This document shows positions 1-54,132 of a stretch of 54,132 nt of DNA, piece after piece. Source of the DNA: a virus; IMG/VR virus record IMGVR_UViG_3300042691_030710, positions 1 through 54,132 of that record; one strand, 5' to 3'. The translations under genes and the position numbers were made by a program. The notes below the pieces were generated by a model. It worked only from the letters and a program-made list of their open reading frames with translations, did not search any database and was not told where the DNA came from. Every line of letters starts with the position of its first letter. The first letter of the stretch is position 1.

Positions 1-2311
1 TTCCCGAAGTTCCTCTACTACCACTTGAGCCGGATGAACCACTACTAGCACTAGAACCAGAAGTTCCTGCTGTAGATGATGAACCTGATGTTCCACTACT
101 ACCACTAGAACCAGAAGTTCCAGATGAAGCTGCGGCTGTTTTGATACCAACCTTACCAGTAGTAGTATTGTATACTAAAACTTCATCAGTTGTGTTATCG
201 GTTTCAAAATTGTTTACAAAAAAAGATCCTGTTAAAATTAAACTTCCAGAAACTATTGAGTTATCAACATATATCGAAGATACCCATATATCTTTAGATA
301 CTCCTAAACCTCCTGATATTCTTACAGCACCACTTTGTTTTGATACTGCATTATCCGTAGCTGTTATTACTAATGATTGAGATGTTGTATTTCCTCTACT
401 AGATACACTTTGTAATGTATCAATTTCAACTGCTTCTACAGTAACACCAGTTAAACCACTACCATCACCATAAAATGCAGTAGCATAAACATTTCCACCA
501 ATACCAACACCACCATTAACTATCAAAGCACCATTAGTAGTTGATGTTGCTTCAGTTGAATTTTGAATTTGTAAAATGTTAGTTGTAGTAGATCCCAAAT
601 CAGTTACTTCCTGAAAAGTTTGCTGAGAATCTATTGGATTTATAGTAGGATCACTTTGTAATACCCACTGAGTACTACTACCATCATTATATCTTATATA
701 AGTTTTACCTGTATTAGAATCATACCACAAATCATTATCGGAAGGACTTATAGGTGCTAATACAGATGCAGTTATTTTAGTTTCTACATTTAATGCGTAT
801 GAAGCAGTTAATTGAGCTACCGAATCTGAATATATAGAACCAGTTACAACTAAAGAACCAGAAAATATAGCAGAACCCGTATATGGAAATGTTGCTGTAC
901 CAGATATTCCAGATGAACCAGATGAACCATTTACTCCACTAGTTCCAGATGTTGATGATGTTCCACTACTACCATTTGTTCCACTACTACCAGTTCCACC
1001 ACTTGTACCAGAAGTTCCGTTCACACCACTAGTTCCTGATGTACCACTTGCTCCACTTCCTGTTGCAAACGATGTATATTCAATTCCATTCAATATAATC
1101 GAACCAGTAATATCTACAGAACCAGTTACTATAATATCACCATTATCAATTAATATAGAACTACCACTTTCTAAAATTAAAGGTAAATCGTTTATCTGTA
1201 CAAATGAACCAAAAAATGCAGATTCAGTCACAAATAAAGAACCTGAAATTATTACATCACCGTTTATTATTTGATTTCCAGTAAAAATATTTGAACCAGT
1301 GGTTGCAAATGAACCAGTATTTATAGTTAATCCAGATGTACCAGATGTAGAAGATGTACCACTACTTCCCGATGAACCCGATGTTCCTCTACTTCCAGAA
1401 GAACCACTACTACCAGATGTACCAGATGATGAAGATGTTCCTGATGTTCCAGCAGTAGATGAACTACCACTACTTCCAGAAGAACCACTACTACCTGAAC
1501 TAGCAGATGTACCACTTGTACCTGAAGTAGATGAAGTACCCGAAGTTCCATTAGAACCACTACTACCAGATGTACCAGCTTCTCCACTACTACCATTCAC
1601 ACCACTCGTACCATCAGTACCACTACTACCAGATGTACCAGATGTGGATGAAGTTCCTGATGTACCATTAGTACCACTACTACCAGTTGTACCATTTATA
1701 CCACTAGTTCCCGATGAACCAGCGTCACCACTACTACCATCTACACCACTTGTACCTGAAGTACCATCAACTCCAGATGAACCACTGCTTCCCGATGAAC
1801 CGTTTGTTCCTGATGTACCACTTATTCCCTGAGCACCTACTGTATTAATATTCCAACTACTATACGTACCACTACCTTCAATACTAGAAGTGGTTACAAC
1901 AACTTGACCAGTTATTGAATTGTAAGAATTAACAACACCTCTCATTAAATTATTAGCATTAAATGCAATCAACATTTGTTGACCAACACTCCATGCCAAA
2001 CCACTCTCAATTGTGAAAGTGTGAGTTGTTAATTGTATAGTTAATGTAGATGAAGATGTAGTTGTAAACCTATCACCAGAATAACCAGAAGAACCTGATG
2101 TACCACTACTACCCGATGAGCCAGATGAACCACTACTACCAGATGAACCAGATGAACCTGCTTTTCCTGAAACTCCAGCTGTAGCAATTTCTACTACATA
2201 CTTTTTCTCTTCAATGCTTAAATTGGTAACATCATTATCAACATTTACCAATACTACTTCATTGTTTACATTTACTCCTGAAATATCATTATTGATAGTT
2301 ACCTTACTCAT
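1..2311 (-). CDS. Collagen-like tail fibre/adhesin, 3' end outside window
   Basis: The frame is open from the ATG at 2309-2311 to the window edge, giving about 770 visible residues. The ATG overlaps the TGA of the upstream gene (ATGA), suggesting translational coupling. A short N-terminal domain leads into blocks of Gly-x-y triplets rich in Ser and Thr (GSS, GTS, GIN), separated by globular modules. One module carries 'DNDLWYDSNTGKTYIRYND', and another 'ALIVNGGVGIGG'; both types are common in phage fibres. Near the left edge comes the adapter 'DEVLVYNTTTGKVGIKTAAA', followed by another collagen block. Proline is rare in the triplets, unlike animal collagen. Role inferred: trimeric receptor-binding or side fibre. 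The C-terminal tip, which would define receptor or cleavage domains, is not seen. Confidence 0.85.
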   Translation of the reverse strand, partial: MSKVTINNDISGVNVNNEVVLVNVDNDVTNLSIEEKKYVVEIATAGVSGKAGSSGSSGSSGSSGSSGSSGTSGSSGYSGDRFTTTSSSTLTIQLTTHTFTIESGLAWSVGQQMLIAFNANNLMRGVVNSYNSITGQVVVTTSSIEGSGTYSSWNINTVGAQGISGTSGTNGSSGSSGSSGVDGTSGTSGVDGSSGDAGSSGTSGINGTTGSSGTNGTSGTSSTSGTSGSSGTDGTSGVNGSSGEAGTSGSSGSNGTSGTSSTSGTSGTSASSGSSGSSGSSGSSSTAGTSGTSSSSGTSGSSGSSGSRGTSGSSGSSGTSSTSGTSGLTINTGSFATTGSNIFTGNQIINGDVIISGSLFVTESAFFGSFVQINDLPLILESGSSILIDNGDIIVTGSVDITGSIILNGIEYTSFATGSGASGTSGTSGVNGTSGTSGGTGSSGTNGSSGTSSTSGTSGVNGSSGSSGISGTATFPYTGSAIFSGSLVVTGSIYSDSVAQLTASYALNVETKITASVLAPISPSDNDLWYDSNTGKTYIRYNDGSSTQWVLQSDPTINPIDSQQTFQEVTDLGSTTTNILQIQNSTEATSTTNGALIVNGGVGIGGNVYATAFYGDGSGLTGVTVEAVEIDTLQSVSSRGNTTSQSLVITATDNAVSKQSGAVRISGGLGVSKDIWVSSIYVDNSIVSGSLILTGSFFVNNFETDNTTDEVLVYNTTTGKVGIKTAAASSGTSGSSGSSGTSGSSSTAGTSGSSASSGSSGSSGSRGTSG

Positions 2312-2688
2312 CTAGTTACATTTTTTGATAATCGTATCTGTCCCTCTATTAATCTCACAACATAACCTTCTTTTTCCAATTCTAAATCATAATATGCTTC
2401 GTGAAAATCTAAAAGTGAACTGGTTGTGGCCGATATGTATATTCCTATAGAACCCGATGATAATGGTGTTGTACCATTACTACCACTGAAATTTATACCA
2501 GTTCCATCGGGTTGTAGTGAGGATGATAATGCTAAATAAATTGTTGTGGATTCTACTGTAGGTCTTATATGCATCCTACCACTATATCCCGTTAAATCAA
2601 TTGGAGTACTCTCCGAATCAGTCCAATTTAACGACAAATCTAAAGTTGCACCTTGCTCTATTATAAAAGAATATCTACCAGCTGCCAT
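2308..2688 (-). CDS. Small virion protein, probably baseplate/tail associated
   Basis: The product has 126 residues. It starts 'MAAGRYSFIIEQGATLDL', has a 'DLTGYSGRMHIRP' segment, and ends with a 'YDLELEKEGYVVRLIEGQI' stretch before LSKNVTR. This layout (QG-T near the start, DLTGY-x-ARMQIR-like core, RLIEG and VTR at the end) is what I recall of small structural proteins next to fibre genes in T4-like marine phages; this is from memory, not a search. It is probably beta-rich and has no signal peptide or membrane segment. It is first in a two-gene unit with the fibre gene. A TATTTATA-type element lies 25 nt upstream. Exact function unknown. Confidence 0.7.
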   Translation of the reverse strand: MAAGRYSFIIEQGATLDLSLNWTDSESTPIDLTGYSGRMHIRPTVESTTIYLALSSSLQPDGTGINFSGSNGTTPLSSGSIGIYISATTSSLLDFHEAYYDLELEKEGYVVRLIEGQIRLSKNVTR

Positions 2689-2712
2689 TATTTACAAAAT
2701 TTTATATACTCT

Positions 2713-2722
2713 TATAAATATT
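2713..2722 (-). promoter_or_regulatory. Candidate late promoter element (AATATTTATA)
   Basis: The minus strand reads AATATTTATA, 25 nt before the ATG of the small virion gene. The same word sits 14-53 nt before several other minus-strand genes, so it may be the phage's own late promoter box. It differs from the T4 late box TATAAATA, which is its reverse complement, so the orientation must be tested. Confidence 0.4.
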
Positions 2723-2772
2723 AAAAAAATACAGAATGAAAAACTTATGGGTATTTAAAAAAAATATTTTTG

Positions 2773-2817
2773 AAAAGACTTGTTTTTTTAAAATCTTTTT
2801 CGTATGTTTGATATGTA
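2773..2817 (+). promoter_or_regulatory. Bacteroidota-type promoter for the first plus-strand gene
   Basis: The -33 region is AAAAGACTTG (2773-2782) and the -7 region TATGTTTG (2803-2810), with a spacer of exactly 20 nt. TATGTTTG fits the Bacteroidota consensus TAnnTTTG. The block continues as ATATGTA, which is nearly repeated after the promoter at 3408-3452. Confidence 0.7.
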
Positions 2818-2829
2818 ATAAATGATGAA

Positions 2830-2839
2830 CCCCAAATTT
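2830..2839 (+). promoter_or_regulatory. C-tract initiation element (CCCC, 6 nt, ATG)
   Basis: CCCC at 2830-2833 is followed by 6 nt and the ATG at 2840. All five plus-strand genes share this arrangement, so it favours the ATG at 2840 over the in-frame ATGs at 2822 and 2825. Confidence 0.5.
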
Positions 2840-3079
2840 ATGATGTTTGATAACCTAATCGGTAAAAAAATCAGAGTTTCTATCAATGATAGAGATATTA
2901 ATGGTAAAGTTATTCCAAACCGGTTCACCTCTATAGATGGTATTTGTACTTTCGCAGGATACAATACTATTTTGGAAGTTTGGCAAGTTACCATAGGTAG
3001 AACTCCCATATTTCCAATTCAATTCAAAAATGTTGAAATTTTAAATAAAAAAAAATTAGTAAAAAGCTTGGATTTCTGA
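2840..3079 (+). CDS. Small protein of unknown function, plus-strand cluster
   Basis: From the ATG that follows the C-tract the product has 79 residues; a longer reading from 2822 would add six (MMNPKF). It begins 'MMFDNLIGKKIRVSIN' and alternates short basic and hydrophobic strands, suggesting a small beta-barrel, with a lysine-rich end. No family recognised. It is the first gene of a cluster facing away from the structural genes, with its own host-like promoter, which suggests early or middle expression. The downstream promoter at 3061-3105 begins inside its last codons. Confidence 0.65.
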   Translation: MMFDNLIGKKIRVSINDRDINGKVIPNRFTSIDGICTFAGYNTILEVWQVTIGRTPIFPIQFKNVEILNKKKLVKSLDF

Positions 3080-3105
3080 AGTCTTTTTTCTATATTTACT
3101 AAGTA
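3061..3105 (+). promoter_or_regulatory. Bacteroidota-type promoter for the second plus-strand gene
   Basis: AAAAAGCTTG (3061-3070) is followed after 20 nt by TATATTTA (3091-3098) and then CTAAGTA. Spacing and flanks match the promoters at 2773 and 3408. The -33 box overlaps the end of the preceding gene. Confidence 0.6.
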
Positions 3106-3124
3106 ATGATTGATAACCCCTTAA

Positions 3125-3135
3125 CCCCCAATATT
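3125..3135 (+). promoter_or_regulatory. C-tract initiation element (CCCCC, 6 nt, ATG)
   Basis: CCCCC at 3125-3129 and AATATT precede the ATG at 3136. An earlier AACCCC lies at 3115-3120. Confidence 0.5.
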
Positions 3136-3396
3136 ATGAACCATATTCGTTTCGACCGCCACCAATTGTTCACCGAAGAAATGATGGACTTCCATTCCGA
3201 TACTCTTCGAATGGTTGAAGATTTTCACATTGATAATGATGAAAGTTGGCACACCCCACTATACAATATGTTGTGTGGTATTTGGGATGGATACCTTTAC
3301 ACCGAAATGTTAGAAATGAGTAAGCAAATTGGATATCCAGTTCACATTACTGATAGAATCCAAACCACTATAGATTTCATCAACCAAAATTCATAA
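3136..3396 (+). CDS. Small acidic protein of unknown function
   Basis: The product has 86 residues from the ATG behind the C-tract; an in-frame ATG at 3106 would add ten. It begins 'MNHIRFDRHQLFTEEMMDF' and is rich in His, Asp, Glu and Met. It is probably helical, with a hydrophobic middle 'LYNMLCGIWDGYLYTEML'. No family, signal peptide or catalytic motif recognised. It has its own promoter (3061-3105) and is followed by another, so it may be a single-gene unit. Confidence 0.65.
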   Translation: MNHIRFDRHQLFTEEMMDFHSDTLRMVEDFHIDNDESWHTPLYNMLCGIWDGYLYTEMLEMSKQIGYPVHITDRIQTTIDFINQNS

Positions 3397-3407
3397 AAAT
3401 ATTTCAC

Positions 3408-3452
3408 AAAAGACTTGTATATTCCAAGTATTTTTTGTATGTTTGTTATGTA
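3408..3452 (+). promoter_or_regulatory. Bacteroidota-type promoter for the three-gene plus-strand unit
   Basis: The -33 region AAAAGACTTG (3408-3417) is identical over ten bases to that at 2773. After 20 nt comes TATGTTTG (3438-3445) and TTATGTA. It serves the genes at 3484, 3781 and 3972. Confidence 0.7.
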
Positions 3453-3472
3453 GTGAGTGTTCAACCCCATTT

Positions 3473-3483
3473 CCCCCTTTGAT
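3473..3483 (+). promoter_or_regulatory. C-tract initiation element (CCCCC, 6 nt, ATG)
   Basis: CCCCC at 3473-3477 and TTTGAT precede the ATG at 3484. It favours this start over the in-frame GTG at 3457. Confidence 0.5.
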
Positions 3484-3768
3484 ATGAGAGAATTTATTGA
3501 GAAAGTTTTGAGTGTTGTTTCCGAAGAAGGCCTTTCAAAAGGTATGTTGTACTACTCTTCTTTGATTAGTAAAGCTCCCATAAAAAGAAACCATACTAAT
3601 ATGGGTAACCGTTACACTCCGGTTGGACAGGTGACGAGAACTAATCCAAATTACAATAAAGAATTGACTGTTTGGAAAAACACCAAACTATTTCCTTTCT
3701 TTTTGGAAAGAGGATTTACTAAAGAGGAGTTGAATGAAGCTTGGAAGATATCAGTATTTAAAAAATAA
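3484..3768 (+). CDS. Small basic protein of unknown function
   Basis: The product has 94 residues from the C-tract-preceded ATG ('MREFIEKVLSVVSEEGLSKG'); the GTG at 3457 would add nine. An amphipathic N-terminal helix is followed by a basic, Asn-rich middle and a helix 'FTKEELNEAWKISVF'. No family recognised. It is the first of three closely spaced genes; the gap to the next is 12 nt and holds another C-tract. Confidence 0.65.
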   Translation: MREFIEKVLSVVSEEGLSKGMLYYSSLISKAPIKRNHTNMGNRYTPVGQVTRTNPNYNKELTVWKNTKLFPFFLERGFTKEELNEAWKISVFKK

Positions 3769-3769
3769 A

Positions 3770-3780
3770 CCCCAATTAAT
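3770..3780 (+). promoter_or_regulatory. C-tract initiation element (CCCC, 7 nt, ATG)
   Basis: CCCC at 3770-3773 and AATTAAT fill nearly all of the 12-nt gap between two genes. This points to a role in translation rather than transcription. Confidence 0.5.
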
Positions 3781-3960
3781 ATGAACCCCAAATACACCAA
3801 CGGATACATTCCTAAAATTCAGTTTTGGTTAAACAAATTGAGTACAGCCAAAACACCAATGGAACAGATAGAGGCGGTACAAAAGGTACAATATTTTCAA
3901 AAGAGACACTATACGGTGTATGGTGAAAAGGTAATGTTAAATGAACTTATAAATTTGTAA
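3781..3960 (+). CDS. 59-residue protein of unknown function
   Basis: The ATG at 3781 opens a 59-residue frame ending in TAA at 3958-3960. The product starts 'MNPKYTNGYIPKIQFWLNKL' and continues as a basic, Gln/Lys/Tyr-rich helix-like segment. It sits 12 nt after one gene and 11 nt before the next, with C-tracts in both gaps, which supports it as real. No family recognised. Confidence 0.7.
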   Translation: MNPKYTNGYIPKIQFWLNKLSTAKTPMEQIEAVQKVQYFQKRHYTVYGEKVMLNELINL

Positions 3961-3961
3961 T

Positions 3962-3971
3962 CCCCACTACT
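3962..3971 (+). promoter_or_regulatory. C-tract initiation element (CCCC, 6 nt, ATG)
   Basis: CCCC at 3962-3965 and ACTACT occupy the 11-nt gap before the ATG at 3972. Confidence 0.5.
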
Positions 3972-4325
3972 ATGAATGAAACAACTATAGTTCGGTTTTA
4001 TGAAAATTCCTACCAGTTTTATGTGGTAGAAGTGAGTATGGAAGGTTCTTATACAGAACTGTTTGATGGCATTTCCAATAAATTTAATAAACTCCGTTCA
4101 TACCGAAATGGGATGGTTGGTAGTTTGTGGGCTGAAGTTGTTTATCAATCCGATGAAATGAAGGTTGATATGTTTAGGGTATTGGAAATCACACCTAAAA
4201 TGGTTGAAGTGATTGAACTTACCAAAGGTGGTGGATTTGAACCGATTGATTCATTCTCTCAAGCCGAAAGATGGAAACATGTGGTTACAAATCCAAAAGA
4301 ATTGAATGTTTTGGCTACACTTTAA
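3972..4325 (+). CDS. 117-residue protein of unknown function
   Basis: The product starts 'MNETTIVRFYENSYQFYVV', is mixed alpha/beta by appearance and has a 'LTKGGGFEPIDSF' turn and a 'AERWKHVV' helix. No family, signal peptide or membrane segment recognised. It is last in the three-gene unit; its TAA lies 2 nt before the terminator at 4328-4350. Confidence 0.7.
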   Translation: MNETTIVRFYENSYQFYVVEVSMEGSYTELFDGISNKFNKLRSYRNGMVGSLWAEVVYQSDEMKVDMFRVLEITPKMVEVIELTKGGGFEPIDSFSQAERWKHVVTNPKELNVLATL

Positions 4326-4327
4326 AT

Positions 4328-4350
4328 AAAGCGGGTATTATCCCGCTTTT
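4328..4350. terminator. Bidirectional terminator between converging genes
   Basis: The perfect 8-bp stem AAAGCGGG/CCCGCTTT has a 6-nt loop and is A-rich before and T-rich after, so it can act on both strands. It ends the plus-strand cluster. The last sense codons and stop of the minus-strand GIY-YIG gene are built into the stem. Confidence 0.8.
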
Positions 4351-4967
4351 ACAAATCTACCATTTTCATCTTTTTTAAGATTTCTATTTTTTAACCATAA
4401 TCTTCTTTCTTCGTACAATTTCGTTCCCTCTTCTTTTCCGTTTCTATCTATATACCAATCCAAAGTAAATCTACCTTTTGCTTTTGATTTTAATTTTTCT
4501 CTGGATTCATCGGAATGTTTTTTTCCGTACATTGGATTTTTTTCCAAAGGATGTGACATTTTTTTAACATTTTCTTCAGTATGTTTATATCCATTGGTAA
4601 AATTATTATATTTTTTACCATTTTCGCTCAAAAGTTTAATATAATCTAAATATTGCTGAGTATCACGTCTACCATCCCAAACATCACCACCATTTGTAGA
4701 ATATGTCATATTATATCCATTTTTAACCGAATTATATTTTATCATCATCATAAATTCAACTTCAGGTGCATCTTTTGAATTAACTTCGGCTATAATTTCT
4801 TTTGTAAAATTATCCCAACCATATTTTTTTATAGCATTATATAATACTGTGTTTTTAGTATCTCTTTTAGAACGAAGTTCATGCTGTTGCATTCTTTTAT
4901 TAAAATTTTTCGTTCTACCTATATAAACATTTCCGCTGGGGCTTGTTAATTTATAAATTATATCCAT
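4338..4967 (-). CDS. GIY-YIG homing endonuclease (Seg-like)
   Basis: This is a free-standing mobile DNA nuclease. From the ATG at 4967 the product has 209 residues; a TTG at 4994 would add nine, but the domain begins at the ATG ('MDIIYKLTSPSGNVYIGRT'). The GIY-YIG core has YKL and YIG plus the Arg of 'YIGRTKNFNKRMQQH', and the expected Glu and Asn follow in 'EVEFMMMIKYNSVKNGYNM'. Two NUMOD3-like DNA-binding repeats follow ('HTEENVKKMS' and 'YGKKHSDESREKLKSKAKG'). It lies just downstream of the major capsid gene, a frequent kind of target site. It has no close Shine-Dalgarno sequence, and its stop lies in the terminator stem. Confidence 0.88.
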   Translation of the reverse strand: MDIIYKLTSPSGNVYIGRTKNFNKRMQQHELRSKRDTKNTVLYNAIKKYGWDNFTKEIIAEVNSKDAPEVEFMMMIKYNSVKNGYNMTYSTNGGDVWDGRRDTQQYLDYIKLLSENGKKYNNFTNGYKHTEENVKKMSHPLEKNPMYGKKHSDESREKLKSKAKGRFTLDWYIDRNGKEEGTKLYEERRLWLKNRNLKKDENGRFVKAG

Positions 4968-5033
4968 AATATTAAATTTTCCAAAACAAATCAAATATAA
5001 TAAATATTTTTCTATTTTCCAAATTTAAAGCAT

Positions 5034-5063
5034 AAAAAAAGGGAGTTAAAAACTCCCTCTTTT
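5034..5063 (-). terminator. Terminator after the major capsid gene
   Basis: On the minus strand the stem GGGAGTT/AACTCCC (7 bp, 3-nt loop) is followed by seven T. It lies about 25 nt past the capsid stop codon. Confidence 0.8.
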
Positions 5064-5083
5064 ATTATTAGTTTACTCTAAGA

Positions 5084-6712
5084 TTAGATGTTATTCAAAT
5101 CTTTGATGTAAATCTTCCCGTAATATTCCGGCCTTACCATTTTCTTAGCGTATCTAGTCATCACCCCGCGTCTTGGTGTAAAGTTTTGTGGGTCATACAC
5201 CAAAGGAGTCATAATCAATGGTACATAAGGAGCGTAAACCGCACCAGTCTCCAAGAAGTTAGAACCTCTGAAACCTAACAAGATTTCGTTAGAAGTCATA
5301 TAAGGGTTCTTATAAACAGTATATCTGTTAGCAAGAGCACCTACTTGAGATACACCAGCAGCGAACTTCATACTATCCTTATCAGCACTTACTACGAATC
5401 CAGGGATAGATTCCAAAATTGTACATACATCAGGAGATGCAACGATGAAGTTAGCACCACCTCTTAATGTCAATTGGTGAATCTTATTGGATACCTTATT
5501 GATTTTGATACCCAAAGTCTGGAACCAAGTGTTTTTCTGATAAGCCAATGATGAAGAACCACCAGTCCATGTACCATTTATCAATTCTTCACCTACAGTT
5601 GCAGACCAGTATTCAGTTGTCAATGCGTTGTTCTTCAACATATCCAAGATTTCCAAATCGATTTCCAATGAGATGTAATCACTCAACATAGAAGTCAATT
5701 CAGCTTCAGCATCAATTGAATGGTATGCATTCAAATCTTGTGCCAATTCAGGAGTCCATACTGCCTTCAACTTTCTAGTCTTAGCTACGATAGCCTCACT
5801 TCTCAATTCCAAATCGATTTCTGGAATCTGCAAATCAGTACCAGCATCGATACCAGTGTTAGCACCACTACCTTCGAATGGAGCTTTATCTTCGAAATCA
5901 CCTCTATTGAAATCAGTTGGTTGCTTAGAGTATGCAACTGAAACGTTAGTAGATGCCAATGAAGAAGAACCAGATACGAAGAATACGAAGTTATTTCCAG
6001 CAACTGCATGGAACTGAGCTACGTTAGAAACAATACCAGAACCAGATACTACGAATGAACGTACTGCTTCAATATCAGGAGTACTAAATGCAGATTGTGC
6101 AATTGTATATTTTACAATTTCACCAGCAGCGATAGATCCGGAAAGTGCAGCAGAATAACCAACTTCACCCCACTGAGCATCAGCAGCTGTAACTGAACCT
6201 GAAGCGATTGATACAGATGCATCATTTACTGAATAACCATATCTACCTTCACCATAAAGACCGTTTACAGCGGCTTTAGTTCTACCGAAATCACCATCAA
6301 ATGTAGATGTACCATTACCACCGAACAATGATTTACCATTGTAAGCTGGGTTACCAGGCTGAGCAGTTCCGTACTTGAAATCCAAGTAGAAAATAAGACC
6401 AGATGGTAAGTTCATAGGCTGAACTGAAACGAATTCTTTTGATGCAATGTCACCAAAAATTCTTCTAACCAAAGGTAGAGCTACACCACTCCACTCTTCA
6501 GAACCTGCAGATGTACCAGTTGAAGTAGCTTCATCCAATAATTGCTTAGCTTGGTTTTCCAACAAAACAGATACAGAATGCTGATCTCTTTCTTTCAAAC
6601 CTTCCAATAGGCCAGTTTTTTCCCACTTAGCCTTCAATCCTCTCGTCTGCTCTAACATTACAGATTGAGGATTTTTTCCTTCCATTAATTTACTTAAATC
6701 AAAATTTGCCAT
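5084..6712 (-). CDS. Major capsid protein, T4 gp23-like
   Basis: The 542-residue product is close to T4 gp23 in length. The N-terminal part resembles the gp23 propeptide: 'GLLEGL', 'VLLENQAKQLLDE', then ATSTG. T4 gp23 is cut by gp21 after an L-x-E site at about residue 65; here the matching site is LLDE|A after residue 61. After it come 'VALPLVRRIFGDIASKEFV' and 'VQPMNLPSGLIFYLDF', typical of the gp23 family (HK97 fold). The end 'TPRRGVMTRYAKKMVRP' also fits. It forms the hexamers of the head shell. An A-rich leader with no clear Shine-Dalgarno precedes it, and it is followed by a strong terminator. The scaffold gene is directly upstream, as in T4. Confidence 0.93.
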   Translation of the reverse strand: MANFDLSKLMEGKNPQSVMLEQTRGLKAKWEKTGLLEGLKERDQHSVSVLLENQAKQLLDEATSTGTSAGSEEWSGVALPLVRRIFGDIASKEFVSVQPMNLPSGLIFYLDFKYGTAQPGNPAYNGKSLFGGNGTSTFDGDFGRTKAAVNGLYGEGRYGYSVNDASVSIASGSVTAADAQWGEVGYSAALSGSIAAGEIVKYTIAQSAFSTPDIEAVRSFVVSGSGIVSNVAQFHAVAGNNFVFFVSGSSSLASTNVSVAYSKQPTDFNRGDFEDKAPFEGSGANTGIDAGTDLQIPEIDLELRSEAIVAKTRKLKAVWTPELAQDLNAYHSIDAEAELTSMLSDYISLEIDLEILDMLKNNALTTEYWSATVGEELINGTWTGGSSSLAYQKNTWFQTLGIKINKVSNKIHQLTLRGGANFIVASPDVCTILESIPGFVVSADKDSMKFAAGVSQVGALANRYTVYKNPYMTSNEILLGFRGSNFLETGAVYAPYVPLIMTPLVYDPQNFTPRRGVMTRYAKKMVRPEYYGKIYIKDLNNI

Positions 6713-6733
6713 TTTTTCTTTTTTTTTTAGTTT

Positions 6734-7810
6734 TTAGTAATTTGTAATACCAGCTAATTTCTTAAATCTATCAGCCAATTCATTAGCACTTTCAGTGATG
6801 ATTTCTTTCTTAGGTGCAGTAGATGCTACCTTTTTAGATGCCAATCCTTCACTAATTGTCTTCTTAACAGAAGATTTCTTTTCAGTACCAGTAAATTTCA
6901 TACTTTCAGCTAGTGTTGCGTAAACCAATTTAACTTCTCTTACAGATGAAGTTCTATCTAAATTTTCTACAACTTTTACTTTTTGCTCATTAGTTAAATT
7001 ATAACTTCTAAACAACTTATTAGTGTAAAGTAATTTAGCATTAAGAAGGTTTACTTCATTAATTGTTTTTCTTAGAGATTTGATAGTGTTGTAAGCTTCT
7101 TCCAATTCAGCTTCCATTTCAGCAGTGTGGTTATCTTCCATACCAGCTTCCATTTCATCTTCTTCTTCAGTCATTTCTTCTTCAGCATCACCATATCCCA
7201 TTTCTCTTAGAATTTCATCCAAATCAATTTCATCATCGAAATCTTCTTCAGAATCCATATCCATTTCTTCTTCCTCTTCTTCTTCCATAGTAGCACCGGT
7301 TGGGTCATCGATTACACCATCATGGTTTACATCTTCTTCCTCTTCCATTGGTTCTTCTTCTACTTCAGCTTCCAATTCTCTGATGATAGCTTCCAAGTCC
7401 AATTCATCTTCGTCTTCTTCTTCGAAGTCGAAATCTTCTTCGGAATCCATATCCATTTCTTCTTCTTCTGCTAACTCAGCATCATCACCTTCAAATCCTA
7501 CTTCAGCAGTTTCCTCATCAGTTTCAGGATCTAATTCAGTGTGTGCATAAGTTGCAACACCTTCTGGGTCACCACCATCACCTATATCAGATGAATCTGT
7601 AGCTTCCACATCATCCAAGCCGTACTCTTCAATTTCCATATCTTCCTCCTCTTCGAAATCTTCCATTTCAGCTTGAAGTTTTCTAGATAAGATTGATTGT
7701 AATCTCGGAGTAAATGCTTCTTCCAATGCTATCTTTGCGTTCTGAATAGCTGTTTCTCTTACAGCTTTCGCATCAGCAATGGCTTCTTTCAATAATTTAC
7801 TTTTAGACAT
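6734..7810 (-). CDS. Prohead scaffold/core protein, T4 gp22-like
   Basis: The 358-residue product has a basic helical N-terminus ('MSKSKLLKEAIADAKAVRE'), a long Asp/Glu-rich middle (about residues 50-235) and a coiled-coil plus basic C-terminal part ending 'ADRFKKLAGITNY'. Position just upstream of the capsid gene, acidity and helical ends match gp22, which fills the prohead and is destroyed by the protease. Several (L/I/V)-x-E sites are present. The acidic DNA gives a spurious Ser-rich frame on the other strand. AAAGGA, 9 nt before the ATG, is one of the better ribosome-binding sites in the window. Confidence 0.85.
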   Translation of the reverse strand: MSKSKLLKEAIADAKAVRETAIQNAKIALEEAFTPRLQSILSRKLQAEMEDFEEEEDMEIEEYGLDDVEATDSSDIGDGGDPEGVATYAHTELDPETDEETAEVGFEGDDAELAEEEEMDMDSEEDFDFEEEDEDELDLEAIIRELEAEVEEEPMEEEEDVNHDGVIDDPTGATMEEEEEEEMDMDSEEDFDDEIDLDEILREMGYGDAEEEMTEEEDEMEAGMEDNHTAEMEAELEEAYNTIKSLRKTINEVNLLNAKLLYTNKLFRSYNLTNEQKVKVVENLDRTSSVREVKLVYATLAESMKFTGTEKKSSVKKTISEGLASKKVASTAPKKEIITESANELADRFKKLAGITNY

Positions 7811-8041
7811 TTGTTAATCCTTTTGTTGTATTGTCTCTGAAGTTATTTATGAACCTCAATAAAAAGTTAAAGGATTGGTTGTTCGGTGACCTCACATAAA
7901 AAATGGTGGGTATTCATTAACCAATAGAAACCTATATTCATAGGTTATTATAACAATAAGTATATAACTTTATAAAAAAACGTAAAAAAATTATATTTTT
8001 TTTATAAAAAAATAAAAGAGGTATAAAATACCTCTTTTTTA
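7811..8041. other. Intergenic leader of the scaffold-capsid unit
   Basis: This is the longest non-coding stretch in the window (231 nt). It holds a perfect inverted repeat AACCTAT/ATAGGTT with a 4-nt loop at 7929-7946, not followed by a T-run, so it is more likely a leader structure or binding site than a terminator. At its right end is the terminator of the next gene (8014-8040). No ORF or tRNA seen. Confidence 0.5.
8014..8040 (-). terminator. Terminator after the 97-residue gene
   Basis: The perfect 11-bp stem AAAAGAGGTAT/ATACCTCTTTT has a 3-nt loop, followed on the minus strand by a T-rich run. It starts a few nt past the stop codon and separates this gene from the scaffold-capsid unit. 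Confidence 0.82.
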
Positions 8042-8335
8042 TCATTTAAATTTTGTATATAATTTCACATACTGCATTATTTCTGTATATGATACCGACT
8101 CAGGATATGGTGGTTTTGGTGAAGCATCTATTTTTTCATTTTTGAAATCAATTTTAATACTAAAACTTTTAGATGCAGGTAAAATAGTTACAGTATTTCC
8201 AGCATCATGTACCCAAAATGATTTTGGTTTTAAAAATGAAGCGAAATGAGATTTATTCTTATTTAATAAATTTATCAATTCTTCCTTACCATAGGTATTG
8301 GATGATGATTCAGGTAATAATTTTTTTAATTTCAT
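8042..8335 (-). CDS. 97-residue protein of unknown function, head region
   Basis: The product starts 'MKLKKLLPESSS', a short basic amphipathic stretch ending near Glu like several neighbours, possibly a capsid-targeting leader. The rest looks like a small alpha/beta domain ('SFWVHDAGNTVTILPASKSF'). No family recognised. It is last in its transcription unit, followed at once by a strong terminator. Confidence 0.65.
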   Translation of the reverse strand: MKLKKLLPESSSNTYGKEELINLLNKNKSHFASFLKPKSFWVHDAGNTVTILPASKSFSIKIDFKNEKIDASPKPPYPESVSYTEIMQYVKLYTKFK

Positions 8336-8345
8336 ATTTTCTTAG

Positions 8346-8504
8346 TTAATCCATATGGTCTCTTATATACCAAACATCTAAATTACTTTTTTTGGTTGGT
8401 TTGGTAATTGTACTTTCATTAACCATTTTTCTTATAACTCTACCCAATTCTAAATCATTTGGATATTTTTCAACTAATTTTTTTAATTCTTCACTAACTA
8501 TCAT
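8346..8504 (-). CDS. 52-residue protein of unknown function
   Basis: This short frame fills the gap between two head-region genes with 9-10 nt on each side. The product starts 'MIVSEELKKLVEKYPNDLEL' and ends 'NLDVWYIRDHMD'; it is charged and probably helical. It is supported by fit and spacing only; no family recognised. Confidence 0.55.
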   Translation of the reverse strand: MIVSEELKKLVEKYPNDLELGRVIRKMVNESTITKPTKKSNLDVWYIRDHMD

Positions 8505-8513
8505 AAAACTTAT

Positions 8514-9938
8514 TTAAAAATTTGCTGTTAATTCTTTAGGTCCGTTATCCTTAATCCAATTATATAAAGTATCTTTCCACAGTTTTTCAGGTAAAATTGG
8601 CCCACCCTGCTTTTTAACAGGTAGAGATAAAAATCCAGATACAACTGCTTTTTTCTTTCCAGTTTTCTTATCGGTAGTTCTCTGAATAAAGAATACCGTA
8701 TTTTGCTGATTATTCAAAATAACATCCACTCTACCATTCATTCCTTTTGGAAGTGCCGATGTTACCATTCCCCATACAGTATTACCTGCACCAATATGAG
8801 TATCCAACATAATATCCGCAGGTACAACTCTTGCTCTTTCAGCGTTTTGCTTTATAGCAATTTCATAATCTGTTAGTATCCAAACCAAATGTATATTATT
8901 AGGTTTATACCCAACACTATGTAGCATTGGTAATACTTCAGTTATAGAAGTAATCTTTTTAGCAGTAATATCAAAAATAATATTTGGTAATGTTTCTGGA
9001 TTAGATTTAGCAGCCAACATATTTTCCAATGTTTTATCTTTAATACCCATAGAATCAACTAAGATATGTAAAGCGTATACGTGATTTGGATTTTTTAGAT
9101 TCATAGATTTTAAATCGTATCCATCATTTTGTATTTTTTTGATAATATCCATATCTTTTGGTGCAATATTCCTACCATAATTATCTATTATTTGTTGTAT
9201 TGATAGTTTACCAATTGCATTTAATCTTTGGATTTGTTTTTTCATTTCATCCACATCTCTTACCTTGTATCCAGCAGAATCTATGAAATTTTCAATTGCA
9301 AATCCTTTACCACTACCAGCCCCACCTGCAATAAATACTACCTGCCCATAAGGTGCTCTGTTTGAGAAAGTGATAAGTTTTTCATCTAATTGTTCTTGCT
9401 CTTCGTTTACGGATTCGTTATGAATTTTGTAAAGGTTTTCAGCAGCTGTTATAATATCATCTCTTAAATCAACTATAGATTTATAAGATCTACCATTGAT
9501 ACCCAATCCGGTTGCAATAAAGTATAATATATTTTGATATTTTTCATTTGGATTTTTTATATTGGAAGAATCCTTTTTATCTGATTGAAGTTTTATAAAA
9601 TACTGAAGTGCTTTGTCTCTATCCCACTTACCTCTCATTAGTTTATGTAATTCAATTCCACTTTTAGAATCTTCAAAAAAATCTTTACTTCTTCTAGTAG
9701 GTGCTTCACTCAATACCTTTTCTCTTAAAGTTTCTCTTACAAATCCTCTGATTATAGATTCTACTTTTTTAGGCAATCCACTATGAGAAGTTTCTGCAAA
9801 GTCTTTTATATCTTTTTCACTCATTGTATCAACAATATTCAATACATCATCCGAAACTTCACTTCTAGGAGTTTCACCTCTTTTCACAGAAAGTGCCAAT
9901 CCAAATAATTTTTGTTGTTGTTGCGATGTTGCTGGCAT
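8514..9938 (-). CDS. DUF3008-like plus P-loop NTPase/kinase-like protein
   Basis: The 474-residue product has two recognisable parts. The first about 25 residues ('MPATSQQQQKLFGLALSVKR') resemble DUF3008, a short phage/bacterial domain with sequence like MPA-S-QQ--L-G-AL--KRG. From about residue 195 there is a P-loop domain: Walker A 'VVFIAGGAGSGKGFA' near residue 200-210, then 'SAGYKVRDVDEMKKQI'. The layout recalls zeta-toxin or polynucleotide-kinase folds. The middle contains 'NESVNEEQEQLDEK', a linker like those in neighbouring head proteins and a likely prohead-protease site. It may be a packaged enzyme delivered with the DNA. Substrate unknown. Confidence 0.7.
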   Translation of the reverse strand: MPATSQQQQKLFGLALSVKRGETPRSEVSDDVLNIVDTMSEKDIKDFAETSHSGLPKKVESIIRGFVRETLREKVLSEAPTRRSKDFFEDSKSGIELHKLMRGKWDRDKALQYFIKLQSDKKDSSNIKNPNEKYQNILYFIATGLGINGRSYKSIVDLRDDIITAAENLYKIHNESVNEEQEQLDEKLITFSNRAPYGQVVFIAGGAGSGKGFAIENFIDSAGYKVRDVDEMKKQIQRLNAIGKLSIQQIIDNYGRNIAPKDMDIIKKIQNDGYDLKSMNLKNPNHVYALHILVDSMGIKDKTLENMLAAKSNPETLPNIIFDITAKKITSITEVLPMLHSVGYKPNNIHLVWILTDYEIAIKQNAERARVVPADIMLDTHIGAGNTVWGMVTSALPKGMNGRVDVILNNQQNTVFFIQRTTDKKTGKKKAVVSGFLSLPVKKQGGPILPEKLWKDTLYNWIKDNGPKELTANF

Positions 9939-9953
9939 AATTTTATAATTTAT

Positions 9954-12362
9954 TTATTTTACTGGGTAATTTTTATCAAAAATACTATTAGGATTTGTTC
10001 TGATGACATACCAACTCATATTACCACCACCTTCTTTACTTATTGAATTACGAATTCCATAGTTTTTAAGGAATTCTGATATTTCTTTAAAAGCTTGTAT
10101 ACCACCAGCAGCCAAATCAATTCTATCCTCATCTTTAATATCCATAATTCGGTATCCTCTTCTATCTGCTAAGAATTTCAAAACCTTATCACACACATCT
10201 CCCCAAACCATTCCTTTTAATTGCTCATGCATAAAATTAGGAAAGTTTATTTTATCGGAAGATTCCGATACTAATTTTGATTCAGCCGGTCCATCATATT
10301 CCGCATCTGCATATAAAGATTGTACACCCTTATCCAATTCAGCTTGAAATTTCTTTTTAAGTGCGGTTAATTTTTTTAATTCTTCAACCCACTTCTTTTC
10401 TTCCGAAGTTCCTTTAGCCGATTTATATTTTTCTAATGTATCTCTTAACTTTAGTACTACATCATTGAAATCTTTTTGGATTTTCTGAATATTTCTTCCT
10501 TCGTTTACACCTTCAATTGCCCACTTAGCATGATACTTATCCCACTCACCTTTACTCATCACACCAACTCTTTCAATTCCATCAGTACTTAGTAATTTAT
10601 TAGAATTTTTATTCAACCACATTTTAGCACCTCTGGCAGTAGGAAATTTACCCATTAGTTTATCACCTTTAGGAGTCATTACATATGCTACCCACTCACC
10701 GGCCTCAGATGCTTCCGTTACCGATTCATTTTTCAATGCAGTTACACTTCCCATAGCAGGCCCACCGATTCTCATAGCGGTTACATATGCAAATCCATCG
10801 ATTATATCATCCCCATCCCACTTTGCTTTTTTACTGATATGAGATGCCTGTCTACTTATTAAGTATTCCAAATCATTAGAATTATCAGGTTCTTCTGCTT
10901 TTCTAAACACACTCTTTGCTTTCTTAGCAGCTTGATGAAAATTAGCATCAGTTAAAGTTGCAGATAATAAAGTTGCCAATGCCCACTGATATTGTGGTGA
11001 ACCTTTTGGAAATTGGTTACTCTCTATATAATTATCTACAAATTGTAGTAAATATTTATTAAATGATGTATTTTGTTCGTTTAATATTTTAGTAAGTTTC
11101 ATACCATTATTTTCATTTATAGATTCTTTCTGAACACTAACTACACTAGTACCCATATCACCTTGTGCAAGTGAAATATTGTTATTTCGGTTATATAAAT
11201 AATATTTAACAGAATTAGGATTATCCACATTAACCAATGTAATTCTCTCAACTCCGTTATTACCTACAACCGTTTTACCCTTTACTACTTTAAGTCTTTT
11301 TGATATATTTTTACTGATGGATGAGTCAAATGTGATATTAACTTCATCACCTTTTGATAACTTATCATAAATGGATTTCAATTGTGGTTGTGAAATTTTA
11401 TTCTCTTTCAATTCATAGTTATTTAGAGAATATAATGTGATAATATTTCCGTTTTGAATATTTTTAACATCAACTGATTTTTTATTAACCGATGTTATAA
11501 TATACTCTTTACCACTTCTAAATTTATTAACAATTTTATCACCATATTTTACATCAGCGAATGATAATTTTGATTCATTTACACCACCCACATTAGGAAA
11601 TTTCTTTTTTATATTGTTAACCAACCACATTCCATTAGTATTAAGTGTATGTTGCATATTAAGTTTAAAAGTGTTAACTGCTTTCTCTCTATCCGATAGT
11701 TTCGATGAATCGGAACTATCTTCATTTGGATAAAATTTATTCAATACATTGATAAATTCAGGTTGTTTAGTAAGTTCACCTAAGAATTCGGAAACTCTAA
11801 CATTTTTAACCCCACCCAACGAATCTAATACTTTAACGAATTTCTTATTAAATGCTGCATCTTTACTTAATGCTTTAGTAAATTGTTTAAAAGTTGATGG
11901 ATTTCCCAAATCAGATACAATTGATTTGATATCTTCATATTTAGACCATAATAATTTAACTATAAATCCAATTATAGCTGTTGCTCCAATAGCTACAAAA
12001 TATCCAATAACATCGGCTAACATGTGAATCGCAACATCACCAATGCCTTCGTTAACAGATTCATTTACATTATCATCATATTCATGATATCCGGAATTAG
12101 CTTGGTGTAGATAACTATGTGCCTTACTAATATGGTCTTGTATCCATCCAGGTATTTCCTTTTCTTCACTACCCAACTTTCCTTTTAGTTCGTTAGCAGA
12201 TTTGATAATATAATCCAACTGACCGTTAGCCATACTAACCTCATGATCTTCGGATTCTTCTTTGATTTGAACCGATACCGATTGTGGAGATTCAGTTTGT
12301 GGCTTGAATGCTTTAACAAACGGATTTGAATATACCTGTCCTAATTTAATACCATGCCCCAT
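9954..12362 (-). CDS. Multidomain head-cargo protein with a membrane-like segment
   Basis: The 802-residue product looks like several small proteins joined by linkers. In order: (a) residues about 45-95, 'GQLDYIIKSANELKGKLG' and 'EIPGWIQDHISKAHSYLHQ', a small domain I recall as a separate protein in T4-like cyanophages; (b) a hydrophobic stretch near 115-138 ('VIGYFVAIGATAIIGFIVKL'); (c) two beta domains like KOW/SH3 ('VKYGDKIVNKF', 'LSKGDEVNITFD'); (d) an internal 'MKLTKILNEQ', like the N-terminus of a separate gene; (e) a 'GEWVAYVMTPKGDKLMGKF' domain; (f) a coiled coil and a C-terminal domain. Linkers 'NESVNE', 'KESINEN', 'NESVTEA' and 'EGVNEG' separate them and fit prohead-protease sites. 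Function unknown. Confidence 0.65.
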   Translation of the reverse strand: MGHGIKLGQVYSNPFVKAFKPQTESPQSVSVQIKEESEDHEVSMANGQLDYIIKSANELKGKLGSEEKEIPGWIQDHISKAHSYLHQANSGYHEYDDNVNESVNEGIGDVAIHMLADVIGYFVAIGATAIIGFIVKLLWSKYEDIKSIVSDLGNPSTFKQFTKALSKDAAFNKKFVKVLDSLGGVKNVRVSEFLGELTKQPEFINVLNKFYPNEDSSDSSKLSDREKAVNTFKLNMQHTLNTNGMWLVNNIKKKFPNVGGVNESKLSFADVKYGDKIVNKFRSGKEYIITSVNKKSVDVKNIQNGNIITLYSLNNYELKENKISQPQLKSIYDKLSKGDEVNITFDSSISKNISKRLKVVKGKTVVGNNGVERITLVNVDNPNSVKYYLYNRNNNISLAQGDMGTSVVSVQKESINENNGMKLTKILNEQNTSFNKYLLQFVDNYIESNQFPKGSPQYQWALATLLSATLTDANFHQAAKKAKSVFRKAEEPDNSNDLEYLISRQASHISKKAKWDGDDIIDGFAYVTAMRIGGPAMGSVTALKNESVTEASEAGEWVAYVMTPKGDKLMGKFPTARGAKMWLNKNSNKLLSTDGIERVGVMSKGEWDKYHAKWAIEGVNEGRNIQKIQKDFNDVVLKLRDTLEKYKSAKGTSEEKKWVEELKKLTALKKKFQAELDKGVQSLYADAEYDGPAESKLVSESSDKINFPNFMHEQLKGMVWGDVCDKVLKFLADRRGYRIMDIKDEDRIDLAAGGIQAFKEISEFLKNYGIRNSISKEGGGNMSWYVIRTNPNSIFDKNYPVK

Positions 12363-12364
12363 AG

Positions 12365-12919
12365 TTATTTATTTTTCTTTAAACCCAATCTTTCTCTCAT
12401 TACAGCAGGATCCAAATCGGAAATTTCATAGTATCTACTCAAAATATTTCCCATATCCTCATATAATGCGTGTAATCTTTGGTCTAAAGCTCTAGCTTCA
12501 ACAGCAACTTTATCAAATGATTTATCTAACTTTTCCAATTCAGTCATATTTCTTTTGATAGTTACTTTATCAAACCAATCACCAGCTTCTTTCAAAGTTA
12601 ATGTTTTAGCAGCTTCAACAATTCCACCTAAAGTTTCAGCAGTTTCCACAATATCAGATTGTCTCTGCATTTGTTCGTGGAATGATTTGTAAGTGGATAT
12701 AATTTCCAAAAAGTGTTTCTTCAATTCAGTTGATAAAGGTCTATCAAATGTTTCTTTTAAAGATTCTTTTAGTGAAAATTTACCATTTACAATTTTTACC
12801 TCCTTCAACTTACCAGATGAAATAGGTGAATAGTATTTAGATGCTACAGGTTTATCAACCTTCAACTTAAATTTGTTCTTATGAACATAGTTGTATATAT
12901 CAAATTCTTCTCTTGCCAT
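12365..12919 (-). CDS. Helical head-region protein of unknown function
   Basis: The product has 184 residues from the ATG at 12919 ('MAREEFDIYNYVHKNKFKLK'); a TTG at 12931 overlapping the upstream stop is a weaker start. A beta-like N-terminus is followed by long helices, including 'LKKHFLEIISTYKSFHEQM' and 'KLDKSFDKVAVEARALDQR'. It lies just after the prohead protease gene, where T4-like phages encode core or head proteins. No family recognised. A minor core protein is a plausible guess. Confidence 0.65.
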   Translation of the reverse strand: MAREEFDIYNYVHKNKFKLKVDKPVASKYYSPISSGKLKEVKIVNGKFSLKESLKETFDRPLSTELKKHFLEIISTYKSFHEQMQRQSDIVETAETLGGIVEAAKTLTLKEAGDWFDKVTIKRNMTELEKLDKSFDKVAVEARALDQRLHALYEDMGNILSRYYEISDLDPAVMRERLGLKKNK

Positions 12920-12923
12920 TTTA

Positions 12924-13517
12924 TTATCCAATTTCAGTTATAATTTCTCTCATCAAATCCTGTGCTCTACAATAGTCACCACACACAATTTGCTCATCCA
13001 ATTTTTTGTTAACACTTTCATTCATAGGTCTCATAAACGCACCATGTGTTGATGGATTTGAAACAAAATCCCAACCCAATAATTCAAAATCTTCCTGAAC
13101 CTCAACTTTGTTACCTTCCAATTGTTTAGTTGAACCCATACCTCTTGATGATATACCTAATAGAATACCAGCTTTCAACAATTCCTTTAATATGTTTCCT
13201 GATGGAGTGGATAATATTTCAACAGTTCCACACAAATCATTACCTTCCCACCATATTTCTTTTATGTTGTGAGATACATTCTTCAAATTAATTACAGAAG
13301 AATCCGGATGGTCTAATTCACCCAATGCTCTTCTTTCTTTAATAAGTTGTTCATATTTAGTAGCCTCTCGCATCAATACAGCTTTTGGGTATATTCTACC
13401 ATTTTGATTTTCAGCTCCTGCTCTTTGCAATACACCCTTTACCAATACAGTACCATTTGCCTGCTCCTGTATTCTTCCTTCGAAAAGGTGTGTTTCTATT
13501 AATAATCTTTTTTCCAT
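12924..13517 (-). CDS. Prohead maturation protease, T4 gp21-like
   Basis: The 197-residue product resembles the gp21 serine protease family. Visible motifs: 'NQNGRIYP' (about 38-44), 'RRALGELDHP' with the likely catalytic His70, 'VSHNIKEIWW', 'EILSTPSGNIL' and 'GILLGISSRGMG' with the likely catalytic Ser at 123/124. It matures the prohead by cutting capsid, scaffold and cargo proteins after (L/I/V)-x-E. The tail ('PMNESVNKKLDE') has such sites itself, suggesting self-cleavage. It is shorter than the roughly 212-residue T4 enzyme. Its stop overlaps the upstream region of the next gene, and it sits in the head gene cluster. Confidence 0.92.
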   Translation of the reverse strand: MEKRLLIETHLFEGRIQEQANGTVLVKGVLQRAGAENQNGRIYPKAVLMREATKYEQLIKERRALGELDHPDSSVINLKNVSHNIKEIWWEGNDLCGTVEILSTPSGNILKELLKAGILLGISSRGMGSTKQLEGNKVEVQEDFELLGWDFVSNPSTHGAFMRPMNESVNKKLDEQIVCGDYCRAQDLMREIITEIG

Positions 13518-13519
13518 AG

Positions 13520-15127
13520 TTATTTTTTAGTTACTGCTTCTGATTTTTCAGCTAACTTTTTTGCAGATTCATTTTTTTCATAAGAACCTTTTTTAACTTT
13601 ATATTTCTTACCGTTAAATTCAAATTCTTTCAATCCTTCTTTTTTAGCTTTAGTTACAGCTGCACCAAATGCATTACCTTCATCCAATTTAGCGAACTTA
13701 GCATCCCATACTCCATGATTTCCTTTTAGTACTAATACCTCTTCACCTCTAGCATTCAATACAGTAGATACTACACCTTTTATAGGTTTAATCATTACAG
13801 GATGCGAAATTATAACTTTATCACCACTTTTGAATTGAGATTCTTTTACAAGTTCAAAATTTTCCGGATTAATTAAATCGTTAGTAACTTTTCCCGTATT
13901 TAGATTTTTAACTTTAAGACCATTTTTAGTATCAAGCACTACAAATGTACCAACCGATGCCTTTTTATGTTTTAATTTATCACCTACTTTGAATTGAGAT
14001 TCGTTTACTTTACCTTCCAACAATCCACCAGCAGTATCACCAATTACAAATTCAGGATCTTCTGCATATTTCTTATTAATCAATACATAAGTTTTAGAAC
14101 CTTTCTTAATCATATATACTGGATATGGAGAAGTCATAAAATCATACTTCATACCAATTGATTTCAATTCCTTACCAATACCCATAAATGAAGATGCCTT
14201 TTCAACAGCTCCTTTTATCTTCTCAATATCAGATGGAGAAAAGTTTTCATTTACTGATTCCATAAATTTTGTTTCTTCTTTAACTGCCTTTACAATAGCA
14301 TCGATGGAATCTACGTAGAAATCCTTTCCGTTTATCGGTTGAACATGCCAATCATTAAAATCCGCTTCATAATCCAATTCAAATTTACCCCAAAGAGAAT
14401 TATTTTTGTAAATACTATGAAGATTATCAGGTCCCGCAGATTGTAAACGAATATTACCTACTTTAAGATTATATCCTTTTTTAGCATTATCTCTCCATTT
14501 AATAGCCAATGGGGGGCCTGAAGGTCCTTCTTTTATTTTTTGAATATCAGATGGTGAAAAGTTTTCATTTGCTGATTCAGATTTCATTTTATCTCTTATC
14601 TGCTTTGCATAGGTGTTTGCCTGAGCTCTATTTCCACCTAAAATATATCTATCTTTATTAGCATTATATGCTTTTTTAGATATTTGATATGCCTGTCCTT
14701 TATTTTTAGTTACAACCCATACTTTATCAGCATCATCAACTTCGTTTACGGATTCTTCTTTTTTCTTACCGGCTCTCAATGCAGCTAAATCAGATGCTTC
14801 AATTTCACCATCATTATCAACATCCAATTTATGTTGCTTTCCAACCAATTCTTCATTCTTTTTACCAGCTCTTAGTGCTGCTAAATCAGATGCTTCAATT
14901 TCACCATCACCATCCACATCTAGCTTATGCTGATTTCCTACCAATTCCTCATTCTTTTCGCCTTTACCATCCCAAGCTGTATCTATTTTATTAAAAAATG
15001 CTTTCTTTTCTTCATCAGACATTTGTGATATCGATTTACCACTCTTCTCCAATGCCTTTTTGAAAAAAGTTTGATATTCACTTTCTTCCTTCATTATATT
15101 TTTGATTGTTTCCTTCAGTTTCTTCAT
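13520..15127 (-). CDS. Multidomain head-cargo protein with two EF-hand-like repeats
   Basis: The 535-residue product begins 'MKKLKETIKNIMKEESEY', a capsid-targeting-like helix. Residues about 60-120 hold two nearly identical 32-residue repeats, each with a calcium-loop motif ('KLDVDGDGEIEASDLAAL', 'KLDVDNDGEIEASDLAAL') as in EF-hand or dockerin modules. Then come a domain after 'KEESVNEVDD', two domains opening with 'NFSPSDIQKIK' and 'NFSPSDIEKIK', two KOW/SH3-like domains ('QFKVGDKLKHK', 'QFKSGDKVII'), and a Lys-rich end. Linkers with ESVNE, ESANE and VNES look like protease sites. Function unknown; a structural or injected internal protein is inferred from position next to the protease. Confidence 0.65.
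   Translation of the reverse strand: MKKLKETIKNIMKEESEYQTFFKKALEKSGKSISQMSDEEKKAFFNKIDTAWDGKGEKNEELVGNQHKLDVDGDGEIEASDLAALRAGKKNEELVGKQHKLDVDNDGEIEASDLAALRAGKKKEESVNEVDDADKVWVVTKNKGQAYQISKKAYNANKDRYILGGNRAQANTYAKQIRDKMKSESANENFSPSDIQKIKEGPSGPPLAIKWRDNAKKGYNLKVGNIRLQSAGPDNLHSIYKNNSLWGKFELDYEADFNDWHVQPINGKDFYVDSIDAIVKAVKEETKFMESVNENFSPSDIEKIKGAVEKASSFMGIGKELKSIGMKYDFMTSPYPVYMIKKGSKTYVLINKKYAEDPEFVIGDTAGGLLEGKVNESQFKVGDKLKHKKASVGTFVVLDTKNGLKVKNLNTGKVTNDLINPENFELVKESQFKSGDKVIISHPVMIKPIKGVVSTVLNARGEEVLVLKGNHGVWDAKFAKLDEGNAFGAAVTKAKKEGLKEFEFNGKKYKVKKGSYEKNESAKKLAEKSEAVTKK
14770..14960 (-). repeat. Tandem 96-bp repeat coding for EF-hand-like units
   Basis: Two adjacent copies of about 96 bp code for the two calcium-loop motifs of the 535-residue protein. 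They differ by a few synonymous and conservative changes, suggesting a fairly recent duplication. Confidence 0.7.
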
Positions 15128-15140
15128 TTCAGTATATAAA

Positions 15141-16418
15141 TTAAAATCCTTTGTTTCCCAGCATTGCTCCCAATTTCATTTTACCTCGGTTGATTGAAAA
15201 TTGATTAGCCAAATCATTTAATTTAGCATTACCCAAGTCTTTCAATAGTTTAGTATCAATTGGATCATTTACAAATGAATCAATTACTCCTAGTGCCAAT
15301 AAACCAGCAAATCTATCGTTATGAACTCCTTTTTGGATATCAGCATCATCTATAAACAATACTTTTCTTTTTTGATTCAATGTTTGTACAACCGATTTAA
15401 TAATTTGAGGAGTAATTACCTTTTTCAAATTATTATGAAGTCCCGCAAATACAGTTTTTGTATTAGCTCCACTGAACAAATCAATACCTGCATTAGTTGC
15501 TGCTTTCTTAAATCCAGAATTACTTTTCAATAAGTACAACATTACAATATATGCATCGGATTCTAAATTGAAATTAGGTATTCTAGTTACAGTTACTTCG
15601 TTTAACCGAATTGATTTTGATGCATTAGTTTTGTAATCAGCCTCATTTACGATAGCACTTTCATCTAATTTTATTTTGATTAGTTTAAATATTTGATTTT
15701 CTAAAGATTTTTGTATGTTTATCCTAGTTTTATTAGCTTCCTTTGCTTTATCTAAAAATTCTTCTCTCTTATGAGATGCCCAAGTTGTATCTGAATACAG
15801 TCTTAAATTATATCCGATATCATATGTAGCTTTTTTCCACTCACCTTGTAATTTTTCAATAAAATAAAAATCACTTTTACTAAGTTCTTCATTTACAATT
15901 TTAGAATCTTCGTTTATAGATTCCTCAATGCCCTTAGTTGATTTTATTTTATACTGTTTGTATAATGCATCAATTTGTTTCTGAATAGGTAGTATTTCTG
16001 AATTATGAATTTTAGCTATTTTATCTTTCAAACCCACCATTTTCATAATATCTTCATCGGATGCTTTTTTAGCAAACTTAGTCCCAACATACCCACTCAT
16101 ACTTTGTCTGATTTGGTCTACTGAAATAGCTTCTTTAATATTTTCGTTTACTTTCTTACCAAATTCTCTTTCCATTTTGGCTTTATTAGATGGATGAACT
16201 TTTGATTTCATTATATCGTATGCCTTTTGTTTAATCTCAATAGGATGTTCATCAAACCACTCTACAGTATTTTTGTTATCTTCCAATGCCCGTCTTCTCT
16301 GACCACCATCATCTATGTAATCAGTATCAAAGTCATACCAACCTAATACTGTATCCGCTAAATCTTTACCAGTTTTTTCTTTCGGATTTCTGAATGATTC
16401 TTTTAATTTTATTTTCAT
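15141..16418 (-). CDS. Multidomain head-region protein of unknown function
   Basis: The 425-residue product begins 'MKIKLKESFRNPKEKTGKDL' and appears to be at least four segments joined by acidic linkers: 'GKKVNENIKEAIS', 'GIEESINEDSKIVNEELSK' and 'LDESAIVNEADYK'. These match the prohead-protease type (L/I/V)-x-E. Segments include a short helical domain ('DEHPIEIKQKAYDIMKSKV'), coiled-coil parts and a C-terminal alpha/beta part with 'RKVLFIDDADIQKGVHNDR'. No enzyme family recognised with confidence. The start ATG overlaps the upstream stop by one base (TAATG). Confidence 0.65.
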   Translation of the reverse strand: MKIKLKESFRNPKEKTGKDLADTVLGWYDFDTDYIDDGGQRRRALEDNKNTVEWFDEHPIEIKQKAYDIMKSKVHPSNKAKMEREFGKKVNENIKEAISVDQIRQSMSGYVGTKFAKKASDEDIMKMVGLKDKIAKIHNSEILPIQKQIDALYKQYKIKSTKGIEESINEDSKIVNEELSKSDFYFIEKLQGEWKKATYDIGYNLRLYSDTTWASHKREEFLDKAKEANKTRINIQKSLENQIFKLIKIKLDESAIVNEADYKTNASKSIRLNEVTVTRIPNFNLESDAYIVMLYLLKSNSGFKKAATNAGIDLFSGANTKTVFAGLHNNLKKVITPQIIKSVVQTLNQKRKVLFIDDADIQKGVHNDRFAGLLALGVIDSFVNDPIDTKLLKDLGNAKLNDLANQFSINRGKMKLGAMLGNKGF

Positions 16419-16858
16419 TATACAGATAAATTTTGTATTTTTTGTGAGATTCTATTCAATCTCTCTCTTATAACATTTAAATGTCTTTGAGTTCTTTTCC
16501 AATATTGAGAACTATCCAATTCACTTTCAGTTTTTATTTTAGAGTACCATTCAATGAATTTTTCAATTTCTTGCAATTGCTTTCTCATTTCTCTAATACC
16601 TTTTCCGATTTTTTGATTTGGAGTTGCTTCCTCTTTTCTCAATTGATGATATCGGTTTGTACCTTCACTTACAACTGAGTATCCACTTGCTTTAGCCAAT
16701 CTATCTGCCTTCTTCTTTTCATCACTAGGTTTACCAAATGCATGAGGAACATTATATCCAGAAACATTTCCAGTTACACTAGCTTCATCAATATCCTCCT
16801 CAGATTCGATTTCGTTAACAATATTTCTAACAAGTTCTCTTAATTTGCTTAATTTCAT
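16418..16858 (-). CDS. Head-associated protein with capsid-targeting-like N-terminus
   Basis: The 146-residue product starts 'MKLSKLRELVRNIVNEIE', an amphipathic helix ending in IVNE, as expected for a T4-type capsid-targeting leader removed by gp21. 'GNVSGYNVPHAFG' and 'RYHQLRKEEATPNQKIGKGI' follow, then a coiled coil to the end. I recall similar small proteins in T4-like phages, without a known function. It overlaps both neighbours (ATGA upstream, TAATG downstream), so the three genes are probably translationally coupled. Confidence 0.7.
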   Translation of the reverse strand: MKLSKLRELVRNIVNEIESEEDIDEASVTGNVSGYNVPHAFGKPSDEKKKADRLAKASGYSVVSEGTNRYHQLRKEEATPNQKIGKGIREMRKQLQEIEKFIEWYSKIKTESELDSSQYWKRTQRHLNVIRERLNRISQKIQNLSV

Positions 16859-17730
16859 TTTACCTTAGTTTTTAATTCTTTCAATAATTCTTGAGATAAA
16901 AGTAATACAGAAACTTGATTATCACTTATAGTTTTACCAATTTTTTGAGATTTCAAAACTGATATAGTTTCTTTCAATTTAATATTAGTAATAACATCAC
17001 ATACTTTGTTATTAATACTCTTTAATTCAAGTATGGTTTTATTTAATTCTTTAACAAAAAAATCTTTAAATTTGGATGTATTGTTTACATTGTTAATATA
17101 TTCTCTTAAAATAGATTTTTGTGTAGTATCTAAATGAGTATATTTCTTATTGAAGCTTTCTACTAATATTTTATATGTCAATAAACGAATATCCTTATCC
17201 TGCTTCTTATACATTTCCAACAACTTAGCACTTTCAGCATCAGGTTTATTATTTTGTGATACAGGCTTAGATGTTATATTTTCTATAAGTGTTATTTTAG
17301 AATTGAATACATCCTTTATATCATATCCATTATTAACTTTGGATTCAAAAACTTTATAAATAGATGCTAAAACTTTATAATTCGATATTGGAGATGATAA
17401 AAATTGTTCAATATCAAAATTGTTTTTTATCTCCTTAATTAAATTATACTTCTCTCTACTAAGTTTAGTATTATCCAACTTTAGATATTGTTCACATACC
17501 ATATCTAAAAATTTCTCAGCTCTGTTTTCCGAATTATATTTTTCTTTCAATAATAATTCATACAGTCTAAGTTCCTTATTCAATTCTTTTCCTGGCGCAA
17601 AAAATTCTTTAACAATTTTTTTAGCCACATCGGTTTTATCTCCATTAAGAACCTCCAACGTTATTTGTCTAACTAATAGCTCAAATAACACCCCTGTATT
17701 CTTAAATTTTGAATGTTTAATTTTTTTCAT
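16855..17730 (-). CDS. Conserved head-region helical protein
   Basis: The 291-residue product starts 'MKKIKHSKFKNTGVLFELLV' and is helical, Lys- and Asn-rich throughout. The N-terminal 'KFKNTGVLFELLVRQIT' is a motif I recall from hypothetical proteins next to the portal gene in T4-like marine phages. No enzymatic motif. It lies between portal and the multidomain head proteins, first in a tightly overlapping run. A TATTTATA element lies 40 nt upstream. Confidence 0.7.
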   Translation of the reverse strand: MKKIKHSKFKNTGVLFELLVRQITLEVLNGDKTDVAKKIVKEFFAPGKELNKELRLYELLLKEKYNSENRAEKFLDMVCEQYLKLDNTKLSREKYNLIKEIKNNFDIEQFLSSPISNYKVLASIYKVFESKVNNGYDIKDVFNSKITLIENITSKPVSQNNKPDAESAKLLEMYKKQDKDIRLLTYKILVESFNKKYTHLDTTQKSILREYINNVNNTSKFKDFFVKELNKTILELKSINNKVCDVITNIKLKETISVLKSQKIGKTISDNQVSVLLLSQELLKELKTKVK

Positions 17731-17769
17731 TTATTATACAATAATTTGATTAGAATTCACTATAATACA

Positions 17770-17779
17770 TATAAATATA
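17770..17779 (-). promoter_or_regulatory. Candidate late promoter element (TATATTTATA)
   Basis: The minus strand carries TATATTTATA in the 65-nt gap between portal and the 291-residue gene, 40 nt before its ATG. Confidence 0.4.
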
Positions 17780-17795
17780 AAATTTTTATTGTTTA

Positions 17796-19565
17796 TTAAA
17801 ATTTATCATCATCTAACAGATTTTTTTCATCTAAAAACGAAGTTTTTTCTGATATAATTTTCTTTTTCGATGATATTCCATTTATATATTCTCTAGCAAG
17901 CTTTTTACTATTCGATACTGAATAGGTATCTCTCTTTCTTTCTTTTTCGTTTTCTTTGTTACCCAATGGGTCTCTACCATATGGATGTTTATCCTTACCG
18001 TATGTATTTCCTTCTCTTGGTCTACCCCCCAAATCTGATTGTGATTTTAAAGAATTCTTTAACTCTTCCAAATCACCCTCAACATCAGTTGGTTCAGATG
18101 GTGCAGCCGGGTCGTTTCCTTCTTGTTCTATTGAATTATATCTAAATGTATCTTTAATATCATTTATTATTTTTCCTCTTTCATCATCAGCTTCACCCTT
18201 ACCCATTCCAAATACATTACCATATATCCAATCTTTTGATAGCATTTTAAGATTTTGGATATCAGTAGCCAATCTAACTTTTTCAGACCAAAGATTTACT
18301 TTTTCTTGCTCATAGATAGTAGATGGATTTGTTAATGATAATTCAAAATTAACCATTTCACTATCATCTATACCCTGAGCTGCTAAATGTATAATTGCTA
18401 TCTTAGTTAATTCACTTACGATAGTTCTTTGAATTCTTTCAATTGTTCTTGCAAATCTAACATCTTCAGCAGCAAGTGTTGCTTTACCGTTTACATTCTC
18501 ATCATATGATAAGTATGCTTTAGGTACTTTTAATGCTGCGAACAATCTTTTCTGTAAATATTCAATATCATCAATTGCCGCATATTCCAATCCACCCAAA
18601 TTATCTATAGAAGTTCCACTATCACCACCTCTAACAGGTAAGAAAAAATCTTCTGTTAGATTTTGCATATTATATTTCAAATTGTAATCACCACTGTTCT
18701 TATCAACAAAAGGAACTTTTTTCATTTTATTGATAATTTTTTGCATATAGTTATCAACCTCAGTTGGTGGAATGTTACCAATATCAATCTTAAATACTCT
18801 CTTTTCAGGAGCTCTCATAATTCTATGAATCAACATAGCATCTTCCATCAAAGATAATTGTTTCCAAATTCTTCTTGCAGATTCAATCATTGATTTACCA
18901 TACGGTAAGAAATTGGTATCTGATAGTAATCTGAAATGTGCCATCTCATAATTATCCCAATCTGTTTTACCAACTCTATCCATTTCAACCTTGAACTTAA
19001 CGAAATTTGCATTATTAGGATCAATTCCTTCAATACGTTCAGTATAATATACAGATTGAGGTATTACATTTATAATTCCTTTTCTTTCCGCAATTTCCAA
19101 ACCTAAAAAGAAATCACCGTATTTAACTAAGTTTCTAGTCCAAGGCCAAAGATTAAATTCAATATTTAAAATATCATAAAATAAATTATGAAGTATTTCT
19201 TTTATATTTTCATTCGATGAACGAATTTGTAATACATCTCCATATTCATTTTTAGTTGTACTTTCATCAGCATATATATCCAAAGCAGATGCAATAATAG
19301 GGTCATTATCCATTGCATCATAATCTCTAAACAGTTCTCTACGAACTTGATGATATGCCATTGATTGAGCACTAGATTGTGTTTCGTAAAATGATCTCTG
19401 TAGTTTTGTGTATCTATCTCTCAGTTGAACTAAGTTAGTAGTCATCTGTCTTTCATCAGTATCTACTACTTTTCTCTTACCATCCGAATCTATACGAACA
19501 ATTGCGGTAGTTGAAAATAATTTTCTCAACCTTCCAAAAAATGTATTATCGTTTTGTTCTGCCAT
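17796..19565 (-). CDS. Portal vertex protein, T4 gp20-like
   Basis: The 589-residue product has the length and landmarks of T4 gp20: 'DAMDNDPIIASALDIYADES' in the N-terminal third, 'YGDFFLGLEIAERKGI' and 'MRAPEKRVFKIDIGNIPP' in the core, then 'AEDVRFARTIERIQRTIV'. It forms the dodecameric DNA channel at one vertex, on which head assembly starts and to which the terminase docks. Gene order terminase, small genes, portal, protease, scaffold, capsid is T4-like. The Lys-rich C-terminal tail carries 'REGNTYGKDKHPYGRDP' and ends 'LDEKNLLDDDKF'. Confidence 0.93.
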   Translation of the reverse strand: MAEQNDNTFFGRLRKLFSTTAIVRIDSDGKRKVVDTDERQMTTNLVQLRDRYTKLQRSFYETQSSAQSMAYHQVRRELFRDYDAMDNDPIIASALDIYADESTTKNEYGDVLQIRSSNENIKEILHNLFYDILNIEFNLWPWTRNLVKYGDFFLGLEIAERKGIINVIPQSVYYTERIEGIDPNNANFVKFKVEMDRVGKTDWDNYEMAHFRLLSDTNFLPYGKSMIESARRIWKQLSLMEDAMLIHRIMRAPEKRVFKIDIGNIPPTEVDNYMQKIINKMKKVPFVDKNSGDYNLKYNMQNLTEDFFLPVRGGDSGTSIDNLGGLEYAAIDDIEYLQKRLFAALKVPKAYLSYDENVNGKATLAAEDVRFARTIERIQRTIVSELTKIAIIHLAAQGIDDSEMVNFELSLTNPSTIYEQEKVNLWSEKVRLATDIQNLKMLSKDWIYGNVFGMGKGEADDERGKIINDIKDTFRYNSIEQEGNDPAAPSEPTDVEGDLEELKNSLKSQSDLGGRPREGNTYGKDKHPYGRDPLGNKENEKERKRDTYSVSNSKKLAREYINGISSKKKIISEKTSFLDEKNLLDDDKF

Positions 19566-19566
19566 T

Positions 19567-19830
19567 TTATTCTTCTTTTATTTTTATAACCAATTTTGTT
19601 TTACCTTTACCAACTCTATGAAACGTTTCTTTAGGTATTTTAATAACATCACCAACTTTTAAATTTATAGGTAATGAATTATCCATTTGTAATCTCCAAC
19701 CTTCACCTTCTAATATTTCAACCGTTCTATCCCTTTCATCTCTATGCCATACTAACTCATTTGATAAAACATCTATATCAAATTCTCTTATTATATATCC
19801 GTCTTCAATATGCTGAGTATATGGTTTCAT
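19567..19830 (-). CDS. Small cupin-like protein next to portal
   Basis: The product has 87 residues from the ATG at 19830, which overlaps the upstream TAA (TAATG); the TTG at 19836 is less likely. 'VWHRDERDRTVEILEGEGWR', 'LKVGDVIKIPKETFHRVGKG' and a final 'KLVIKIKEE' strand fit a small single-domain cupin with the usual GD...IP...H pattern. Metal-binding His candidates are in WHRDE and FHRV. Similar small proteins occur next to the portal in other T4-like phages; their role is unknown. Confidence 0.65.
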   Translation of the reverse strand: MKPYTQHIEDGYIIREFDIDVLSNELVWHRDERDRTVEILEGEGWRLQMDNSLPINLKVGDVIKIPKETFHRVGKGKTKLVIKIKEE

Positions 19831-20540
19831 TACCAATAAGTATTCATATTTTCACCCCCACCTAATGCCTTCCAATATCTAGGTAGGTTACAACTCCAAT
19901 AACCTGCTGAAGTTCTATCTTTTTTATCTTTACAATTATGTCTATCCGCAAATGCCTTTCTTGCTTCAGGATCATTAATTTTTGCAGTTAATCCCCCTTT
20001 AGCATCACCGAAATTTACTTTTATCACATTACCCTTATCATTCTTAACATAAACTTGATATTTTTTAGGACCAGAACTTCTTTGAGGTTTACCCAATTCA
20101 ACATCTCTTCCCTGATATTCTGCTTCAGTTAATTCTTTTAATGGTTCATATCCCAATTGTGTACGAATTGGATTTAATTGTTTAATTATTTCTTTTTGTT
20201 TTTTAGAACCCGCAAAAGCCTTCATTGCTTTACTCAATAGTTTCATATGCTGTAGTTCCAAACTTTCTTCAGTAATTACGATTGGTATATCTAACATAAC
20301 TATTTTACCTTCAAACGTTCCAGTCTTACCAATATCAGTTTTTTCCAACATCCATTTATCAACCGCTGAAGATACTTCCAATAAACCTTTTTTATATAAA
20401 GTTCTTGCTTCGTTTATTAATCTAAAATAATTCTTACTTCCAAATCTATATACATTTTCATAAATTGGAGTTTTATTTTCTAAGTGAAATTTCAAACCTT
20501 CACTAATTCTAACTTTTTTATTTTCTGTAAGTAGTTTCAT
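19830..20540 (-). CDS. Head-region protein with DUF5872-like C-terminal domain
   Basis: The 236-residue product begins 'MKLLTENKKVRISEGLKFHL', again a short leader ending near Glu. The middle 'VYRFGSKNYFRLINEARTLY' recalls a domain in T4-like marine phages. The C-terminal 80 residues ('KYQVYVKNDKGNVIKVNFGD', 'ARKAFADRHNC', 'DRTSAGYWSCNLPRY') match a small conserved phage domain I know as DUF5872, with two Cys and His residues that may bind metal. Function unknown; probably a virion component given its place between terminase and portal. Confidence 0.68.
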   Translation of the reverse strand: MKLLTENKKVRISEGLKFHLENKTPIYENVYRFGSKNYFRLINEARTLYKKGLLEVSSAVDKWMLEKTDIGKTGTFEGKIVMLDIPIVITEESLELQHMKLLSKAMKAFAGSKKQKEIIKQLNPIRTQLGYEPLKELTEAEYQGRDVELGKPQRSSGPKKYQVYVKNDKGNVIKVNFGDAKGGLTAKINDPEARKAFADRHNCKDKKDRTSAGYWSCNLPRYWKALGGGENMNTYW

Positions 20541-20542
20541 AA

Positions 20543-20797
20543 TTAATAATCTTTAAATACACTATGAGTTGTAATTTTCATAGCCTGTTCCAACAATTCT
20601 TTTAAATATTTTTTAATATCAGTATCATCCACACCAGCATCTTCCAATGCATCTAATATAGTATTCACCGATTGTTTAAACTTATATCTACTCTTTTTTG
20701 GTAGTATTTCATCGAATGAATACACATCAATAAATTTTTTGGAAGTGTAACCCACATCAGGTTGTTTATTTATATTAAATATGTTTTTTAGTTTCAT
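20543..20797 (-). CDS. 84-residue helical protein of unknown function
   Basis: The product starts 'MKLKNIFNINKQPDVGYTSK' and has a C-terminal helical region ('SVNTILDALEDAGVDDTDIK'). It stops 2 nt before the DUF5872-like gene, so they are probably one operon. A TATTTATA element lies 17 nt upstream of its ATG. No family recognised. Confidence 0.65.
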   Translation of the reverse strand: MKLKNIFNINKQPDVGYTSKKFIDVYSFDEILPKKSRYKFKQSVNTILDALEDAGVDDTDIKKYLKELLEQAMKITTHSVFKDY

Positions 20798-20813
20798 ATT
20801 ATTTAGTTTATAC

Positions 20814-20823
20814 TATAAATATT
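20814..20823 (-). promoter_or_regulatory. Candidate late promoter element (AATATTTATA)
   Basis: The minus strand reads AATATTTATAGTATAAAC in the 41-nt gap after the terminase C-terminal ORF, 17 nt before the 84-residue gene. Confidence 0.45.
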
Positions 20824-20838
20824 AAAAAAAAATATAAA

Positions 20839-22032
20839 CTATAACCATTTGGATAAATCTTCAAACGATTCACCTACTCTCATTTTCCAAGGATTATCAT
20901 CTACAAATCCACCACCATACATACCATCATATACTGAATTTGTATTTGTCGAAATACCACCTAATGCCTGCTTTGTTAAATTAATACCTTGCTGTCTTAA
21001 TCTAAGTGCAGTATCTCTAACCCATAAACCAATACCAAATGCCATTACCAAGTCATCATTATAACCCTTCATAGCTTCAGCTCTACCATTTATAAAAATG
21101 AATGTAAATAATTCATCAATTAATCTTGTAGAACGAATTACTACATTTTTTTCTCTGAAGTATTCATCCAATTTAGATATTATAAGTGGTCGTGTTTTAG
21201 ATGTAGTTGAAAATCCTGCTACCAATCCTCTCTCTTCAGCTCTGTATCTATTTGTTATTTGATTTTCAACATCTACATATTTCAAATCTTTACTCATATA
21301 GAATAGATTTTTATATCCTCTATCTATAACCTGCTGAATTGCTGCCCAACCAATATTTGCGTTTTCTATTACTAAAAGTGCATCATTATATTCAGTTGAT
21401 AAACTCACTAAAAAATTACCAAAATCTTTGGTTTCTATCTTTCCTCTATATTCTGCAACCTGAGTAGCAGAATCTATATCTATTACATGAGCAGTTGAAA
21501 AGTCACTACCATCCCCTCTCGCAACGTCAGCTACAACCATATACGATTTGTTGAAATCTGGATATTCCCACTTCCACAGATTACTATCAATATATCCCTT
21601 TTCAATTGGAGGTTGGCAATATGTTTCTTTGTAGAACATTAGAGTTTCAGGATCAACTACAGTATCACCGGATGAAATGAAATCGCAATTATGTGATACA
21701 ACACCATCAACATTAAAAATATTACCACCAGCTACTTCAACTATATCAAATAATGAAATACCACTATTTATTATTTTTTTATTTATTACACTTACAATAC
21801 TACCATCATCACTATCTACATAATCTCCAACATTTAAAATATTAGCTGATATATCATTACCGTTTGATATAAACTTATGAGTTGTTGAACATTTTAGAAA
21901 CTTCCCGTTAGAAAATGCTATTTCATAGTGTTTATCTTTTGATAGCTTACGAACACCACCAAAAGGTTGAAAACCGGATGGAGTTAGTATTTCATATTTG
22001 GTATTTCCTTTAAAAATATAATTATCTATCAT
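20839..22032 (-). CDS. Terminase large subunit, C-terminal half with split-intein C fragment
   Basis: The 397-residue product begins with 115 residues of intein and continues with 282 residues of terminase nuclease. The intein part contains block B ('CSTTHKF'), block F ('LFDIVEVAGGNIFNVDGVV') and ends in the splice motif 'VVSHN' before Cys116. The terminase part begins 'CDFISSGDTVVDP', which matches the extein of T4-like TerL. The RNase H-like nuclease shows Asp169 in 'VVADVARGDGSDFS', 'LLVIENANIGW' and 'GYNDDLVMAFGIGLW'. The product makes headful cuts during DNA packaging once joined to the N-terminal half. Its ATG overlaps the endonuclease gene by 11 nt in another frame. Splicing in trans is predicted, not shown. 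Confidence 0.92.
   Translation of the reverse strand: MIDNYIFKGNTKYEILTPSGFQPFGGVRKLSKDKHYEIAFSNGKFLKCSTTHKFISNGNDISANILNVGDYVDSDDGSIVSVINKKIINSGISLFDIVEVAGGNIFNVDGVVSHNCDFISSGDTVVDPETLMFYKETYCQPPIEKGYIDSNLWKWEYPDFNKSYMVVADVARGDGSDFSTAHVIDIDSATQVAEYRGKIETKDFGNFLVSLSTEYNDALLVIENANIGWAAIQQVIDRGYKNLFYMSKDLKYVDVENQITNRYRAEERGLVAGFSTTSKTRPLIISKLDEYFREKNVVIRSTRLIDELFTFIFINGRAEAMKGYNDDLVMAFGIGLWVRDTALRLRQQGINLTKQALGGISTNTNSVYDGMYGGGFVDDNPWKMRVGESFEDLSKWL
21688..22032 (-). other. Split intein, C-terminal fragment (115 residues)
   Basis: It starts 'MIDNYIFKGNTKYEILTPSG' and ends with the penultimate His and final Asn, then Cys as +1 residue. A long C fragment with a very short N fragment is the atypical split known from AceL-TerL, where the break falls just after block A. 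Sequence resembles AceL-TerL from memory: 'ILTPSGFQPFGGVRKL' and the 'GVVSHN' end. Confidence 0.9.
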
Positions 22033-22756
22033 ATTTAATTCTTATAAATTCACATTTAAGTAGTTTTTTTATTTGATATTCCCTATCGATATCCTTTTGT
22101 TTTAAACTACCATCTGTATTAAAATGATGTGGTTCATCTATTTCAATTACAACATTTTTTTCTTTATCATAACCATCTACAAAATAACCTAATTCCTTTA
22201 TATAATATTCACCACCATTTTCTGCATGTTGAAAATTATATCCATATTTTTTTCCATATTCTTCTATAATTGGTATAGAATCTACATTATATCTAGGTGT
22301 TATTTGCCCAACTGTAGTTGATAAATAATTTAAAGTTGATAACCTTTGTTTTAGTTTACTCTCTTTTGTATGTTTTTTACCCAACCATGTCTTATGATAA
22401 TCTGGACATTTTCTACAATAAGTGTTCCATGTATAACTACTACCACATTCACATTTTAATTTATCTATATTACAATCAAGCTCTACAATAAACTTCAATC
22501 TATACATAAAATTATACGATCCCTTATATCTTTTATATTCTTTCATAACAGTTTCTAATATTTCTGTATGATGATATATAGATTTGTATAATTTTATATT
22601 TTCCTTTATTAAAGTTCTATTTTTTGCTTTTCCAAAATAATTTTGATAATAAAATTCATTCAATAATAATTTTTTAGTTTCATCAAATAAATAAATATCA
22701 TCTATATTATCTATTTCTTTTTTTATTTTAACCCAACCTTCTTTAACATAATTCAT
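22022..22756 (-). CDS. Homing endonuclease between the intein halves (Vsr/PD-(D/E)XK-like)
   Basis: The product has 244 residues from the ATG at 22756; a GTG at 22771 would add five. A helical N-terminal part is followed by a Cys motif ('LKCECGSSYTWNTYCRKCP', likely zinc), then a NUMOD3-like DNA-binding helix ('WLGKKHTKESKLKQRL'). The nuclease is 'YFVDGYDKEKNVVIEIDEPH', 'HF' and 'KQKDIDREYQIK', then 'CEFIRIKYD'. This fits the EDxHD/Vsr-like fold of endonucleases found inside fractured genes. It should cut intein-free terL alleles and drive homing. The end overlaps the C-terminal terminase ORF by 11 nt, so the two are probably coupled. Confidence 0.85.
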   Translation of the reverse strand: MNYVKEGWVKIKKEIDNIDDIYLFDETKKLLLNEFYYQNYFGKAKNRTLIKENIKLYKSIYHHTEILETVMKEYKRYKGSYNFMYRLKFIVELDCNIDKLKCECGSSYTWNTYCRKCPDYHKTWLGKKHTKESKLKQRLSTLNYLSTTVGQITPRYNVDSIPIIEEYGKKYGYNFQHAENGGEYYIKELGYFVDGYDKEKNVVIEIDEPHHFNTDGSLKQKDIDREYQIKKLLKCEFIRIKYDR

Positions 22757-22780
22757 AATTTTTACATTCACATTCTTGTG

Positions 22781-22790
22781 TATAAATATA
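22781..22790 (-). promoter_or_regulatory. Candidate promoter element before the endonuclease gene
   Basis: TATATTTATA on the minus strand fills part of the 23-38 nt gap between the stop of the N-terminal terminase ORF and the endonuclease start. It may let the endonuclease and the C-terminal terminase half be transcribed separately. Confidence 0.35.
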
Positions 22791-22794
22791 AAAA

Positions 22795-23631
22795 TTATAA
22801 GTTTTCATACAATTCTTCGAGTGTAATTTCCTTTATATCACCAGTTTCAATATCTTTAATTGTCACCCGTGAAGTTCCCCATAAACAATCACATTCCTGT
22901 GCCGCAATTTTAGTTCCTAATAAACGAGTTTGTTCATCTCTCCACGTTTGGTCTCTCTCAGGATGAACAGTCCAATGTAAACTAATTGGCATGAATGGAT
23001 TAGTACCATCTTCAGCACCTACCCAAGTTTTGTGAAACCAATTACCCACACCGTTTGGAGTAGATAATGCAATACAACTACCACCGGTTGATAGGGTTGA
23101 TTGTGCAGATGCCCATATTTCATCGATATCATCAATGAATGCAGCTTCATCAAAAATAAGTAAGGATAACGCTTCAGAACGTCCTGCATCAGGTGAAGAT
23201 GAAATTGCTTTTATCTGAGAACCATTTTTCAATCGGAGTGATAATTTGTTATCTTCCAATGAACCACCTTTTAACCAACTTGGTAAGAGTTCATGCATCA
23301 CCCTAACTTTAGTTACTAAGTTTTTAGCAACTTCTTGCTTAGTTGCAATAACCAACACATTAAAATCAGAATTAAAAAGCATTTTCCATAAGGAATATCC
23401 TGCTGATAATGTAGAGATACCGGTTTGTCTTGATTTTAAAACAATATTGAATCGATTATTCTTAAATTCAGTTAGAGTTTTTTCCTGAAATGGATATAAA
23501 TGAAATTGTATTTTACCCCTAGTCGGATGTTGTATCATACAATACTTCCGCATAAAATAAATAGGGTCTTTAGAACATCTTACATATTCTTCAGCTACAA
23601 TCTCTTTTAATGTTTTTTTCTGAGTACTCAT
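22795..23631 (-). CDS. Terminase large subunit, N-terminal half with split-intein N fragment
   Basis: The 278-residue product is the ATPase half of TerL plus 30 residues of intein. Residues 1-248: Walker A-like 'VLKSRQTGIST' (about 64-74), Walker B 'LLIFDEAAF' with Asp161 and Glu162, and motif III 'STPNG' (190-194). The extein ends 'KIAAQECD'; joining it to the C-terminal half gives QECD-CDFISSGDT, which matches the usual uninterrupted TerL region. Residues 249-278 begin 'CLWGTSRVTI', intein block A. The complete spliced protein would be 530 residues. As in T4 gp17, this half powers DNA translocation into the head at the portal. Confidence 0.93.
   Translation of the reverse strand: MSTQKKTLKEIVAEEYVRCSKDPIYFMRKYCMIQHPTRGKIQFHLYPFQEKTLTEFKNNRFNIVLKSRQTGISTLSAGYSLWKMLFNSDFNVLVIATKQEVAKNLVTKVRVMHELLPSWLKGGSLEDNKLSLRLKNGSQIKAISSSPDAGRSEALSLLIFDEAAFIDDIDEIWASAQSTLSTGGSCIALSTPNGVGNWFHKTWVGAEDGTNPFMPISLHWTVHPERDQTWRDEQTRLLGTKIAAQECDCLWGTSRVTIKDIETGDIKEITLEELYENL
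22798..22887 (-). other. Split intein, N-terminal fragment (30 residues)
   Basis: It starts with the nucleophile Cys ('CLWGTSRVTIKDIETGDI') and ends 'LEELYENL' at a stop codon. The very short fragment covers only block A. Confidence 0.88.
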
Positions 23632-23637
23632 ATAACA

Positions 23638-24318
23638 TTAATCGATAGGTTCATTTAATAAATCATAGTTTTTATCTTTCAATACATCCCATAATTTATT
23701 TCTAATTTCTTTAAGTTGTGAAACTTCTTTAGAAATATTTTCAATATCACCTAAAATTTCAGTTCTTAACTCATCAGCATCCCTTTCCATTCTCCACTTC
23801 TCAATACTACCATCTTCATTTACATATTCGTATTCTTGCTTTACATCACTATACGCTTGATTTAATTGAGATAATACATCGTTTCCATGTGATATCATAT
23901 TTTGAATGATACGATATTGTTCATACTCAGTCCACAAACCATCTTCTTTTATTTTGGACTCCTTTTCAACTAAACAATTTGAACAATATCCTGTTTTTCG
24001 TATTAACTTTTTATCAGTATATCCATATTTGGATTTACTACACGTATCACTCTTACATCTATTTTTGGCAGAAATCCAATTACGAACTTCGGCCATAGTT
24101 TCTGTTAATTTAGACTGTTGAACTCTTCCATATGAACGTTGCTCCCATGTTACACCATCGGAATCAGTCCATACTTCACCAATTTCTCTTTTTCTACTAC
24201 GTTCTCCACTATCGTAACCTAATTTAGTATCGGTTTCATATTCTTTACCACGTAACACCATATCCACAAGTTTTCTTCTTGTAGGATGCATATATTTTTT
24301 TTGAAATTCTTTAGCCAT
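23638..24318 (-). CDS. Protein upstream of terL, possible small terminase subunit
   Basis: The 226-residue product begins 'MAKEFQKKYMHPTRRKLVDM'. It has a Cys pattern likely to bind zinc: 'NRCKSDTCSKSKYGYT' then 'GYCSNCLVEKE'. A long helical, coiled-coil-like region follows ('MERDADELRTEILGDIENIS'). It ends 6 nt before the TerL start, so the two are one operon. The small terminase subunit often precedes TerL and is helical, but T4 gp16 lacks a zinc site, so this is a positional guess. Alternative: unrelated DNA-binding protein. Confidence 0.5.
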   Translation of the reverse strand: MAKEFQKKYMHPTRRKLVDMVLRGKEYETDTKLGYDSGERSRKREIGEVWTDSDGVTWEQRSYGRVQQSKLTETMAEVRNWISAKNRCKSDTCSKSKYGYTDKKLIRKTGYCSNCLVEKESKIKEDGLWTEYEQYRIIQNMISHGNDVLSQLNQAYSDVKQEYEYVNEDGSIEKWRMERDADELRTEILGDIENISKEVSQLKEIRNKLWDVLKDKNYDLLNEPID

Positions 24319-24335
24319 AAAATATCTATTATATA

Positions 24336-24345
24336 TATAAATATA
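24336..24345 (-). promoter_or_regulatory. Candidate late promoter element (TATATTTATA)
   Basis: TATATTTATA on the minus strand lies 18 nt before the terminase-region operon and inside a long AT repeat, so it could be chance. Confidence 0.3.
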
Positions 24346-24351
24346 TATAAA

Positions 24352-25179
24352 TTAGATTTTATGTATTTTTTCTAATTCTTTTAATCTTTTATAATAAGTT
24401 GGAGTAGATATATCAAGCTCAGCACATATATGTTTTACTTTGTACCCTTTTTGCTTTAACTCCAATATTTTATCTTTATCAGCAGAATGTTTAGTATCCC
24501 AATATATTTTTCTACCTTCAAGAGCTTTCTCCATTAAACTATCCCAATCAACAGTTTTCATAGCTTCTTTTGTTTTTTGAGATATAATCTGTTTTTGAAT
24601 GTTAGCTACTTCCACCCCATATCTATCTTCAAAAGTTATTCCCTTCTGAGCTTCACTTATTTTTTTCTTTGTCTCTTCACTATGTGTATAACCCATTTCT
24701 ACTAATTTGTATGCACCCTTTCGTGCAATTTCACGTTGTTTTTCTTTATCAATTTTATCAAACGTATAATGTGATAATCCATTTTTAAATCCACGCTTTC
24801 TACCCTCAATTGATTGTTCATACATTTCAGGCGATACTATTTCACTTAATGGTTTACCCATTTTTTTCTTGTTAGCAATAACAGCATAGTCATTATATCC
24901 ACCTGCGCCACCTTCAACCATATTATACCCGTTCTCTATTGAGTTATATTCTCTTATATAGTGTATTTCTTTTTTATTTAATTCATCTTTTGTTATGGCA
25001 GTATCAATCACAACCCAATCAAAATTATCAACACCATATGATTTAAGAGCCTTATAAAATTTACTCTTACCCACTTCAATCATTTTTAAGTGAGCATTCT
25101 TTCTAACTTTTAATGTATGTATAGTTTGGCCAATATATACTTTACCACTTATTTTATTTTCAACCTTATATATTATCAT
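24352..25179 (-). CDS. GIY-YIG homing endonuclease with C-terminal helix-turn-helix
   Basis: The 275-residue product opens with a GIY-YIG nuclease ('MIIYKVENKISGKVYIGQT'), with the conserved Glu in 'DELNKKEIHYIREYNSIENG' and the Asn in GYNM. NUMOD3-like segments follow ('THSEETKKKISEAQKG'), and the end is a helix-turn-helix ('YKVKHICAELDISTPTYYKR'). It is a free-standing mobile endonuclease close to the terminase genes. The leader on the minus strand has TATAAATA and AGGAGG 43-59 nt upstream, unlike its neighbours, but AGGAGG is too far away to act as its ribosome-binding site. Confidence 0.88.
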   Translation of the reverse strand: MIIYKVENKISGKVYIGQTIHTLKVRKNAHLKMIEVGKSKFYKALKSYGVDNFDWVVIDTAITKDELNKKEIHYIREYNSIENGYNMVEGGAGGYNDYAVIANKKKMGKPLSEIVSPEMYEQSIEGRKRGFKNGLSHYTFDKIDKEKQREIARKGAYKLVEMGYTHSEETKKKISEAQKGITFEDRYGVEVANIQKQIISQKTKEAMKTVDWDSLMEKALEGRKIYWDTKHSADKDKILELKQKGYKVKHICAELDISTPTYYKRLKELEKIHKI

Positions 25180-25243
25180 AGTATTTATTTCTCTATAATA
25201 ACTATAAGAAAAAAATAAAAACCTCCTGTATATTTATATAATT

Positions 25244-28200
25244 TTACCTATTATCAAAGAATATTCCCAACAACTGATTTGCTGCAGCAAAACTTCCGGT
25301 TAATTTCATCGTAGTACCGTTATATACAAAAACTATGCCTTCTATTGGAACTATTTTTTCAAATCCACCAATATCATTCAATCTCTGTAGTTCCAATTTC
25401 AATTTAGCAATTTGAGCCTCACTTCCTTTCGCCTCAACATCTTTTATAGTTTTTTCTAGTCTACCCACCATTGCTCTTCTAGCACTATCAGGGTTTACAG
25501 TTAATACAGAACTCATAAATGAAAGAACTTCAGCACCAACACCTAAAAATATTTTTTCAAATTTCATTAGATTTTCTTTACTTATTTTAGTTTGGTCTTC
25601 TTTATCTATTTTCTCAGCCCAGTTACGAATTTTTTCATCTTGAATATCTTTTATTCTAAAACTCTTATCCATAAATGCCCATCGTTTAACCAATCCTATT
25701 TTATGTTGCCCATCTAAGTTAGGTGCGTTTTTATTTACAAATTCTTCCCACCATTTTTGATGATATTCTGCTACACCCTGATTATCACTCAATCCATATT
25801 CATTTTGTAGTTTAGATATCATTCCCAAAAATTTGGATTGTGATTTATTCAATTCTGTATTTTTGGGTAATTTAACTACAGGAGGTCCTTGAATTGTATA
25901 TTTAGATTGTACATTTTGATTTATTTGCTTAATCATACCTGCCAATATTCTACCAGCAGATTGGTCTTCACCAATTATATTACCATCTTCATCATATTCA
26001 AAAGTTCCATGAAATACCAATAAAGCCTGTCCATAAGGTATTACATTTACTGAAGTTGGGTATATAACTTCCAAATTCATAAACTTAGAACCACCTCCGA
26101 ATATTTTATCTTTTTGTTTTTGAGTAAGTTTATCGATAGCTGCGGAAAGGTCTTTCATAGCAAAGTTATATGCATCGGTCAATCCACCTCTATTTGCAAA
26201 TTTAGATGCAACTGCGTTTATATCCATTGCATCCTTACCTTTGTTTTTAAGATGTGATTTATTTCTAGCAGCAACCAATCTACCATTCACCCAACTTACT
26301 GCAAGAGCCTGCCCATCAGTTTTCTCTCTAGTTAATTCCAACTCCCCATTCAATGCTTTCTTAACTATATCTTTTAACTGGCCAAACGTTAAATTAACAT
26401 CAATATCAAACGGATGATTCATATGTCCGTATGCCCCACCCTCTTTGATTAAATTTTCAGAAGTAGTATTTTTATTATATGGTATTCTCCATTCAATTTC
26501 ATCTTTAGTATTAGTCATTGAAGTTTCACTACCAGTATAAAGTTTAGAATTTTTTATGTTATATTTGGAAATTATTGATTTGATTTTTTTAACGCTGTTT
26601 GGATATTTTTTATAGTTTACAGTAACTACAAACATATTTTGACTATGCCAAAAATCAACACCATCTAATTTTTCTATTTCATGGATAGCTTTATTTAAAT
26701 TATTTTCATTTAATTTAAATTCTTCTATTAAATTTTTACCAATAACATTCTCTTTCAATGAATCTAATCTTTTTACAATCAAATTAAATATCTTTTCATT
26801 GAATTTAGGATATGCTTTAGTAAAAAGTTTTTTTCTATCTTCAATATCACCACTACCTAACCACTTTCTAACATCAGTACCACTTACATCACTTAATGGG
26901 GGTGATACATAGACATATCCTGCATCTACATATCCAACATCAACATTACCTTTGTATGGTGTAAAATACTTACCACCCAATCGTTGTGCATCTTTACCAC
27001 CAACTACTGTAATAAATCCAGTATTATTCTCATCAAATTTTTTAAGAATTTCAACAGGAGCATATGGGTTTTTTATCTGAACAATTTTGTCGGAAGGTAT
27101 ACCAAACATACCTGCCATTATTAGCTTTTTCTCATTAAAACTAAAAGGAGATTTTACATTATCAGTTTTATCAGATGTTCCTATATATACTTTATCTTTA
27201 CCGAATTTTTTTACTAAATGTTGATATGTTGCAAAATGCCCTTTATGGAAAGGTTGAAATCTTCCAGCATAAACCACAACATAATCTTTAACCGATTCTG
27301 TTATATGGTTGGATTCTTTTTTAAGTGTTCTTTTTTGTAATACTAATTTATTTATTTGTGAAAATATATCTGCAATTTCTTTATCCAACTGTTTTTCTTC
27401 AACACTCATTGGTGATTCTATATCAACATTTGAATATAATTTTTTCTTTTTAGCTATTAATACATCTACTTTTTTTAATAAATCATTTTTTACTTTATCT
27501 AAATCTTTGATTACATCAGATGGATTTGATTCATCCAATTCATCACTATATAAACCTTTCATAGGCGCAGATGGTTGAATATGAGAACGCATCATAGTGT
27601 ATTCATTTTGTTTCTCAGCATCCAATTTAGCACGTAATTTATCTATTCGTTTTTTATGGTTATCCATCCATTTTTGATCAGGATATCCAATCATTAGATT
27701 TTCATTTGTATCAGTTTCTCTAACACTTACTTTAGGTCTACCAAAAATTGTTTCTCTGATTTTAGTTCCATTTTCTAAAGTTCTCTCATACTTACCTTTA
27801 TCTCCAATCATTTTTAAATTTGTGTTTGGAAATATAGATTGCCCAACCTTTTCAGATGATACATAAGGTACATTGTTTTTATACAATACATGCTCTAATG
27901 CATCAGATGCTTCAATCCAATATCCAGGTGTTTTTAATATAGAAACTAATTTTTTAATTATATCATCTTTAGAATTTTTATCACCATCATGCCCAATACC
28001 CTGTATTTTTATTCCATTTGGTGATTTTCTCCCAAAGATAACTGCATCCGCATGCGGGTCAGTATCGTTATCTATACTCTTCCAAAAAATACTTCTAGTT
28101 AAATCACTTTTACTTGTAACAAACGAACCAAGTTTAGTAGAATTATATGCAGTTTTTATCAAATCTATAATATTATCAGATACAACTAATACTTCTTTAT

Positions 28201-29473
28201 CATCTAATTGATACCAAACATTTTTTTTAGGAACTATATCGGGATTAAAACTAGCTTCCTCAATAGTAGCTAATTTAGTATAATACTTTGGATTCTCAGC
28301 CAAATGATCCATTGCAATCTCTCTAGCAATTTTTGCGTTTGCCGTATGCTCCATTTCTACTTTAACACCCTTAATCAACTCAGATTTTATCGAATCTATT
28401 CCAACACCATGCTTTTTTGCAATATCGGATAATGTCATACCTGAAGATAATCCACCGGATACTTTTTCGATTTCAAACTTTAGTTCAGGAGATGGAGTTT
28501 TAAAATCATCCTTTCTCATTATAGTTTTAGCAATAGCTTTATTGGCTTGCTTCATAAAAGGAATATTGATTTTAGTTCTATTATCTTTAGCAACTATCTC
28601 ACCGTACTTCTTTAAGAAATCAACAAACTGGTCTTTCTTTCTACTCAATCTTTTGAAAAATCCAGTAAGTTCTGCAGCTGATATTGGTTTTTTATTTCTA
28701 GGGTCAATTAATCTATCCAAAAAGTGTTTATCCGTTATTACAACATCCAATGGGTCTAATTGCTTATCCGCATATTTATCAATTTGCTGTAAATCAGACA
28801 TCGGTATTTCACTTAAAAATTCTTCAAACTGAGGATCTTTTCTAAGTTCAGCAATTACTTCTGCATATGCCTCATCTATCAATCGGTATTTCAATAATGG
28901 TTTACCATTTATGGTAATATCACCCTTTTCATTTTTTCCAATATCTTTCACAATTATTTTTTTATTTTTAAATTTACCACCCAAAACAGTATCACCTACA
29001 TTTATTGGAATAGAAATATCCTCATCCACTTTTTCCAATTCCCAATATCTAGGATTTTTAGGTTTTAGTGTCTTAGGTGTTACATTTTTCCATTTATCAA
29101 TTTGATATGGTGTGAGAGGAGAACCTTTAGCAGGTTCAGTAACTCCTTGTAATTTATAAATTACTTTTCGGAATTGAGATTGGGTATCTTTACTCTTACC
29201 CTTACCTCTCATATAATCTGATTTCGGTTTATCCAATTGAATGTACCCACCTTGCTTAAACCAGTTTTCAGGTTTAGCTCCGTTTAGTATTCTTTTTGTA
29301 CCATCCGCATAGTATCCAACCTCAGGTTCACCAGAATCAATTGCAGCTGATTCATTTATATTTTTTGATATATCCGTAGAATCGTTTTGATTAAAAAATG
29401 ATTGTTCAACTGATTGAAAATCTTTTAAAACTTCATCCACTAAATATTTTCCTAATTTACTCATTACGTACAT
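25244..29473 (-). CDS. Large fusion: HxGH nucleotidyltransferase plus ligase-like domain
   Basis: The 1409-residue product (alternative ATG at 29464) appears to be a virion-packaged multienzyme. The N-terminal region has linkers such as 'KNINESAAIDSG' and a domain with 'VITDKHFLDRLIDPRNKK' (about 246), seen in T4-like phages but unnamed. About 730-910 is an HxGH nucleotidyltransferase: 'VVVYAGRFQPFHKGHFATY' and 'PPLSDVSGTDVRKWL'; such enzymes make NAD or CDP/ADP-sugar type products. About 1010-1409 looks like a covalent nucleotidyltransferase (DNA/RNA ligase): motif I 'TREKTDGQALAV' (KTDG), then 'FMNLEVIYP', 'EGIVFVYNG' and 'MKLTGSF'. Substrates unknown. Linkers 'ITESVKDY' and 'KENVIGKNLIEEFKLNEN' are likely protease sites. 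Confidence 0.75.
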   Translation of the reverse strand: MYVMSKLGKYLVDEVLKDFQSVEQSFFNQNDSTDISKNINESAAIDSGEPEVGYYADGTKRILNGAKPENWFKQGGYIQLDKPKSDYMRGKGKSKDTQSQFRKVIYKLQGVTEPAKGSPLTPYQIDKWKNVTPKTLKPKNPRYWELEKVDEDISIPINVGDTVLGGKFKNKKIIVKDIGKNEKGDITINGKPLLKYRLIDEAYAEVIAELRKDPQFEEFLSEIPMSDLQQIDKYADKQLDPLDVVITDKHFLDRLIDPRNKKPISAAELTGFFKRLSRKKDQFVDFLKKYGEIVAKDNRTKINIPFMKQANKAIAKTIMRKDDFKTPSPELKFEIEKVSGGLSSGMTLSDIAKKHGVGIDSIKSELIKGVKVEMEHTANAKIAREIAMDHLAENPKYYTKLATIEEASFNPDIVPKKNVWYQLDDKEVLVVSDNIIDLIKTAYNSTKLGSFVTSKSDLTRSIFWKSIDNDTDPHADAVIFGRKSPNGIKIQGIGHDGDKNSKDDIIKKLVSILKTPGYWIEASDALEHVLYKNNVPYVSSEKVGQSIFPNTNLKMIGDKGKYERTLENGTKIRETIFGRPKVSVRETDTNENLMIGYPDQKWMDNHKKRIDKLRAKLDAEKQNEYTMMRSHIQPSAPMKGLYSDELDESNPSDVIKDLDKVKNDLLKKVDVLIAKKKKLYSNVDIESPMSVEEKQLDKEIADIFSQINKLVLQKRTLKKESNHITESVKDYVVVYAGRFQPFHKGHFATYQHLVKKFGKDKVYIGTSDKTDNVKSPFSFNEKKLIMAGMFGIPSDKIVQIKNPYAPVEILKKFDENNTGFITVVGGKDAQRLGGKYFTPYKGNVDVGYVDAGYVYVSPPLSDVSGTDVRKWLGSGDIEDRKKLFTKAYPKFNEKIFNLIVKRLDSLKENVIGKNLIEEFKLNENNLNKAIHEIEKLDGVDFWHSQNMFVVTVNYKKYPNSVKKIKSIISKYNIKNSKLYTGSETSMTNTKDEIEWRIPYNKNTTSENLIKEGGAYGHMNHPFDIDVNLTFGQLKDIVKKALNGELELTREKTDGQALAVSWVNGRLVAARNKSHLKNKGKDAMDINAVASKFANRGGLTDAYNFAMKDLSAAIDKLTQKQKDKIFGGGSKFMNLEVIYPTSVNVIPYGQALLVFHGTFEYDEDGNIIGEDQSAGRILAGMIKQINQNVQSKYTIQGPPVVKLPKNTELNKSQSKFLGMISKLQNEYGLSDNQGVAEYHQKWWEEFVNKNAPNLDGQHKIGLVKRWAFMDKSFRIKDIQDEKIRNWAEKIDKEDQTKISKENLMKFEKIFLGVGAEVLSFMSSVLTVNPDSARRAMVGRLEKTIKDVEAKGSEAQIAKLKLELQRLNDIGGFEKIVPIEGIVFVYNGTTMKLTGSFAAANQLLGIFFDNR

Positions 29474-29489
29474 ATATAGTTTTATACTA

Positions 29490-29499
29490 TATAAATATA
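29490..29499 (-). promoter_or_regulatory. Candidate late promoter element (TATATTTATA)
   Basis: The minus strand reads TATATTTATATAGTAT, 17 nt before the first ATG of the large fusion gene. AGTAT follows this element in two other places. Confidence 0.45.
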
Positions 29500-29509
29500 A
29501 TCAATAATT

Positions 29510-30256
29510 TTATTCCGAATATACACTTACTCCTTTTTTAGATAAAACATTAGCGGCCGCTTTATTTGCAAAAAATATAGATTTATCAACGTTGTTTGTT
29601 TTTAAAAACTCAGATACAAATCCTGCTATAAATGTATCACCGGCACCAGATACATCAACTACATTATCGGCTAACGATGGAAAGTTTTTACCATTCCAAT
29701 CTACACCATCTTTATCTTTGGTAATTAATAATTTTTCTTTTAACCAATGTTTATTTTCTTTGATATATTCCTTATTGTTTTTATTTTCTAATCTATTAAG
29801 TTTTATAAATTTTATATTTCTACACCACAATCCCAATTTCTTTTTAGTATCTATAATAACTAATGGATGTAATGTTGATATATATTCAATATCACCCTCT
29901 GATAAAAATCCTTTATCATAATCAGATATTAAAATTGCTGAATAGTCTTTTATGTATAATGGTAATTCTGATATATTAAATCTTCTAACTTTATCATGCT
30001 CATCAACTCTCAGATACAAATCATTAGTTTCTAAATTAACATATCTTCGTTTTACTATTTCTTCAGTATTAGTTATTATATCAACATCAATACCCATAGC
30101 TGCTAAATTATTGGAAACATTGTAAGCCATCCCATCATTATATACTTCCGATTTCGGTAAAAATACAGGCCCATTTCCCTCTGGAGATTTTCTTTCAGAT
30201 ATACCATATACAAATACATCCACACAACTTTCACCAATCACTAATACTTTATTCAT
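29510..30256 (-). CDS. PfkB-family sugar kinase, HldE domain I-like
   Basis: The 248-residue product resembles the kinase domain of HldE/RfaE, which phosphorylates D-glycero-beta-D-manno-heptose 7-phosphate at C1. Visible: 'VLVIGESCVDVFVYG', 'SPEGNGPVF', 'YNDGMAYNVSNNLAAMG', 'ILISDYDKGFL', and PfkB signature 2 with the catalytic Asp, 'DVSGAGDTFIAGF'. It is shorter than the usual 310-330 residues. The ATG overlaps the nucleotidyltransferase gene by 8 nt. In bacteria the two activities are often one protein; here they are separate. The exact sugar cannot be proven from sequence. Confidence 0.82.
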   Translation of the reverse strand: MNKVLVIGESCVDVFVYGISERKSPEGNGPVFLPKSEVYNDGMAYNVSNNLAAMGIDVDIITNTEEIVKRRYVNLETNDLYLRVDEHDKVRRFNISELPLYIKDYSAILISDYDKGFLSEGDIEYISTLHPLVIIDTKKKLGLWCRNIKFIKLNRLENKNNKEYIKENKHWLKEKLLITKDKDGVDWNGKNFPSLADNVVDVSGAGDTFIAGFVSEFLKTNNVDKSIFFANKAAANVLSKKGVSVYSE

Positions 30257-30635
30257 AATTCAAAATTTTAGTTGTACTAAATTCTTCTATTCTATCAAAA
30301 TATCGAATTTCTTTTGCAAATTCACCACCTATTATAGGTTTATCTTTGTAATCACTTCCTATCACAAATATATCAGGCTTATATAATTTTATCGTTTCCT
30401 TTAACTCTTCATCTGAATTAAAGGTATACACATCAGTAACACCTTTAATTGATTTGAGATTATAATATCGTTGATATATGTTATGATATGGTCTGTTACT
30501 ACCCTTCATTTTTTTAATTCGTTCATCACTATCAATACCAACAATCAATTTATCACCCAATGATGCTGCATATTCTATCATACGAAAATGCCCATAGTGT
30601 AAAATATCAAAACATCCGTTTATCCAAACCCTCAT
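30249..30635 (-). CDS. Nucleotidyltransferase, HldE domain II-like
   Basis: The 128-residue product matches the C-terminal domain of HldE, which adds AMP to heptose 1-phosphate to make ADP-heptose. The HxGH motif is in 'GCFDILHYGHFRMIEYA'; 'VGIDSDERIKKMKG' and 'IFVIGSDYKDKPIIGGEFA' follow, ending 'STTKIL' (the family's STT-I motif). The family also includes glycerol-phosphate cytidylyltransferases, so another sugar or polyol is possible. It overlaps both neighbours (ATGA and 8 nt), forming a coupled operon with the kinase and glycosyltransferase. Confidence 0.85.
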   Translation of the reverse strand: MRVWINGCFDILHYGHFRMIEYAASLGDKLIVGIDSDERIKKMKGSNRPYHNIYQRYYNLKSIKGVTDVYTFNSDEELKETIKLYKPDIFVIGSDYKDKPIIGGEFAKEIRYFDRIEEFSTTKILNYE

Positions 30636-32896
30636 AGTATTTTTTCCAATTCTTTAATTACCATATATGGTTCTATTGTTTTAGTACATTCAAATTGTCT
30701 TTGAGTACCTTTATGGTCTGGACACCAATTCCAATCACCTGCATCCAATCTGATTCTATTGAAACATCCAGCACATTTTCCTTCAGGTGCACCTATTCTA
30801 ATACAATCTTTCATTTCAGCCCAATCATATGAGAATCCACTAATCAATACATTCTTAACACCCAAACCCCATGCTAACCAACTCAATCCACTACCAATAC
30901 CAATGAATGCTTCAGATTTTAACATCTCATTCATAACTCCTTCAATAGAACCGGCAGGAAGTTGTTCAATACCTTTTGGATGCTTGTTTCCCATATACCC
31001 ATCACCTTCTTTAGATAATAACTTAACTTTATATCCTTTAAACTTCAACCAATCAACAACTTCTTGCCAACCAGTTGGATGATTCCAATATTTAGTTTGA
31101 GCAGTTCCATGTATTGCAATCGAAACCTGTTTTTCCTTTTTAACACTATTATGTTTTATCTTAGGACGAATTTCAGTATATTCTAAACCCAATATATCAG
31201 TTGCCATTTTTTGTAATGGTTGAGTTTTTGGGTCAGTTGGGTTTTTATGCAATTGTACAGTATTATCTTCATTATAAAACAATCCTAATGAATACATAGC
31301 GTATAAATCAGTTACATTGATTCCAGGTTTAACAAATTCAATTTCAGGATATTCACTTTCAAATAAGTTATTCATAAAAGTTGAACATACAACTTTACAC
31401 TTATGTTTCTTTCTAAATTCTTCTACATAAGGAATCCAAGCCATAGTATCTCCCAATGCAGATGATTCAAATGCTATGTATACTCTTTTTCCTTCACAAT
31501 TATAATCATGTTGATATACTACAGTATTTGTGGATAAGTTTGTTACTACAATCTTCCAATCTACAAAATATTCTTTATTCGTTTTAGTCCAATGGTTAGT
31601 TGGTATAACGGATGTATGCTCTATTTTTCCATTTGATTTATTTATAAAATCAACTTTATACAACTCATCACCCCCATTTACTATTTCAACAAATGCACCT
31701 CTAACAAAATTGTTTACTATTGTTACTTTTTTTTGTTGTTTTATATTTTTGTTTATTTTTAAATTTGAATAAATATCCATATATTCGTAACCGTTTAATT
31801 TTTCGTATTTGTAAATTATATCATTTATTTTTTTAGCAACTTCTGGACTTTTAATACAATGAAATCCAACTATAGTTGATTTATCATATGGTAGGTAGGA
31901 TTGTACATATTGACCCAATCCTCTTTCATTCATATCAAATCCATCTATATAATCTTCATTATTAAAATTATAAAAAAATTCAACATCTTTTTCAGTTAAA
32001 ATATTTAAAGCCAAATAAAAAAGTTTTGGAACTATATTATCCCTCCACATCAAACAGTTAAATATCAACTCATCATGTAAAAATTCTTCCTTTCTTATCA
32101 ATTGCATTTCATCGGAAAAACATAACCTTTCCCATTCCTTAAACATTTCCAAATGGGTATGGTTAAATATAACAACATTAGTAACACCATGTGGTGCAGG
32201 TTGTTGTTCAGATAATCCCATAAACTTATGAAGTTTAGGTTCAGGTACATATTTACCATTAGCAACTATATAATCCCATTGTGATTTGTGCATTATAGGC
32301 CCATCTTCAATTTGATGTATATAATCAAATAAAGAATCTATATTACTTCTCACTTGAATATCAGCATCTAAAAATACAGCAGATTTATATCCTCTCTCTA
32401 ATACATCCACAAAAACAGGAGGTTTTGAAAATTGCATATATTGAGGATCTTGTGTATCACCGGGAAGTGTAAATTCTATATTATACAAATTATCATATTC
32501 TAAAGTAGATTTATAATTTATTGTATAATGTAGTATATCCACATTAGAATACTTAGTTAATCCTACAATAAGTTGCTCTGTTAGTTTTTCAAATGGTTGA
32601 TTTGATATCAAAACATAACATTTTGTTTTATCAAAAAAATCTCTTGAATATATTAAGTTATGGTTCTCATATACTCTTACATAGATAGTACCGTTACCCC
32701 ACCTATCTTTCCACTTAAAGGAAACCCATTCAAATGATATTTCTTCAGATGCTTTTAATGTAAATTTTTCTCTAAGTAATGGTAAATAAAATATACTCTT
32801 TATCGATATAAATGCATTATCTATATCTGAATTAGAAATGTTTTTTACATAAACAGTTTCCCCTACAATTCTTACTGAAATTTTATCTCCAAGCAT
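30632..32896 (-). CDS. GT-A glycosyltransferase fused to TibC-like heptosyltransferase
   Basis: The product has 754 residues from the ATG at 32896 (AGAGGA upstream); a TTG at 32920 is less likely. The N-terminal half has a GT-A type DxD ('SAVFLDADIQVRSN', about 174) and 'GVTNVVIFNHTH'. The C-terminal half from about 387 matches the TibC/Aah autotransporter heptosyltransferase family: 'YFVDWKIVV', 'ESSALGDTMAWIPYVEEFRK', 'IAIHGTAQTKYWNHP', 'FIGIGSGLSWLAWGLGVKN'. It also has the family's four-Cys iron site: 'GKCAGCFN' and 'WCPDHKGTQRQFEC'. TibC puts heptose from ADP-heptose onto Ser/Thr of surface proteins. The upstream and downstream genes would supply or extend the sugar. Such a fusion in a phage is unusual. 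Confidence 0.82.
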   Translation of the reverse strand: MLGDKISVRIVGETVYVKNISNSDIDNAFISIKSIFYLPLLREKFTLKASEEISFEWVSFKWKDRWGNGTIYVRVYENHNLIYSRDFFDKTKCYVLISNQPFEKLTEQLIVGLTKYSNVDILHYTINYKSTLEYDNLYNIEFTLPGDTQDPQYMQFSKPPVFVDVLERGYKSAVFLDADIQVRSNIDSLFDYIHQIEDGPIMHKSQWDYIVANGKYVPEPKLHKFMGLSEQQPAPHGVTNVVIFNHTHLEMFKEWERLCFSDEMQLIRKEEFLHDELIFNCLMWRDNIVPKLFYLALNILTEKDVEFFYNFNNEDYIDGFDMNERGLGQYVQSYLPYDKSTIVGFHCIKSPEVAKKINDIIYKYEKLNGYEYMDIYSNLKINKNIKQQKKVTIVNNFVRGAFVEIVNGGDELYKVDFINKSNGKIEHTSVIPTNHWTKTNKEYFVDWKIVVTNLSTNTVVYQHDYNCEGKRVYIAFESSALGDTMAWIPYVEEFRKKHKCKVVCSTFMNNLFESEYPEIEFVKPGINVTDLYAMYSLGLFYNEDNTVQLHKNPTDPKTQPLQKMATDILGLEYTEIRPKIKHNSVKKEKQVSIAIHGTAQTKYWNHPTGWQEVVDWLKFKGYKVKLLSKEGDGYMGNKHPKGIEQLPAGSIEGVMNEMLKSEAFIGIGSGLSWLAWGLGVKNVLISGFSYDWAEMKDCIRIGAPEGKCAGCFNRIRLDAGDWNWCPDHKGTQRQFECTKTIEPYMVIKELEKIL

Positions 32897-34457
32897 ATAT
32901 AAATCCTCTACTTTGTTCAACTACATAATCTTGCTTTTCAAAAGGTAAATTATATAGTTTGTAAACGTAATCGTTTTTTGCCAACTTTGTAAGTATATTC
33001 ATAACTTGATAATTATCATTGTTATGAATCTCTATCATAAATTTATTTACTTTTTTCAAATTAGAATCACTTATAGATTCAAATAGTTTATATTCAGCTC
33101 CCTCAATATCAACCTTCATCAAATCTATAATATCTTCTTCTATATATTTTTCAAGTAATGTATTTGGTGTAATAGATGGTACGGTCATTTTTGTTTTATT
33201 ATCCGATTTTCCATTAGCATCAGTTTCAAATATAGATGATATTGTACTATAAACATCATCAATGTATAAATCAATCTCACCATCAATATCACTTATAACT
33301 TTATCTATTATTTTGATACTGTTACTTCTACCATACATTTCATTTAATATTTCGGCGTTATTTTTATCACCTTCAATCATATAAGTTTTAATACCCTTTC
33401 TCATAAAAGGTACAGATGAAAATCCATAATTAGCTCCAATATCAATAAATGTTTTTATACTATCAATATCAATATTTAATACACGATATTCCATCAAATC
33501 ATCAAACTCAATATATTCATTGAATTTAGATTCTTTCAATCTAATAGTTCTAAACTTTTTATGGAAAGGGTCTTTATAATTAAAATCAGATATCATTATA
33601 TTCTTACGAATAGTAATTCCGTTCTTATATAATTCCAAATAATACCCATTCTTTGCATATGGCATGTATTGTACCATTGGTGGTGAAATCCACATAGTTA
33701 TACCACTATCATGTCTAAAATTTTTCTCATAGTATAAACATACATCGGAATAATAATCAAATATACGAATATCACCTAAATAATCTTCACCATTATTCTT
33801 TACAAAAAATTTCCATTCATTTGGACTATACCAAAACTCAAAATTGGAATAATTGTAACCAATAACATCAATTTGGTTATCACCATACATATCAGCTTTA
33901 GATGGATATGAAAAGACTTGATTTTTTAAATTACGTATTTCAATATCTCTCTGCCAACAATTTTCCAAAACTGTATTAATTGAAAACATTTCTTCAACAG
34001 TTTTATAAAATCTAATGTTATTTAAAATAAAATCAACATTAGCAAAAAATGAATGAGTTGCTAAAAAGTTATCACCCCATATACATGATACAAAATTGTA
34101 TTTATAATCCTTTACCCAATCATTAAATCTATCAGTATCATTTACAATAATATCATAACAACTTTTAAATGTCCACTCAATTCCTTTCCATTTTAAATGT
34201 TGTAGTGCAATTTCTATAATGTTATTTTCAGCTACACCATGCGAATATTTTCTATCATCAACTATGTTTAGTTCTTGATAAAAATAAAAATCACATTTCT
34301 TCTGTATTTCTAAAGGAACATCTGCACTGTGCGAACCCAAAACCAAATATACGTTCATTTTACTAATTGCATTAATTAAATCAATTAGTATTTTTTCACC
34401 ATCCGGTGTGGATTTGTAATATGTTACTATGTAACCGTGTTTTTTAGTATCTATCAT
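32883..34457 (-). CDS. FkbM-family methyltransferase with N-terminal glycosyltransferase-like region
   Basis: The C-terminal part of the 524-residue product is an FkbM-type SAM methyltransferase: 'FIDIGANYGFSSVPFM' (about 339) and 'DLMKVDIEGAEYKLFESI' (about 449). FkbM enzymes often methylate sugar hydroxyls. The N-terminal about 200 residues look like a glycosyltransferase-related alpha/beta domain ('GYIVTYYKSTPDGEKIL') without an assignable family. The middle resembles part of the neighbouring GT protein ('GDIRIFDYYSDVCLYYEKN' beta region). It overlaps the next gene by 14 nt and the upstream gene by 14 nt, so it is in one operon with them. Confidence 0.75.
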   Translation of the reverse strand: MIDTKKHGYIVTYYKSTPDGEKILIDLINAISKMNVYLVLGSHSADVPLEIQKKCDFYFYQELNIVDDRKYSHGVAENNIIEIALQHLKWKGIEWTFKSCYDIIVNDTDRFNDWVKDYKYNFVSCIWGDNFLATHSFFANVDFILNNIRFYKTVEEMFSINTVLENCWQRDIEIRNLKNQVFSYPSKADMYGDNQIDVIGYNYSNFEFWYSPNEWKFFVKNNGEDYLGDIRIFDYYSDVCLYYEKNFRHDSGITMWISPPMVQYMPYAKNGYYLELYKNGITIRKNIMISDFNYKDPFHKKFRTIRLKESKFNEYIEFDDLMEYRVLNIDIDSIKTFIDIGANYGFSSVPFMRKGIKTYMIEGDKNNAEILNEMYGRSNSIKIIDKVISDIDGEIDLYIDDVYSTISSIFETDANGKSDNKTKMTVPSITPNTLLEKYIEEDIIDLMKVDIEGAEYKLFESISDSNLKKVNKFMIEIHNNDNYQVMNILTKLAKNDYVYKLYNLPFEKQDYVVEQSRGFIYAWR

Positions 34458-36054
34458 CTGCTATAACTTTTTCTAATATTGAAAATCCCCCAGCTTGTTT
34501 TGTGGTTGGGGTTAATAAATATGCTATTTTATCATCACCTAAATGAGTTGCTAAAAATAAATCAGCAACATTCCACTTTTCGTTTTTATAAATTTCAGAA
34601 ATTCTATTGAACATACGTTTAGGTATTACATACATATGTGCACCCGTCATACTATTCGATATCCAATAATCTTCTCTCTTTTCAGTAATATTATCGTTAT
34701 GATGATAACACAAACTAAAAATAGATATATCCGTATCGGTTTTTAATTTCTCTGTTATAAATTTTATTTTATTATAAAATTCATCGTGTGATATATCCAA
34801 AATAGTATCACACTCTGATATAATGATAAAATCACTATCGGTATCCTTACCAACTTCAAATGCCTTTCTATGTCCCAAATAACATCCATAGTGACCTGGA
34901 GTTAATTTTCCACCAGGCTCCATTGATATTATTTCAGGAAATGCACAACTATCAGATGGTGGTAAATCGGTATATCGTTTACTTACAATTGGTATGTAAT
35001 CAATACCATAGTTTTCCAACTTAGATAAATCTTTAACCGAACGTATTTCTCTTTCAGTATCAATATCAGTTAAAATATGTAATAATGTTATTTTATCTTC
35101 AGTTTGAGTTAATCCAAAATGTTCTAATAACAATCGTTTGGTATTATTTACATCATCATTTATATATGTTGCAATACCATCATATTTGTTTTTATAAGTT
35201 TGTAATTTAGTTATAAAAATAGGTAATTTATATGATAATGCTTCTTTAATTGAAATTGGATTTAATTCATATAGAGATGGGAACATAAACACATCAGCTG
35301 CTTTATAAAATTTATCCACATCACTTCTTTCATTATGCCAAATACAGTTTGGTGGAAAATCATTCATTAATGGTTTCCAATAATCTTCAAAATTTACAGC
35401 CTGATTTCCTACAAAATGAAATTTTATTTTATACGGTAAACATTGTTTTGCAACATCTATAATATGTTTTTGATTTTTACCCATAGTAAATAATCCGATA
35501 TGAAGTACATGCTTATAATCCAAATCGAATCCTAAATCTATTTTAGCTTGAGTTTTATCGTATTCAACTTCATCCAATTCATACTCCCAAACTTCACATG
35601 GAATAGAACCCTTAAAATGATTTTCAAAAACATCTTTACTCCAATCAGATACTAATACAAATTTATCTGCTAAATACGGCATTAGAGATGGGTCTGTAAA
35701 TGAACCATGTGTAGATACTACTATATTGTAAGTTCGATTATCCGAATAAACCCAATCTAATAAATTGGTATCTATAAAAGTATGTGGTTCTTCCTGAAAA
35801 TGTATAATATCAGGAGATATCGTTTGTATAATATCTTTCAACTTAGTTTTATCCTCTCCCAATGAATAAAACTTATCAGAAGGTAATATTGAAAGTATTT
35901 TATTTCTACTAACTACCAATATCCCACCAGTAACATCCACCCATTCTACCAAATATACATCGTAAAATTTGGAAAAATGTTCTATAGCCTTATATAAATA
36001 TTGAGGCATACCTCCCGTTGATAGATGAGGTGCAACATATAACAATTTTTTCAT
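34444..36054 (-). CDS. Fusion of GT4-type and GT25-like glycosyltransferases
   Basis: The N-terminal about 310 residues of the 536-residue product form a GT-B glycosyltransferase of GT4 type: 'LLYVAPHLSTGGMPQYLYKA', 'HIGLFTMGKNQKHIIDVAKQ' and the E-x7-E region 'ADVFMFPSLYELNPISIKEA'. The remaining residues resemble GT25 (LOS/collagen galactosyltransferase family): 'PGHYGCYLGHRKAFE' and 'FIIISECDTILD' as the DxD-like site. Collagen glucosyl/galactosyltransferases are also GT25-like, which is suggestive next to collagen-like fibre genes. First gene of the sugar operon. Acceptor unknown. Confidence 0.8.
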   Translation of the reverse strand: MKKLLYVAPHLSTGGMPQYLYKAIEHFSKFYDVYLVEWVDVTGGILVVSRNKILSILPSDKFYSLGEDKTKLKDIIQTISPDIIHFQEEPHTFIDTNLLDWVYSDNRTYNIVVSTHGSFTDPSLMPYLADKFVLVSDWSKDVFENHFKGSIPCEVWEYELDEVEYDKTQAKIDLGFDLDYKHVLHIGLFTMGKNQKHIIDVAKQCLPYKIKFHFVGNQAVNFEDYWKPLMNDFPPNCIWHNERSDVDKFYKAADVFMFPSLYELNPISIKEALSYKLPIFITKLQTYKNKYDGIATYINDDVNNTKRLLLEHFGLTQTEDKITLLHILTDIDTEREIRSVKDLSKLENYGIDYIPIVSKRYTDLPPSDSCAFPEIISMEPGGKLTPGHYGCYLGHRKAFEVGKDTDSDFIIISECDTILDISHDEFYNKIKFITEKLKTDTDISIFSLCYHHNDNITEKREDYWISNSMTGAHMYVIPKRMFNRISEIYKNEKWNVADLFLATHLGDDKIAYLLTPTTKQAGGFSILEKVIADDRY

Positions 36055-36059
36055 AACCT

Positions 36060-36338
36060 TTACTCTACTTCGTATGTAACAGTTCCTTCAGTTAAATTAA
36101 TTTCACCATCATTATATTTTTTAGATAAATCACTCATACGAGTATCCCATTTATTATACAATTCATTATAATGATTGGTTAGAGCTTCTGTTTGAGATTC
36201 TAATTTACTCAATTCATTTTGAATTTCAAGTTTAGCAACAAACAATTCTCCAAAAGAAATAATCGTAGTGTTTATCTGAGTTTGAAGATTTTGCAATTCT
36301 TCTAATAATTCTTTTTCTAAGTTTTCAGTTTTTTTCAT
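36060..36338 (-). CDS. Coiled-coil protein, paralogue of the gene at 43205
   Basis: The 92-residue product is nearly all coiled coil ('MKKTENLEKELLEELQNLQT'), then 'LSKKYNDGEINLTEGTVTY'. The end closely matches that of the gene at 43205 ('ENRYAKGTINLNEGTIEY'), so they are paralogues. It could be a fibre trimerisation or hinge protein. A host-like promoter (36354-36385) precedes it and may drive the sugar operon. Confidence 0.72.
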   Translation of the reverse strand: MKKTENLEKELLEELQNLQTQINTTIISFGELFVAKLEIQNELSKLESQTEALTNHYNELYNKWDTRMSDLSKKYNDGEINLTEGTVTYEVE

Positions 36339-36353
36339 ATAACAAAGTTTCTA

Positions 36354-36385
36354 CAAATATAACAAATTTTTAGTTAAAAACCAAA
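36354..36385 (-). promoter_or_regulatory. Bacteroidota-type promoter before the coiled-coil gene and sugar operon
   Basis: On the minus strand TTTG (36382-36385) is followed after exactly 20 nt by TATATTTG (36354-36361), which fits the Bacteroidota consensus TTTG-N19/20-TAnnTTTG. It lies about 16 nt before the ATG. Confidence 0.55.
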
Positions 36386-36386
36386 T

Positions 36387-37892
36387 TTATAATAGATTTT
36401 TTATTCTATCAGGCATCGGTTTATCAGTTGTAATTGGCTTGGTACTAAATTCATCATCAAATCCTTTACAGTTAACTATGTTATATCCTAACGTAATACC
36501 TTCCCCATTAGTACTTTCTCTATAATAAGGGTCATCATTACCTTCAACCATTCCACTATTCAAATCAACATCTTTTGCCCATATACTTATACTTCTATGA
36601 TTATATGCGATATGATTACCACCTCTTGCCTCCAATACTTGCCAATCTCCAAACTTAGTATTCATTGTAGTTCTAAAGTTTAAATCATCTTTATAAATCA
36701 AATATATAGGTTGATTAATATCAAACTGATTAAATGATGATGTATATGATTCAATGTTATATTCACCATTTGATAATTGAACTGGTTCATTTAAAGAACA
36801 TTGAGGTGCTTTTACTGTAAGTGGGGAGTTTCCCGAACCGAAGTTGTTAGTCCATTCATCATTTTCGGTTTTCATTTTTTCTCTTATAGTATAATTTACA
36901 CCATTTACTCTAAGAGAATCACCCACATGCGGTTCTCTACCATTAAAGAAGAATCTACCACCTTTAACCAAAACTTTTTCTCCTGCTTTAGGAGATGGTC
37001 TTAATTGAATATTTTTCAAATCAATAACAGCATCGATATTATCTACCATAAATGTAAATCTATCTATATGTGCCAAAAAACTTCGGTTAGCACCTTTATC
37101 AACAATAAAAAAATGATTATAAAGGCAACTCGCTTCAACATCACCTGTTAATGATAATACATTATTGGTTTTGTTTATTGTACCTGTAGTTAAATGTGCT
37201 CTTTTTGACCAATCATATGGATTTGTATAATCGGTAGTTACATTTTCCATTACCAAATACATTACTGAGTTTGGATATGGATTTTTTAATTCCATCAAAC
37301 TTGGCCCAGCATGCTTATAATTTATAAATGAAACATAGTTTTCTCTATTTCCACCGTATAAAACTCCAGTACCAAATCCACCATTTTTACCCAAATAAGT
37401 ACTATCACAATTTTTAACAATAGCAGTCCATCTTGCATTTGGATCTTGTACACTTGTAAACCAGTTCACAGAATACATTTGTTGTACGTTTCTATCCTGC
37501 TCTCTTAATGATGGCCATATATTATCAACTACAACATCAGCTCCATCAGCAAGTTCAAATAATACAGTATCTTCACCCTCATCTATATACAATACGTACA
37601 TAGCTTTACCCACCCAAACATAAGCAGGTTCAACTCCACTTGTCTTAATTCGAACTTTACCATTAATACGTTGTCTTCTAACTGTATTAATTGTATAAAT
37701 TTTTCCAGATTCCAAAGTGATATCACCGTACCCTTTACTGAACGTATCATACCAAAGTTGTGTAATATCTATTACTTCATTTGTCGGTGGTATAATAGGT
37801 ACTTCAGGAGTAATTGGAACATCAGGTGGTATTGGGGTTACTATAATGTCACCCTCAGATACTTTTATTTTTAAGTTTATAAGAATTTGCAT
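36387..37892 (-). CDS. Tail/fibre-region surface protein of unknown function
   Basis: The product has 501 residues from the ATG at 37892 ('MQILINLKIKVSEGDIIVTP'); a GTG at 37922 would add ten but overlaps the upstream gene. A Pro-rich linker ('TPIPPDVPITPEVPIIPP', about 19-36) joins a small N-terminal strand region to a large beta-rich body ('DITLESGKIYTINTVRRQ', 'GDSLRVNGVNYTIREK'). This could be a beta-helix. Place, and lack of a signal peptide, suggest a virion surface protein. No family recognised. Confidence 0.6.
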   Translation of the reverse strand: MQILINLKIKVSEGDIIVTPIPPDVPITPEVPIIPPTNEVIDITQLWYDTFSKGYGDITLESGKIYTINTVRRQRINGKVRIKTSGVEPAYVWVGKAMYVLYIDEGEDTVLFELADGADVVVDNIWPSLREQDRNVQQMYSVNWFTSVQDPNARWTAIVKNCDSTYLGKNGGFGTGVLYGGNRENYVSFINYKHAGPSLMELKNPYPNSVMYLVMENVTTDYTNPYDWSKRAHLTTGTINKTNNVLSLTGDVEASCLYNHFFIVDKGANRSFLAHIDRFTFMVDNIDAVIDLKNIQLRPSPKAGEKVLVKGGRFFFNGREPHVGDSLRVNGVNYTIREKMKTENDEWTNNFGSGNSPLTVKAPQCSLNEPVQLSNGEYNIESYTSSFNQFDINQPIYLIYKDDLNFRTTMNTKFGDWQVLEARGGNHIAYNHRSISIWAKDVDLNSGMVEGNDDPYYRESTNGEGITLGYNIVNCKGFDDEFSTKPITTDKPMPDRIKNLL

Positions 37893-37911
37893 AGCCAATC
37901 TAAAAATTTTT

Positions 37912-38046
37912 TTAAGAAACACTTACGTTTGGGATTGTTATGTTTCCGATTGTTACACTATTTACTTTTACATTAGCATCAGGTACTACTACACCATTTA
38001 CCTTTACCTCTGCGATGATTTCGATTGTTACATTTTGTTCGTTCAT
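37912..38046 (-). CDS. 44-residue beta-rich protein
   Basis: The product starts 'MNEQNVTIEIIAEVKVNGVV' and is almost all alternating Val/Ile strands, ending 'NITIPNVSVS'. It lies directly upstream of the surface protein gene and resembles that protein's own strand-rich start. It may be a small fibre or adaptor component. No family recognised. Confidence 0.55.
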   Translation of the reverse strand: MNEQNVTIEIIAEVKVNGVVVPDANVKVNSVTIGNITIPNVSVS

Positions 38047-38063
38047 AATATATTATATTTAAA

Positions 38064-38519
38064 TTATTCAGGTTTAGTTGGCCACACTATATTAAATGGG
38101 TCTTCTTGTAAAGTTACATCTCTCAATGCTTGTCTATAAATACTCCATTCTGATTTTTTTGATTCTGATAATGGTGAATCTGATAACTGAGTCCAATCAC
38201 ATTGTTGAAGATATTCGTTTCTCATTGAACGTATAATATTCCATTGGCCATTCAATCTTTCATTAATTTGTTCAGTTGTAGCATCCTCTTCTATCCAATT
38301 TTGATAATATTTACCCTCAATATAATTAGGAATTCCTTCAGTATAATTTTTAGTATAATCAAATGGTACAGTTATTTGCTCTACCGAAAATATATTAAAA
38401 TTTATTAATACAAATTCAGTTAAATTTTCCGGAAACGATGTATTTGGATAATCTTTTTTAAGATTATCAATATTATAAGGGTATATAATTTCGTTATTTA
38501 TTTTTTTCAAATATTTCAT
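38064..38519 (-). CDS. Tail-fibre assembly chaperone-like protein
   Basis: The C-terminal half of this 151-residue protein matches phage tail-fibre assembly/DUF4376-type proteins: 'RNEYLQQCDWTQLSDSPLS', 'WSIYRQALRDVTLQEDPFNI', ending VWPTKPE. Such proteins sit next to the fibre they help fold. The N-terminal half ('MKYLKKINNEIIYPYNIDNL') is typical of the same group. The ATG overlaps the upstream LamG-like gene (ATGA). Confidence 0.78.
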   Translation of the reverse strand: MKYLKKINNEIIYPYNIDNLKKDYPNTSFPENLTEFVLINFNIFSVEQITVPFDYTKNYTEGIPNYIEGKYYQNWIEEDATTEQINERLNGQWNIIRSMRNEYLQQCDWTQLSDSPLSESKKSEWSIYRQALRDVTLQEDPFNIVWPTKPE

Positions 38520-39193
38520 ATTCCAAATCTTGAACGTTGATTATTGTAAATATCACTGACTTCTTGTGATGTTAAAACTCTGTTATATATCATTGCCAAT
38601 CCCAAATCAAATGCGTAATATGTAGTATTTACTCTACCCAAATAAATATTATATATTCCAATCATTCTTTCTTGGAATCCATTATTTACCTGCACTGTTC
38701 CGTTAATATATATTTTAGTAACATATGTACTGTAACTATATGAACATACCACATGATACCAGGTATTTGAACTAATATTTAAATATTTAGGTTCTCCTCC
38801 AGAATTATGAGTGTATACAATATCATCATCAACTGTACCAGATTGGGCATTTCCTTGATATGATGGTGCATTAGAACTACCAAAAACATATTTTGTACCA
38901 GTAACATTAGGTACTCTGAAACAATATACTATACTCCAGTCACCATAATATATACCTTCATTATTTGATGATCTACCCGTATCAATCCAATCATTACTTC
39001 CATCAAAATTCATATACCCACCATTTCCTGAATTATAAGTAGTACCACTTAATGTACCATTTCCAACTCCAGCAAAATCAGTAACAGTTGTACCACTATA
39101 CCCACCTCCCTCAAAATTATAATACATTCGCAATCCTGATGTTGGAATGGGTGGTTTCGATGCTTTCCAAAAACCAAACGGTATTAAACTCAT
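38516..39193 (-). CDS. LamG/concanavalin-like adhesion protein 1
   Basis: The 225-residue product has a LamG-like jelly-roll signature: 'LRMYYNFEGGG', 'YMNFDGSNDWIDTG', 'NTWYHVVCSYS', 'KIYINGTVQV', and the ending 'GLAMIYNRVLTSQEVSDIYN' plus SRFGI. It shares this end and layout with five other proteins at 47041-50855. It is probably a sugar-binding capsid or fibre decoration for host recognition. Confidence 0.85.
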   Translation of the reverse strand: MSLIPFGFWKASKPPIPTSGLRMYYNFEGGGYSGTTVTDFAGVGNGTLSGTTYNSGNGGYMNFDGSNDWIDTGRSSNNEGIYYGDWSIVYCFRVPNVTGTKYVFGSSNAPSYQGNAQSGTVDDDIVYTHNSGGEPKYLNISSNTWYHVVCSYSYSTYVTKIYINGTVQVNNGFQERMIGIYNIYLGRVNTTYYAFDLGLAMIYNRVLTSQEVSDIYNNQRSRFGI

Positions 39194-39204
39194 ATAATTA
39201 TATT

Positions 39205-42200
39205 TTAAGGTATTCCAAAGTTTTTAGCGATTATTCCAAGATATTTACTCCCATCATAAACAAATGTGGCAATATCAATACTACCAGTTGTTCCCGTCAA
39301 AGTAGGTGTAGTATCACTCTCCCAATATATAGTAGGCCATGTAATAGTTCTACTACCGGTAGAATCTTGAGTAACTATAATTTGGTAATTAGCACCAGAT
39401 TGTGGATTTGAGAAAGTAAATGTTTGTGGACCAGTTAAAGTTATTGATTGTATATTACCATCATTCCAATCAAAATTTGTACTCCCAGAACCACTATTTC
39501 CTTTAGAGTTGACTGGAACATACGCCTGATTTAATATTTCTAATGAACCAGAAACTACAGTAGTACCATTACTTCCAGTCATCCACATTCTTACGTTTCC
39601 AGCTCCATCGGATATAAAAATATTACAGTTTTGTGCAGCCCTACCAGCGGCAGTATATGAACCCACTACAACATTACAACCACCTGTAATACAATATCCA
39701 GCTGAAAATCCAATTGCAGTATTTCTAGTACCATTAGTATTGAATCTCAAAGCGTATGTACCTATTGCGGTATTACATAATCCTACAGTGTTTAGTTGTA
39801 ATGCAAAGTTACCGACCGCAGTATTACGTTCACCTGTTGTGTTTGAGCACATAGCAAGATTTCCAATTGCAGTATTTCGAATTCCTAATGTATTAGAACA
39901 TAAAGCTATATTTCCGACTGCAGTATTGCATACTCCACTCGTATTATTTATCATTGCCATTATCCCAATGGCAGTATTACCTACACCACTAATGTTATTA
40001 TACAATGCTCTAGTACCAACAGCAACATTACAACTCCCATCAACATTTGAACGTAATGCGCGATATCCAACTGCCACATTAGAATTTGATGAGTTTGATG
40101 CAAAATTTGAAAATTGTAAAGTTTGGTGTCCTATTGCTACATTAGCACAACCGGTAGTGTTAGTACGAATTGATTCTCTACCAATAGCAACATTACCACA
40201 TCCAGTTACGTTAGCACATAATGTATTAATACCTATTCCAAGATTATTAAATCCACCAGTATTACATTTAAGTGCATTATATCCGATAGCAAAATTACTA
40301 CCTCCAGTAGTGTTATATTGAAGAGCGAATGTACCAATTGAAACATTACGATATCCAAATGTATTAGCTGTAAGTGTATTATCACCTATCGCAACATTTA
40401 CAGTTCCAGTTGTATTACTTCTAAGTGCGAATATTCCAATAGCAGTATTATTACTACCTGTAGTATTTGTTTCCAAAGCTCTAGTTCCAACAGCCGTATT
40501 ACATACTCCAATTGTATTTGCTCTTAACGCTCTGTAACCAACTGCCACATTTGCATTTGCGGAAGTTGTACCAAAGTTAGATGAACATAACGCCTCAGAA
40601 CCTATTGCTAATTGCTGACCACCAGTTGTATTATTACGAAGTGCGTAATTACCTATAGATGTGTTATAAGAACCATTGGTAGTGTTTCTACCAGCATAAA
40701 ATCCAATTGCAGTATTTCTAACACCGGATGTATTATATGCTAAAGAACCATATCCAATTGCTGTATTTCTATTTCCACTATTATTTCTTAATAAAGAACT
40801 ATAACCAATCGCTACGTTATTATATCCAATTGTATTACCTCTTAATGCACATGAACCGATAGCAGTATTTCTAATACCTGATGTATTTGAACACAGTGAA
40901 TTAAATCCAATTGCTGTATTAGTTGAACCGGTTGTATTACTAAGTAAAGCAAATAATCCTACTCCCGTATTTCTAGTTCCAGAAATATTTGCCTCCAAAG
41001 CTCTAGTACCAATGGCGGTATTACAGTTACCAACTGTATTTGAGTTCAGAGCTCTATAACCAATTGCTACGTTAGCATTAGTTGAAGTTGATGCAAAATT
41101 TGAATTTCTAAGTGATTCTCTTCCTATAGCCACATTAGTACTACCTGTAGTATTTAAACATAATGCTCTATATCCAAAAGCTGTATTTGAATGACCTGAA
41201 GTGTTACAAAATAATGAATAAGTTCCAACAGCAGTATTAGAGAATCCTGTATTGTTATTTACCAATGAACGATGTCCAATAGCAGTATTTCTACATCCAC
41301 TAGTATTTAATAATAATGCTGTAGTACCAAGTGCCACATTAGCAACTCCAGTTGTATTAGCTCTTAATGCTCTGTAACCAACTGCCACATTTGCATCTGC
41401 AGAAGTTGAACCGAAGTCAGAAGTACATAATGCATGATAGCCTATTGCAACTTGAAATCCACCAGTGGTATTATTTTGGAGAGCACTAGAACCAATTGCC
41501 ACATTATTTCTTCCAGATGTAGTTACACGCATTGATGAGGTCCCTACTGCTACATTATCTCTATATGTACTATTTTGAAGAGTACATAATCCTATAGCTA
41601 TATTAGAATTTCCAGTTGTATTACTAAGTAATGCTCTATAACCGATTGCTATATTTGAAGATCCAGAAATATTGCTACATAAAGATACAGTTCCTAATGC
41701 AACATTAAAAGATCCTATAGTATTTGAACATAAAGCATTAGCTCCAACTGCTGTATTGCGATTTCCAGATGTATTAGCATTAAGAGATGATACCCCTATT
41801 GCGGTATTACATACACCCGTTACATTACTCAATAAAGCATTAGCTCCTAATACAGCGTTAGTAGTAATATTTCCCCCACCTTCACCAACTGTTACTCCAT
41901 TTATAGTTGCATCTAAAGTAGTTATTAAAGAACCAGTAACTCTCAATACACTTCCATCAAAAGTAAGATTAGATTCCACAGTAGCATTAGGTACAGTACC
42001 ATTAAGAGTTATCACACCATTATCTGTAGTTCCTGTTAAAGTTAATAATCCAGAAGAACCACTTGTACCAGCACCTCCGTTTGCCCCACTACTTCCACTT
42101 GTACCGTTGATACCACTACTTCCAGAAGTTCCATTTGCACCTGATGAACCTGAAGTTCCGTTTCCGCCATTCACACCACTAGAACCAGAAGTACCGTTGA

Positions 42201-43188
42201 TTCCACTAGAACCAGAAGTTCCATTAATTCCAGAAGAACCCGATGTACCGTTCACCCCACTACTACCAGAAGTTCCATTTGCACCTGATGAACCTGAAGT
42301 TCCGTTTGCACCTGATGAACCTGAAGTACCGTTTACTCCACTACTGCCAGAAGTCCCATTTATTCCAGATGAACCTGATGTACCATTTGCTCCACTAGAA
42401 CCACTACTACCTGATGTACCTCTGCTTCCAGAAGATCCAGAAGTTCCATTCACACCTGATGAACCACTACTACCTGAAGTACCGTTTGCTCCACTACTGC
42501 CACTTGTTCCGTTTATACCAGATGAACCACTACTACCCGATGTGCCATTCACACCACTACTACCACTAGTTCCGTTGATACCACTAGAACCAGAAGTACC
42601 ACTACTTCCAGATGAACCAGAAGTACCACTACTTCCAGATGAACCTGAAGTACCATTTACTCCAGAAGAGCCTGATGTACCACTACTACCTGATGAGCCA
42701 GAAGTACCGTTTACTCCACTACTACCACTCGTGCCGTTGATTCCAGATGAACCACTTGAACCAGAAGTACCATTTACTCCACTACTTCCACTCGTACCAT
42801 TTATTCCAGATGAACCACTACTTCCAGAAGTACCTCTACTACCAGATGAACCCGATGTACCATTTATACCTGAAGAACCTGAAGTTCCATTACTACCCGA
42901 TGAACCACTACTTCCACTTGTTCCGTTTATACCCGAAGAGCCTGATGTACCACTACTACCACTAGAACCAGAAGTACCTCTACTTCCTGATGATCCTGAA
43001 GTTCCTGCTGTTGAAGATGAACCAGATGTACCAGAAGAACCACTACTACCACTCGTTCCGTTTGCAGCAGTTTTCCTTCCCACTTCACCAGTGGACGTAT
43101 TTAATACCAATACCTCATTACTTGAGTTATTAACAGGAGTATCAGGTACGAATATTGAACCGGTTACAAATGGTGTGTGGAATCTCAT
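39205..43188 (-). CDS. Giant fibre: collagen-like stalk plus YadA-head-like beta-roll
   Basis: Order in the 1327-residue product: N-terminal adapter 'NEVLVLNTSTGEVGRKTAA' (about 24-42), Ser/Thr-Gly collagen-like triplets to about 377, a linker module ('TLTGTTDNGVITLNGTVPNA'), and about 42 repeats of 17 residues from about 455 to 1186. The repeat consensus is 'NTAIGYRALxSNTTGxx', like the left-handed beta-roll of YadA-type trimeric adhesins; a 21-residue variant recurs four times. A C-terminal domain follows ('NSKGNSGSGSTNFDWNDGNI', 'TITWPTIYWES'). No signal peptide or membrane anchor, so it is a phage fibre and not a bacterial autotransporter. Cys recurs in the repeats. It is the largest fibre in this window that is complete. 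Confidence 0.9.
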   Translation of the reverse strand: MRFHTPFVTGSIFVPDTPVNNSSNEVLVLNTSTGEVGRKTAANGTSGSSGSSGTSGSSSTAGTSGSSGSRGTSGSSGSSGTSGSSGINGTSGSSGSSGSNGTSGSSGINGTSGSSGSRGTSGSSGSSGINGTSGSSGVNGTSGSSGSSGINGTSGSSGVNGTSGSSGSSGTSGSSGVNGTSGSSGSSGTSGSSGSSGTSGSSGINGTSGSSGVNGTSGSSGSSGINGTSGSSGANGTSGSSGSSGVNGTSGSSGSRGTSGSSGSSGANGTSGSSGINGTSGSSGVNGTSGSSGANGTSGSSGANGTSGSSGVNGTSGSSGINGTSGSSGINGTSGSSGVNGGNGTSGSSGANGTSGSSGINGTSGSSGANGGAGTSGSSGLLTLTGTTDNGVITLNGTVPNATVESNLTFDGSVLRVTGSLITTLDATINGVTVGEGGGNITTNAVLGANALLSNVTGVCNTAIGVSSLNANTSGNRNTAVGANALCSNTIGSFNVALGTVSLCSNISGSSNIAIGYRALLSNTTGNSNIAIGLCTLQNSTYRDNVAVGTSSMRVTTSGRNNVAIGSSALQNNTTGGFQVAIGYHALCTSDFGSTSADANVAVGYRALRANTTGVANVALGTTALLLNTSGCRNTAIGHRSLVNNNTGFSNTAVGTYSLFCNTSGHSNTAFGYRALCLNTTGSTNVAIGRESLRNSNFASTSTNANVAIGYRALNSNTVGNCNTAIGTRALEANISGTRNTGVGLFALLSNTTGSTNTAIGFNSLCSNTSGIRNTAIGSCALRGNTIGYNNVAIGYSSLLRNNSGNRNTAIGYGSLAYNTSGVRNTAIGFYAGRNTTNGSYNTSIGNYALRNNTTGGQQLAIGSEALCSSNFGTTSANANVAVGYRALRANTIGVCNTAVGTRALETNTTGSNNTAIGIFALRSNTTGTVNVAIGDNTLTANTFGYRNVSIGTFALQYNTTGGSNFAIGYNALKCNTGGFNNLGIGINTLCANVTGCGNVAIGRESIRTNTTGCANVAIGHQTLQFSNFASNSSNSNVAVGYRALRSNVDGSCNVAVGTRALYNNISGVGNTAIGIMAMINNTSGVCNTAVGNIALCSNTLGIRNTAIGNLAMCSNTTGERNTAVGNFALQLNTVGLCNTAIGTYALRFNTNGTRNTAIGFSAGYCITGGCNVVVGSYTAAGRAAQNCNIFISDGAGNVRMWMTGSNGTTVVSGSLEILNQAYVPVNSKGNSGSGSTNFDWNDGNIQSITLTGPQTFTFSNPQSGANYQIIVTQDSTGSRTITWPTIYWESDTTPTLTGTTGSIDIATFVYDGSKYLGIIAKNFGIP
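39640..41850 (-). repeat. About 42 YadA-head-like 51-bp repeats
   Basis: Units of about 51 bp code for 17-residue beta-roll turns; 63-bp variants occur four times, each followed by a unit starting 'NVAxGYRAL'. The units are diverged, so this is an old array. Confidence 0.85.
42056..43056 (-). repeat. Collagen-like repeat block of the giant fibre
   Basis: The 9/18-bp low-complexity repeats code for Gly-x-y triplets such as GSS, GTS, GIN, GVN and GAN, with nearly no proline. They produce a spurious Pro/Leu-rich open frame on the other strand. Confidence 0.9.
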
Positions 43189-43204
43189 CTATTTATATTC
43201 AATT

Positions 43205-43495
43205 TTATTGTTTCATCATAACATTATATTCGATAGTACCTTCATTTAAATTAATAGTACCTTTAGCATATCTATTTTCCAAAACTTTTAATTGATTATC
43301 AAATTCTAATTTTATTTCTGAATAATCTTCCATCAAAGATATTTTCTTTGAATTTAATTTTTTAATTTCTTTTTCAAAATTATGTATATCCAAATCAATT
43401 TTACCAATCAAATGTATAATTTCATTTAATTTGGAATCTAATTTTTTTAAAGTTTCCACAACTTCTTTAGGTAACTGTTCTATTTTTGTTTCCAT
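43205..43495 (-). CDS. Coiled-coil protein, paralogue of the gene at 36060
   Basis: The 96-residue product is coiled coil ('VVETLKKLDSKLNEIIHLIG' onwards) ending 'ENRYAKGTINLNEGTIEY', shared with the gene at 36060. It lies just before the giant fibre gene. It may be a trimerisation or attachment protein for that fibre. Confidence 0.72.
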   Translation of the reverse strand: METKIEQLPKEVVETLKKLDSKLNEIIHLIGKIDLDIHNFEKEIKKLNSKKISLMEDYSEIKLEFDNQLKVLENRYAKGTINLNEGTIEYNVMMKQ

Positions 43496-43526
43496 ATGAT
43501 AGATTTATATATAATTATTATTTTTT

Positions 43527-43829
43527 TTAATTTACTAATGATAAATTCAATTTAGTTGCTATAAATTCATATGCAGTTTGATTCGTACCATCCCAATTTT
43601 GATAATCACTTCCTGACATATAAACATTACCCTCCGATAATTTAGAACCAAATAATGTAGTTGGCACATCACCTTCTTCAATAGGAGGAATTTCAGTATC
43701 CGATTCTCTCAATTCGTAATAAAAACTACACTGAGTTGATAAATCATCATTTATAATTCTTGCGGATAAAATCGAAGCTTGCTTTGAACTTCCATGCATC
43801 CAAATATTAATAGGTTCTATATTTTTCAT
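43527..43829 (-). CDS. 100-residue protein of unknown function, fibre region
   Basis: The product starts 'MKNIEPINIWMHGSSKQASI' and has 'SGSDYQNWDGTNQTAYEFIA' near the end, a segment like tail-completion or small baseplate proteins that end in 'YxxWG'. Beta-rich first half. No family recognised with confidence. It sits between two fibre-region genes with about 18-30 nt gaps. Confidence 0.6.
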   Translation of the reverse strand: MKNIEPINIWMHGSSKQASILSARIINDDLSTQCSFYYELRESDTEIPPIEEGDVPTTLFGSKLSEGNVYMSGSDYQNWDGTNQTAYEFIATKLNLSLVN

Positions 43830-43846
43830 ATTATTTTTTTTATTTA

Positions 43847-44716
43847 TTATACAATAGGATCACAACTCGATTCTCTGAACACTGCAATATATCTATGTGG
43901 ATAACTTATGTTTAAAGTATCAGTAACAGTTTGTGAATAAGAGTTTGAAGTATTTACACTATAACTAGAATTACGCACCACCGTTGGTGTTCCATCTAAT
44001 CTAAGTATTATCAAATTCATATTACCAACAATAGAACCTGTTCTAGTTATAGTGGCAGTAAATTTAGAATCAGTATCGGTTATATTAAAATATACATATG
44101 GTATTATTTGTTGACAACCGCTAGTAGTACTAGAATTACTACTCCATAAAGTATTCGATGAATTATCTCTAACTTCCGCACTAAGTGTCATACTATTAGA
44201 TGATACTAAATTTATACCCAACTCATTTACAGATGATTCCCAAGGTATAACACCATTACAATAACTTCTCAATTCACTTACAGCATTTGGTCTGGTTTTA
44301 GATGGAGTTCCTGTATTGGGTAAGCTAGATTTTCCAAAAATACTATTTCCACTAGATGGATTATTTGGACCAGATAATAAAACATCAAAACTATTCAAAT
44401 CATAAAATTCACGAAGTTTATTAAAAGAAATATTAGTTGCATTAGATGGTATACAATATGATGTGAGTGTAATAGTGTTTGATGTAGCACTATCACATAA
44501 AGTTGGACCTGCTGTATAAATTTCAATCTGTACATAATAATCAAATCCAACAGGAACATCATTAAAGGTATATGATGGTGCGGTTGTACTGAATGATGTG
44601 TATAAACTAAGTCCTTGATATAATTTATATGTTATAAATATAAAACTACTACATGGTGTTGTTTGCGTTACACATTGTATATCATTTTTTATCCCAGCTA
44701 TAACTACAGAAGCCAT
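43847..44716 (-). CDS. Ig/fibronectin-like fibre-region protein
   Basis: The 289-residue product has an N-terminal beta-sandwich-like domain: 'SLYTSFSTTAPSYTFNDVP', 'FDYYVQIEIYTAGP' and 'TSNTITLTSYC', a pattern typical of Fn3/Ig domains. The rest is Ser/Thr/Asn-rich beta. Its five or more Cys residues are unusual here. The start ATG overlaps the stop of the S74 fibre gene (TAATG), so they are probably made together and work together. Confidence 0.6.
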   Translation of the reverse strand: MASVVIAGIKNDIQCVTQTTPCSSFIFITYKLYQGLSLYTSFSTTAPSYTFNDVPVGFDYYVQIEIYTAGPTLCDSATSNTITLTSYCIPSNATNISFNKLREFYDLNSFDVLLSGPNNPSSGNSIFGKSSLPNTGTPSKTRPNAVSELRSYCNGVIPWESSVNELGINLVSSNSMTLSAEVRDNSSNTLWSSNSSTTSGCQQIIPYVYFNITDTDSKFTATITRTGSIVGNMNLIILRLDGTPTVVRNSSYSVNTSNSYSQTVTDTLNISYPHRYIAVFRESSCDPIV

Positions 44717-46962
44717 TATTTACTATTTTTTAATAAATCTATTTCTAATTTTAATTCTTTTATCGATTCAATCAATAAAGGAATAATTTTTTCATATTTT
44801 ACTGCTTTATAACCGCTATCTCTCGTTGTAACAATTTCAGGCAATATTTCTTCAATTTCTTGAGCAATTACACCGTAATCTCTACCAATATATGTTTCTT
44901 GTTTATCATTCCATTCAAATGAATATCCACCAATTTTATTTATTTTTTCCAATGGAGATGATATGATTTTAATATCATTTTTTAATCTTTTATCTGATGA
45001 ATAAAATGAAACTATATCGTCAGCACTTCGTATTACACCCTTGACATATACACCATTAGTTGGTACTAAAGTATTATCACTGTATGAATCACTAACTAAT
45101 AAAGAACCTACTCTAATTTGCTGTGCGGCATCTATTGTAGTGAGGAAGCTAAAAGCACCACTTGATCTAAAAATTCCTGTGGTTGTTGTAATTCCACCAT
45201 CAGATTGAAATATAATTCTAGAAGTTGTACCAGATCTAAAATATAAATCACCGGTAGCATAATCAATATATCCATTTGTATCAGCATTTGCATGAAATCT
45301 AAGTCGATTACTGCTATCACCATTATTACCAACCCATAATGAATTTCCCAATGGAATATTTATATCACCTTCAACTCTTAATTTAGATCCATTATCTGTA
45401 GCAGTACCAATCATTATATTCGTTCCCGTACCTGTAATATATCCTGTATTAGCACCATTATTCGAAGTTGCACCTGGATAAAATCGTTTAGCATGCCAAG
45501 AATGTTGTATAACACCACCAGAATCACTTATTTCCAACCAGTTTGTATTTTGTGTAGTACGTAACCAAACCTCCCAAGCACTTACATTTCTAAAACTAAT
45601 TCCAGATGGTTCTCCAGCCGCATTAGTTGGATTATTTAATCTCAGTTGATATGATTGGTCTACATCAATTAATACTGTTCCAGGAAAGGATGAATTACCA
45701 CTCCCATCCAACAGAGTTAAAGTTCTTGTGAGTGAAGTGAATACACCAGTATATTGCCTAACATAAATAGGTTCGGTACTATCATCCGCAGTTGCAATTT
45801 CCAAATATCCAGCATTAGTTCCTGTTCCCGCACCAATAACTCTCCAATAATCATTATCAGCTATAGTACCTGTAATACCTCTAACAGATGTACCACTGTT
45901 TGGAAATGATATATCACCTGTTATAGTTAAGGTAGAACCATTAAAAGTTAAATTAGTTTCTACAGTACCATTTGGTGCTGAACCACTCAGAGTAATTACA
46001 CCATTATCAGTTGCACCAGTTAATGATAATAATCCACTTGTACCATTAGTTCCACTAGAACCAGATGTACCCGATGAACCACTTGTTCCACTACTTCCAG
46101 ATGAACCTGAAGTTCCTCTACTACCACTACTACCAGAAGTACCTGAGGTAGATGAAGTTCCACTACTTCCACTAGAACCAGATGTACCCGATGAACCACT
46201 TGTTCCACTACTTCCAGATGAACCTGAAGTTCCTCTACTACCAGATGAACCACTACTACCACTACTTCCAGATGAACCACTTGTCCCACTACTTCCACTA
46301 GAACCAGATGTACCTGAAGAACCCGATGAACCACTTGTTCCACTACTTCCAGATGAACCACTTGTTCCACTACTTCCACTAGAACCAGATGAACCACTAC
46401 TTCCACTAGAACCAGATGAACCATTTGCTCCAGATGAACCTGATGTTCCACTACTTCCAGATGAACCTGAAGTACCATTGATTCCTGATGAACCTGAAGT
46501 TCCATTAATACCAGATGAACCAGATGTACCACTTGCTCCAGAAGAACCAGAAGTACCACTACTTCCAGAAGTTCCAGATGAACCATTTGCTCCAGAAGAA
46601 CCTGAAGTACCACTACTTCCACTTTGACCTGAACTTGCAGCTGCAGTTTTAGTTTCTATTCTACCAGTTGATGTATTTACAACTAAAACTTCGTTTGATG
46701 ATGATCCTGATATGAAATTTGGAAAAAATACTTGACTACCGGATATTTCTAATGCCTCAGTACCATAAGTTCCCATTTTAATTACTTCATTGGAAAATAC
46801 TTCCATTATGGGAATACCTGATATATCGGATACAGCAAAAAGTGAACCAGATAATGAATCTGTTACTGAAAAAAGTTGTCCTTGTGTACCTTGAACATCA
46901 ACTACTATTGATCCAGAACCTATGACACTAAGTCCTTTTTTAACTTTAAATCCGTTATTCAT
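44716..46962 (-). CDS. Collagen-like fibre with C-terminal S74 self-cleaving chaperone
   Basis: The 748-residue product has an N-terminal domain with the adapter 'NEVLVVNTSTGRIETKTAA', a collagen-like Ser/Thr-Gly stalk (about 110-310), the linker module 'SLTGATDNGVITLSGSAP', and a beta-rich body. It ends in an intramolecular chaperone (peptidase S74) at about 640-748: 'SFYSSDKRLKNDIKII' with the Ser-Lys catalytic pair, 'GVIAQEIEEILPEIV' and 'YEKIIPLLIESIKELKLEID'. S74 domains trimerise the fibre tip and cut themselves off after folding. Strong evidence for a trimeric phage fibre. Confidence 0.92.
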   Translation of the reverse strand: MNNGFKVKKGLSVIGSGSIVVDVQGTQGQLFSVTDSLSGSLFAVSDISGIPIMEVFSNEVIKMGTYGTEALEISGSQVFFPNFISGSSSNEVLVVNTSTGRIETKTAAASSGQSGSSGTSGSSGANGSSGTSGSSGTSGSSGASGTSGSSGINGTSGSSGINGTSGSSGSSGTSGSSGANGSSGSSGSSGSSGSSGSSGTSGSSGSSGTSGSSGSSGTSGSSGSSGTSGSSGSSGSSGSSGSRGTSGSSGSSGTSGSSGTSGSSGSSGTSSTSGTSGSSGSRGTSGSSGSSGTSGSSGTSGSSGTNGTSGLLSLTGATDNGVITLSGSAPNGTVETNLTFNGSTLTITGDISFPNSGTSVRGITGTIADNDYWRVIGAGTGTNAGYLEIATADDSTEPIYVRQYTGVFTSLTRTLTLLDGSGNSSFPGTVLIDVDQSYQLRLNNPTNAAGEPSGISFRNVSAWEVWLRTTQNTNWLEISDSGGVIQHSWHAKRFYPGATSNNGANTGYITGTGTNIMIGTATDNGSKLRVEGDINIPLGNSLWVGNNGDSSNRLRFHANADTNGYIDYATGDLYFRSGTTSRIIFQSDGGITTTTGIFRSSGAFSFLTTIDAAQQIRVGSLLVSDSYSDNTLVPTNGVYVKGVIRSADDIVSFYSSDKRLKNDIKIISSPLEKINKIGGYSFEWNDKQETYIGRDYGVIAQEIEEILPEIVTTRDSGYKAVKYEKIIPLLIESIKELKLEIDLLKNSK
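46030..46640 (-). repeat. Collagen-like repeat block of the S74 fibre
   Basis: About 200 codons of Gly-x-y, mostly GSS and GTS. Several stretches are repeated almost identically at DNA level, so recombination and length change are likely. Confidence 0.88.
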
Positions 46963-47014
46963 TTATATATTATCCTTTTTTCATTTTCCAAAAGGAACAT
47001 AACCATTGATACTA

Positions 47015-47024
47015 TATAAATATT
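47015..47024 (-). promoter_or_regulatory. Candidate late promoter element (AATATTTATA)
   Basis: The minus strand reads AATATTTATATAGTATC in the 78-nt gap before the S74 fibre gene, 53 nt from its ATG. The leader also has AAAGGATAATATATAA just before the ATG. Confidence 0.45.
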
Positions 47025-47040
47025 AAAAAATTATTTATTA

Positions 47041-47760
47041 TTAAAGTCCAAATCTCTTTTTTGTTGCGTTAAAATTTTTTTCAACTTCAACAGATGATAA
47101 TGCTCTATTATATAACATAACCATACTCATTTGCCCATTCAAATAATCTCTACGCCCCATAGTAGGGCCAACTAATGAAGTTGTCACTGAAAGACTTCTA
47201 CTAGATACTAAACCAGTTCCAATTTGAATACCATCGATATAAAATCTTAATGTAGTACCATCTCCAGTAAAACAACAATGATACCATTTCTGAGTATTTG
47301 ATGTACTATATGATATTATTACATTACTACCAGCAGGATTACTTGCTACTCCTGATGAAAAAACTGCCTGAAATCCTGTAGCATTTGTCCATATAGCTGC
47401 ACCTTCATTAGCAGAATACCAACCACCCAATGTACCAAAATCTGCTTTACTGATTAAAGTATCCCAATTCATAAATAAATTTATCTTAGCCCAACAAGAT
47501 ATTGTAAAATTAGTAGCAGTTCCAAATACATTACTATCCCAATAACTATTATATGGTATTTGTACAAAATCATTAACGCCATCAAAAGAAATACTTCCAC
47601 CGTTTCCACTATTAAAAGTAGGCCCATTGGTTAAAGTACCATTATTACCATTACCACTCAAATCTTTCCAAACAGTTCCACTTCTAGGATAACTTCTATC
47701 ACTACCAGCATCCAAATGTAAAACTAATCCATCCCTAACTATATCACCACCTATATACAT
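47041..47760 (-). CDS. LamG/concanavalin-like adhesion protein 2
   Basis: The 239-residue product starts 'MYIGGDIVRDGLVLHLDAGS', with 'WKDLSGNGNNGTLTNGP', 'SISFDGVNDFVQIPY', 'WYHCCFTGDGTTLRFYIDG' and the family end 'MVMLYNRALSSVEVEKNFNA'. First residues and end are shared with the genes at 48469, 49161 and 50148. Probably a carbohydrate-binding virion protein. Confidence 0.87.
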   Translation of the reverse strand: MYIGGDIVRDGLVLHLDAGSDRSYPRSGTVWKDLSGNGNNGTLTNGPTFNSGNGGSISFDGVNDFVQIPYNSYWDSNVFGTATNFTISCWAKINLFMNWDTLISKADFGTLGGWYSANEGAAIWTNATGFQAVFSSGVASNPAGSNVIISYSTSNTQKWYHCCFTGDGTTLRFYIDGIQIGTGLVSSRSLSVTTSLVGPTMGRRDYLNGQMSMVMLYNRALSSVEVEKNFNATKKRFGL

Positions 47761-47762
47761 AA

Positions 47763-48467
47763 TTAATCAGCATCTATTATATTATCATACCTACCCTTTA
47801 CCGCATAGAAGTTTCGATTTGCTTCTTCCGCTGTAAATTCTCTGTTATATATTCTCACCAATCCATATTCACCACTCCAAGCATTTCCACCAATCTGTGC
47901 TCTTTCACCAAACCACCAATTAGAAGTCCAATTTGCAACAAAATCCGTATCATCTGCAACGTTATCTTCTACTGATAATTTTCCGTTTATGTATAATCTT
48001 TTTTGGAAGTTATTTAAAGTTGCAACAATATGTGACCATCTATTTGTAGGAACTGAACCATTTGGTGAATTCATTGTTCTATTATTAACATCCGTTGATT
48101 GAGTAGTTTGAAAATTAATATTTTGAGAAGTTGCTGAATAAATTAAAAAATGGTCAAAACCTGCTGATTGTGGAGAAACTACATATCCACTAGCTTGAGG
48201 TTTTATCACCAACTCTATCGTCCAATTATTAGGGTTAAATCCAACCGATGGTTGAGCTATAATAAAATACTGTCCAGAACCTTCACTCACAGATATGGAA
48301 TTTCCAGTAAAAGTTGGATTATTATACAATGTGGCATTCCTAACTTCACCTTCAATACTAATATCATAAATTATACTTCCCGTAGCTGGATAACTTTTTG
48401 GATTTATTGGATCTAATTGTACCACCAATCCACTTCTCACATTATTTGGCCCTCTATAAAATCCCAT
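47763..48467 (-). CDS. LamG/concanavalin-like adhesion protein 3
   Basis: The 234-residue product begins 'MGFYRGPNNVRSGLVVQLDP', has 'NRWSHIVATLNNFQKRLYIN' and ends 'LVRIYNREFTAEEANRNF'. It is more diverged than its neighbours, and its end lacks the KRFGL tail. It follows directly on the next gene with about 1 nt between them. Confidence 0.85.
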   Translation of the reverse strand: MGFYRGPNNVRSGLVVQLDPINPKSYPATGSIIYDISIEGEVRNATLYNNPTFTGNSISVSEGSGQYFIIAQPSVGFNPNNWTIELVIKPQASGYVVSPQSAGFDHFLIYSATSQNINFQTTQSTDVNNRTMNSPNGSVPTNRWSHIVATLNNFQKRLYINGKLSVEDNVADDTDFVANWTSNWWFGERAQIGGNAWSGEYGLVRIYNREFTAEEANRNFYAVKGRYDNIIDAD

Positions 48468-48468
48468 A

Positions 48469-49164
48469 TTATAATCCGTATCTTCTTTTTGTTGCGTTAT
48501 AGTTTTGTTCTATTTCAGTTGCAGTTAATGCTCTATTATATATTCTAACCATAGAAATATTAGTATCAAATAGATTGCCAGATGAAACTACATCATCCCA
48601 TCTTCTATTAATTCGTATTTCTCCTCCAGATGATGGAGTGCCCGTATAATTTGTAAAATCAACTTGCACTCCATTTGTATATTGCCGTATTGTTGAACCA
48701 TTGTAAGTACCTGTTATATAAACCCAAGTGTTTAAAGGATATGATATTCCTGTTGTATTCCGCCAAGCACCATCAAAAAAACCAACTGCTATATTATAAT
48801 TTGTAGGTGCATTATTAGTACCTATTGAAAAATTAAGTTTATTTGAAAGATTATATTGCCCACCAATAACCATAGAAACTTTTGAACTGTATGATGATGT
48901 GAATCTAACAAATGTTTCCACTGTCCAATTAGATAAATCACCTAAAGATGATGCAGTTCCATATTGAGAACTAGATGATGAAAAATTTAAATATCCTCTA
49001 TTATCACTACTATAAGTTGGTGAATTAGTTAAAGTTGAATTGTTATTAGTCAAACTCAAATCACCCCAAACAGTTCCACTACCAGAGTAACTTTTTGTAT
49101 TTGCAGCATCTAAATAAAATACTAACCCATTTTCTACTACATTAGGTCCTCCACTTACACTCAT
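48469..49164 (-). CDS. LamG/concanavalin-like adhesion protein 4
   Basis: The 231-residue product begins 'MSVSGGPNVVENGLVFYLDA', with 'NTKSYSGSGTVWGDLSL', 'NTWVYITGTYNGSTIRQY' and the ending 'MVRIYNRALTATEIEQNYNA' plus KRRYGL. The ATG overlaps the stop of the gene at 49161 (4 nt), suggesting coupled translation. Confidence 0.87.
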   Translation of the reverse strand: MSVSGGPNVVENGLVFYLDAANTKSYSGSGTVWGDLSLTNNNSTLTNSPTYSSDNRGYLNFSSSSSQYGTASSLGDLSNWTVETFVRFTSSYSSKVSMVIGGQYNLSNKLNFSIGTNNAPTNYNIAVGFFDGAWRNTTGISYPLNTWVYITGTYNGSTIRQYTNGVQVDFTNYTGTPSSGGEIRINRRWDDVVSSGNLFDTNISMVRIYNRALTATEIEQNYNATKRRYGL

Positions 49165-49871
49165 AATCCAAATCTTCCTTTTAATGTGTTATAATTTTGT
49201 TCTATTTCCAAATCACTCAACCCTCTGTTATAAAATAAAACTACAGATACATTCCCATTATGAAAGAATTGAGATAATCTACCATTTGATAATCTTGTAG
49301 GTGTAAATTGAGTATATGCAGTTAAATTTTTAGATGCTTTACTTTTACTGGCATTCATAAAAGTATCTCCTATATTATTGGAAACTCTACCTGTAAACAT
49401 ATACCATCTATCTTGTAACACAGTTTGTAAATTTGAAGATGCCCAATTATCTTCAATACCAGAATTAGTTTGAAAATTTGCACCAAAACCACCTCTTTGA
49501 CCTGTATATATATTAGTATTTCCTTGAACATAATAATGAACAAAATATCCAGGTGATGTACTTTTTGAAAATTCAGCAATTGGTATCCAATCATCATTCA
49601 TATTTGTAACTTTAGCAACACATATGACTGTATGGTCTAATACAGGTGTTGTGGTGTTTATGTTCCAATAATCATTAACTCCATCAAAAACTAAAGTACC
49701 ATTACTTTCGGTAGTATACGTTACACCATTTACCAAACTCGCACTACCATATATATTTCTACTTAAATCACCCCAATTAGTTCCACTACCTGAATAACTT
49801 TTTGCATTTCCAGCATCCAAACATAAAACCAATCCATCGGTAACAATTCTAGGTGAATAATAAGTAGGCAT
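49161..49871 (-). CDS. LamG/concanavalin-like adhesion protein 5
   Basis: The 236-residue product begins 'MPTYYSPRIVTDGLVLCLDA', with 'NAKSYSGSGTNWGDLSR', 'TLVFDGVNDYWNI' and the end 'VVLFYNRGLSDLEIEQNYN' plus RFGL. Central loops differ completely from the paralogues, as expected if they bind different sugars. Confidence 0.87.
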   Translation of the reverse strand: MPTYYSPRIVTDGLVLCLDAGNAKSYSGSGTNWGDLSRNIYGSASLVNGVTYTTESNGTLVFDGVNDYWNINTTTPVLDHTVICVAKVTNMNDDWIPIAEFSKSTSPGYFVHYYVQGNTNIYTGQRGGFGANFQTNSGIEDNWASSNLQTVLQDRWYMFTGRVSNNIGDTFMNASKSKASKNLTAYTQFTPTRLSNGRLSQFFHNGNVSVVLFYNRGLSDLEIEQNYNTLKGRFGL

Positions 49872-49874
49872 ATA

Positions 49875-50123
49875 TCACATTATTGAACCAGTAGGAGTCC
49901 ACTCTTCAGTAGATAACAATTCTAATATAGAATCATGGGTATATTCAGTATATGATTCGGAATATATAGAAGGTCTTCCATTTGTTATATCATATTTAAC
50001 AAATGTTTGAGTACCATCCATACTTAATCTCAAAGTTTGTACGGATGTTTCCATAACTTCATTAAAGTCAATCGATGAAGTTAGAGATGTTGGTATAACT
50101 AAATATCTTCTATTTTCGTACAT
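49875..50123 (-). CDS. 82-residue protein of unknown function between LamG genes
   Basis: The product starts 'MYENRRYLVIPTSLTSSIDF' and contains 'FVKYDITNGRPSIYSESYTE'. It resembles small proteins in cyanophage and marine phage tail clusters only in style. It has its own TATTTATA element 14 nt upstream of the ATG and reads into the LamG genes. Confidence 0.65.
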   Translation of the reverse strand: MYENRRYLVIPTSLTSSIDFNEVMETSVQTLRLSMDGTQTFVKYDITNGRPSIYSESYTEYTHDSILELLSTEEWTPTGSIM

Positions 50124-50136
50124 AATTATTTTTATT

Positions 50137-50146
50137 TATAAATATT
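50137..50146 (-). promoter_or_regulatory. Candidate late promoter element (AATATTTATA)
   Basis: The minus strand reads AATAATATTTATAAATAAAA, 14 nt before the ATG of the 82-residue gene, in the 24-nt gap between two genes. Confidence 0.4.
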
Positions 50147-50147
50147 A

Positions 50148-50855
50148 TTAAAGTCCAAATCTTGACTTTGTTGCATTATAGTTTTGTAAAATTTCAGTAG
50201 ATGATAACGCTCTATTATATATTTTAACATTAGAAATATTACCAATAAAAGGTTCTAATGTACCACTATATCTAGCACCAATATAAAATTCATTTATATC
50301 ATATACAATATTACCGGATGATAATACAGTTGTATAACTAATAGGCTCAATACCATTTATATATAATTTAATTTCCTGCCCACCATTAATTACAGTAGCG
50401 CCTACATAATTCCATTTATTTAGTATTAACGAATTATTTGGTGCAATTGCATATGCAATATCTACCCCGATACTTAAAAAAAAAGTATTAGAAAATCCAG
50501 AATAATTATTAGCTGTAGCTAAATAAAACCCTCTCCGCGTACTATAACTATATGAATTACCAACTATCCCATCTCTAATATTTATACTACCCGGATTAAT
50601 CCAAGAAAATACACTAAAATTATTTCCTGTATTAATATTTGAATTACGAAATACATAATCGTTAGAACCATCAAATACGATACTTCCAAAATTTGAACTA
50701 TTGAAAGTAGGCCCATTCACCAAACTACCACTGTATACATTTCCACTCAAATCATTCCAAACAGTTCCACTACCAGAGTAACTTTTTCTATTACCCGCAT
50801 CCATATACAAAACCAAACCATTTGTGACAACTCTAGGATTATGATGATATGCCAT
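50148..50855 (-). CDS. LamG/concanavalin-like adhesion protein 6
   Basis: The 235-residue product begins 'MAYHHNPRVVTNGLVLYMDA', with 'NRKSYSGSGTVWNDLSGN', 'SIVFDGSNDYVFRNS', and the end 'NVKIYNRALSSTEILQNYNA' plus KSRFGL. It lies just after the collagen-like fibre at the right window end and before the other LamG genes. Confidence 0.87.
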   Translation of the reverse strand: MAYHHNPRVVTNGLVLYMDAGNRKSYSGSGTVWNDLSGNVYSGSLVNGPTFNSSNFGSIVFDGSNDYVFRNSNINTGNNFSVFSWINPGSINIRDGIVGNSYSYSTRRGFYLATANNYSGFSNTFFLSIGVDIAYAIAPNNSLILNKWNYVGATVINGGQEIKLYINGIEPISYTTVLSSGNIVYDINEFYIGARYSGTLEPFIGNISNVKIYNRALSSTEILQNYNATKSRFGL

Positions 50856-50867
50856 AACTTTCTATTT

Positions 50868-53800
50868 TTATATACCCCTTACTAATGTTTTAACTGTCCA
50901 GTTATCAGTTGATGTAGTTGCAATTAATCTTAAATTACCAGCATTTAAATCAACTGATAAATCCAATGGAGTAGTATCACCCAAATCTAATGTAGATGTT
51001 TCTGTAAATTCTACCACCGTACCGTTATGTACACATATAACCGTACCCGCTCTTCCATTTGTACCGTTAAGTGCAACATAATCAAAGAATGCCGCAGAAT
51101 ACAATGATGATGAAATCTGTGCTACAACCTCAGATGCGGATGAATCAACATCAGTATTTTGTTGGTTAGATAAAAGTGCGGATGTTATAATTACACTTCC
51201 CGTCACAATCAAAACACTTCCATCAAAAGTAAGATTACTTTCAACCGAACCACTAGGTGCAGTTCCATTTAGAGTGATTATACCGTTATTAGTAGTTCCA
51301 GATAGTAAAATCAATCCTGATGAACCAGATGTACCATTTACTCCACTACTTCCAGATGTTCCACTACTACCAGTTGTACCAGTTGAACCGTTTGCACCAC
51401 TGCTACCAGATGTTCCATTTATTCCAGATGAACCTGAAGTTCCTGTTAATCCAGAAGAACCACTGCTACCACTCACTCCCGAAGAACCCGATGTACCGTT
51501 TATTCCACTACTTCCAGATGTACCATTTATTCCAGATGAACCCGATGTTCCGTTTATTCCTGAAGAACCAGAAGTTCCTCTACTACCGCTACTCCCAGAT
51601 GAACCACTACTACCACTTGCTCCAGATGAGCCTGATGTACCGTTTATACCACTGCTTCCAGAAGTACCATTCACACCACTACTTCCACTTGTACCTGTTA
51701 ATCCACTACTTCCACTTGTACCTGTTAATCCACTACTTCCAGATGTGCCGTTTATACCGGAAGAGCCTGAAGTACCACTAGAACCACTCGTTCCATTTAC
51801 TCCACTACTTCCAGATGTTCCAGATGAACCTGAAGAACCTGAAGTACCGTTTACTCCACTAGAACCTGAAGTACCATTTACACCAGATGAACCTGATGAA
51901 CCTGCTGTACCGAAATTAGTTCCATTCAATCCAGATGTACCAGATGAACCATTAGTACCAGAAGAGCCAGATGAACCACCCGATCCAGATGAACCTACCC
52001 CAGAAGTACCAGATGTGCCACCAAATCCACCTTTTATAATTACGGCAGTACCAGTTGTTGGTGGAGTAAAATCTATTCTTACTACACTATCACTAATTGA
52101 TATAATATCTTCAGGTATAAATTGTTGATTTGAACTATCGTAAACTTGAACAACTGGATATTCAGTTATAAGTGAGTGAGTTATAAATACCTGACTTGAT
52201 GTTACAAAAGAATATACAACTGCGGATGGGCCAGATGGCATTGATTTTTTACCAACCTGCCCAGTAGTTGTGTTATAAACCAAAACTTCTTCAGAAGTAT
52301 CAACCGGTGGAGTGAATATAAACAACGAACCACTCAAAGATACTGAACCGGATACTTCCAATGTATTGTTAACAAATGCTAAATTACTTTCAACCGAACC
52401 ATTTGGTGCAGTACCATTTAGTGTAATCACACCATTATCTCTAGTTCCTGTTAAAGTTAATAATCCAGATGAGCCAGATGAACCACTACTACCAGAAGAA
52501 CCAGCAGTTGAAGATGAACCTGAAGTTCCTCTACTTCCAGATGAACCCGAAGTTCCTGATGAACCAGATGTTCCATTTACACCACTACTTCCACTACTTC
52601 CACTCGTACCGTTCACACCACTGCTACCACTTGTTCCAGATGAACCTGAAGTTCCAGAACTACCAGATGAACCTGATGTTCCTCTACTCCCACTACTACC
52701 ACTTGTTCCAGATGAACCAGAAGTACCACTACTTCCAGAAGAGCCTGATGTACCGTTTACTCCACTAGAACCTGAAGTACCACTACTTCCAGACGAACCT
52801 GATGTACCGTTTACTCCACTAGAACCAGAAGTACCACTACTACCACTACTACCTGAAGTACCATTGATACCGCTAGAACCTGAAGTACCATTGATACCAC
52901 TACTTCCAGATGAACCTGAAGTACCATTCACCCCAGATGACCCACTCGAACCAGATGTAGCAGATGTTCCACTACTTCCACTCGTTCCACTACTTCCAGA
53001 AGAACCCGCAGTTGAAGATGAGCCTGAAGTTCCACTACTTCCAGATGTACCGTTTATACCACTTGATCCAGAAGTACCACTACTTCCAGATGAGCCAGAT
53101 GTACCTCTAATTCCCGATGAACCTGAAGTTCCATCAGTACCACTACTTCCAGAAGAACCTGATGTTCCTGAAGAACCCGACGAACCTGAAGTTCCACTAC
53201 TTCCACTGGAACCAGATGAACCTGATGAGCCACTACTACCCGAAGTTCCACTACTTCCAGAAGAACCCGAAGTTCCATTTATACCACTACTTCCTGATGA
53301 ACCTGAAGTTCCTCTGCTTCCAGATGAACCTGATGTACCACTACTACCACTACTTCCACTTGTCCCACTACTTCCAGAAGAACCCGAAGTTCCATTCACA
53401 CCACTACTTCCACTGGAACCAGATGTTCCATTTATACCACTACTTCCACTGGAACCAGATGTTCCATTTATACCACTACTTCCTGATGAACCAGATGAAC
53501 CACTACTTCCAGATGTACCGTTTGCACCAGAAGAGCCTGAAGTACCATCAGTACCAGATGAACCAGAAGTTCCAGATGAACCACTACTACCACTTGTACC
53601 ACTAGATCCGGAAGTTCCAGATGAACCACTACTACCACTAGTACCCGAAGTTGCAGATGTACCATCAGTACCACTACTTCCAGAAGTTCCAGATGAACCT
53701 GAACTTCCCGATGAACCTGATGTTCCAGCAGTAGATGAACTTCCACTCGTTCCACTACTTCCAGTAGTACCAGAAGTTCCATCAGTACCCGCTGGGCCAT

Positions 53801-54132
53801 TACTTCCATTCGAACCACTACTTCCACTCGTACCATTTGCACCATTCACACCACTAGAACCAGAACTACCGCTACTTCCTGATGAACCTGATGTTCCAGA
53901 AGTTGAAGAACTACCACTCGTTCCACTACTACCACTACTTCCAGATGTACCACTACTACCAGATGAACCTGAAGTACCGTTTACTCCACTAGAACCAGAA
54001 GTACCACTACTACCACTCGTACCATTTATACCACTACTTCCGCTTGTAGCTGAAGTTCCAGATGAACCTGAAGTTCCACTACTACCAGATGAACCACTCG
54101 TACCGTTTACACCACTACTTCCAGATGTTCCA
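50868..54132 (-). CDS. Collagen-like fibre, 5' end outside window
   Basis: The frame is open from the TAA at 50868-50870 to the right edge; about 1088 codons are visible. The apparent start at 53849 is only an internal GTG inside the repeats, and the same triplets continue upstream without a stop. Two collagen-like blocks (about 54132-52460 and 52030-51310) flank a globular part with the adapter 'EEVLVYNTTTGQVGKKS' and 'VYDSSNQQFIPEDIISISD'. Linker modules 'TLTGTRDNGVITLNGTAPNG' and 'LSGTTNNGIITLNGTAPSG' follow each block. The end domain includes 'FFDYVALNGTNGRAGTV' and 'NWTVKTLVRGI'. It is a probable trimeric fibre. Confidence 0.88.
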   Translation of the reverse strand, partial: GTSGSSGVNGTSGSSGSSGTSGSSGTSATSGSSGINGTSGSSGTSGSSGVNGTSGSSGSSGTSGSSGSSGTSGSSSTSGTSGSSGSSGSSGSSGVNGANGTSGSSGSNGSNGPAGTDGTSGTTGSSGTSGSSSTAGTSGSSGSSGSSGTSGSSGTDGTSATSGTSGSSGSSGTSGSSGTSGSSGSSGTSGSSGTDGTSGSSGANGTSGSSGSSGSSGSSGINGTSGSSGSSGINGTSGSSGSSGVNGTSGSSGSSGTSGSSGSSGTSGSSGSRGTSGSSGSSGINGTSGSSGSSGTSGSSGSSGSSGSSGSSGTSGSSGSSGTSGSSGSSGTDGTSGSSGIRGTSGSSGSSGTSGSSGINGTSGSSGTSGSSSTAGSSGSSGTSGSSGTSATSGSSGSSGVNGTSGSSGSSGINGTSGSSGINGTSGSSGSSGTSGSSGVNGTSGSSGSSGTSGSSGVNGTSGSSGSSGTSGSSGTSGSSGSRGTSGSSGSSGTSGSSGTSGSSGVNGTSGSSGSSGVNGTSGSSGTSGSSGSRGTSGSSSTAGSSGSSGSSGSSGLLTLTGTRDNGVITLNGTAPNGSVESNLAFVNNTLEVSGSVSLSGSLFIFTPPVDTSEEVLVYNTTTGQVGKKSMPSGPSAVVYSFVTSSQVFITHSLITEYPVVQVYDSSNQQFIPEDIISISDSVVRIDFTPPTTGTAVIIKGGFGGTSGTSGVGSSGSGGSSGSSGTNGSSGTSGLNGTNFGTAGSSGSSGVNGTSGSSGVNGTSGSSGSSGTSGSSGVNGTSGSSGTSGSSGINGTSGSSGLTGTSGSSGLTGTSGSSGVNGTSGSSGINGTSGSSGASGSSGSSGSSGSRGTSGSSGINGTSGSSGINGTSGSSGINGTSGSSGVSGSSGSSGLTGTSGSSGINGTSGSSGANGSTGTTGSSGTSGSSGVNGTSGSSGLILLSGTTNNGIITLNGTAPSGSVESNLTFDGSVLIVTGSVIITSALLSNQQNTDVDSSASEVVAQISSSLYSAAFFDYVALNGTNGRAGTVICVHNGTVVEFTETSTLDLGDTTPLDLSVDLNAGNLRLIATTSTDNWTVKTLVRGI
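51310..52030 (-). repeat. Collagen-like repeat block (right-end fibre, second block)
   Basis: Gly-x-y triplets, mostly GSS, GTS, GIN, GVN and GLT. Pro almost absent. Confidence 0.88.
52460..54132 (-). repeat. Collagen-like repeat block (right-end fibre, first block)
   Basis: At least 550 codons of Gly-x-y, continuing past the edge. Only one clear GPA triplet is seen. It is the longest collagen-like stretch here. Confidence 0.9.

What the first reader, a model, noticed from the sequence alone, without database searches (positions are those of the whole stretch)
20839..23631. Terminase large subunit made by predicted protein trans-splicing from a fractured gene
TerL is on two ORFs. The first ends with a 30-residue intein N fragment starting at Cys ('CLWGTSRVTI'), the second starts with a 115-residue C fragment ending 'VVSHN' before Cys. 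A homing endonuclease gene lies between them and overlaps the second ORF by 11 nt. Joining the exteins restores QECD-CDFISSGDT, the normal TerL sequence. The very short N part is the atypical split known from AceL-TerL, and the gene order matches the 'fractured gene' layout. An essential packaging motor would depend on trans-splicing.
Basis: partly seen in the sequence, partly recalled or inferred. Interest (0 to 1): 0.9.

Follow-up and report, generated by a model that had tools for sequence, protein, structure and literature searches.

The report
Phage packaging motor with split intein
A virus of bacteria carries its DNA-packaging motor gene broken into two pieces by a movable cassette, and the two protein pieces almost certainly stitch themselves back together; this is a new example of a known arrangement, but about sixty related cassettes show it moving between viruses, decaying and re-fusing, and carrying a copy of its own landing site that may act as its off-switch.

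Summary
TerL is split: 248-aa N-extein + 30-aa IntN, then a homing endonuclease gene (HEG), then 115-aa IntC + 282-aa C-extein. IntC matches the engineered Cat TerL intein (PDB 6dsl, E=1.7e-17), and a contiguous natural homologue folds like VidaL and Cat. The layout is the known 'fractured gene'; AceL-TerL and GOS-TerL are functional precedents. So the locus is a new member of a known kind, and dependence on trans-splicing is very likely, though not shown here. Surveying 62 non-redundant related cassettes added three things. (1) Mobility: two cassettes are 99.4% identical over 1,208 nt inside TerL exteins only 91%/82.5% identical; the window's TerL itself nests among intein-free relatives. (2) A decay series: full HEG (48), damaged (5), absent with intein still split (7), contiguous (2). 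(3) A 17/19-nt copy of the TerL insertion site just upstream of the HEG, found in many diverged lineages and conserved as DNA irrespective of reading frame; the junction ranks first of ~1,380 TerL offsets. The copy resembles the operator by which T4 I-TevI represses itself. It is the novel part and needs a binding test.

The parts
22888..23631 (-). TerL N-extein (248 aa, ATPase domain; Walker A SRQTGIST, Walker B LLIFDEAAF)
   Evidence: Pfam Terminase_6N 1.3e-9, PHROG terL 8.7e-49, T4 gp17, motifs
22798..22887 (-). IntN, 30 aa, Cys1 (CLWGTSRVTI...)
   Evidence: sequence; aligned with IntN of homologous loci; no PDB hit on its own
22762..22780 (-). Copy of the TerL intein insertion site (CACAAGAATGTGAATGTAA, 17/19 to consensus CACAAGAATGTGAT|TGTGA) in the HEG leader; predicted operator
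22022..22756 (-). Free-standing homing endonuclease gene, 244 aa from ATG (ORF from GTG 22771 is 249 aa); four-Cys zinc ribbon and C-terminal VSR/EDxHD-like nuclease domain
   Evidence: HEG alignments A2, A5; Pfam NUMOD3/DUF559/MTES_1575 in some homologues; weak Foldseek to I-Bth0305I and VSR
22406..22453 (-). Zinc-ribbon region of the HEG (invariant C102, C104, C114, C117)
   Evidence: invariant columns of A5
22022..22032 (-). 11-nt HEG stop / ORF2 start overlap; probable translational coupling
   Evidence: overlap of 1-26 nt in 46 of 48 full-HEG loci
21688..22032 (-). IntC, 115 aa, block B CSTTH, ends VVSHN
   Evidence: PDB 6dsl_B Cat intein E=1.7e-17, gp41-1 0.006; A1, A3; catalytic residues
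20842..21687 (-). TerL C-extein (282 aa, nuclease domain), starts with Cys+1
   Evidence: PHROG terminase 6.9e-13, tblastn to phage TerL, T4 gp17

Best explanation
The locus is a mobile 'fractured gene' cassette of 1.2 kb sitting at the ATPase/nuclease boundary of a T4-like phage terminase (QECD|CDF). Two TerL half-proteins are made, probably from one transcript. The 30-aa IntN docks into the nearly complete 115-aa IntC, and class-1 splicing (Cys1, block-B His, His-Asn, Cys+1) joins the exteins into a 530-aa motor. The HEG between the halves makes a VSR/EDxHD-like endonuclease that is inferred to cut intein-free terL at the insertion site, so that repair copies the whole IntN-HEG-IntC cassette. 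A copy of that target site upstream of the HEG most likely lets the endonuclease bind there and restrain its own expression, as T4 I-TevI does. Shown by sequence: anatomy, homology, selection on both intein halves, transfer of cassettes between diverged terL alleles, reality and conservation of the site copy. Inferred: splicing in the infected cell, cutting by this HEG, and the operator role (about 50%). The confidence given is for the split-intein cassette and trans-splicing, not for the operator.
For: IntC to Cat intein E=1.7e-17. Contiguous homologue L190 folds (pLDDT 84) onto VidaL 6vgv and Cat 6dsl as the two best PDB hits. Terminal His-Asn and Cys+1 in 62/62 cassettes, Cys1 in 58/62 at this junction, the other four being inserted two codons upstream where a Cys is also present. 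IntN/IntC dN/dS mostly 0.05-0.4. 62 non-redundant cassettes: 48 full HEG, 4 truncated, 1 with a stop, 7 no HEG yet split, 2 contiguous. Transfer: L138 vs L142 cassette 99.4%, exteins 91/82.5%; L229 vs L142 98.9% vs 88/84%. Window TerL nested with intein-free alleles, SH-aLRT 99. Site copy: rank 1 of ~1,380 offsets, z=5.4; only two matches in 54 kb, 0 expected; 0 of 3,000 shuffles; core 89% conserved vs 56-63% in flanks and in all reading-frame relations. I-TevI precedent: PMC2988022. Functional precedents for these inteins: PMC11766414.
Against: No experiment. IntN alone finds no PDB match. HEG fold assignment is weak: best endonuclease hit I-Bth0305I E=0.26, prob 0.72. The site copy is missing from compact leaders (L095, L096, L129, L130, L132, L165), is weak or degraded in the QECDYL/QEGDYL group, and is absent from a second fractured gene in L010; no promoter overlap was established. 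No clear co-conversion tract flanks the window's own insertion.
Confidence: 0.9

Rival explanations
1. TerL works as two separate pieces without ligation, like the genes-in-pieces ribonucleotide reductase of phage Aeh1.
For: HEG insertion can split a gene whose halves still work together; MobE in Aeh1 nrdA splits a critical region (PMC2988022; PMC10448857).
Against: Intein catalytic residues and both intein halves are conserved under purifying selection even after HEG loss; contiguous alleles keep a complete intein.
Confidence: 0.04
2. The split is an assembly error or a dead gene in a defective phage.
For: The window is a metagenomic contig.
Against: An identical arrangement in a second contig and about 60 non-redundant homologous cassettes in many metagenomes, reading frames open, dN/dS well below 1.
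Confidence: 0.01
3. An RNA intron, not a split intein, carries the HEG and joins the halves at RNA level.
For: A spliced terL with a neighbouring HEG is known in phage ICP1 (PMC10448857).
Against: No Rfam match up to E=1 in 20500-25300; HEG-less alleles L092/L094 keep IntN and IntC as overlapping out-of-frame ORFs with nothing left to splice out.
Confidence: 0.01
4. The target-site copy upstream of the HEG is a fossil of how the HEG first inserted at its own cut site, with no present role (alternative to the operator reading only).
For: It spans only the left side and the first few bases of the site, lies next to the HEG, and was lost in several compact leaders.
Against: It is much better conserved than the flanking leader among HEGs only about 55-70% identical and irrespective of reading frame; neutral DNA would have diverged.
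Confidence: 0.4

Closest known systems
AceL-TerL, GOS-TerL, Cat and VidaL atypical split inteins
   Same: TerL host protein for AceL/GOS, short IntN and long IntC (window 30/115; AceL 25/104, GOS 37/115, Cat 30/104; PMC11766414), Cys1/Cys+1 as AceL and Cat, HINT fold.
   Different: Window IntC is a clear but moderately similar relative of Cat. Here the whole contiguous locus with its HEG, leader and flanking phage genes is seen, with intein-free relatives.
Fractured genes (Dassa et al. 2009, PMC2677866; not readable here)
   Same: Gene order extein-IntN / free-standing HEG / IntC-extein.
   Different: Site copy in the HEG leader, HEG decay series, contiguous alleles and transfer between terL alleles are read here; whether any was noted in 2009 could not be checked.
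Aeromonas phage PX29 genes 17A/17B
   Same: Split TerL with N- and C-intein annotated in a cultured phage.
   Different: Its HEG is GIY-YIG and fused to the C-intein part, not a separate VSR/EDxHD-like gene.
T4 I-TevI operator / homing-site mimicry
   Same: A copy of the homing site immediately upstream of the endonuclease ORF (I-TevI 15/20 nt; PMC2988022; window 17/19 nt).
   Different: I-TevI is an intron-encoded GIY-YIG enzyme with shown binding and repression and a known late promoter; none is shown here.

Membership tests
Atypical split TerL inteins (AceL/GOS/Cat) | Short IntN (about 16-37 aa) on one ORF and long IntC (about 104-115 aa) on another | tested here: met
   30 and 115 aa; comparison values from PMC11766414
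Atypical split TerL inteins (AceL/GOS/Cat) | Sequence homology to a characterised member | tested here: met
   IntC vs 6dsl_B (Cat) E=1.7e-17
Atypical split TerL inteins (AceL/GOS/Cat) | Class-1 residues: Cys/Ser1, block-B His, penultimate His, terminal Asn, Cys+1 | tested here: met
   C1, CSTTH, HN, C+1 in the window; conserved in the set
Atypical split TerL inteins (AceL/GOS/Cat) | HINT fold | tested here: met
   Contiguous homologue L190 (IntC 61% identical to the window): best PDB hits VidaL and Cat; the window's own two halves were not co-folded
Atypical split TerL inteins (AceL/GOS/Cat) | Trans-splicing activity | not testable with these tools
   needs co-expression
Fractured genes | Extein-IntN / HEG / IntC-extein order at one locus | tested here: met
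Fractured genes | HEG of the EDxHD (VSR-like) family | tested here: inconclusive
   Invariant E183, D194, E205, H211, D222 and a DUF559/MTES_1575 signal in a few homologues; Foldseek I-Bth0305I prob 0.72, VSR 0.54, both E>0.1
T4-like large terminase | Homology to gp17 with ATPase and nuclease motifs | tested here: met
   gp17 3ezk E=1e-40 over residues 10-472; motifs
HEG autorepression by homing-site mimicry (I-TevI type) | Homing-site-like sequence directly upstream of the HEG | tested here: met
   17/19 nt; pooled rank 1 of ~1,380 offsets; shuffles
HEG autorepression by homing-site mimicry (I-TevI type) | Site overlaps the HEG promoter; endonuclease binds and represses without efficient cutting | not testable with these tools
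   promoter type of this phage is unknown; binding needs protein

The most novel reading that the evidence does not exclude
Endonucleases of fractured terL genes control themselves through a copy of their own target site kept as DNA just upstream of their gene. This damps the endonuclease inside an essential packaging gene, and after HEG loss the intein can stay split or become contiguous, so that split inteins arise and revert as by-products of a homing cycle.
Probability: 0.45. Interest if true: 0.65.

Novelty: new member of a known kind. Interest (0 to 1): 0.5.

Why it matters
An essential viral motor is very likely made by protein trans-splicing. The survey gives complete loci, natural intein-free counterparts (including the cultured Flavobacterium phage immuto) and HEG-minus and contiguous alleles, so homing of a split intein and the origin of split inteins become directly testable. 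The conserved target-site copy is a specific, cheap hypothesis about how these nucleases are kept in check. The short IntN makes the family useful for protein labelling.

Tried and rejected
Group I/II intron: no Rfam hit and not compatible with HEG-less alleles. Assembly artefact: second contig plus about 60 loci. Co-conversion tract around the window's own insertion: only a mild, uninterpretable dip in identity. Site copy as conserved HEG peptide: rejected, since all three frame relations occur. Site copy as a general fractured-gene rule: a second fractured gene in L010 (KxDG ligase-like gene) has none. HEG by phmmer/hmmsearch against PDB: nothing significant. IntC relatives in bacterial genome contigs: none. 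Dassa et al. 2009 not held, so priority for the leader copy and decay series could not be checked. Per-locus best-match tests are noisy in AT-rich leaders, hence the pooled test.

Full report
Check of the observation. The three ORFs are exactly as described: ORF1 22795-23631(-), 278 aa, ends with a 30-aa IntN beginning at Cys after QECD; ORF2 20839-22032(-), 397 aa, begins with a 115-aa IntC ending VVSHN before Cys; a HEG ORF 22022-22771(-) lies between and overlaps ORF2 by 11 nt. Joining the exteins gives a 530-aa terminase whose match to T4 gp17 (3ezk, E=1e-40) runs through the junction at the ATPase/nuclease boundary. Walker A, Walker B and the three nuclease motifs are present. A second IMG/VR contig is identical over 12.1 kb apart from one 17-nt indel elsewhere.

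Is it an intein? IntC matches the Cat intein, a consensus of atypical TerL inteins, at E=1.7e-17, and gp41-1 weakly. Pfam's general intein model is below its curated cut-off, so annotation pipelines would probably miss it. In 62 non-redundant cassettes the terminal His-Asn and Cys+1 are universal; Cys1 is at the same place in 58, and in the other four (L171, L173, L175, L180) the intein sits two codons upstream, where a Cys also exists. IntN and IntC evolve under purifying selection (dN/dS mostly 0.05-0.4), as expected if TerL depends on them.

Family survey. Scans with ORF2, IntC, the HEG alignment and the IntC alignment gave intein-free terL alleles (76 read at the junction) and 62 non-redundant intein alleles: 48 with full HEG, 4 with truncated HEG, 1 with an interrupted HEG, 7 without HEG but still split, 2 contiguous. 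HEG/IntC stop-start overlaps of 1-26 nt occur in 46 of the 48, which suggests translational coupling. In L187 and L229 the HEG has lost its middle but its leader and last residues remain; in L092/L094 the whole HEG is missing between short repeats (ATTATAA) present at both ends of the HEG in L093, leaving IntN and IntC as overlapping ORFs in different frames; L190/L191 read straight through ...SELYNTN-MIFKQN..., keeping a Met where split alleles start IntC, which suggests re-fusion. No IntC relatives were found in the genome collection of 84,980 bacterial and archaeal species, so the cassette appears confined to phages that are not found as prophages there.

Mobility. On a tree of joined exteins the window's TerL sits inside an intein-free clade (SH-aLRT 99 with three intact alleles, nearest 91% identical), away from the intein carriers L010/L015, and the cultured Flavobacterium phage immuto (intein-free) sits with intein carriers L143/L151 (DNA about 88-95% identical to L143 in most windows across the empty site). 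The sharpest evidence is L138 vs L142: the cassette is 99.4% identical over 1,208 nt while the adjoining exteins are 91% and 82.5% identical; L139 vs L144 and L229 vs L142 repeat the pattern, and extein synonymous divergence exceeds that of the cassette many-fold. Cassettes therefore move between diverged terL genes with boundaries close to the splice sites, as homing predicts. That this endonuclease does the cutting is inferred.

The HEG. Its real start is probably ATG 22756. It has an invariant four-Cys zinc ribbon and an invariant E183-D194-E205-H211-D222 series. Some homologues hit NUMOD3, DUF559 and MTES_1575 weakly. Foldseek is weak, but its most relevant named nuclease hits are I-Bth0305I (EDxHD) and VSR. 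I call it VSR/EDxHD-like and mark membership inconclusive.

A new feature: the target-site copy. Between the IntN stop and the HEG start the window has CACAAGAATGTGAATGTAA (22762-22780, minus strand), 17/19 identical to the consensus of intein-free terL junctions, CACAAGAATGTGAT|TGTGA. In the 54-kb window only this place and the terL junction itself match within 3 mismatches; 0 expected. In an unbiased test over 30 representative loci, every 19-mer of each locus's own terL was matched against its leader: the junction offset ranked first of about 1,380 (z=5.4) and the ten best offsets were all at the junction. The core is 89% conserved among 17 loci against 56-63% in the flanks, and the copy stands in all three frame relations to the HEG and to IntN, so it is conserved as DNA. 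In a second group it is read in frame at the end of IntN (...QECDYL*, QEGDYL*) with an inverted partner nearby. It is missing in some compact leaders and in a second fractured gene of L010. T4 I-TevI has the same architecture: an operator 15/20 identical to its homing site just upstream of its ORF, bound as tightly as the homing site but cut about 100-fold less, giving autorepression (PMC2988022). I put the operator reading at about 50% and a functionless fossil of HEG insertion at about 40%.

Comparison and verdict. What it works like: AceL-TerL/GOS-TerL/Cat trans-splicing in a fractured gene. Membership in the atypical TerL split inteins is met on all features testable here; membership of the HEG in EDxHD is inconclusive. 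The locus is a new member of a known kind. The added value is the family-wide evidence for movement, HEG decay and re-fusion, and the target-site copy.

Noticed in passing
L010 787-1968 (also L181, L183): A second fractured gene in relatives: N-extein ...REK + 98-aa IntN, a HEG sharing the nuclease half (71%) but with a different N-terminal DNA-binding part, then a short IntC (...ILVHN) + TDGQALAISW extein. It breaks the KxDG motif of the gene that is intact in the window at 25244-29473(-).
   Followed up: partly
L094 2283-5576: Portal protein gene carrying a contiguous intein with an HNH-like endonuclease (CLGPDT...VHN-C) in the lineage that lost the terL HEG; the window's portal (17796-19565) is intact.
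   Followed up: no
L096 about 2239 / L098: In-frame TGA inside IntC (CSDNHPF*SDND) in two 99.9% identical contigs: decayed intein or recoding.
   Followed up: no
window 24352-25179 and 4338-4994: Two GIY-YIG homing endonuclease-like genes, one two genes upstream of terL and one next to the gene at 5084-6712 (probable major capsid).
   Followed up: no
L001 1346-4688 (Vibrio phage VP-1), L246/L247: TerL with two different inteins, one inside the ATPase domain and one at the QECD-type site.
   Followed up: no
L133-L137, L143, L151, L158-L160, L163: IntN ends in QECDYL/QEGDYL and is followed by an inverted copy of the target-site core, giving a possible hairpin before the HEG (e.g. L158 TCAAGAACATGAC...GTCGCATTCTTGTGA).
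   Followed up: partly
L171, L173, L175, L180: Same intein family inserted two codons upstream in terL (QE|CD.DF instead of QECD|CDF); in L170, L171 and L173 the leader instead encodes an extra zinc-finger-like stretch.
   Followed up: partly
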